A stretch of 35,479 nucleotides of DNA from an uncultured Bacteroidales bacterium (GTDB taxonomy: Bacteria; Bacteroidota; Bacteroidia; Bacteroidales; Muribaculaceae): the NCBI GenBank assembly GCA_946011725.1, contig CAMGBT010000018.1, positions 1 through 35,479 of the forward strand, given 5' to 3'. Position numbers and translations under genes: made by a program. Positions within the stretch are counted from its first letter, which is position 1. The number at the start of each line of letters is the position of its first letter. Shown here in pieces: positions 1 to 35,479 of this stretch. The notes under the pieces were generated by a model that saw nothing but the letters and a program-made list of their open reading frames with translations, was not told the DNA's origin and ran no database searches.

Positions 1-211
1 GGTAGCCGCCTTGCTGGTAGCCGCCTTGCTGATAGGGACGTGGTTGATAAGGGCGTTGCTCGCCGTCGCCGCCATTTTCGTTATCGAAACGTTGATAGGG
101 GCGGTCAAAGGAACGCCGACGTTCGGCCTCGTCGAAAGCCGCACGTGTGGGAAGCGACCCGATGCGAGGACGTTTTGCTTTCTTTTCTCCTGAAGGGTTG
201 TTACTATCCAT
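1..211 (-). CDS. N-terminal part of a probable 23S rRNA pseudouridine synthase (partial, runs off the window)
   Basis: Reading the minus strand from ATG at 211-209 gives about 70 residues starting MDSNNPSGEKKAKRPRIGSL, then a charged stretch, then Tyr/Gln/Gly repeats (RPYQ, QQGGY). The catalytic part lies outside the window. Bacteroidales RluB-type pseudouridine synthases often carry a long disordered, basic Tyr/Gln/Gly-rich N-terminal extension of this kind ahead of the S4 and catalytic domains, which is the basis for the call. The family assignment is therefore inference from composition only. A good Bacteroidetes promoter lies upstream at 403-434. The last 30 bases before the window edge are two 15-bp tandem units encoding GGYQQ. 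Another low-complexity RNA-binding protein is possible. Confidence 0.45.
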   Translation of the reverse strand, partial: MDSNNPSGEKKAKRPRIGSLPTRAAFDEAERRRSFDRPYQRFDNENGGDGEQRPYQPRPYQQGGYQQGGY

Positions 212-402
212 ATGGTTTTACTTTTGGTTGTTAGAAAAATGAAGTGAGAATCGGCATCTCGCCGAATTGATTAGAAGTGAAACAGTTTTATGGTATAAGT
301 TTATATAATTAATGTTAAAAAAATGACAATGATTATGTGCTGTACCTTAGATTTTTGATCGCGGTTAGTGGTAGCAGCCGGCCATATGATGGCTAGCAGG
401 CG

Positions 403-434
403 CAAAGGTAGGTATTTTTTTTGAAATATGCAAA
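403..434 (-). promoter_or_regulatory. Bacteroidetes-type promoter for the gene at 1-211
   Basis: On the minus strand TTTG (plus 431-434) is followed after exactly 20 nt by TACCTTTG (plus 403-410), matching the Bacteroidetes -33 TTTG / -7 TAnnTTTG consensus. It implies a long leader of roughly 185 nt before the ATG at 211. Confidence 0.6.
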
Positions 435-491
435 ATAAGGGCAGAAATTTTTTCATTTTTTGCAGCGCTGCGGTGGGGCGGGGGATAAAGA

Positions 492-527
492 AAGCGGACA
501 GCGGGGCGGGGGCCTCGCTGTCCGCTT
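492..527 (-). terminator. Hairpin downstream of the ferritin gene
   Basis: A 12-bp perfect inverted repeat (492-503 and 516-527, core agcggacagcg) lies just after the ferritin stop codon. There is only a short T stretch (CTTTAT on the minus strand) after it, so it may be a weak intrinsic terminator or a 3'-end stabilising hairpin. The rest of 212-544 holds the promoter at 403-434 and otherwise AT-rich sequence with no gene I can support. Confidence 0.5.
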
Positions 528-544
528 CGGTGGGGTATGGCGGC

Positions 545-1063
545 TTATTTAGCGGCTAAGGGGGAGGGGACTACATAGGTGCGGGCGGAAAGTTCTTGGT
601 CGAGGACGAAGAGGGCTTGGCCGTCGTTGCCGATGAGTTTGAGGCGGTGGATGAGGCGGGCGGCGTTTTCTTCCTCTTCGACTTGTTCGGATACGAACCA
701 ATCGAGTTTGCCGCGGGAAGCGTAGTCGTGTTCGGCTTCAGCGAGGGCGTAGAGGTTGTTGATCAGAGCGGTAACTTTCTGCTCGTGAGCCAAGGTGGCT
801 TCGAACACAGCCAGCGGGCCGTCCCATTCGGTGGGGACTTCGGCGATGGGTGAGAGTACCACGCGACCGCCGCGCGAGTTGAGGTAGTTCATGAAGATTT
901 CAGCGTGGGCTTGTTCTTCTTTGAATTGAACTTTGAACCAGTTGGCGAAGCCTTCGTGACCTTCGTTTTCGAAGTACATTGCCATGGAGAGATAGAGGTA
1001 AGCCGACCAGAGTTCGGCATTGATTTGGGCGTTGATAGCGTCCTGGAGTTTTGTACTAATCAT
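545..1063 (-). CDS. ftnA: Ferritin (non-haem iron storage, FtnA type)
   Basis: A 172-residue bacterial ferritin that oxidises Fe(II) and stores it as ferric mineral in a 24-subunit cytoplasmic shell. All ferroxidase ligands sit at the positions of the E. coli FtnA numbering: Glu17, Glu50 and His53 (the EEQAH segment), Glu94 (HEQKVT) and Gln127 (SEQVEEEE, with Glu130 also present). Length is normal for the family, and no haem-binding Met typical of bacterioferritin is evident. It begins 74 nt downstream of the stop of the Res gene on the same strand. I see no convincing promoter in that gap, so read-through from the defence operon cannot be excluded, although a ferritin is functionally unrelated to it. 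A hairpin follows the stop codon. Confidence 0.95.
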   Translation of the reverse strand: MISTKLQDAINAQINAELWSAYLYLSMAMYFENEGHEGFANWFKVQFKEEQAHAEIFMNYLNSRGGRVVLSPIAEVPTEWDGPLAVFEATLAHEQKVTALINNLYALAEAEHDYASRGKLDWFVSEQVEEEENAARLIHRLKLIGNDGQALFVLDQELSARTYVVPSPLAAK

Positions 1064-1137
1064 AACGATAGATTTAAATTTTCAGCTATAACGAACGGCG
1101 TGCGGAAATATTGTGCACCTGCGAAAAAAATCGCCAT

Positions 1138-3861
1138 CTAATATTTCAGTTCGGACTGAGATAGTATGTATTTGAACGAATACGAGCGGTCTACCAACGT
1201 ATGCGAAATAATTACATAGCGCCAAGGCTTACCTCCATGTTTACGGGTAAAATCGGATGCTATGCAGCAGAATGTTTTTGCGGCTTCGGCTTTACTTTTA
1301 ACATCGGAGTCGTTCATATCTTTTTCCGCTTTAGTTTCGCACATATAGATAGCTTCATCCGTTTCAACTATGAAGTCAGGCTCATAACGTTTTGCGCGGT
1401 TGGCCCAATAAATGTGAAACTGGTTACGTGCCGGACGTAGCCATTTGAGAACTTCATCATTATTCTCAAGAATAAAAGCGAAATCCAATTCTGTGGAGCT
1501 GTCGAATCGATATTCTGTATAATACGACTTGTGAAATCCTACATATACATATTTCTTTACCAATGATTTGGGCTGAACTATAGGCTCATGGTAGTCGCGA
1601 GTACCCCATCCGTTTTTGATGATTTGTTGGTCAACAATTTTGGAGAATGGAAGCACTTTTTTCACTCTGAACTCGCCCGGAATAAAGCTATAATGCTTTT
1701 TCATTTGAGCGTAGATATTAGTTGCAATACTTTGCTTGAAAGCATGTACGCGCTCGTTCAAATCATCTACGGAGATTCCGGGGGCATTTTTGCGGATAGC
1801 ATCAACCGCCTGTGTGGCAAGTTTGTAAAGTAGATCGGATACTTCATCATAATCCACATCATCAAAGTCAATCAGCGCCGCCACTATTTGCTTTATTGCC
1901 GGACGTTTCGAGCTGCCTGATTTACCTGCAAACACTTCAAAATCGGAAGCATTGAGCAACCCTTGACGGATTATCTCTCTTCTCAGTTCGGCAAGGTCGT
2001 AACCTTCGGAAGTGTCAAGGTCAAAATCATCGAATATAGCCGTGGCAGGTTCTTGTTCCATTGCGATACGTGGAATTGCAATAACGTTGTCGCGGAAATT
2101 TTGCAATTGCATATCAACGGCTTTGCGAACTACTGCTATTTGTTGTTCTTTCTCTTCCTCGGCAAACATGCTATCGGTTTGTTGCTGTTGGATTAGCTTA
2201 ATCGATTCTTCCTCAATCTTTTTACGGTACTCTTCCTTTTCTAAATCGCTGAATGCGGCAACATCTTCAGCAGCAAAGCTTACCAAAGCGAGTTGAACGG
2301 CTTTGCCGGCATACATTAGATTTGTTTCCTCTTTCTTTTCGGCTTCGTTACGGGCTTGCCGGATTCTTTGATTGAATAATACATCTGTGATAGTGGTGGT
2401 GATTTCCACTTTGCTGTCTTGGTCGCGCTCATCGCGCTCGTCAAGCTCAATATAAGACACGCGTTGGAGAACGGAATTGCCATTGTGAGCCTCCTCGATT
2501 ACGCGCTGAAAATTGTCGTGGGCTATCACAGTGAGGGTGTCAACATCCTTATTGCCGGTGCGCTGTCCACCGTAGGGCAAGCGAAGACCGCGACCAATTG
2601 TTTGTTCAATCAGAATGGCGGCATCAGATGCTCTGAGAGGTATGATTGTATACAAATTATTTACATCCCAACCCTCCTTAAGCATATTTACATGCACCAC
2701 AATCTCAATCTCATTATCGGGCGATTCAAGCGCTACAAATTGGTTGGAAATTTCGTCGTCATTCTTTGTAGAACTATCAATCTGGAGGATCTTGCCTCGA
2801 TAAGCACCATGGTAAATGCGGTCGCTCTCCAACAGGTCTTTCACATTCTTGGCATGCGTTATATCGCGGCAGGATACTAAGATAAACGGCTTAACAACCG
2901 GAAGATTATTTTGCTTGGCATACAACTCGATAGCTAATTTGGTCCGTTCATGGCAAGTGATTCCATCTTCCAATTTGATAATTTCGATTTCATCGGGTGT
3001 ATAGTTCTCCTTATTGAAATTTCGAGCCTTGGCGATTGCCGGATTTTTCACATATAGTCCATCATCGAGGGCTTGAGCTAAATTGTATTCGAATACAATG
3101 TTTTTGAATGCTTTACCTTTTTCATCGAAAGGCGTAGCGGTCATCTCAAAGCCTAAAATCGGCCGTAGTTCGTTGATTGCCTTCTTCGATGCATCGCCGT
3201 GATAACGGTGAGCCTCATCCATTAGAATGACCAAGTCGGGTAGCGAAGCCAAGTAGTCGAAGTAAGATTGGCCGAGGTATTCCGACAGGCGACGCATCCT
3301 TGGCGCAAGGGTAGCGCCATTTTTCTTTGAAGTCTTGTTGTCGGTATTGAATTTTGAGATATTGAAAATATTGATTTCAACTTCATCAGTGTCGAACATA
3401 CCTTTGGCGTTCTGAAGATATGTTTCACCTGTGACGATGTGCGGAGGATTGGCCGCAAATTCACCGATGCCCTTGAATACGTATTTTGAATAAGACGTGT
3501 CGCTGAAATCGCGGATTAACTTTTCGTAAAGTGTTAAGTTCGGCGCCAAGACAAAGAAATGGCGAATACCTTTCTTCAGATAGAGATAGGTGATAATTGC
3601 TCCCATCAGGCGAGTTTTCCCGATGCCGGTAGCAATAGAAAATGCCAATGAAGGGAAATCGCGCTCGAAGTCTTTCACTGTAGGCACAATTCGCTTTACG
3701 CCGTCAAGCTCTTTGGCAATGAACTCTTTAAACTCCTCTTGTTCCGTGGATGGTTTCTTAAGTGAGAGTGTATCTACCAATTGAGCACTCAGGTCTAAGG
3801 CCTCGGCCAAAGGCTTGCGCAGCGACAGTCGCTGGCGTATGTAATTTACTTTAGAATCCAT
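1138..3861 (-). CDS. res: Type III restriction-like Res subunit (SF2 helicase plus PD-(D/E)XK nuclease)
   Basis: A 907-residue ATP-dependent restriction subunit. The N-terminal SF2 motor has a Walker A ATGIGKT at about residues 77-83, DEAH box MDEAHRYH at about 214-221, TATPF at 241-245 and arginine-finger motif VI GRGLRLPYG. The C-terminal nuclease shows PD at 828-829 followed by the E-T-K triad at 842-844 (YMCETK), the PD-(D/E)XK arrangement of type III Res proteins. In such systems Res acts with Mod: it hydrolyses ATP after recognition of unmethylated sites and cleaves DNA. It is the last gene of the four-gene operon, 5 nt after the Mod stop codon. All catalytic motifs look intact. What is unusual is the company of a separate SNF2 helicase and an unrecognised protein upstream. 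Functional class is well supported; cleavage specificity cannot be read from the sequence. Confidence 0.9.
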   Translation of the reverse strand: MDSKVNYIRQRLSLRKPLAEALDLSAQLVDTLSLKKPSTEQEEFKEFIAKELDGVKRIVPTVKDFERDFPSLAFSIATGIGKTRLMGAIITYLYLKKGIRHFFVLAPNLTLYEKLIRDFSDTSYSKYVFKGIGEFAANPPHIVTGETYLQNAKGMFDTDEVEINIFNISKFNTDNKTSKKNGATLAPRMRRLSEYLGQSYFDYLASLPDLVILMDEAHRYHGDASKKAINELRPILGFEMTATPFDEKGKAFKNIVFEYNLAQALDDGLYVKNPAIAKARNFNKENYTPDEIEIIKLEDGITCHERTKLAIELYAKQNNLPVVKPFILVSCRDITHAKNVKDLLESDRIYHGAYRGKILQIDSSTKNDDEISNQFVALESPDNEIEIVVHVNMLKEGWDVNNLYTIIPLRASDAAILIEQTIGRGLRLPYGGQRTGNKDVDTLTVIAHDNFQRVIEEAHNGNSVLQRVSYIELDERDERDQDSKVEITTTITDVLFNQRIRQARNEAEKKEETNLMYAGKAVQLALVSFAAEDVAAFSDLEKEEYRKKIEEESIKLIQQQQTDSMFAEEEKEQQIAVVRKAVDMQLQNFRDNVIAIPRIAMEQEPATAIFDDFDLDTSEGYDLAELRREIIRQGLLNASDFEVFAGKSGSSKRPAIKQIVAALIDFDDVDYDEVSDLLYKLATQAVDAIRKNAPGISVDDLNERVHAFKQSIATNIYAQMKKHYSFIPGEFRVKKVLPFSKIVDQQIIKNGWGTRDYHEPIVQPKSLVKKYVYVGFHKSYYTEYRFDSSTELDFAFILENNDEVLKWLRPARNQFHIYWANRAKRYEPDFIVETDEAIYMCETKAEKDMNDSDVKSKAEAAKTFCCIASDFTRKHGGKPWRYVIISHTLVDRSYSFKYILSQSELKY

Positions 3862-3866
3862 TGTAG

Positions 3867-5654
3867 TTAATCAAATAACGATGGCATATCCGTTGACTTG
3901 GAGCGTGGTGCCGATTTTGGCTGGATATCAGCAGTCGGAAGTGGTAGTTCGTCGATTACCTCTTCAGGTTCATCATCAATTTCCGGCACGGAGATTATAT
4001 TGAGCGAATAGTCATCGCGGTCGAATTCGCAAGTGTCCAGTAGCACCTTCGGAATCTTTTTGATGGTGATGTTTGAAAATCGGTTGCGACACTCCGATTG
4101 GAATTTGGAGCAGCAGATAAGTAGAGATTCATCCTCGCCCATTTGCTGATGGATTGATTCCAGCCACTCCACGGTGATAAGCTGAGTGGTGGTGAAGATA
4201 AAATCGTGTTCGGTGCTGTGACCTTGCTTCCAATACATATCCGCATCAGGTTTGTAAGTGAAGCCTTGGTGTTTGGCCATAGCAGCGGCAAGCATATCGG
4301 CGTTATACTCCTTGTTGATAACGAGGTTGCCATACTTGTCGTGGTTGAGCAAACTCGGCGCTAACTCGTAGAACTTAAATCCGCCGCCACCGCGCCAATT
4401 CAGTTGAGGTGTCATACCACTTGTATCTGAGCCTGAGATAACATTCTTCAGTCGGACAAAACAATGTGTGAATGCATGATTACCTAATTCAATACCAATC
4501 CATCTACGCCTCATTTTGTGAGCGACAGCAGCGGTAGAGCCGCTACCAAGAAAGCTATCAAGCACGATGTCGCCAGGCTTTGTGAATAAAGATAACACGC
4601 GAAATATAAGAGCTTCCGGTTTTTTCGATGTCGGAAATTCCACACCTCCTTCGTTTTGTGTATTTTGGAAATCAATATCATCCCAAAAATCACACAAAAG
4701 CATACCAATATCTTCAGTTATATCGCGATTCCATACTACAGACTGAATGGAGCTACTTAAAGTAGTTAGCATCCTACCATTATAAAACAGGTCTTCTTTC
4801 TTACCATCTTTTGAAGGGAATCTAACAACTTCATTAGGATGAGCCAATGAAAACGCTTTAGCTTCATTGTTCTTGTGCGATTGCGTAGTGCATATTAAGT
4901 CCTTGTTCTTCAGATAGAATTGTCTAAACTTTGAGTCAGACATAGACAAATCTTTTAATGTTGACCCTTTTGGTAAAATGCCATTAGCAATGAGCGTTGT
5001 AAGAAGATTTTGAAGCTGGATTCTGCCGTCTTGATTGGTGATTATATACGAATAATGGGTATCGTAGGATGATCTTTTGACGTATTGAGGGTATATTTCT
5101 AATTTTTCAGACTTTTTGTATACGAGCATTAAGTCTTTTTGCTTGATGATCGTTTTATAGCGATTCTTGGTTTTAACGCCACTTGGCGTTGATGAGCGAA
5201 TCGCTATAGTAGCGATGAAATTGTCGCGACCGAACACTTCATCGCAGATGACTTTGGCGTAATGGACTTCGCAATCGTCCAAGTGCATACACATTACACC
5301 ATCATCGCTTAGTAGTTTGTGTAGCGATTGAAGTCGCTGATACATCAGATTAATCCATATCGAATGTTCCAAATTATCGTCATAATTTTCGAACATTGCA
5401 CCTGTGTTATATGGCGGGTCGATGTAGATGCATTTGATTTGGCCGGCGAAGTCTTGTTCGAGGGCACGGAGGGCGAGCAGGTTGTCGCCGTGGATAAGCA
5501 TATTGCCCGGCCAAGGGCGACCGTTGGCGAGTGTACCGGTTTCGACTTGGCCAAAACCATACTCGCGGTTCTCAAGCAGTATACGCGGCTCCACCGCAAG
5601 AGTGTCCTCACCCTTGCCAACCCACGTCAACTCTAATTTCTGTGTCTTATTCAT
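3867..5654 (-). CDS. mod: Type III-like Mod DNA adenine methyltransferase
   Basis: A 595-residue site-specific N6-adenine methyltransferase of the beta class. The catalytic motif IV DPPYNTG (about residues 79-85) precedes the AdoMet-binding motif I DSFLGSGS (about 366-373). The intervening region of about 280 residues would contain the target-recognition domain. Length and motif order match type III Mod subunits, which recognise the site for the partner Res. I choose the ATG at 5654 rather than the TTG two codons upstream. This ATG lies inside the stop region of the preceding gene (8-nt overlap, ATGAATAA), implying translational coupling. Res follows after 5 nt. There are no repeat tracts of the sort that make some mod genes phase variable. 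The family is secure; the recognition sequence is unknown. Confidence 0.9.
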   Translation of the reverse strand: MNKTQKLELTWVGKGEDTLAVEPRILLENREYGFGQVETGTLANGRPWPGNMLIHGDNLLALRALEQDFAGQIKCIYIDPPYNTGAMFENYDDNLEHSIWINLMYQRLQSLHKLLSDDGVMCMHLDDCEVHYAKVICDEVFGRDNFIATIAIRSSTPSGVKTKNRYKTIIKQKDLMLVYKKSEKLEIYPQYVKRSSYDTHYSYIITNQDGRIQLQNLLTTLIANGILPKGSTLKDLSMSDSKFRQFYLKNKDLICTTQSHKNNEAKAFSLAHPNEVVRFPSKDGKKEDLFYNGRMLTTLSSSIQSVVWNRDITEDIGMLLCDFWDDIDFQNTQNEGGVEFPTSKKPEALIFRVLSLFTKPGDIVLDSFLGSGSTAAVAHKMRRRWIGIELGNHAFTHCFVRLKNVISGSDTSGMTPQLNWRGGGGFKFYELAPSLLNHDKYGNLVINKEYNADMLAAAMAKHQGFTYKPDADMYWKQGHSTEHDFIFTTTQLITVEWLESIHQQMGEDESLLICCSKFQSECRNRFSNITIKKIPKVLLDTCEFDRDDYSLNIISVPEIDDEPEEVIDELPLPTADIQPKSAPRSKSTDMPSLFD

Positions 5655-6522
5655 TGCCAATCTTTAAGTCCATAAAATTCAAAGAAATTAGATATTTACC
5701 TAATTCCGGATAATTCGGATATAGTATCTTTGAGAAAAAATCATTTAGTGCTGGTTCGACCCATCTTTCTGCGCCTTGTGGAGGTGTTAATCCACAATCG
5801 AGGTAGTCGATATAATCATCAGCTAAAAAGAATTCAGTTGTCAACTCGTATAGAAATGCAAAATGTATAGAAGATAAAAATGTCATACATCTTGACATTG
5901 AATTGAGTAATCCTGTTGTATATCGTTGTTCTCTTAAAGCGCACGAGGTGTTATTAAATGAGAAATTGTCAAATGTATTGTAGTGAAGGTTGTCATTACA
6001 AAAATTTCGAATACGGTTGTTTAAAGAATCTTTTTCGGATGAGTCTAATTTCAAGATTTTGACAATTTGAGGAAAAGTAGATTTTATGAGATTGAATTCT
6101 TTTTGTGGATGTTCTCGCATTAATTGCTCAGATGAATCAAACCATTTCTTTAGTTTCTCTAATAACGTATTTTGTGATTCATTATTTTTATTATTCTGTA
6201 TTATGATTGACTGATATGTATCAATTATGATAGCATCACTATATTTGCGTACCAATGCAAATGCATCATTGATATGCCCTAAATTGAGTAGTGAAATAAT
6301 TGATCTTATTGAGTTTCTTAGTGAAGTAAAGATTATAGCAGGTGCGATTATAAGCTTCGTGCTTATAATAATATGGTTAATGTATTTTAGGGATGTTGTA
6401 GATAGCGCATCATAGAAGTCATAAATGACTTCTAACTGCCTAAATACAAAATGATTTGCATACCAATCTATTTGATGTAGTAATGGCTTTTGTGTAAATG
6501 GGGCGCTGCTATTTGTATTCAT
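5647..6522 (-). CDS. Unrecognised AT-rich protein embedded in the defence operon
   Basis: A 291-residue protein I do not recognise. It is mostly helical in character, rich in Ile, Asn, Phe and Ser, and clearly more AT-rich than its neighbours. Residues about 48-68 (INHIIISTKLIIAPAIIFTS) are strongly hydrophobic and are followed by an Arg/Leu-rich helix (LRNSIRSIISLLNLGHIND). Near residue 170 there is an R-N...N-L-H-Y-N segment (IRNFCNDNLHYN), faintly like the Arg...His signature of HEPN-type RNases, but the spacing is off. ATG at 6522 overlaps the SNF2 helicase stop (ATGA), and its own stop overlaps the mod start, so it is translated as an integral operon member. The TTG four codons upstream is less likely. 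It may be a specificity or effector subunit; that is inference. No signal peptide is seen. Confidence 0.75.
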   Translation of the reverse strand: MNTNSSAPFTQKPLLHQIDWYANHFVFRQLEVIYDFYDALSTTSLKYINHIIISTKLIIAPAIIFTSLRNSIRSIISLLNLGHINDAFALVRKYSDAIIIDTYQSIIIQNNKNNESQNTLLEKLKKWFDSSEQLMREHPQKEFNLIKSTFPQIVKILKLDSSEKDSLNNRIRNFCNDNLHYNTFDNFSFNNTSCALREQRYTTGLLNSMSRCMTFLSSIHFAFLYELTTEFFLADDYIDYLDCGLTPPQGAERWVEPALNDFFSKILYPNYPELGKYLISLNFMDLKIGNE

Positions 6523-9437
6523 ACAATATTCCAATGGAAGGTTAGTAATTTGGTTTGCTCGATTTTTTGGGCGAGCATGGCTTCGATTTTTGTTAGCAGT
6601 GATTCTTTTTTGGCGTCGACCTCGTCTTGGGCTTGGTAGAGGCTGAGGCGTTTTTCGCTGCGGCGCTTTTCCAAGTCTTTGATAATACGTTGGATGCGAA
6701 CTTTCTCTTCCAGGCGCGAGGCTTTTTTGCTTTCGCTTCGGCGCAGTTTGATTTCGGCATCGATGTCGCGCAATTCTTTTTCAAGGCCGGATTTGATGTC
6801 GTGCGCCCAATTGTCGAGCTTGTCGATTTCTTCCTCGAAGAATTTATTATTTCGTTCAGCGTTTGATTGGGCGATTTCGGCTCGTTGGGCGGATATAGCA
6901 TCGGCGATTGCGGTGGCAAATTTGTCGGCTAATTCCACATTCAGAGGTTGGTCGCTTCCGGAAAGGCGCATCATATATTCAGCGATGTCGGGCGGTACGA
7001 TTTCGCCCTTATCGGTGATGCATCCATAAAGGAGGATATCTTCTTTCTCAAAAGAGTTTATGGTGAGCAAATCCACTGTCATCCAGCCGCTTGTCCCGAC
7101 CATTTTTTTGATGAACGATACATTCAAAGGTGAATTAGTATAGTCAAATGTAACGGCTGAGATTGTGGCAGGCGATTCGCGCAGGTCGGTGAGCATATAT
7201 TGCGCAATAGGATCGCCAATGCGATATGGACGCTCGCCATCGGATAACGAAGCGGTGCGACGTTGGTCGGAGGTGATGAGTTTGTATTGTCCGAGGAATT
7301 GGTTGTACCACGTTACCGTGCCATTGCTAATACATTTGTGGACGGTGAATGAATGTTGCTCATCATTAAATTTTGCGGAGCGGGCGAAGTAGTGTCGAGT
7401 GAGCTGCCAGAAAATATCTTCAAAGAGGTTGAGCTTCTCTTTTGTAATCAAGAGGTCGGAACGTAATTTTTCCTTTACAAACTCGTCGAAGTTTTCGAGC
7501 AAAGTGGTTCGAGCTTTCAGCATCTTGTCGGAAATTTGTTGCTGAAGTTCTTCTTGCAGTTTGTCAAATGCTTGTTGGATTTCTTTTGGCGAGCGGCAGA
7601 GCTGATAAATCTGTGCGATGCGTTTCTCAAAATCAACGCCATTGCCAATAGCGCCGAGGACCTCGTCGGAGGCGCCAAACACACCACTAAATAGTTGAAA
7701 TTTTTGGTCGAGCAGTTCGTATACGCGCACATCTGCAGCGTTATCCTTGTTAAGGAAGTTAATCACCACCACGTCGAAGTTCTGGCCGTAGCGGTGGCAA
7801 CGGCCAATGCGCTGTTCGATGCGTTGAGGGTTCCAAGGCATATCATAGTTGACCACGAGGGAGCAGAACTGCAAGTTGATGCCTTCAGCCGCCGCTTCGG
7901 TGGCCAGCATTATAGTGGCTTCATCGCGGAAGTACTCAACGATGGCAGCGCGTTTGTCGGCAGCTGTCGAACCGGTGATTTTTGTAGTGCCTTTGTACTT
8001 TTCTTTCCACGCTTTATAGATGGCGGTAGAGAGTTTGTCGGAGTTTGAGCCGTTGAATAGCACCACTTTACCTTTGTAACCGCGTTTTTCGAGCAGTTCA
8101 AACAAGAAATCTTGGGTGCGACGCGATTCGGTGAAGATAAGCGCTTTTTTGGGTGCGCCGAGTTCCTGCAGTTGTGCAAATCCTTGTTTTAAACCTTCGA
8201 ATAGTTGCTCGGCTTTGGAGTTGCGTTTAATTTTGAAAGCAAGGTCGCGGAATTTTTCGAGGTCAGCGATTTCACGTTTTACACATTCGATGTCTTCCGG
8301 TGTGAGAGGTTCATCTTCTTTTGTGCCGAGATTTTCATCTTCTTCCTCATCAAGCCACTCATCGGTTTCGCTTTCGTAAGCCTCATAATCGAGACAAAAC
8401 GAATTATCTTCAACTGCATTTTCGTTTTGGCAACTTATCATATCGGAAAGCTTATCGATAAGTGCGCAAAGCGTGCCATAGATGGCGTAAGTGGATGATG
8501 CAAGCAACTTACGCAGAATCAGGGTCATCAACTGGCGCTGGCTATTTGGAAGCGCGTATAGTTTAGGCCGTTGCAGATAGTCTGAGACAAGATCGTAGAG
8601 TTCTTGCTCTTGCTTTGTGGGGAAAAACTCTTGCAAAATAGCGATACGCTTGGTGTACCGAACATATTCCAAGACCTGACGGCGAAGCGTTCGTTTGCAA
8701 AGCGGGGTAAGGCGCCGGCGCAAGTTCTCGTAGTCGGTTTGTTCCAAATTGTGATTATACTGCAATTTAAAACTTTTCAAATCGCCAAAAGCATATTCGT
8801 CAATTATACTTGTAAGACCAAATAACTCTAAAATCGAGTTTTGCAGAGGTGTGGCAGTCAACAAAATCTTCTTCCTTTCGGCGAGCGCGGATTTAATGCT
8901 GTTCGCGATTTTGTTGTTTGCTTTATAAACATTTCGAAGACGGTGAGCTTCATCAATGACCACTAAGTCCCATTTGGTCTGTTTGAGATAAGGCGCTTTG
9001 GTTCGAGCGTATTGATATGAACAGATTACGATTTCTGCACAGTCAAACGGATTGAGATTGCCACGTTCTATATAGCTATTGAATGTCTTCGACTCAAGAA
9101 TTCGTGATGGCAAGAAAAACTTTTCATAAAGTTCGGCGGCCCATTGCTTGCGGATGTTAGCCGGTGCAATGATAAGCAAGTGCCGTCTGTGCTCAGCCCA
9201 AAACTGCGATAGAATAATGCCGGCCTCAATCGTTTTGCCCAATCCTACCTCATCAGCAAGAATCGCGCCCTTTGACAACGGTGATTTGAAAGCGAACAAT
9301 GCCGCATCGATTTGATGAGGCGTAAGATCCACTTGGGCATCCTGAAGAGATGCCGTAAGCTTACCTAAATCGTTTGCAGGCAAACTGCGTGTCAACCAAT
9401 AGGCAAAATATTTGGCTTGGGGCGTACTAATATTCAT
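6519..9437 (-). CDS. SNF2-family (HepA/RapA/DrmD-like) DNA helicase, first gene of the defence operon
   Basis: A 972-residue SNF2/SF2 DNA translocase. Walker A DEVGLGKT lies at about residues 62-69, the DEAH box IDEAHRLRN at about 161-169 and LLTATPLQN at about 192-200. The C-terminal helicase lobe carries TEAAAEGINLQ and the motif VI stretch WNPQRIEQRIGRCHRYGQ. An acidic low-complexity insertion (DEWLDEEEDENLGTKEDE) separates the lobes, and the C-terminus is a long charged coiled coil (about 880-960). Architecture resembles RapA/HepA and the DrmD helicase of class 1 DISARM. It is followed without a gap by the unknown gene, mod and res, so it probably translocates on DNA for the modification/restriction complex. 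It has its own promoter at 9472-9503. The motor is secure; the role is inferred from context. Confidence 0.88.
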   Translation of the reverse strand: MNISTPQAKYFAYWLTRSLPANDLGKLTASLQDAQVDLTPHQIDAALFAFKSPLSKGAILADEVGLGKTIEAGIILSQFWAEHRRHLLIIAPANIRKQWAAELYEKFFLPSRILESKTFNSYIERGNLNPFDCAEIVICSYQYARTKAPYLKQTKWDLVVIDEAHRLRNVYKANNKIANSIKSALAERKKILLTATPLQNSILELFGLTSIIDEYAFGDLKSFKLQYNHNLEQTDYENLRRRLTPLCKRTLRRQVLEYVRYTKRIAILQEFFPTKQEQELYDLVSDYLQRPKLYALPNSQRQLMTLILRKLLASSTYAIYGTLCALIDKLSDMISCQNENAVEDNSFCLDYEAYESETDEWLDEEEDENLGTKEDEPLTPEDIECVKREIADLEKFRDLAFKIKRNSKAEQLFEGLKQGFAQLQELGAPKKALIFTESRRTQDFLFELLEKRGYKGKVVLFNGSNSDKLSTAIYKAWKEKYKGTTKITGSTAADKRAAIVEYFRDEATIMLATEAAAEGINLQFCSLVVNYDMPWNPQRIEQRIGRCHRYGQNFDVVVINFLNKDNAADVRVYELLDQKFQLFSGVFGASDEVLGAIGNGVDFEKRIAQIYQLCRSPKEIQQAFDKLQEELQQQISDKMLKARTTLLENFDEFVKEKLRSDLLITKEKLNLFEDIFWQLTRHYFARSAKFNDEQHSFTVHKCISNGTVTWYNQFLGQYKLITSDQRRTASLSDGERPYRIGDPIAQYMLTDLRESPATISAVTFDYTNSPLNVSFIKKMVGTSGWMTVDLLTINSFEKEDILLYGCITDKGEIVPPDIAEYMMRLSGSDQPLNVELADKFATAIADAISAQRAEIAQSNAERNNKFFEEEIDKLDNWAHDIKSGLEKELRDIDAEIKLRRSESKKASRLEEKVRIQRIIKDLEKRRSEKRLSLYQAQDEVDAKKESLLTKIEAMLAQKIEQTKLLTFHWNIV

Positions 9438-9471
9438 ATCATTGAAGAAAGCCGCAGAGGCTCACCTACTG

Positions 9472-9503
9472 CAAAGTTACAAAAAATAGAACAAATACAC
9501 AAT
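9472..9503 (-). promoter_or_regulatory. Promoter of the SNF2-X-mod-res operon
   Basis: The minus strand shows TAACTTTG (plus 9472-9479), a perfect -7 TAnnTTTG box, with TATTG (plus 9499-9503) about 20 nt upstream as a weaker -33 element. It lies about 35 nt before the helicase start codon and is the only promoter-like signal I find for the operon. Confidence 0.55.
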
Positions 9504-9563
9504 AGCGACGTTTTTAATTTCGCAGAATTTGACAATATTTCGCGAGCTGCGGGGGATTAATAT

Positions 9564-9605
9564 AAAAAGAGCAAGCCGCCATAAATCCAAGATTTACAGC
9601 GGCTT
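9564..9605 (-). terminator. Intrinsic terminator of tRNA-Pro
   Basis: Inverted repeat aagccgc (9573-9579) and gcggctt (9599-9605) with an inner pairing taaatc/gattta. On the minus strand it is followed closely by TTTTT (plus 9564-9568). It separates the tRNA from the defence operon. Confidence 0.75.
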
Positions 9606-9625
9606 ACTTGCTTGCTTTTGCTTAG

Positions 9626-9699
9626 TCGGGGTGACTTGACTCGAACAAGCGACCTCACGCCCCCCAGACGCGTACTCTAACCAACTGAGCTACACCCCG
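9626..9699 (-). tRNA. tRNA-Pro (anticodon GGG)
   Basis: A 74-nt cloverleaf on the minus strand. The acceptor stem CGGGGTG/CACCCCG is perfect (9693-9699 with 9627-9633) and the discriminator is A at 9626. The D-arm has GCTC...GAGT. The anticodon arm CGCGT-CTGGGGG-GCGTG places GGG at positions 34-36, and the T-loop is TTCGAGT. CCA is not encoded. It reads proline CCC/CCU codons. It has its own promoter and terminator. Confidence 0.93.
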
Positions 9700-9719
9700 T
9701 CTGTTTTTCAAAAGCGATG

Positions 9720-9751
9720 CAAAGTTAGGGACTTTTTTTGGACTGTGCAAA
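9720..9751 (-). promoter_or_regulatory. Promoter of tRNA-Pro
   Basis: On the minus strand TTTG (plus 9748-9751) and TAACTTTG (plus 9720-9727) are separated by exactly 20 nt, a textbook Bacteroidetes promoter placed about 20 nt before the mature tRNA 5' end. Confidence 0.75.
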
Positions 9752-9827
9752 TTTTTTGGCAAAAAAATTGCGAAAAAGTTGAATTTTTTATTTTTCGCGA
9801 AAATTCACATTATTATATATAAAAAGA

Positions 9828-9859
9828 TTTGCCTATGTCGGGGAAAATTACTAACTTTG
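9828..9859 (+). promoter_or_regulatory. Promoter of gyrB
   Basis: TTTG at 9828-9831, a 20-nt spacer, then TAACTTTG at 9852-9859. The gyrB ATG at 9892 follows after about 32 nt. It is divergent from the tRNA-Pro promoter. Confidence 0.8.
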
Positions 9860-9888
9860 TAGTCTGAAATTAAAAGTAACACGAATAA

Positions 9889-11823
<1,935 letters not shown>

Positions 11824-11855
11824 TTAACTTACACTCAACAACTTACCATTACGCT

Positions 11856-14171
11856 ATGGCTCGCAAAAATCAATCCTCCGCTCGACTGGCCGAAATCCGC
11901 AACGCCATCGACGCTTTCGTAGCCTCGCCTTCGGTGCCCGTGTTCAACTACAAGCAAGTGGCCTCGGCCATCAGCATCGACAACCAAAGCCAGCTGCGCA
12001 CGGTGGCGCTCTATTTGGCTGAATTAGCCTTCGACGGCAAGCTTCTTGAGGTGGGGCCCGGCCAGTACAAGTCGCCCACGCGTGCGGTGACCGCTCTGGG
12101 CACCTTTGTGCGCCTGCGCAATGGTAAGAACTCCGTGATTATCGACGACGACGGCTCGGCCATCTTCGTGGCCGAACGCAATTCGATGCACGCGCTCAAC
12201 GGCGACCGCGTCAGCGTCACTATCGCCGCGCACGTCAAAGGCCGCGAACCAGAAGCCATCGTCAACGAAATCATCGAGAAAAAAGAGCAAACCTTCATAG
12301 GCACTCTGCGCGTGGAGCGCCATATCGCCACCCTCATCCCCGACTCCAAATTCTTGGCCACCGACATCATCATCCCCCGGGCCAAGTTGCACGGCGGCAC
12401 CACCGGCGACAAGGCCGTGGTGGAGATTGTGGACTGGCCGGCGGATGCCAACTGCCCCACCGGTCGGGTGATTGACATCCTGGGCAAGACCGGCGAGAAC
12501 AACGCCGAGATGCACGCCATCTTGGCCGAGTACGGCTTGCCATACAAATATCCCGCCGCCGTGGAGAAGGCAGCCGACAGAATCCCCGATGCGATCCCGC
12601 AGGAGGAGATCGACCGCCGCATCGACATGCGCTCGGTGACCACTTTCACCATCGACCCGCACGATGCCAAGGACTTCGACGACGCGCTGTCGATTCGCTC
12701 CGTGGGCGAGGGCCAGTGGGAAGTGGGCGTGCACATTGCCGACGTCACCTACTACGTGAAGCCCGGGTCGATTATCGACCGCGAGGCCGAGGACCGCGCC
12801 ACATCGGTGTATCTGGTCGATCGCACCGTGCCGATGCTGCCCGAGCGCCTGTGCAACGGCATCTGCTCGCTGCGCCCAAACGAGGACAAGCTCACCTTCT
12901 CGGTGCTCTTCCGCATCGACGACAAGGGCAAGGTGCTCAGCTCGCAAATCGCCCGCACGGTGATTCGCTCCGACCGCCGCTTCGCCTACGAAGAAGCGCA
13001 GCAGGTGATTGAGACCGGCACCGGCGACCTCGCCGAGGAAATCCTCACCCTCGACCGCTTGGCCAAAATCCTGCGCCAACAGCGCATGGAGAACGGTTCG
13101 ATGGAGTTCGACCGCGTGGAAGTGCGCTTCGACATCGACGAAACCGGCCACCCCACCGGCGTGTACTTCAAGGAGTCGAAAGACGCTAACAAGCTCATCG
13201 AGGAGTTCATGCTGCTGGCCAACCGCACCGTGGCCGCCTTCGTGGGTCAGGTGCAAGGGCGCAAGAAGGCCAAGGCGTTCGTGTACCGCGTGCACGACTG
13301 CCCCGACCCCGAGCGGTTGGAAAACCTTGCCACCATCTCGCGCACCTTCGGCTACCGCATCAAATCGCAAGGTAACCCGCAGGACGTCAACCGCTCCATC
13401 AACAAGATGCTCACCGAGGTCAAAGGCCGCGGCGAAGAAAACTTCCTCTCCATCCTTGCCATCCGCTCCATGGCCAAGGCCATCTACACCACCGTCAACA
13501 TCGGCCACTACGGCCTGGGCTTCGAGTACTACACTCACTTCACCTCGCCCATCCGCCGCTACCCCGACATGCTGGTGCACCGCCTGTTGGAGCGCTACCT
13601 GGCCGGCGGCCGCACCGTCAGCGCCGAAAAGCTCGAGGACCTGTGCAAACATTGCTCCGACCAAGAGCAGTTGGCCGCCAACGCCGAGCGCGCCTCGATC
13701 AAGTACAAGCAAGTGGAGTATATGAACGACCACCTCGGCCAAGTATACGCCGGCACCATCTCCGGCGTGACCGAATGGGGCCTCTACGTGGAAATTGACG
13801 AGAACAAGTGCGAAGGCTTGGTGCCCATGCGCGACCTCGACGACGATTTCTACGACTTCGATGAAAAGAACTACTGCTTGGTGGGCCGCCGTCGCAACAC
13901 TCGCTACCGCCTGGGCGACCCGGTGCAAATCCAAGTGGCTCGCTGCAACCTCGACCGCAAGCAGCTCGACTTCCTGCTGGTCGATGACCGCCATCCCGCC
14001 CGCTCGCTCGAACGCCTCGGCGCGCCCGCTCCGGCCAACGCCGCCCGTCGCCCTGAGAAAAAAGGCAAAGCCAAATACTCCAAATCATCCAAACCGGCCA
14101 AGGCCTCCAAGGCGGGCAAATCCAAATCTAATAAACCATCCAAATCAGCCAAGTCGCACAAGCGTAAATAA
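11856..14171 (+). CDS. rnr: Ribonuclease R
   Basis: A 771-residue 3'-5' exoribonuclease that degrades structured RNA. An N-terminal winged-helix-like segment (about 1-75) is followed by cold-shock domains. The RNB catalytic domain begins near residue 255, with the metal-binding aspartates in DPHDAKDFDDAL (Asp267, 273, 275, 276) and the family signature HFTSPIRRYPDMLVHRLL. An S1 domain follows (AGTISGVTEWGLYVEIDENKCEG). The tail is a Lys/Ser/Ala-rich basic extension (KKGKAKYSKSSKPAKASK onward), typical of RNase R and likely to help bind RNA. The start codon ATG at 11856 has no Shine-Dalgarno, as is usual here. folB starts 8 nt after its stop, so the two are probably one transcript. Confidence 0.95.
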   Translation: MARKNQSSARLAEIRNAIDAFVASPSVPVFNYKQVASAISIDNQSQLRTVALYLAELAFDGKLLEVGPGQYKSPTRAVTALGTFVRLRNGKNSVIIDDDGSAIFVAERNSMHALNGDRVSVTIAAHVKGREPEAIVNEIIEKKEQTFIGTLRVERHIATLIPDSKFLATDIIIPRAKLHGGTTGDKAVVEIVDWPADANCPTGRVIDILGKTGENNAEMHAILAEYGLPYKYPAAVEKAADRIPDAIPQEEIDRRIDMRSVTTFTIDPHDAKDFDDALSIRSVGEGQWEVGVHIADVTYYVKPGSIIDREAEDRATSVYLVDRTVPMLPERLCNGICSLRPNEDKLTFSVLFRIDDKGKVLSSQIARTVIRSDRRFAYEEAQQVIETGTGDLAEEILTLDRLAKILRQQRMENGSMEFDRVEVRFDIDETGHPTGVYFKESKDANKLIEEFMLLANRTVAAFVGQVQGRKKAKAFVYRVHDCPDPERLENLATISRTFGYRIKSQGNPQDVNRSINKMLTEVKGRGEENFLSILAIRSMAKAIYTTVNIGHYGLGFEYYTHFTSPIRRYPDMLVHRLLERYLAGGRTVSAEKLEDLCKHCSDQEQLAANAERASIKYKQVEYMNDHLGQVYAGTISGVTEWGLYVEIDENKCEGLVPMRDLDDDFYDFDEKNYCLVGRRRNTRYRLGDPVQIQVARCNLDRKQLDFLLVDDRHPARSLERLGAPAPANAARRPEKKGKAKYSKSSKPAKASKAGKSKSNKPSKSAKSHKRK

Positions 14172-14179
14172 CCCATCAC

Positions 14180-14536
14180 ATGGCTACCACATTTATTGAA
14201 ATAGACGGCTTACGCCTCACCGCTTACCACGGTGTGTATGAGCGCGAACGCCGTGTTGGCAACGAGTTTGAGGTGTCGTTGCGTCTATTCTACGACGCAG
14301 CGCGTGCTATGGTCTCCGATAACGAAGCCGCTGCCCTGAATTATGCCGATGTAATCGAAGTGGTGCAAGAAACCATGGCCGAGCCGTGTGCACTGTTGGA
14401 ACATGCCGCTTCGAACATCCGCAACGCCCTCCAACGGCGCTTCCAAATCATCCGCGCCGGCCGAGTGACAGTAAGCAAGCTCCATCCGCCGGTGAATGCG
14501 GTATTGAACCGCGTGTCGTTCACGGTGGAATGGTGA
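14180..14536 (+). CDS. folB: Dihydroneopterin aldolase
   Basis: A 118-residue enzyme of folate synthesis that cleaves 7,8-dihydroneopterin to 6-hydroxymethyl-dihydropterin and glycolaldehyde. The N-terminal LTAYHGVYERERRVGNEFEV segment carries the substrate-binding Glu21, and the catalytic lysine is Lys100 in SKLHPPV, the same position as in characterised FolB proteins. Length is normal for the tunnel-fold family. It lies 8 nt behind rnr and just ahead of tRNA-Arg. The folate pathway partners are not in the window. Confidence 0.93.
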   Translation: MATTFIEIDGLRLTAYHGVYERERRVGNEFEVSLRLFYDAARAMVSDNEAAALNYADVIEVVQETMAEPCALLEHAASNIRNALQRRFQIIRAGRVTVSKLHPPVNAVLNRVSFTVEW

Positions 14537-14541
14537 TCCAC

Positions 14542-14613
14542 GGCCCTGTAGTTCAACGGATAGAATAGAGGTTTCCTAAACCTTAGATCCGGGTTCGATT
14601 CCCGGCGGGGCTA
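14542..14613 (+). tRNA. tRNA-Arg (anticodon CCT)
   Basis: A 72-nt cloverleaf. The acceptor GGCCCTG pairs with CGGGGCT (G-U at the terminal pair), with discriminator A at 14613. The anticodon arm GAGGT-TTCCTAA-ACCTT gives CCT at 34-36, and the T-arm CCGGG-TTCGATT-CCCGG is perfect. No CCA is encoded. It reads the AGG codon. It begins 5 nt after the folB stop and may be transcribed with it. Confidence 0.93.
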
Positions 14614-14618
14614 CATGA

Positions 14619-14646
14619 AAAAAACGCGCCAATTGGCGCGTTTTTT
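14619..14646. terminator. Bidirectional intrinsic terminator
   Basis: A perfect 12-bp stem AAAAAACGCGCC (14619-14630) / GGCGCGTTTTTT (14635-14646) with an AATT loop. It has T-runs in both directions, so it serves tRNA-Arg on the plus strand and the convergent VanZ-like gene on the minus strand. Confidence 0.9.
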
Positions 14647-14647
14647 G

Positions 14648-15043
14648 TTATGGTTTGTGGAGGATCTTTTCCACCGTGGGTGGGGCGGCGAAGTAGGCTA
14701 TGATGATGCCGATCCAGTCGGCCAGCAGGTCCACGTAGTCGCTGGGACGGTCGATGGGCAGCAGGCCTTGCACCACTTCATCCACCACGGCGAAGACGGC
14801 TACGGCCATCACCACTCGCCACACGGTGCGGCGGCCGAGGCGTGCACAGCGGTCGCGCCGCTTGCAGTCGAAGATCACTGCGCCGCAGAGGCCGCCGAAG
14901 AGCACCGCGTGGATGAGCTTGTCGAGGTAGGGGATGGGCGGCAGATTGCTCGGCTCGATGTCGGCGGGAAGCCAGGTGGCGTAGAGCACCACCGCCAGGG
15001 TCAGCAGCGAGGGCCAGAATTGAAGTAGCCGTCGGCGCAGCAT
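14648..15043 (-). CDS. VanZ-like integral membrane protein
   Basis: A 131-residue protein with four predicted membrane segments (about residues 8-25, 43-59, 74-90 and 104-120). It carries the VanZ-family polar motifs DKLIHAVLFG (41-50), DEVVQ (88-92) and the Asp-rich helix SDYVDLLADW (101-110). VanZ proteins are small membrane proteins of uncertain biochemistry; a few lower teicoplanin susceptibility, but most genomic copies have no known role. It starts 3 nt after the stop of the TlpA-like gene, so the two form an operon. This says nothing about antibiotic resistance here. Family call is good, function open. Confidence 0.85.
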   Translation of the reverse strand: MLRRRLLQFWPSLLTLAVVLYATWLPADIEPSNLPPIPYLDKLIHAVLFGGLCGAVIFDCKRRDRCARLGRRTVWRVVMAVAVFAVVDEVVQGLLPIDRPSDYVDLLADWIGIIIAYFAAPPTVEKILHKP

Positions 15044-15046
15044 GGG

Positions 15047-16048
15047 TTATTCGCCGAAGATTTTGGCCACGTCGGCTTTGAGCTCGTCGCCCTGTTTGTC
15101 GCGGGAGATGATGGTGCCGTCGGGGGCGATAATCAGGATGCAGGGGATGCCTTGGATGCCGTAGAGGTCGGTGGGGATAGTTTGGGCGTCGATGATGCAG
15201 GGCCAGGGGAGTTCGTGGCTCACGATGGCTTGGCGAGTGGCGTCGGGCTCATCCCACACTGCCACGCCGAGCACGTCCACGCCGCGGTCGTGGTATTGGG
15301 CGTAGATCTCTTTGAGCACCGCAAGTTGGCGCATGCAAGGGCCGCACCAACTGGCCCAGAAGTCCACGATCAGATAGTGGCCGTCGCGGCCCACGTAGTC
15401 GCTGAGCTTTTGGCCGTTGATTTCAAAATCGGTGTAGTGGCAACCTTCGGAAGTGGCGGCTTTGCGCTCGATGGATGCGATGGCGTTCTGCACGCGTTGC
15501 GATTGGCCGAGCGAGGGCTCGAGAGCGATGTAGCGGTTGATTTCGTCCATTTCCATGCTGCTGACGTTGCCGCAGAACAGGTAGTAGCCGATCAGGTTGT
15601 GGATGTTTTCGTCCGTAAACTTGGTGACGGCTTCGTTGTAGCGGTTGTACACGTCTTCTTGCTGCTCTTCAGAGGTAGCGGAGCGGTATTCAGCCACTAA
15701 GGGGGTGAGGACGGTGGTTTCAAACTCTACCATGCGGTCGTTGAGCGCGGTGCCCGAGGCGGTGCCCTCCTCATCGATGGCGATGGTGCCTTCTTCGAGG
15801 AAGAAGACGGCGCGACGGTTGCCGTCGATCACCAAGCGAGCCACGACGGCCTGAGGCAGTTGGCCTTCGAAGCACAGTTGGGCATTTTCCACCAGCGCGG
15901 AATCCAGTTTGGCACCGTTGTCATAATTGGTGAGGTAAGCCATAGCGCCTTCGTCGTCAACGCTCAGCGCCACATTTACTTGGTAAGAGAAAGCGGAGGC
16001 AGCCATAGCCACGGCCAGCGCCCCCAAAGAGAGTAATTTCCTAAGCAT
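15047..16048 (-). CDS. TlpA/ResA-like periplasmic thioredoxin with DUF4369 N-terminal domain
   Basis: A 333-residue thiol-disulfide oxidoreductase. A signal peptide (MLRKLLSLGALAVAMAASAF) precedes an N-terminal region resembling DUF4369, common in Bacteroidetes. The C-terminal thioredoxin domain carries the redox motif WCGPC (Trp234 to Cys238, in VDFWASWCGPCMRQL) and a cis-proline loop (GIQGIPC). An ATG 12 codons further upstream (16084) is rejected because it lies upstream of the promoter -7 box at 16073-16080. Such proteins usually sit in the periplasm, anchored or free, and reduce or isomerise disulfides. The gene is followed after 3 nt by the VanZ-like gene. Confidence 0.88.
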   Translation of the reverse strand: MLRKLLSLGALAVAMAASAFSYQVNVALSVDDEGAMAYLTNYDNGAKLDSALVENAQLCFEGQLPQAVVARLVIDGNRRAVFFLEEGTIAIDEEGTASGTALNDRMVEFETTVLTPLVAEYRSATSEEQQEDVYNRYNEAVTKFTDENIHNLIGYYLFCGNVSSMEMDEINRYIALEPSLGQSQRVQNAIASIERKAATSEGCHYTDFEINGQKLSDYVGRDGHYLIVDFWASWCGPCMRQLAVLKEIYAQYHDRGVDVLGVAVWDEPDATRQAIVSHELPWPCIIDAQTIPTDLYGIQGIPCILIIAPDGTIISRDKQGDELKADVAKIFGE

Positions 16049-16072
16049 AATCAAAAATTTTAAACACTGCGG

Positions 16073-16104
16073 CAAAGTTACCAAAAAAAAGCGAGATATG
16101 CAAG
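16073..16104 (-). promoter_or_regulatory. Promoter of the TlpA-like / VanZ-like operon
   Basis: The minus strand has TAACTTTG (plus 16073-16080), a perfect -7 box, with CTTG (plus 16101-16104) 20 nt upstream as a -33 element. The -7 box fixes the start codon at 16048. Confidence 0.65.
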
Positions 16105-16228
16105 CGGCAGCTACTTCGTTAAAGCTCAGAGCCGAAACAAAAAGGTGGACGGCGGGGTAGGTGGCTTTTTTATAACAGCTCTAAGCTTTAGCGAGGCGGC
16201 TGGCTTGGTGGGTTGGATATTAAGAAGT

Positions 16229-16260
16229 GTTAAAAGTGGGGGGGGGTAGTTAAATATAAT
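16229..16260 (+). promoter_or_regulatory. G9 tract within a GTTAAA-repeat block upstream of pilus cassette 1
   Basis: GTTAAA occurs at 16229 and 16249, flanking a run of nine G at 16238-16246, and is followed by AGTTAAATAT at 16248-16257. The -33 box lies about 10 nt further on. A closely similar block lies upstream of cassette 2 at 27439-27481. It may be a regulator-binding site, and the G-run could vary in length by slippage. Confidence 0.45.
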
Positions 16261-16267
16261 TAATTGC

Positions 16268-16299
16268 TTTGGTGGAATGGGGGCGGTGTTGTATCTTTG
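16268..16299 (+). promoter_or_regulatory. Promoter of pilus cassette 1
   Basis: TTTG at 16268-16271, a 20-nt spacer and TATCTTTG at 16292-16299 match the Bacteroidetes consensus. It implies a leader of about 70 nt containing two hairpins: ggccac/gtggcc (16301-16323) and gcccc/ggggc (16339-16355). The leader also contains a 6-codon upstream frame (16357-16377). Confidence 0.75.
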
Positions 16300-16378
16300 C
16301 GGCCACGTTGCGGCAATGTGGCCGGACCTTGTTTCTTTGCCCCGGTTTTTGGGGCTATGAGGAGTTTAACATATTAAT

Positions 16379-17755
16379 TTGAAATCGATCAGACACACAT
16401 ATAATACTATAGTGAGCAGAGTCGTGATGCAGGCGATAATGGTGATTGGTTTGGCTGTGGCTTTTGATGCTGCGGCTCAGCAACGGTCGTTGCCGTCGTA
16501 TATCGTGTTGGAGCACTTTGCGCCGGAGGTGACGCTGTCGGTGTCGGATTCCACATTCTATGAGCGCTCGGCCGGGATTGTGTTCCCGGTGAACTCGTGG
16601 GCGATGCCATCGGATACCACGTGGCTGGAGGAACTGCACAGCTACTGGTTGCCGCTGTTGCAGGCCGATGGTTGGGCGCTAAGCCGTGTGGAACTGCGCG
16701 GTGCTGCCTCGCCCGAAGGCCCGTATGAGTGGAACGAAACGCTGAGCCGCAACCGTCTGAACACATTAATATATTATATAGGCTTGGAGCCGGACGAGGC
16801 GTCGGTCACCGCAGAGGACTATCCCGGTTTGGTGCACCGCATGCGGCGCGCGGGCGACCGCGACTACGCGCGCGTGGCGCAGATTGTGAGCCAAAATGAC
16901 GATGCGCGCCGCATCAAGCAGCGCTTGCAGAGCGATGCGGAGCTATGGCAGCGCATCCTGCACGTGTACTTCCCCGAACTGCGCACCGCGCGACTGATGC
17001 TGTACTTCACCAAGCCGTTGGAGCGGTTTTACTCGCACGTGGGCTTATTGCCGCCCGCTCCGCCCTTTACTGCAAAAACAGCTGTGTATGAGCCTTTTAA
17101 ACCATTATCGAGATACATTGTGAACCCGCCCATGATAGCGTTGTCGACCAACTTGGCCGCCTACGGCCTGTGCTTGGACAACTTTGGCTGGGCGCCGATG
17201 CCTAACATCTCTGTGGAGTACTTCCCACGCGGGCGCAACTGGTCGTTTATGGGCACATTCACCTTCCCTTACTTTCATCGTTGGAATCAAAACGAATTCT
17301 TCCAAATTCGCGACTACACCCTTGCTGCGCGGCGTTATTTCCCGCGGCAAGGCGAACTGTATACAGGCCTGTACGCGGGCGCATACGCGCAGGTGAACAA
17401 GTACGGCATCGGCCTCGGGCCCGACAAGGGCTGGCAGGGCGAAGGGTGGGGCGTGGGCCTCGCCGCCGGTTGGGCCACACGTCTGGGTGACAGCGGCTGG
17501 CGCATTGACCTCGGCTTGCAAGCCGGTTTCTATCAAACCAAATACGACCCATACGTCTACGGCAACCCCGTCACCGGCACTATCGATGGCGACTATTACT
17601 ACGACTACATCGGCCCGGTGAACCAATTCCGCAAGCGCAACCACCGCTTGAGTTGGTTCGGCCCCACGATGCTGCGCATCGCCATCAGTTACGATTTGCT
17701 TTACCACCGCACGCCCTCCGGTGCCACCTTCCGCAGAAAGGAGGTGATGCCATGA
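16379..17755 (+). CDS. DUF3575-type outer-membrane protein of pilus cassette 1
   Basis: A 458-residue secreted or outer-membrane protein. The N-terminal half holds an OmpA-like segment (VELRGAASPEGPYEWNETLS, about residues 104-123). The C-terminal half (about 245-445) is rich in aromatic beta-strands, as in DUF3575 porin-like proteins that accompany fimbrillin operons of Bacteroidales. TTG at 16379 is chosen as start because it yields a proper signal peptide with basic residues (MKSIRHTYNTIVSRVVMQAI, then a hydrophobic core ending AAAQQ). Starting at the internal ATG (16427) would lose all positive charge. The stop overlaps the next start (ATGA at 17752-17755) behind a strong Shine-Dalgarno sequence. 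Its role in pilus biogenesis is inferred from context; it is a paralogue in organisation of the gene at 27642. Confidence 0.75.
   Translation: MKSIRHTYNTIVSRVVMQAIMVIGLAVAFDAAAQQRSLPSYIVLEHFAPEVTLSVSDSTFYERSAGIVFPVNSWAMPSDTTWLEELHSYWLPLLQADGWALSRVELRGAASPEGPYEWNETLSRNRLNTLIYYIGLEPDEASVTAEDYPGLVHRMRRAGDRDYARVAQIVSQNDDARRIKQRLQSDAELWQRILHVYFPELRTARLMLYFTKPLERFYSHVGLLPPAPPFTAKTAVYEPFKPLSRYIVNPPMIALSTNLAAYGLCLDNFGWAPMPNISVEYFPRGRNWSFMGTFTFPYFHRWNQNEFFQIRDYTLAARRYFPRQGELYTGLYAGAYAQVNKYGIGLGPDKGWQGEGWGVGLAAGWATRLGDSGWRIDLGLQAGFYQTKYDPYVYGNPVTGTIDGDYYYDYIGPVNQFRKRNHRLSWFGPTMLRIAISYDLLYHRTPSGATFRRKEVMP
17737..17748 (+). promoter_or_regulatory. Near-perfect Shine-Dalgarno for the DUF5119 gene of cassette 1
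   Basis: AAAGGAGGTGAT lies inside the end of the DUF3575 gene, 7 nt (counted from AGGAGG) before ATG 17752. It complements 12 nt of the usual 16S rRNA 3' end. Other starts in this window lack such a sequence, except the equivalent junction at 28887-28897. Confidence 0.8.
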
Positions 17756-18912
17756 GTGCCATGCGCATGTTCGGGCCGCTCGCTGCCGTGATGATGGCTG
17801 CCAGCTCGTGCACCATCGAGCCGCCGCTGCACCTGCCGGCGGAGACCGTGGTGGTGGACCTGCCCATCGTCATCACCGACTTGGAAGTGGTGTGGGACAC
17901 CGATGTCGACTGGCAGAGCGAGTGGTTCTACACCTGGGAGCAGGAGGATATCGACCGCTGGGGCGAACTGGCATACCCCGTGCCGCGCAGCTACGAAGTG
18001 CGGCGCTACTACCTGGGCGAGCAACCCGGCGCGCCGCACACCACGGTCGACGGCACCACCTTGCTCAACACCACCTACCGCAGCCGCTACAACTTCGGCT
18101 ACTACGACCTGCTGGCATGGAGCAACATCTACTCCGAAGACCAAACGCAAGTGGTGGTCATCGACGATTCCAACCTCGACTACGTGTGGGCCACCACCAC
18201 GCGCAGCCGCTACCCGCTCAGCATCCCCGCGCTCAAGGACCAGCCGCTGCCGCACAACCATCCCGAAATCTTCTACTCCGCTTACGAGCAGGACATCCAC
18301 ATCAGTCACGATCCCGCTGATTACGACTACTTCGACCAGGCGGAGAACGTGTGGGTGAAGCGCTTGAAGTGCGAGATGCAGCCGCTGGTCTACATCTACT
18401 TGGTGCAAGTGGTGGTGCGCAACAATGTCGACGGCCTGATTGTGGGTCCGTCGCAGTCGACGGTGCTCAGCGGCGTGGCCTCCGGGGTGAACGTGACCAC
18501 CGGCGCCACCGTGCACGAATCCACCAACGTAATCTTCGACATGCGCATGAAGACCGATTTGCCCTACCGCGACGGCGTGCGCGCCGACATCATGGGCGGC
18601 AAACTCACCACCTTCGGCCTGTGCGACATGCCCTCGTGGAGCGCGAGCCGCGGCAAGAGTTTCGCCGGTCGCGCCGATGTCGACAACTATCTGATGTTAG
18701 GCCTGCATTTCAGCAACGGTGCCGACTCCACCTACACCTACGAAGTGACCGACCAACTGCGTCGCCAGCCCCACGGCGGCATCATCACCATCGAAATCGC
18801 GGCCGACACCATCACTGTGCCTGTCTCCCCCGGCGGCGGTGGCGGCGGTTCGATGTTCGACCCCAACGTCAACCCCTACGAGCCCGAAGAACCAACCGAA
18901 ATAGAAATATAA
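17752..18912 (+). CDS. DUF5119-type pilus-associated lipoprotein (cassette 1)
   Basis: A 386-residue lipoprotein. MSAMRMFGPLAAVMMAASSC is a type II signal peptide with the lipobox Cys at residue 20. The body is beta-rich and resembles DUF5119 proteins, which sit in Bacteroidales fimbrillin operons and look like Mfa2/FimB-type anchors. Near the C-terminus is a Gly-rich linker (PGGGGGGSMFDPN) and an acidic Pro/Glu tail. ATG 17752 is chosen over in-frame codons inside the preceding gene because it overlaps the preceding stop (ATGA) and sits behind a strong Shine-Dalgarno. A surface anchor or assembly role is inference from family context. The next gene, a fimbrillin, starts 23 nt downstream. Confidence 0.8.
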   Translation: MSAMRMFGPLAAVMMAASSCTIEPPLHLPAETVVVDLPIVITDLEVVWDTDVDWQSEWFYTWEQEDIDRWGELAYPVPRSYEVRRYYLGEQPGAPHTTVDGTTLLNTTYRSRYNFGYYDLLAWSNIYSEDQTQVVVIDDSNLDYVWATTTRSRYPLSIPALKDQPLPHNHPEIFYSAYEQDIHISHDPADYDYFDQAENVWVKRLKCEMQPLVYIYLVQVVVRNNVDGLIVGPSQSTVLSGVASGVNVTTGATVHESTNVIFDMRMKTDLPYRDGVRADIMGGKLTTFGLCDMPSWSASRGKSFAGRADVDNYLMLGLHFSNGADSTYTYEVTDQLRRQPHGGIITIEIAADTITVPVSPGGGGGGSMFDPNVNPYEPEEPTEIEI

Positions 18913-18935
18913 AAACACATTAAATATACACCAAA

Positions 18936-20300
18936 ATGAGAATTAAGAATTTAATACTAATTTTGACGGGCGCTGCCACCTTGGCAAGCTGTGCCGGCCA
19001 CGATGTCCTCAGCGATGAAGACCTCCGCGGCGAGCGCGCTGACCAAGTGATGGCTTTCAGTGTGCTGTCGTCGAACCTCGGCCGCGCCACCGCCATGGAA
19101 GCGGCCGGACACACTGACTTTGGCGTCTTTGGCTACAAAGGCACCAACGGATACTGGGCGCCCAAAAACCCCGGCGACTTGGTGATGCAAAACTACCAAG
19201 TGAAATACGGCGAGAGCGAAGTGTACGGCTCGCGCTGGTACTACGAAGGCGCCCGCCCCGGCCAGATCCTCAAGTATTGGGACTATTCCAAACCCTCGCA
19301 CTACTTTGCTGCCTACACACCATATAACGAGAGTAGCTCGTTCTCGGTTTTGCCAAATATTCCACTGGACGGCACGTATAATTTCAGCATCACACTGAAT
19401 GGACTGAAGGCATTCTACCACGTGAACGAGCGCGACGACAAGGAAGCCATGTGCGCCGCCACCAAAGTTGACAAGGCCGACTATGGTCAGGAAGTGCCGC
19501 TCACGTTCCACCATCTCAACGCCATCATCCAACTTGCCTTCCGCAGCAACATCCCCGGCTACACCGTGGAACTGCTCGACCTCGTGCCCGAAGACGTTAC
19601 GGTCAAGACCGGCGAGGGCGAGGGCCAAACCACCGCGGCGGCTCGCGGCGTGCAGCTTACTCCCGCCACCGAAACGGCCGCCAATAAGCCCATTAGCTGG
19701 GCATCCGGCACCGCTTACCCCCAATCATCGCCTACCGATAACTATATCACCTCGGCGCAGATGACTGTGAGCCAATTGTTTAGCCCTTTAGCTACTGTGG
19801 CCGTGTCCAACGCCACTTTCACCGATTCCAACCTTGAGTTTGCGCTCGACGACACCGATGCCGCCGTGAAGACGTTCCCCATCAGCGCCGCTTCGGACTA
19901 CACCCCGCTCAAGAGCCAATTCTATGCCCTGCCGCAAGACCCGCACCATGCCGAATCGAGGCGTGAAACCAGTTTCACCGTGCACGTCACCTACCGCCTC
20001 ATCCCCAACGATGGCGCGGCGCCGACCACGGTGTACGATGCGCGCGTGTTCATCCCGGCCGACAAGTGCGCGTGGACCTTCGGCAAGCGCTACCTCTACC
20101 GCTTCACCATCACCACCGGCTCAACCGGCGTGACCAATCCCTGCACGCCGGTCTACGACGACGGCAACACGCCGCTACCCTACGTCGACCCGCGCGACCC
20201 GCGAGTGCCTACCAATAAGGCGCTGCTGCCGATAGTGTTCGACGGCGTCACCGTCAACAGCTACACCACCGAAACAATCCATTACGAAAATATCAACTAA
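18936..20300 (+). CDS. Fimbrillin family lipoprotein 1 (cassette 1)
   Basis: A 454-residue pilin precursor of the type V (fimbrillin) class. The lipoprotein signal peptide MRIKNLILILTGAATLASC has its Cys at residue 19. Arg50 in SSNLGRATAM is a candidate site for the gingipain-like arginine cleavage that releases the mature pilin and opens the donor-strand groove. The C-terminus (ALLPIVFDGVTVNSY onward) would supply the donor strand. It is clearly homologous to the next gene, sharing LAFRSNIPGYTV, DARVFIPADKC, YLYRFTITT and DPRVPTNKALLPIVFDGV. Its codon choice is more GC-rich than that of the next gene, hinting at lower expression. It could be a minor or tip-proximal subunit. Family is secure; cleavage and position in the pilus are inferred. 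Confidence 0.82.
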   Translation: MRIKNLILILTGAATLASCAGHDVLSDEDLRGERADQVMAFSVLSSNLGRATAMEAAGHTDFGVFGYKGTNGYWAPKNPGDLVMQNYQVKYGESEVYGSRWYYEGARPGQILKYWDYSKPSHYFAAYTPYNESSSFSVLPNIPLDGTYNFSITLNGLKAFYHVNERDDKEAMCAATKVDKADYGQEVPLTFHHLNAIIQLAFRSNIPGYTVELLDLVPEDVTVKTGEGEGQTTAAARGVQLTPATETAANKPISWASGTAYPQSSPTDNYITSAQMTVSQLFSPLATVAVSNATFTDSNLEFALDDTDAAVKTFPISAASDYTPLKSQFYALPQDPHHAESRRETSFTVHVTYRLIPNDGAAPTTVYDARVFIPADKCAWTFGKRYLYRFTITTGSTGVTNPCTPVYDDGNTPLPYVDPRDPRVPTNKALLPIVFDGVTVNSYTTETIHYENIN

Positions 20301-20341
20301 CAACCAAATAATCAATTATTAACCACTAAAAAACAAAAGGT

Positions 20342-21715
20342 ATGAACAAATTTAATCTTTTGCTCTTAGCCGGCGCCGCCGCCCTCGCCAGCTGCGCCAG
20401 CGAAGATGTCATCAACAGCGGTGACATCAACGCCCCCTCCGCCGAAGGCAAGGCCATGTCCTTCAGCATGCTGACCGGCAACATGAGCCGCGGCACTTCT
20501 GCAATGGAAACCTCCGGCCACAAAGACTTCGGCGTGTTCGCCTACAAAGGCACCGACCTTGTAATGGACAATTACTGGGTGCAGTATCTCACCACTTCCA
20601 CCGGCACCACCTGGGGTGATGGCAGCAACTCAGTAAATGGCAAATCCTATTGGGTGTATGAAACCCTCACCGGCCACAAACAGGACGGCACTCCGCAAAC
20701 ACAAGTGCTCAAATACTGGGACTACTCCTTCGACAACCACACTTTCGTAGCCTATACCCCGTACAACAACGACGCATCCTTTCGCACTCTGTACGAAACC
20801 GGTACCCCGACCCTCCACATCCTCGGCGCAAACAGCTTCTGGACCATGGCTGATCGCGATGATAACGAAGCCATGTGGGCTAAAACCACTGTTGCCAAAG
20901 ATGACTATAGCAAAGATGTTGCCCTCAACTTCAACCACCTCAACGCTGTGATCAAGCTCGCCTTCCGCAGCAACATCCCCGGCTACACCGTGAAAATCAA
21001 GAACCTGACCGGTACTAACCCCGGTGTGCAACTCACCCCGGCTACAGTTGCTCAAGCATCTGCTCCGATTCACTGGACCCCTTGGACTCCTACCGGTTCG
21101 GAAGCAACCACACAACCCGAAATCACCCAAGAATACGCAAACAAGGTTACCTTCACCATCGCTGACGTGTTCAGTAGCTCTGCTGTTCCCACCACTGATG
21201 TTACATCTAAAGGATCGCATAACCTCATTTTTGCACTTGATGAAACTAACGATGGTGTTACTGAACTTGAAATTCCCAGCGTGCCCGCCGGCAGCACTGA
21301 TTACCTGCCTCTCAACAGCCAGTTCTTCGCTCTGCCTTTGACCAATGCTGACGCTTACAAAGATGAAGGTGACAACCACTTCGCCACCGGCTACACCCTC
21401 CACGTAACTTACGAGCTCATCCCGAATGACCACGCTGCCAACACCACCGTGCATGACGCTCGCGTGTTCATCCCCGCTGATAAGTGCCAATGGGCTTACG
21501 GTAAGCTCTACCTCTACCGCTTCACCATCACCACCGCTTCCTCCGGTGTAACTGACCCCGAAACCCCCATCTACGACGACGGCACCACCAACTCGCCCTA
21601 CGTGGACATTCGCGATCCCCGCGTGCCCACTGACAAGGCTCTCCTGCCCATCGTCTTCGATGGTGTTCAAGTTGAAGGCTACGAAAACGTGGTAACTTAC
21701 TACAACATCAACTAA
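20342..21715 (+). CDS. Fimbrillin family lipoprotein 2 (cassette 1), tandem paralogue
   Basis: A 457-residue fimbrillin precursor, a tandem duplicate of the gene before it (gap 41 nt). The signal peptide MNKFNLLLLAGAAALASC has its lipobox Cys at residue 18, and Arg50 in GNMSRGTSAM is aligned exactly with Arg50 of the paralogue. Conserved blocks include FNHLNAVIKLAFRSNIPGYT, DARVFIPADKCQWAYGK and DPRVPTDKALLPIVFDGV. The N-terminal and central variable parts differ, with a Thr/Ser-rich insertion in this copy. Codons favour GCT, GGT and AAC-type choices more than its neighbours, as expected of an abundant structural subunit. The gene ends the cassette with a strong terminator 25 nt beyond the stop. 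It is probably the main stalk subunit (inference). Confidence 0.82.
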   Translation: MNKFNLLLLAGAAALASCASEDVINSGDINAPSAEGKAMSFSMLTGNMSRGTSAMETSGHKDFGVFAYKGTDLVMDNYWVQYLTTSTGTTWGDGSNSVNGKSYWVYETLTGHKQDGTPQTQVLKYWDYSFDNHTFVAYTPYNNDASFRTLYETGTPTLHILGANSFWTMADRDDNEAMWAKTTVAKDDYSKDVALNFNHLNAVIKLAFRSNIPGYTVKIKNLTGTNPGVQLTPATVAQASAPIHWTPWTPTGSEATTQPEITQEYANKVTFTIADVFSSSAVPTTDVTSKGSHNLIFALDETNDGVTELEIPSVPAGSTDYLPLNSQFFALPLTNADAYKDEGDNHFATGYTLHVTYELIPNDHAANTTVHDARVFIPADKCQWAYGKLYLYRFTITTASSGVTDPETPIYDDGTTNSPYVDIRDPRVPTDKALLPIVFDGVQVEGYENVVTYYNIN

Positions 21716-21740
21716 TCTGCTTAGCGCGGAATTTCATACG

Positions 21741-21773
21741 GCGCGGGTCGGCTTCAGCCGGCCCGCGCTTTTT
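21741..21773 (+). terminator. Intrinsic terminator of pilus cassette 1
   Basis: A 12-bp stem gcgcgggtcggc (21741-21752) / gccggcccgcgc (21757-21768) with a TTCA loop and one G-T pair, followed by TTTTT (21769-21773). Confidence 0.88.
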
Positions 21774-21811
21774 GCCACCAGGCGGCTAGCCGGGCGCAAC
21801 AGCGGCGCTGT

Positions 21812-22056
21812 TGCATATACCCCTCAACCCCACATTGGCGAAGCCTATGTGGGGATAACACGCTCTATATCAACAATGTACCGCGGAGCGGTTCCAATTA
21901 CCGAGCATCAACCGGCGGACGTTTTGGAACCGCTCCGCGGTACGAGGTGGAGGGGGCAATCCAGACCCCACAAAGGCACTACGCTCCGGACGCTTCGCTT
22001 GCCCTGCGCTTCGTGCCATTGTGGGGCTGGGGGTATGCAAAACCGCTCCGCGGTTT
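21812..22056. repeat. Nested palindromic intergenic element
   Basis: About 245 bp between the cassette 1 terminator and the WYL gene, with no coding potential I can support. It contains a 20-bp perfect inverted repeat (21878-21897 / 21924-21943, core accgcggagcggttcc) and an 8-bp hairpin (21828-21835 / 21847-21854). A 14-bp hairpin with one mismatch sits at 21966-21979 / 22013-22026. A 7-bp hairpin at 22040-22056 repeats the motif accgctccgcggt. The outer flanks (gcatataccc near 21813 and gggggtatgc near 22030) also pair. It looks like a MITE- or REP-like unit, or a structured RNA; no transposase is nearby. Confidence 0.55.
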
Positions 22057-22123
22057 AGTCTTTCTTTCTGATTATCAATGAATTAAATCCTGTTCTCCTG
22101 TTAAATCTCCTGTCCTCCTGTGA

Positions 22124-22237
22124 TTCCTCCATCCGCTCCGAAAAAATCTGCTAAATCTGCGTGAGATTTCCCATCCGGATGGCATCGTAAAAAATCGTAT
22201 GAAATCGTCTTCCTCCATCCGCTCCGAAAAAATCTGC
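22124..22237. repeat. 28-bp direct repeat pair flanking a dispersed-repeat copy
   Basis: A 28-bp sequence (ending gctccgaaaaaatctgc) occurs identically at 22124-22151 and 22210-22237. Between them, at 22184-22211, lies an inverted, near-identical copy of the dispersed repeat found at 32662-32692 and 32760-32790. Apart from the WYL promoter at 22267-22298, nothing else is recognisable in 22057-22317. Confidence 0.7.
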
Positions 22238-22266
22238 GCGAGATTGCGGCCGGGGTGCGCAAGGGG

Positions 22267-22298
22267 GTTGCGTAGGTCGGAGAAATTTGCTATCTTTG
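22267..22298 (+). promoter_or_regulatory. Promoter of the WYL regulator gene
   Basis: GTTG at 22267-22270, a 20-nt spacer and TATCTTTG at 22291-22298, 19 nt before ATG 22318. The short leader supports that ATG rather than the TTG at 22309. Confidence 0.65.
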
Positions 22299-22317
22299 CG
22301 AAAAATTTTTGACTGTT

Positions 22318-23352
22318 ATGCCTGCTACTAAGAATGCTCTGATACGTTATAGAACGATTGATAAGTGTTTGTCGAACCAAGCGCGGCGCTGGACGTTGGA
22401 CGATTTGATTGAGGCGTGCAGCGATGCGCTGTATGAGTCGGAGGGTGTGGCGAATGTGAGTCGGCGCACCATTCAAGGCGACATCCAGATGATGCGCTCC
22501 GACCGCCTCGGTTACAGCGCCCCCATCGAGGTGTATGACAATAAGTACTACCGATACGCCGACCCCGACTACTCCATCACCAAGCGGCCGCTGACCGAAA
22601 GCGACCTCGGGCTGATGCGGCAGGCTGTGGATATGTTGCGCCAGTTGCAACATTTCGATCAATTTGCTAAAATATCCGATGTGGTGAACCGCATGGAGGA
22701 CGAGTTGGCTATCACTGCCGAGTCGCGCAAGCCCATCATCCACTTCGACAGCGTGCCCGATTTGAAGGGCCTGCGGCTGTTGAATCCTCTGTATCAGGCT
22801 ATTGAGCGGCGGCAGGTGTTAAGGGTGTCGTATCAGTCGTTTAAGGCGCGCCAGCCTGTTGTTTGGGAGGTGTATCCTCACCTGCTGAAGGAGTACCGCA
22901 ACCGCTGGTTTCTCTTCTGCACCAAGTGTGATACCGGCCAATTGCACAACTTGGCTCTGGACCGCATCGTGGGGTTCGCCGAGGTGGACGGCGCCGAGTA
23001 TCGCGACAATCCCGACTTCGACAGCGAGCATTTCTTCGACAACGTCATCGGCGTGACCAAGGACATCAACGCCAAGCCCATCACCGTGACCTTCCGTGCC
23101 TCGCGCCACCAGACGCAGTACATCATCACCAAGCCGCTGCACAGTTCGCAGAAGTTGATTGAGCGCTGCGACGACGGTTCCACCGTGTTCCAAATTGAGG
23201 TAGTGCACAACGTCGAGTTAGAATCCACGCTGCTGAGCTACGGCGCCGGCATCACCGTGCTCTCGCCGCCCCAATTGGTGGAGAAGATGGTAAAAAATCA
23301 TCGAACCGCACTCGAATTTTACGACCAAGCGGCCGCTGAACAAAATTTTTAA
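22318..23352 (+). CDS. WYL-domain transcriptional regulator
   Basis: A 344-residue regulator of the Bacteroidales type, starting MPATKNALIRYRTIDKCLSN. The N-terminal winged-helix part contains VSRRTIQGDIQMMRSD (about 48-63), a recognition-helix-like segment. The WYL sensor domain follows (VSYQSFKARQPVVWEVYPHL, then RWFLFCTKC in place of the canonical RWYL), and a C-terminal WCX-like extension completes it. Proteins of this family sense ligands such as nucleotides or nucleic acids and often regulate DNA-damage, defence or phase-variable loci. It lies between two pilus cassettes with its own promoter. Whether it controls them is not visible in the sequence. Confidence 0.87.
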   Translation: MPATKNALIRYRTIDKCLSNQARRWTLDDLIEACSDALYESEGVANVSRRTIQGDIQMMRSDRLGYSAPIEVYDNKYYRYADPDYSITKRPLTESDLGLMRQAVDMLRQLQHFDQFAKISDVVNRMEDELAITAESRKPIIHFDSVPDLKGLRLLNPLYQAIERRQVLRVSYQSFKARQPVVWEVYPHLLKEYRNRWFLFCTKCDTGQLHNLALDRIVGFAEVDGAEYRDNPDFDSEHFFDNVIGVTKDINAKPITVTFRASRHQTQYIITKPLHSSQKLIERCDDGSTVFQIEVVHNVELESTLLSYGAGITVLSPPQLVEKMVKNHRTALEFYDQAAAEQNF

Positions 23353-23396
23353 TGATTTTTTTAACTGAAAATTGCCGCTGTTTGAGAAATTTTCGC

Positions 23397-23404
23397 TAAG
23401 TTTG
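23397..23404 (+). promoter_or_regulatory. Putative -7 box of the TPR gene
   Basis: TAAGTTTG at 23397-23404, 24 nt before ATG 23429, fits TAnnTTTG. The upstream -33 element is weak (ATTG at 23371-23374, spacing 22). Confidence 0.45.
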
Positions 23405-23428
23405 CAGTGTAAAGACCCAATCACTGAA

Positions 23429-25411
23429 ATGAAACGAATTTTACTGCATATTCTCCTGATTTTTGTCGCGATTTCGACTTCGGCGCAAATTAACACCGAG
23501 CAAGTGTTGCGCGTAGGCCAGAATGCGCTCTATTTCGAGGACTATATGCTTTCCATTCAATACTTTAACCGCGTAATCCAGGCCAAGCCGTACTTGGCGC
23601 AGCCGTATTTCTACCGCGCCATCGCCAAGCTCAACCTCGAGGACTACGTTGGCGCCGAAGCCGATGCCACCGAGGCGTTGGATCGCAATCCGTACCTCAC
23701 CGATGCGTGGGAAGTACGCGGCGTGGCGCGCCAGAACTTGGGGCGCAACCGCGAGGCCATCTCCGACTATGACCACGCCTTGGAGCTGCTGCCCAACAAC
23801 CGCCACCTGCTCTACAACAAGGCTTTGGCGCTGATGGACATCGAGGACTATGCCGGCGCCGATTCCACCTATACCGACCTGCTGGCGGCTTATCCCAACA
23901 ACGACGGCGCCTACGTGGGCCGCGCGCAGTTGCGCCTGGCGCAAGGCGACACGGTGGCGGCCGAGGCCGACATCGACCGCGCCTTGGAAATCAACCGCAA
24001 CAATGCCAACGCCTACATCCTCCGTGCCGATATCAACATCAACCGCGACGACAATGTGGAAGCGGCCTTGGCCGCCATCGATGAGGCCATCCGCCTGCGT
24101 CCGCGCATCGCGGGCTTGTACATCAACCGCGCTTACCTGCGCTATCAGCGCGACGACTTCTTCGGCGCGATGGCCGATTTCGACTACGCCATCCAGCTCG
24201 ACCCGCTCAACTACACGGCGCTGTTCAACCGTGCCCTGTTGCTGATGGAGAGCGGCTCGCTCGACCGCGCCCTGTTGGACCTCGACCGCCTTATCGAGCT
24301 GAATCCCAACGATATGCGAGCGTACTACAACCGGTCGTTAGTGTGCTCGCAGAAGGGCTTGTACGACCGCGCCATCGCCGACATCAACCACGTGATTGAG
24401 GCCTACCCGGGTTTGCCGGACAGCTACTACATCCGCGGTGATATTTACGCCCAGCTCAAGGACTACAACCGCGCCGAGGCCGATTACAACCATGCGCACC
24501 GCCTCGCCCGCGACCTCCAGCCGCTCGAGGAGCAGCAGCAAGCCGCCACCCCCGAGCGCTCCACCGACGAGGCCGCCCGCCGATTCGCCACCATGGCCAC
24601 CGTGGAGGATAACGCCCAAGTGGAAGAAGAATACAACAACCAAGCCATCCGCGGCCACGTGCAGAACCGCTCGCACCAAATCCAGTCGTTAGGCTGGATG
24701 GAGCTGGCCTACCACTCCGTGGCCACCGAGTTGCGCCCCGACACATATTATATAAAGGAAGTCGACGACCTCAATTCCACCCGCATCTTGCGCTTCAGCA
24801 TCTGCGTCACCCCGGAATTGCCCATCATCGACGACGCCACCGCGGCGCAACACTTCTCATCCATCGACTATTACAATTCATACCTATCGTCACACGCACC
24901 CCGCGCAATCGATTACCTCGGTCGCGCCCTTGATTTTATGACCTTGCGCGACTATGCCGCGGCCACCGCCGACATCAACCGCGCACTCCAACTCACCCCC
25001 GACCAGCCCGTGGCGCTATATCTGCGGGCGCAGGCCAAATTCCACTCCTGGCAGATTGCTCGCGACAACCCCGACGAGCAGTTGGACGGCGCCACGCGAG
25101 CATCGCTGCAGCGCAAGTTGCTCGATGATGTGGCCACCGACCTGCGGCGGCTCATCGAACTGTCGCCGCGCATGGCCCAGGCGTGGTACAACTTGGCCGT
25201 GGTGCAGATTGCCGCCGAAGACTACACCTCCGCCCTCGCCGCCCTCAACAAGGCTATCGAAATCGAGCCTAACTTGGGCGAAGCGTGGTACAACCGCGGA
25301 TATGTGTACCTCACCCTCGGCAACGAGCGCCTCGGCATCGACGACCTCAGCCGGGCCGGGCAGTTGGGCATCGTTCCCGCTTACAACCTTATCAAACGTG
25401 TGACTAAATAA
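23429..25411 (+). CDS. Secreted tetratricopeptide-repeat protein
   Basis: A 660-residue protein. The signal peptide MKRILLHILLIFVAISTSAQ ends at a typical Ala-Gln site, so the protein is periplasmic or surface-exposed. At least ten tandem TPR units of about 34 residues fill residues 25-370 (for example NRVIQAKPYLAQPYFYRAIA and LDRLIELNPNDMRAYYNRSL). After a less regular middle (about 370-495, with a Gln/Glu/Ala-rich linker), three or four more TPRs close the protein (LNKAIEIEPNLGEAWYNRGY). TPR proteins are protein-interaction scaffolds; no enzymatic domain is visible. I choose ATG 23429, which starts the signal peptide, over an in-frame ATG 57 nt upstream that lies before the likely -7 box. 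DUF4301 follows after 37 nt and may be co-transcribed. Confidence 0.85.
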   Translation: MKRILLHILLIFVAISTSAQINTEQVLRVGQNALYFEDYMLSIQYFNRVIQAKPYLAQPYFYRAIAKLNLEDYVGAEADATEALDRNPYLTDAWEVRGVARQNLGRNREAISDYDHALELLPNNRHLLYNKALALMDIEDYAGADSTYTDLLAAYPNNDGAYVGRAQLRLAQGDTVAAEADIDRALEINRNNANAYILRADININRDDNVEAALAAIDEAIRLRPRIAGLYINRAYLRYQRDDFFGAMADFDYAIQLDPLNYTALFNRALLLMESGSLDRALLDLDRLIELNPNDMRAYYNRSLVCSQKGLYDRAIADINHVIEAYPGLPDSYYIRGDIYAQLKDYNRAEADYNHAHRLARDLQPLEEQQQAATPERSTDEAARRFATMATVEDNAQVEEEYNNQAIRGHVQNRSHQIQSLGWMELAYHSVATELRPDTYYIKEVDDLNSTRILRFSICVTPELPIIDDATAAQHFSSIDYYNSYLSSHAPRAIDYLGRALDFMTLRDYAAATADINRALQLTPDQPVALYLRAQAKFHSWQIARDNPDEQLDGATRASLQRKLLDDVATDLRRLIELSPRMAQAWYNLAVVQIAAEDYTSALAALNKAIEIEPNLGEAWYNRGYVYLTLGNERLGIDDLSRAGQLGIVPAYNLIKRVTK

Positions 25412-25448
25412 ACCATGAAATAATAATCCTAAAAAGACTCAAACCAAA

Positions 25449-26972
25449 ATGTTCACAGACAACGACTTACGACTCTTGCAATCCCGCGGCATCGCCCCGG
25501 AACAAGTGGAACAACAACTGCAACGCTTCGCCACCGGCTTCCCCTTCCTCCGTTTGGCCGGTAGCGCCACCCTCGGCCGCGGCATCGAAGACCTCACCGC
25601 GGCACAGGAAGACGCCGCCATCGCCCGTTGGCAGAAGTACTTAGCCGACGGCGGCGAAGTGGAGAAATTCGTGCCCGCATCCGGTGCCGCTTCGCGCATG
25701 TTCAAGGCTCTGTTTGCCTTCGTCGACGGTCCCGACACTGTGGCCGCCGATGGTTCGCCCGTGGCCAAACTCCTCGCTAACCTCGACCAACTCCCCTTCA
25801 AGGCCGAACTCGATGCCACCACCACTCGCCTGCACGGCGCCGACGCCGCCACCCTGTTGGCGCAAGGCCGTCAGAAGGAAATCATCGCCGCCATCATCGG
25901 CCGCGATGGCATGAACTACGGCGCTCTGCCCAAGGCACTGCTCACTTTCCACCGCTATGCCGACGCCACCCGCACCCCGTTGGAGGAACACTTCGCCGAA
26001 GGTGCGCAAACTGCCGCTTCCAACGGCCGCGTGAAGTTGCACTTCACCGTGTCGGCCGACCACCACGCACTGTTCGATGCCAAAATCGCAGCCGCTCAAC
26101 CCGCTATGAGTGAGCGCTTTGGTGTGGAATATGAAGTGTCGGTATCCGAACAAAAGCCTTCGACCGACACCGTGGCTGCCGCTCTCGATGGCTCCGCCTT
26201 CCGCGATGATAACGGCAACTTAGTGTTCCGCCCCGGCGGCCACGGCGCCCTCATCGCCAACCTCAGCGACATCGATTCCGCGGTGGTGTTCATCAAGAAT
26301 ATCGACAACGTGGTGCCCGATTCGCTGCGCCAACCCACCATCCGCTACAAGCAAGTGCTGGCCGGACGCCTCATCCAAGTGCACGACCAAATCGAAGCCT
26401 ACCTGACGTTGCTGCGCGAGGGTAGCTACACCTCCGACGACCTCGCCGCAATGGTAGAGTTTATGCGCACCGTCCTGTGCACCGAATCGCCGCTGTTCGA
26501 CAGCCTGCCCGAGGCCGAACTCGCTGACTATCTGCGCGGTAAATTCGAACGCCCCGTGCGCGTGTGCGGTATGGTACGCAACGACGGCGAACCCGGCGGC
26601 GGTCCGTTCATCGCCTTCAACCCCGACGGCTCCTGCTCGCCCCAAATCCTCGAATCCACCCAAATCGACCCCGACAACGCCGAGTACATGGCCATGATGA
26701 AGCAAGCCACCCACTTCAACCCCGTGGACCTCGTGTGCTACATCAAGGACGTCGACGGCCGCCACTTCGACCTGCCCAAGTTCGTGGACCCGCAAACCGG
26801 CTTCATCTCGTCGAAATCCTTCGCCGGCCGCGAGCTCAAAGCCCTCGAACTGCCCGGCCTATGGAACGGCGCCATGAGCAACTGGAACACCGTGTTCGTG
26901 CAAGTGCCCATCGAAACCTTCAACCCGGTTAAGACCGTGAACGACCTGCTGCGCCCCGCTCACCAAGCGTAA
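25449..26972 (+). CDS. DUF4301 family protein
   Basis: A 507-residue cytoplasmic protein of the Bacteroidetes DUF4301 family. No signal peptide or membrane segment is visible. Conserved-looking segments include EKFVPASGAASRMFKALFAF (about residues 75-94), which resembles the glycine-rich nucleotide-binding loop of GT-A nucleotidyltransferases, and LVFRPGGHGALIANLSDIDS (about 258-277). The segment KNIDNVVPDSLRQPT and a C-terminal SKSFAGRELKALELPGLWNG also stand out. A sugar-nucleotide transferase-like activity would be inference from those motifs alone; the biochemical function is not known to me. Codon use is strongly GC-rich and like the rest of the chromosome. The stop is followed by a 15-bp hairpin at 26989-27022. 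Confidence 0.82.
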   Translation: MFTDNDLRLLQSRGIAPEQVEQQLQRFATGFPFLRLAGSATLGRGIEDLTAAQEDAAIARWQKYLADGGEVEKFVPASGAASRMFKALFAFVDGPDTVAADGSPVAKLLANLDQLPFKAELDATTTRLHGADAATLLAQGRQKEIIAAIIGRDGMNYGALPKALLTFHRYADATRTPLEEHFAEGAQTAASNGRVKLHFTVSADHHALFDAKIAAAQPAMSERFGVEYEVSVSEQKPSTDTVAAALDGSAFRDDNGNLVFRPGGHGALIANLSDIDSAVVFIKNIDNVVPDSLRQPTIRYKQVLAGRLIQVHDQIEAYLTLLREGSYTSDDLAAMVEFMRTVLCTESPLFDSLPEAELADYLRGKFERPVRVCGMVRNDGEPGGGPFIAFNPDGSCSPQILESTQIDPDNAEYMAMMKQATHFNPVDLVCYIKDVDGRHFDLPKFVDPQTGFISSKSFAGRELKALELPGLWNGAMSNWNTVFVQVPIETFNPVKTVNDLLRPAHQA

Positions 26973-26988
26973 GCGCCCACCCTATAAC

Positions 26989-27022
26989 AGCGAGCGCTCG
27001 GCCGAAAGGCCGGGCGCTCGCT
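26989..27022 (+). terminator. GAAA-capped hairpin after the DUF4301 gene
   Basis: A 15-bp stem agcgagcgctcggcc / ggccgggcgctcgct with one mismatch and a GAAA tetraloop. There is no T-run after it, so termination is uncertain; it may be a 3'-end stabiliser. Confidence 0.45.
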
Positions 27023-27068
27023 ACGTGTCGGCCACTATCCGGCCCGAGCAGCAGCTCGGAGCTGGTGC

Positions 27069-27100
27069 AAAAAGCCATCCGAGCGCGCCGCAGCTCGGCT
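27069..27100 (-). terminator. Possible intrinsic terminator on the minus strand
   Basis: On the minus strand ccgagc (plus 27093-27098) pairs with gctcgg (plus 27079-27084), extended by aagcc/ggctt, and TTTTT follows (plus 27069-27073). It lies just beyond the small minus-strand frame at 27132-27308. Confidence 0.4.
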
Positions 27101-27131
27101 TCCGCCTCGCCTCAGGACCCAAGGCGGGCGG

Positions 27132-27308
27132 TTAGTTTTCCAGGTCGTTGGTTTGGATGGATTCGCCGTGGGAGGGGGCGGTGGTGATAGTGCATGTGTT
27201 GTTAGCTGAATCGTAAGGACCCGGATTAAGTAACTGTTTGGGTGAAAATCTGTAATACTTTTGGTAGATTTTTACAATTTGCGCGGCAAAATATACAAAA
27301 ACTTTCAC
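27132..27308 (-). pseudogene. Short minus-strand coding-like frame, possible gene remnant
   Basis: From GTG at 27308 a 58-codon frame runs to TAA at 27134-27132. Its last 25 codons (encoding ...TITTAPSHGESIQTNDLEN) use GC-ending codons exactly as the local genes do. A terminator-like hairpin follows. An in-frame stop lies 6 codons upstream of the GTG, no promoter is evident, and the 5' half is AT-rich. I do not recognise the product. It could be a small gene or the surviving 3' end of a degraded gene. The remainder of 27309-27641 holds the G8/GTTAAA block and otherwise AT-rich leader sequence. Confidence 0.3.
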
Positions 27309-27438
27309 GCCTGCGTCGTAAAATTAGCTATAATTAACTTCTGTGACTCGCCAAGAGTTTCGCCGCTTGTGATTTTCTTTCACAAAGATTATTAAATTTA
27401 AGTTAAGCGTAAAAATGTAATCAGCTGAATAACAGCAA

Positions 27439-27481
27439 GTTAAAAAGCGGGGGGGGAGAAAAACAGTTAAATATGGTTAAA
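27439..27481 (+). promoter_or_regulatory. G8 tract within a GTTAAA-repeat block upstream of pilus cassette 2
   Basis: GTTAAA at 27439, 27466 and 27476, with eight G at 27449-27456 between the first two and AGTTAAATAT at 27465-27474. This mirrors the block at 16229-16260. Downstream, TATTG (27484-27488) and TAAATCTA (27509-27516) could form a degenerate promoter with 20-nt spacing; another partial -7 is CAACTTTG at 27601-27608. Confidence 0.4.
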
Positions 27482-27641
27482 GCTATTGCGCCGTTCATTT
27501 TTTCGCCGTAAATCTACGTAGAGGATAAAGGCACACAAGGCTGCACGCTTATCTTAAACCACTTTTACGCAAGTACACCTTATCCATTCAGCGTAAGCTA
27601 CAACTTTGAACTTTATACCTGATTTGTTTTAGCATCTTAAT

Positions 27642-28904
27642 ATGAATTTACTGCACAAAATAGCTGTCGCCATTCTCATGGCGTCTACTGCTATCGTCGC
27701 CTCTGCGGTGGTGCAGGATTCTGTACGCATATATTTCAGACAAAGTAGGATTAATTTGGAAATGTCGTTGCATGGCAACGACACCGCGCTCTCTGCGATT
27801 AGAGACCGCATTAGTTGTCAGTACCCTGATAGCCTGTTTCGGTTGCAACGCTTGGAAGTGGTCGGTGCGGCATCGCCCGAAGGCTCCATAGCGTTCAACC
27901 GATGGCTTTCGGAGCGCCGTGCCGAGGTGCTGTTCAACTACTTCGGCCAATTGGAGCAGCTTCCTGATTCGATGATGTCCTTAACTTTTGTGGGCCGCGA
28001 CTGGCAGGGCCTCATCCGCATGGTCGAAGCCGATGCCAACGTGCCTTATCAATCGGAAGTGCTCGATCTCTTGCACGAAATCGTGGCGCATAACGGCGAG
28101 CCGTTCGACGGCCTCGACGCCGTGGCCTGGCTCAAGCATCTGCGTGGCGGCAAGCCCTACCTCTACATGTACCGCCACCTCTTCCCCGAGTTGCGAGCTT
28201 CGCAATTGCGGCTGTGGTACGCCTCCGTGTGGTACCTCCGCAAGTTGCAGTCCGCTCCTCTTACCGCTTTCCCCACACCTCTCACCTCGCGTCCCGAAGA
28301 ACTCTCACCTCTCACCCCATACTTCTTGCCTAAGAAATCGCCGCTATATTTGGCGCTGAAAACCAACCTGTTATACGACGCGCTGCTCATCCCGTCGATA
28401 GGCGCAGAGGTGTACCTCGGCGGCAACTTCTCCGTGGCAGCCAACTGGTCATACGGCTGGTGGAAAACCGACCATCACCACTGGTACTGGCGCGCTTACG
28501 GCGGCGACGTGGCCGTACGCTATTGGTTCGGCCAAGCCGCCCACCAAAAGCCGCTCACCGGCCATCACATCGGAGTGTACGCCCAAGCGTTCACTTACGA
28601 CTTCGAGGCCGGTGGCAAGGGCCAGATTGCAGGCCGTCCCGGCGGCTCGATTTGGGACAAGTGCCACGTGGGCGCCGGCATCGAGTACGGCTACTCGCTG
28701 CCCATCCGCCGCCGCCTCAAGCTCGATTTCACCATTGGTCTGGGCTACGTGGGCGGTCAGTACTGGGAGTACAAGCCCGTGGACGACTGCTACGTGTGGC
28801 AAGCTACCAAACAGCGCCACTGGTGGGGACCCACCAAGGCCGAGGTGTCGTTGGTGTGGCTCATCGGCCGCGACAACGTTAACCGGAAAGGAGGTGAGCA
28901 ATGA
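27642..28904 (+). CDS. DUF3575 outer-membrane protein of pilus cassette 2
   Basis: A 420-residue protein. A signal peptide (MNLLHKIAVAILMASTAIVASA) is followed by an OmpA-like segment (LEVVGAASPEGSIAFNRWLS, about residues 71-90) matching the equivalent region of the cassette 1 protein. A linker rich in Pro/Thr/Ser (about 214-233) leads to a classic DUF3575 barrel-like domain (LALKTNLLYDALLIPSIGAE, about 238 onward; YGWWKTDHHHWYWRAYGGD). The gene order DUF3575, DUF5119, fimbrillin is typical of Bacteroidales type V pilus loci, where it may assist export or anchoring (inference). The stop overlaps the next ATG (ATGA at 28901-28904) behind a strong Shine-Dalgarno sequence. Confidence 0.85.
   Translation: MNLLHKIAVAILMASTAIVASAVVQDSVRIYFRQSRINLEMSLHGNDTALSAIRDRISCQYPDSLFRLQRLEVVGAASPEGSIAFNRWLSERRAEVLFNYFGQLEQLPDSMMSLTFVGRDWQGLIRMVEADANVPYQSEVLDLLHEIVAHNGEPFDGLDAVAWLKHLRGGKPYLYMYRHLFPELRASQLRLWYASVWYLRKLQSAPLTAFPTPLTSRPEELSPLTPYFLPKKSPLYLALKTNLLYDALLIPSIGAEVYLGGNFSVAANWSYGWWKTDHHHWYWRAYGGDVAVRYWFGQAAHQKPLTGHHIGVYAQAFTYDFEAGGKGQIAGRPGGSIWDKCHVGAGIEYGYSLPIRRRLKLDFTIGLGYVGGQYWEYKPVDDCYVWQATKQRHWWGPTKAEVSLVWLIGRDNVNRKGGEQ
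28887..28897 (+). promoter_or_regulatory. Near-perfect Shine-Dalgarno for the DUF5119 gene of cassette 2
   Basis: AAAGGAGGTGA inside the end of the DUF3575 gene, 6 nt (counted from AGGAGG) before ATG 28901. It encodes RKGG here, whereas the equivalent site of cassette 1 is read in another frame as RKEV, so the nucleotide motif rather than the peptide is conserved. Confidence 0.8.
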
Positions 28905-29911
28905 TCCGATTCATCCGCCTGTTCAGCCTGCTGTGCTTGCTCCCGCTCCTCACCGCCTGCGAACATAAGGAGCTGTGCTACCAACACCCTCACGTGGGCC
29001 AAATCCGCGTGGAGTTCGATTGGATGTACGCGCCCGAGGCCAACCCGGCCGGCATGTGCGTGCTATTCTACCCCGTGGATGGCGGCGAGCCCATTCGCTA
29101 CGACTTCCGCGGCACCACCGGCGGCCAGGTGCAACTCCGCTCCGGCTCCTACTTGGTGATGTGCTACAATAATGATACCGAGGCCGTGCTCTTCAGCGGC
29201 ATCAATAATTTCTTCACCCATACGCTGTACACCCGCGCCGGCAATGTGCTCGAGCCTATCTACGGTAACGGCGCCAACTACGCGCCGCGCGCCGACGACG
29301 AGCCGGTGGTGATCTGTCCCGACCAAATGTGGGGTTCTGTGGCCACCGAGATGGAGGTGGGCGACTTCGGCGTGCGCTATCACTCCCACCGATTGGACGG
29401 TCGCGCCACGGTGGTGGAAGTGCCCATCACCGAAGAGCAGGTGATTGTGCTGTATCCCCACGAACTCACTTGCACCTATACCTACGAGGTGCGCAATGTG
29501 TCGAACCTCAAGCACGTGTCGCAGATGTGCGCTTCGCTCTCCGGTATGGCCGGCCGCCTCACCGTGGCCGATGAATCGCTCAGCGCCGAGAGTGTTACCT
29601 TGCCCTTCGACGCCAAAAGCGACGGCAACTTCACCATTTACGGCCAATTCTACACCTTCGGCCGCAACCTCAACAACCCCGAACGCAACCGATTATTACT
29701 CTATATAATCTTAGACAACGGCGACAAGTTCCTATACGGATCCGATGCCGACCGATTTGATGTCACCGACCAGGTGATTAGCGCACTCGACCGCCACCAT
29801 GTGCACATCATAGTGGATGGTCTCGACCTTCCGCAGCCAATCGAAAACGGCCACGGCTTCTCCCCCTCGGTGGACGATTGGCAAGTGGTGGATGAAGTCA
29901 TTCAAATGTGA
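28901..29911 (+). CDS. DUF5119 pilus-associated lipoprotein (cassette 2)
   Basis: A 336-residue lipoprotein with the type II signal peptide MIRFIRLFSLLCLLPLLTAC (Cys20). The mature start EHKELCYQHPHVGQIRVEFD and the WMYAPEANPAGMCVLFYP block are hallmarks of the DUF5119 family, thought to be related to Mfa2/FimB-like pilus anchors. The rest is beta-rich without transmembrane segments, consistent with an outer-membrane-attached, surface-facing protein. ATG 28901 overlaps the DUF3575 stop and is preceded by a strong Shine-Dalgarno. The fimbrillin gene follows after 71 nt. Anchor function is inference. Confidence 0.87.
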   Translation: MIRFIRLFSLLCLLPLLTACEHKELCYQHPHVGQIRVEFDWMYAPEANPAGMCVLFYPVDGGEPIRYDFRGTTGGQVQLRSGSYLVMCYNNDTEAVLFSGINNFFTHTLYTRAGNVLEPIYGNGANYAPRADDEPVVICPDQMWGSVATEMEVGDFGVRYHSHRLDGRATVVEVPITEEQVIVLYPHELTCTYTYEVRNVSNLKHVSQMCASLSGMAGRLTVADESLSAESVTLPFDAKSDGNFTIYGQFYTFGRNLNNPERNRLLLYIILDNGDKFLYGSDADRFDVTDQVISALDRHHVHIIVDGLDLPQPIENGHGFSPSVDDWQVVDEVIQM

Positions 29912-29982
29912 TTTTATCCCTAATAAAGTAAGAATCAACTAAATACAAACAAAATTATTATTAACTAAAAAACTTTTTGCGA

Positions 29983-31149
29983 ATGAAAAAGTATTTCCTC
30001 GGAGCAGCTGCCCTCTTGGCCCTGACCGCCTGCTCCAACGACGAAACCGTCGACCTCAACCAGGACGGCAACGTGATCTCCTTCGCCGTCACCGCCAACA
30101 ATCCCTCGCGTGCCGCTACTGGCGAGGTGTTCAACAACAACGCCCTGCCCACTGACTTCACTGTTTACGCAGCTTACGCTGGCCACACCTACTTCCAAAA
30201 CGAAACCTTCACCAGACAAGGCGCAACTTCTAACTACAACAGCGCCAATACTCACTACTGGCCTGCTGTTGACGGCATCAAAAAAGTAACCTTCGTGGCT
30301 TTCCGTAATGCAGGTGACAACCTCTCTACCAACTTCAATTGGAAGCCTGATGATGCTTCCACACTCAGCTACACAGTACCTGCAACAGCCGCCGAACAAA
30401 CCGACTTCATCTACGCTGTTACGAATTCTCAAAGACCTACCGGTGGTCAAGTTGGCCTCAACTTCCGCCACGCTCTGGCTCAAGTGGTGTTCAAAGCTAA
30501 AGTAACCAACCCCAACCTCTTTGTTGAAATCGCGGGCGTAAGCGTCTGCAACGCCAAAAACACAGGTATTTTCACCTTCCCGTTTGCTAATGTAACCGAT
30601 ACTAATCACGAAGATGACCAAGAAGGTGCATTCACATTCGACGATACCTACACTCAAGGTTCATGGTCTGCTCAAACCGGCAAGGTTAATTATGTCCTTT
30701 CCTTCGGCAAAGTAGATATCGCCAATGGTCACACCGAAAACCTCACAGCCTACGATCAACCTCGTAAAACCGATGCTAACACCCTGCTCCTCCTGCCGCA
30801 AAACACCGCTGCTTGGAATCTTACTTCCGGCAAACCTGCTTCGCAAGACGGTGCTTACTTCCTGGTAAAATGCCGCATCCGCAACGTTGCCAATGGCACC
30901 TCTGTTGACACCGCTCGCGACGTATACCTCTGGGGCTCTAATACGGAATATAAGGAAGTTGCTATTCCTGCTACTTTCAACTGGGAACAAGGCAAGAAAT
31001 ACATCATCACCTTCGTATTCGGTAACGGCAACGGTGGTTACAATCCCGAACCGGATACTCCCGAACCCGTGCTCGTGCCCATCAGCTTCACTGTCTCTGT
31101 TGACGACTTCGCCACAGTGTCTGAAGAAGTTAAAATGGAAGAACCTTAA
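29983..31149 (+). CDS. Fimbrillin family lipoprotein (cassette 2, likely stalk subunit)
   Basis: A 388-residue fimbrillin precursor. Signal peptide MKKYFLGAAALLALTAC (Cys17); Arg43 in NNPSRAATGE is a candidate maturation cleavage site, comparable to Arg50 of the cassette 1 pilins. The body shows the repeated beta-sandwich pattern of fimbrillins (NFRHALAQVVFKAKVTNPNL, about 164-183) and ends in a Pro-rich linker and a final strand (VLVPISFTVSVDDF). ATG 29983 is chosen; the TTG two codons upstream is less likely. Codons are skewed to GCT/GGT/GTT relative to neighbours, as for an abundant protein. It is distant in sequence from the two cassette 1 fimbrillins. A 9-bp hairpin separates it from the next gene. 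Confidence 0.82.
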   Translation: MKKYFLGAAALLALTACSNDETVDLNQDGNVISFAVTANNPSRAATGEVFNNNALPTDFTVYAAYAGHTYFQNETFTRQGATSNYNSANTHYWPAVDGIKKVTFVAFRNAGDNLSTNFNWKPDDASTLSYTVPATAAEQTDFIYAVTNSQRPTGGQVGLNFRHALAQVVFKAKVTNPNLFVEIAGVSVCNAKNTGIFTFPFANVTDTNHEDDQEGAFTFDDTYTQGSWSAQTGKVNYVLSFGKVDIANGHTENLTAYDQPRKTDANTLLLLPQNTAAWNLTSGKPASQDGAYFLVKCRIRNVANGTSVDTARDVYLWGSNTEYKEVAIPATFNWEQGKKYIITFVFGNGNGGYNPEPDTPEPVLVPISFTVSVDDFATVSEEVKMEEP

Positions 31150-31211
31150 TCCCATATCCTCCTACCTCTCTCCTCTCGCTTAGCAATATATAGATTGAGC
31201 TAATGACAGGG

Positions 31212-31249
31212 TGTGAGGGGGTAATACCCCTCACATTCACTAATTTTTC
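31212..31249 (+). terminator. Intercistronic hairpin / attenuator between the two cassette 2 fimbrillins
   Basis: A perfect 9-bp stem tgtgagggg (31212-31220) / cccctcaca (31227-31235) with a 6-nt loop, followed by a T-rich stretch (31241-31249). It ends 7 nt before ATG 31256. Partial termination here would give more of the upstream subunit than of the downstream one. Confidence 0.55.
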
Positions 31250-31255
31250 TTCGAA

Positions 31256-32644
31256 ATGTCTTTGCATTCTTTTCCACTTTCCTCCTTTGCCGCTTGCGTT
31301 GCCCTCGCCCTCGCCCTCTCGGCTTGCGACGATGACGACATCCGTTCTGATGTCAACTCCGGTCAAATCGCTTTCAACATCGTCAGCACGGACCCGCAGG
31401 CGCGTCCCGCTCGCTCCGTTTGCGATTCCGCCATCGTGATCGAGGGCGATTCCATACCCTTTTCGCTCCGCGACCGGGTCAACGACCGCTTCGAGTGGAC
31501 GGCGCCCGCTCAGTCGCGTGGCGAGTACTTCAGCGGCTCCAAGCCGTTGGAATCGATGGTGGTGAGCGGCTTCACTGAGGACGGCAAAGCGGTGATGAGC
31601 GGCGAAGTCATTTCGATCTCCGACAACAAAGGCATCTCTTCTCGGTTCTGGCCTCAAACGCGTCTGAATGTGATGGCTTACGCCACCTCCGCCACCATCC
31701 CGGGCTTCAATCCCACAATCTCCACCGCCAACTGCTCGTATTCGTTCTCCTACCAAGTGCCCAAATCGGGCGACGGGAGTCACGATGCGGAGGCGCAACC
31801 CGACATCGTGATGGCTATCGCGCAGCAGTGTCGGCGCGAGGATGGTGCGGTGGCGCTGGTGTTCCACCACGCATTGGCCGCCGTCACCTTCAGAGTCGGC
31901 GATATGCCGGCCGGCACACAAGTAAAATCGATCACTATATCTGATGCTTATAGCACCGGTGATTGCTTGGCAACACCCTCCGCCACCAATGGTGTCGCTT
32001 TCCAATGGACGGAGCAAGCCGCCAAGCAATCTTACACACAAGCTTACTCCCACACCGCCGGAAGTGCCGGCGCTCTCGGCGGTGTTTCCCAAACGTTCAT
32101 GCTCATTCCCCAAGCCACCGTCCACATCACCCTCCGCATCACTTTCACAATCGACGGTCGAGGGGAATACACTCTCTCTAAACAGCTCAACTCGCTGTCA
32201 ATAACCGAGTTAGAAGCCGATCACCGCTACGAATTCACCATCGGCATCGTCTCCGACGAGGTGGATGTGGAAGTCACCGACCACTGCGACGGCAACTTCA
32301 AGGACCAACTGCAAATCAAGAACACCGGCATAGCCCCCGGCTACATCCGCGCCGCCATCGTGGGCTACTGGGTCAACCTCTCGGGCGATGTGTTGGCGCC
32401 GTGGAAAGCTTCCGACGGCTCGTTCGCCGGATTGATGGGCACCGGCTGGGTGCAAAGTCACACCGACGGCTTCTACTACTACACCCAACCGGTGGCCGCG
32501 GGCGCCACCACCACCAAGCTCTTCGAGAGCTACACCCTCACGGCCGCCCCGCCGGTCGACGGCGCCCACCTCCAGCTCTCCATCTTAGCCCAAATCGTCA
32601 TCACCTCCGCCAAAGCCACCGCCTGGCCCTCCGCCCCCTTCTAA
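31256..32644 (+). CDS. Fimbrillin-like tip/minor subunit lipoprotein (cassette 2)
   Basis: A 462-residue lipoprotein: MSLHSFPLSSFAACVALALA leads to the lipobox LSAC (Cys24). The first two thirds resemble a fimbrillin family protein (FWPQTRLNVMAYATSATIPG, VALVFHHALAAVTFRVGDMP, then TFTIDGRGEYTLSKQLNSLS). The last third differs: DQLQIKNTGIAPGYIRAAIV resembles the 'KNTG..YIR' repeat-like module of surface adhesins and camelysin-type proteins. Such extra domains are usual for tip or accessory subunits. It is separated from the stalk pilin by a hairpin and is GC-rich in codon use, fitting lower expression. Tip location is inference. No clear Rgp-like cleavage Arg can be fixed, although RPARSVCD near residue 55 is a candidate. 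Confidence 0.75.
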   Translation: MSLHSFPLSSFAACVALALALSACDDDDIRSDVNSGQIAFNIVSTDPQARPARSVCDSAIVIEGDSIPFSLRDRVNDRFEWTAPAQSRGEYFSGSKPLESMVVSGFTEDGKAVMSGEVISISDNKGISSRFWPQTRLNVMAYATSATIPGFNPTISTANCSYSFSYQVPKSGDGSHDAEAQPDIVMAIAQQCRREDGAVALVFHHALAAVTFRVGDMPAGTQVKSITISDAYSTGDCLATPSATNGVAFQWTEQAAKQSYTQAYSHTAGSAGALGGVSQTFMLIPQATVHITLRITFTIDGRGEYTLSKQLNSLSITELEADHRYEFTIGIVSDEVDVEVTDHCDGNFKDQLQIKNTGIAPGYIRAAIVGYWVNLSGDVLAPWKASDGSFAGLMGTGWVQSHTDGFYYYTQPVAAGATTTKLFESYTLTAAPPVDGAHLQLSILAQIVITSAKATAWPSAPF

Positions 32645-32661
32645 CCGCCGTCCCCGCGGTA

Positions 32662-32790
32662 GGTAAAGACGATTTCTTACGATTTTTACGATTGCCATCC
32701 GGCCGCGTTTTAACGAAGGAACGAATGACGAAATAACGAATTTTTTTCCGCAGCGGGCGGGTAAAGACGATTTCTTACGATTTTTACGAT
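32662..32790. repeat. Two direct copies of a 31-bp dispersed repeat
   Basis: An identical 31-bp sequence (starting ggtaaagacgatttcttacg) occurs at 32662-32692 and 32760-32790. An inverted near-copy lies at 22184-22211. Between the two copies there are four cgaa-containing units (32713-32740) and a T7 run. The sequence 32791-32813 (gccggccggc then gcccgc and TTTTTT) could form a terminator with gcgggc at 32753-32758. Confidence 0.75.
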
Positions 32791-32937
32791 GCCGGCCGGC
32801 AGCCCGCTTTTTTGTCACGGCTGCGCGGCTTTAGCTGCGCTCTCGGCGCAGCCGAGAAACCGCCGTCGGCCTGCCGCGCCCGCTATCAGGGCTTTTGGCG
32901 CGGATTCTGCTGCTTTCTGTGGAAATTTGCTCCAAAA

Positions 32938-32969
32938 TTTGCGCATAATCGAAATAATCACTATATTTG
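32938..32969 (+). promoter_or_regulatory. Promoter of the large surface-protein gene
   Basis: TTTG at 32938-32941, a 20-nt spacer and TATATTTG at 32962-32969, about 60 nt before ATG 33031; a perfect Bacteroidetes match. It excludes the long upstream in-frame extension as coding. Confidence 0.8.
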
Positions 32970-33030
32970 CGCTGTTGTTGGCTTAGCCTTTGTTTTTTGC
33001 CAATTTGTCTTACAAATTACCTTTAATACT

Positions 33031-35388
33031 ATGCGAACAGTTATTTTGATTGCTTTGGCGGCTTTGCCGCTTGCGGGCGTGGCGCAGGTGCCGCAGCGCT
33101 CGGTTGATGTGTTGGAAATGCGTCAGTTGTCGGCGGTTGCTGCGCCGGCACGTGTGGCTCCGTTGGAAGCGGATAACCCGGCTCCGTTGGAGAATGTGGT
33201 GGCTACGCTTTCCGCTGATTATAAGCACGTTACGTTGTCGTGGTCGCCGGCCTCCGAGGTGGGCGAAAACGGCGGCACGGTGGATGTGAGCAAGGTGGTG
33301 TATTACGTGTTTGATGCGTTCGGCTCCTATTACGACCCCGCCATCGCCACCACCACCGAAACCTCAATCACTTTCGACTATTCCGACCTCCACGGGCAGG
33401 ACTTCGTGGCCTATCAAGTAACTGCCGGCGTGGACGAAAGTTACTATTCCTTGGCCACCACTTCGAACGTGTTGGCGGTGGGCGAGCCCGACGCCGTGCC
33501 GCTGTTCGAAGGCTTCGCCGACACGCAGTTGCAGCAGCAATGGTTTGCCAACGCCGCCGGCTACGTGGTGGCTACCATGGTGAAAGACAATGAGATAAGT
33601 GTGGACATCGACTCCTCCGACGCGGCTTACCTCAACTCGGCCGATGGCGACAACGGCCTGCTGATGGTGGTGCCGATGGAGGAGAATGCCTCGATGATAT
33701 TGATGTCGACCAAGGCATCGTTGGCCGGCGCGGCTGAGCCGGTGTTGGAGTTCAAATACCAAGGCAAGGGTGGGGTGGTCAACGTGTTCGCCACCTCCGA
33801 CGGCGCTGATTATCAGCTCATTCACTCGGTAAACCTGCTCGACGCGCCCGCGGAAGCGTGGGCGCTCTGCCGCGTGGACCTCGCCGCATTCGCCGACAAG
33901 CCCTTTGTGCAGTTCTACCTCGAAGTGGTGGGCGCACACAACACTGCCGACCACGCCTACCGCGTGTGCCTCGACGACATCCGCCTGCGCCAACTCGCTG
34001 AGGATGTGCGCATTACCCACATCACTGCGCCCTCGCGCGTGGCCGCCGGCGAGAGCTTCACCGCCACCGTGGCCGTGCAGAATATCGGCACGAAAGCATC
34101 GCAAAGCGTTGGCGTGGCTCTCGCCAACCAATTCGGCCTTGTCGGTGCTGAGGCAACTGAAATCCTTGACCCTGAGCAAGTTATGCAGTTCGCGTTCGAG
34201 GTGCCCGCGGGCGTTACCGCTGTCAACGGCCTCGACCTCACCGCCACGCTGACGCTCTCCGGCGACGAGTACGCTGTCAACAATGAGATGACAAAGCATG
34301 TGGACGTGGCCATGCCGCAATGGCCGGCGGCCGACGGGCTAACTGCCACTGACTTAGGTGATTACAAGGTGGCACTGTCGTGGCAGGCGCCCCAATTCGA
34401 CGCCACCGCCGCCGTGCACCGCGTTGAGGACTTCGAGAATCCGCAGTATGAACTGTTCACCATCAGCGACTTCGGCGGCTGGACGCTCCTCGACCGCGAT
34501 GGCAGCAAAACTTACACCTTCCTGCGCGACACCAACAACCCCAACCGCACCAAGCCGCAAGCGTTCGTGCTGTTCGACCCCGTGGCCGCCGGCGTGCCCT
34601 CCGAGTCGCTCATCGACGTGCCCACCCACAGCGGCGACCGTATGTTGATGGCGTTCAGCGCCCAAGGGCAGAATGATAACTGGCTGATTTCGCCGCAGTT
34701 AAGCGGCGAGGCGCAAACCATCGCCTTCTACGCCAAGAGTTTCACCATCGCCTATCCCGAGAGCTTCGAGGTGCTGTATTCCACCACCGACACCAACGCG
34801 GATTCGTTCGTGAAAATTGATGCCGTGGACAACTATCCCGCCGACAACCGCGTGTCGGAAGACTGGACCGAGTACCGCGCCGCGCTGCCCGCCGGTGCGC
34901 GCTACTTCGCCGTGCGCCACAATGCCTACGACACCTACGCGCTGATGCTCGACGACTTCACCTTCGATGCCGCCCCATCGCTGCCTGCCGACCTGCAAGT
35001 GCTCGGTTACAACCTCTACCGCGACGGTCAACTGCTTAACGCTCAGCTGCTTGAAGCTCCGGCCTACACCGATGCGGTGGGCGCCTACGGCACCTACTCC
35101 TACCAAGTGAGCGTGGTTTACAACCACGGCGAATCCGCCGCCACCCAACCCGCCACCATCGACCTGGCCAAGCAAGACAGCGCTCTCGACCCCGCCGCCG
35201 ACGAGGTGACCATCACCGCCGCCAATGGCTACGTGACCATCACCGCCCCCGCCCCCATCGAGGTTGAAATCATTGACCTCGCCGGCCGCACGCTCTACCG
35301 CGCCACCGGCACGACCCACCGCGTGCCCCTCCCCTCCGGCCTCTACATAGCCAAAGCCGCCACCGCCGCCGCCAAGCTCCGCCTGTAA
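33031..35388 (+). CDS. Secreted multidomain surface protein with choice-of-anchor-J-like domains and C-terminal sorting-like tail
   Basis: A 785-residue secreted protein. The signal peptide MRTVILIALAALPLAGVAQV is followed by a fibronectin-III-like strand-rich domain (ENVVATLSADYKHVTLSWSP). Two cleaved-adhesin / choice-of-anchor-J-like beta-jelly-roll regions follow (roughly residues 155-320 and 470-650; EDFENPQ, NDNWLISPQLSGEAQTIAFY, RYFAVRHNAYDTYALMLDDF). Between them is a CARDB-like domain (ITAPSRVAAGESFTATVAVQ). The C-terminus (VEIIDLAGRTLYRATG ... LPSGLYIAKA) resembles the type A sorting domain of type IX secretion substrates. ATG 33031 is chosen because the promoter lies immediately upstream. 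It is probably surface-exposed and adhesive or peptidase-associated (inference); no catalytic motif is seen. Confidence 0.78.
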   Translation: MRTVILIALAALPLAGVAQVPQRSVDVLEMRQLSAVAAPARVAPLEADNPAPLENVVATLSADYKHVTLSWSPASEVGENGGTVDVSKVVYYVFDAFGSYYDPAIATTTETSITFDYSDLHGQDFVAYQVTAGVDESYYSLATTSNVLAVGEPDAVPLFEGFADTQLQQQWFANAAGYVVATMVKDNEISVDIDSSDAAYLNSADGDNGLLMVVPMEENASMILMSTKASLAGAAEPVLEFKYQGKGGVVNVFATSDGADYQLIHSVNLLDAPAEAWALCRVDLAAFADKPFVQFYLEVVGAHNTADHAYRVCLDDIRLRQLAEDVRITHITAPSRVAAGESFTATVAVQNIGTKASQSVGVALANQFGLVGAEATEILDPEQVMQFAFEVPAGVTAVNGLDLTATLTLSGDEYAVNNEMTKHVDVAMPQWPAADGLTATDLGDYKVALSWQAPQFDATAAVHRVEDFENPQYELFTISDFGGWTLLDRDGSKTYTFLRDTNNPNRTKPQAFVLFDPVAAGVPSESLIDVPTHSGDRMLMAFSAQGQNDNWLISPQLSGEAQTIAFYAKSFTIAYPESFEVLYSTTDTNADSFVKIDAVDNYPADNRVSEDWTEYRAALPAGARYFAVRHNAYDTYALMLDDFTFDAAPSLPADLQVLGYNLYRDGQLLNAQLLEAPAYTDAVGAYGTYSYQVSVVYNHGESAATQPATIDLAKQDSALDPAADEVTITAANGYVTITAPAPIEVEIIDLAGRTLYRATGTTHRVPLPSGLYIAKAATAAAKLRL

Positions 35389-35479
35389 GCGCTCAGCGAG
35401 GGCTGGCGGGCGCGCGGCCGCTCCTCGGGCGCTTCCGCGCCGCTCGGCTTCCGCCTCGCCACCGAACCGCCCCGCGGCG

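Follow-up and report, generated by a model that had tools for sequence, protein, structure and literature searches.

The window, that is, the whole 35,479-nt stretch of DNA analysed here (contig CAMGBT010000018.1, from an uncultured member of the Muribaculaceae), carries two fimbrial-type cassettes, in both of which Pfam matches give the gene order DUF3575, DUF5119 and fimbrillin-like gene (Table 1). Genes were called with a simple open reading frame (ORF) and codon-score script rather than a trained gene finder, and the DUF3575 gene of cassette 1, missed by our own DUF3575 profile, was detected by Pfam. At the DUF3575/DUF5119 junction of both cassettes, an extended Shine-Dalgarno (SD) sequence, AAAGGAGGTG, lies inside the 3'-terminal part of DUF3575, within 5-9 nt of the DUF5119 start and just 5' of an ATGA overlap of start and stop codon, the spacing from GGAGG to ATG being 7 nt in cassette 1 and 6 nt in cassette 2. 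In cassette 1 the SD is carried by the final DUF3575 codons, AGA AAG GAG GTG ATG CCA TGA. The coordinates bear out the original prediction, which had placed the motif at both junctions and had noted that it is read as a different peptide in each, RKEV in cassette 1 and RKGG in cassette 2; the two frames end in RKEVMP and RKGGEQ, respectively. The second cassette is adjoined by an 858-amino acid ORF with a Cleaved_Adhesin domain (window positions 32812-35388).

Table 1. Genes and junction features of the two fimbrial-type cassettes (positions are those of the window).
Feature	Position	Strand	Remarks
DUF3575 ORF, cassette 1	16379..17755	+	start codon uncertain; Pfam PF12099, E 1.1e-8
Extended SD AAAGGAGGTG, cassette 1	17737..17746	+	followed by AT at 17747-17748; AAAGGAGGTGAT spans 17737-17748
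ATGA start/stop overlap, cassette 1	17752..17755	+	ATG 17752-17754; TGA 17753-17755, closing the DUF3575 frame
DUF5119-like gene, cassette 1, probable lipoprotein	17752..18912	+	PF17145, E 0.0043, under the Pfam cut-off
Fimbrillin-like gene (Mfa_like_1), cassette 1	18936..20300	+	E 8.5e-12
DUF3575 ORF, cassette 2	27642..28904	+	Pfam, E 2.7e-38; C-terminus RKGGEQ
Extended SD AAAGGAGGTG, cassette 2	28887..28896	+	AAAGGAGGTGA spans 28887-28897
ATGA start/stop overlap, cassette 2	28901..28904	+	ATG 28901-28903; TGA 28902-28904
DUF5119 gene, cassette 2, probable lipoprotein	28901..29911	+	E 1.7e-67
Fimbrillin-like gene (Mfa_like_1), cassette 2	29977..31149	+	E 4.5e-15

A 16S rRNA end was searched for in the window's own assembly and not found, and such ends were recovered from 3 of the 15 genomes searched. 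Five of the six ends found, all from two same-family relatives (five copies), read GGAACACCUCC / GGCTGGAACACCTCCTTT, the sixth, from G012, being GGATCACC; the tail of the relatives (L312-L316) is GGAACACCTCC and not GGATCACCTCC, and the E. coli form of the tail was present in none of the 8 genomes in which it was looked for. With the relatives' tail, AAAGGAGGTG forms 10 contiguous base pairs, with a dG of -16.2 in cassette 1 and -16.7 in cassette 2. The complementarity of 12 nt that had been proposed holds with an E. coli-type tail and shrinks to these 10 contiguous pairs with that of the relatives. A strong SD was defined as one with dG <= -8. The first DUF5119, control, codon and chrA counts were made with the E. 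coli-type tail, which overstates pairing past GGAGGTG, and later ones with that of the relatives; on recounting with the latter, the DUF5119 and control numbers were the same at the -8 cut, and the chrA recount covered the own-genome pair only.

Of the 59 genomes of the window's family, 29 were found to carry DUF5119, as were 15 of 149 genomes of the order. The 74 DUF5119 loci collected, cassette 1 included, comprised 51 four-nt overlaps with an upstream DUF3575 gene, 3 longer overlaps, 7 separated DUF3575 pairs, 5 loci whose upstream ORF was unsuitable, being not DUF3575-like or past an internal stop (L010, L013, L081, L090 and L050), and 8 loci with no upstream ORF in reach; the counts exclude two weak matches (G099, G128) as well as a match interrupted by an internal stop (G012:C193). 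Across Bacteroidales a strong SD was found in 43 of the 51 four-nt DUF3575/DUF5119 overlaps, with dG <= -11 in 36 of the 51 and <= -13 in 19. The motif recurs at orthologous junctions as well as at the two paralogous ones, which supports the original prediction. Spacing was 6 nt in 36 of the 43 SD-bearing overlaps, which come under nine family labels, and all 14 four-nt overlaps from beyond the window's family had the SD; the sole locus from named relatives, that of an uncultured Prevotella (59% identity), has GAAAGGAGGTAGGAAATGA too. As opposed to the overlaps, none of the 7 separated DUF3575-DUF5119 pairs had a strong SD (Fisher p 2e-5, although p-values of this kind are too small because the sequences share descent). 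None of the 8 loci lacking a reachable upstream ORF had a dG <= -8 either, and the assumed start of L050 gave -8.3. Two of the 3 longer overlaps have an SD 5 to 8 nt 5' of the ATG, with the TAA or TAG further downstream, indicating that the SD tracks the start codon and not the stop. The remaining 8 of the 51 four-nt overlaps have no SD and are presumably still functional. This is a real and conserved signal acting at the level of the RNA, commonplace biochemistry elsewhere and unexpected in this phylum.

The original prediction had described the surrounding DNA as otherwise lacking such sites. This is so for the position of the motif, since among 23 four-nt overlaps in the window's own genome (20 stretches plus the window) only those of the two cassettes reached dG <= -8, and not for the motif itself, AAGGAGG occurring 6 times in the window against 2.8 expected (6 of 100 shuffles reach 6). 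Nor is the genome free of strong SDs elsewhere, as they are found at rpsR, at a chrA1/chrA2 pair and at a further coupled pair (L057). A strong SD was seen in 1 of 17 four-nt overlaps in 20 stretches of a second genome (G057), 5' of a mobilisation-type gene, and in all in 1 of 38 other four-nt overlaps over ∼400 kb of each of the two genomes. With 8 of 51 and 37 of 38 overlaps devoid of it, the SD is dispensable for coupling in general.

A census of the pattern AAAGGAGG-N5-7-ATGA gave 313 sites in 59 genomes, about five per genome, as compared to 51 for the reversed pattern. Reading 100 of the sites revealed 60 coupled junctions, 16 with a downstream ORF only and 24 with no ORF; coupling was thus seen for 60 of the 76 sites (79%) with a downstream ORF of at least 60 amino acids, whereas it was seen for 236 of 2286 ATGA of any kind (10%) in two samples. 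The 100 sites were distinct ones from among the matches listed (30 loci selected by the search program, the own-genome sites, and 60 regions roughly in list order); known DUF5119 sites and those of G015, G026 and G047 were passed over, and reading ended ahead of the remaining sites of G051, G031 and G002 and of G012, which is rich in repeats. In 40 sampled stretches outside the window, 3 full-pattern sites were found, none of them at a coupled junction, and 50 composition-matched scrambles gave 11 sites, a small number. Set against background, the coupling rate in the census indicates that strong SDs are few and lie mainly at coupled overlaps. The objection foreseen by the original prediction, namely that strong SDs might stand at many unrelated starts, applies in part, as 313 sites well exceed the 51 of the reversed pattern, yet 60 of the 100 read are coupled junctions. 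In G012 (L159), AAAGGAGGAAAGGATGA is listed repeatedly, often by contig ends, and is probably a repeated element rather than a set of junctions.

The fimbrial junction is not unique in having a strong SD, as the chromate transporter pair chrA1/chrA2 behaves alike. In 31 loci of this pair an SD was found in 19 of 26 overlaps, in several reading frames, and in 0 of 5 non-overlaps (p 0.005); the own-genome pair (L056, G000:C110:1606-1621) has an ATGA overlap and a dG of -16.6, its motif being read as EGG. For MreC/MreD, 30 loci gave 8 overlaps, and the 5 loci with dG <= -8 were 4 overlaps and one zero-gap junction; the caller used here was crude, accepting any neighbour, and some of the neighbours were not MreD. 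At this zero-gap junction, an mreC/mreD-type pair (L300), TAG is followed at once by ATG and a strong SD is present with no overlap, which is a counter-case to the tie between the two. From the 60 other downstream proteins found coupled in the census, 30 were compared with Pfam and 10 with PHROGs. Matches included LysO, FMN-binding proteins (which we take to be of the RnfG and NqrC type), YidD, MBOAT, TrkA, BatA, an ABC-2 permease and DUF6562, and our impression is that many of the coupled downstream products are membrane or exported partner proteins; cytosolic products (MutL, aldo/keto reductase, UvrB-interaction/CarD domains) and mobile-element genes (relaxase, YopX, RecT, endolysin-type) were coupled too. 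At L147, L151, L157, L218, L239, L245 and L131, AAAGGAGG lies at ATGA overlaps of phage- or mobile-type genes (YopX, amidase, endolysin, RecT, excisionase-like, relaxase). The own genome's rpsR (L072, G000:C1:65614-65631) has the extended SD CAAAGGAGGACTAAATCATG with a dG of -11.8, which agrees with published findings on rpsR in Bacteroidales, and its rpsU (L071) has an A-rich leader with no SD.

Since Lys-Gly-Gly is the usual C-terminus of DUF3575 proteins whose genes bear the SD, a need for the peptide had to be excluded: were this C-terminus conserved for its own sake, the likeness to an SD would be a by-product. Among 54 junctions (the 3 longer overlaps included), 45 bear the SD, and 35 of these read KGG or EGG. 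However, the first Gly codon in these 35 is GGA in 32 and GGG, which retains a G.U pair, in 3, and never GGC or GGT, although within gene bodies 62% of Gly residues are encoded by these two (probability 10^-15.7 given each gene's own usage), and the Lys codon is AAA in 32 of 32, as compared to 56% in gene bodies. The motif is moreover kept in another reading frame at WC1, L027, L077 and L084, and in the ten SD-bearing junctions other than these 35 the peptide is altered with the motif, or its AAAGGAG portion, preserved, the altered endings including KEVMP (cassette 1), ERGSR, TEEQQR, RRWMKW, KGA, KGV and KGD. The ends of DUF3575 genes elsewhere agree with this: in 25 of 35 matches the 3' end was read, 2 of them adjoining DUF5119, and of the 23 with no neighbouring DUF5119 only one has GGAGG within its last 30 nt. 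The unrelated chrA genes, for their part, show the same motif in several frames. Codon and frame data refute the peptide as sole cause, a reading to which we give scarcely any credence, and uphold the prediction that selection acts on the RNA. Selection for an extension past GGAGG is not clearly seen; 14 of the 35 junctions have GGT as their second Gly codon. In other operons, DUF3575 genes with good matches (L161-L167, L181 and L188) lack the KGG tail and terminate in a barrel-like strand (such as ...VYVF). The sequences themselves demonstrate that the motif is present and conserved, that it is tied to the overlap and that it is selected at the RNA level.

In light of these data the motif is probably a working SD for termination-reinitiation at the DUF3575/DUF5119 overlap. 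Such SD-driven re-initiation, which the original prediction had offered as one option, fits because the SD accompanies the overlap and is missing from all 7 separated pairs, and the arrangement suggests that the ribosome finishing the first fimbrial gene uses the SD to restart on the second. In Bacteroidia the anti-SD is reported to be sequestered in a pocket formed by bS21, bS18 and bS6 (PMC9976891); for Weeksellaceae an altered anti-SD has been reported. For the prfB frameshift, where an SD-like element just 5' of the UGA is kept in 72% (523/726) of Bacteroidia genomes, a pause has been hypothesized to allow the anti-SD to exit from this pocket (PMC8710568). From this hypothesis and the overlap data we infer that the terminating ribosome could pair with the SD and be set on the ATG. 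A ribosome translating DUF3575 would arrive at the TGA of the ATGA overlap, and the anti-SD, normally in its pocket, might gain time to leave in the terminating or post-termination complex. Once free, it could pair with AAAGGAGG, whose last G lies 7 nt from the TGA and 6 nt from the ATG in cassette 2 (one more in cassette 1), and this pairing would retain the small subunit on the mRNA and position it at the ATG, which begins 2 nt past the last sense codon. With the small subunit thus set on the ATG, output of the DUF5119 protein would be proportional to that of DUF3575. Reinitiation and release of the anti-SD at termination would on this account go together, and their benefit would be matched synthesis of the two partners. 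UGA is not strictly needed, since in two longer overlaps the SD is present although the stop is TAG or TAA, and these same two weaken a version confined to UGA (RF2). By construction, ATGA overlaps use TGA, a stop codon that closes 19% of the 248 long ORFs in one sampled genome and 30% of the 246 in the other.

We considered whether the SD could instead be the target of specialised ribosomes, in which a shortage of bS21 (or bS18) frees the anti-SD, permits de novo initiation on DUF5119 and makes fimbrial lipoprotein output report the state of the ribosome. F. johnsoniae ribosomes without bS21 are reported to gain initiation on strong-SD mRNAs, energies below -13 kcal/mol being typical of rpsU (PMC9976891), and both cassettes lie below this value, as do 19 of the 51 junctions, as judged by an energy program that differs from the one used in that work. 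The own rpsR has an extended SD as well, and pairing is stronger at the cassettes than there. The extended-SD genes of the cassettes are DUF5119 and not bS21 or bS18. A de novo signal should not require an overlap, yet it is missing from the separated pairs; -13 is reached by only the 19 junctions given above; and the own rpsU has no SD. We consider this reading unlikely; a link to bS21 or bS18, the other option in the original prediction, may exist, but nothing here favours it over constitutive re-initiation. It is less probable still that a hairpin hides the SD until translation of DUF3575 opens it. The minimum-energy fold of cassette 1 does pair a CACCTTCC stretch with the SD, but this SD is more open than in its shuffles (0.46 vs 0.36), and over 45 junctions mean openness was 0.49 as compared to 0.46 with codon-shuffled upstream sequence, only 13 of the 45 being more closed than their own shuffle mean. 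As openness does not fall under that of the shuffled controls, hairpin hiding is very unlikely to be a shared mechanism. A programmed frameshift akin to that of prfB, with an SD-like element driving slippage near the TGA to yield a DUF3575-DUF5119 fusion, would agree with an SD-to-UGA distance of mostly 7 nt, near the 6 nt between GGAGG and UGA in the prfB site quoted in PMC8710568. Neither cassette has CTT TGA, however, their last sense codons being CCA (cassette 1) and CAA (cassette 2), and in most SD-bearing overlaps the last residue is Arg, Lys or Leu; the two longer overlaps place the SD by the ATG and not by the stop, and a fusion would presumably bury the export signal of the downstream product. 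Longer overlaps and the tally of last codons lead us to reject programmed frameshifting, which is hardly credible as an explanation of the junctions. A search of the sampled stretches for the prfB frameshift site itself gave one match, which was spurious.

The best reading of these sequences is SD-assisted termination-reinitiation in bacteria reported to do without it, perhaps because termination gives the ribosome time to release its hidden anti-SD, by analogy with the proposal for prfB. More tentatively, and with rather less confidence than doubt, the anti-SD of Bacteroidales may be hidden at initiation and offered at termination, the SD being kept largely for handing the ribosome over across chosen overlapping pairs. 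If so, these pairs would be the fimbrial outer membrane protein and lipoprotein, the split chromate transporter, other membrane-complex pairs and some phage genes, and the speed of release at the stop codon would tune the ratios of partner proteins. Bacteroidia are the textbook case of indifference to the SD, and an RNA-level SD widely kept at selected overlaps implies that the ribosome, when in a defined state, may make use of its anti-SD after all. The junctions offer native, non-ribosomal reporters for direct tests of the ‘hidden anti-SD’ model and of its regulation, and an SD at an ATGA overlap may serve for building coupled expression in Bacteroides.

A literature search for both DUF names together found no paper, and one for SDs in Bacteroidetes with coupling, reinitiation or overlap found no report of such a signal in titles and abstract openings, subscription papers being mostly outside its scope. 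Two published studies count against our reading: in Prevotella bryantii its presence or omission did not appreciably alter reporter yield (PMC3155529), and Huber et al. (2019) found it at ∼10% or less of Bacteroidetes overlaps and concluded that reinitiation in this phylum makes no use of it (PMC6728339). In gene content and order both cassettes match the DUF3575-DUF5119-Mfa_like_1 fimbrial-type operons of Bacteroidales. Akin to the ATGA termination-reinitiation with an intragenic SD covered by that survey, the junctions described here combine a four-nt overlap, an SD within the last codons of the first gene and the usual spacing to the start; whereas the survey singles out Bacteroidetes as seeming to make no use of the SD for either de novo starts or reinitiation, here particular junctions keep a strong one. 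They share with the extended SDs of rpsU and rpsR, the latter a reported site of strong SDs in Bacteroidales, a very strong SD despite the hidden anti-SD and a similar energy. Those are ribosomal genes, with feedback by bS21 shown for rpsU (PMC9976891), whereas the genes here are fimbrial and transporter genes and the SD is tied to an overlap. With the prfB frameshift (PMC8710568), described as inefficient in F. johnsoniae (PMC12421855), they have in common that an SD-like element lies a few nt 5' of the UGA where the ribosome waits, but here no slippery codon was seen, no fusion is expected, and a start codon lies 2 nt ahead.
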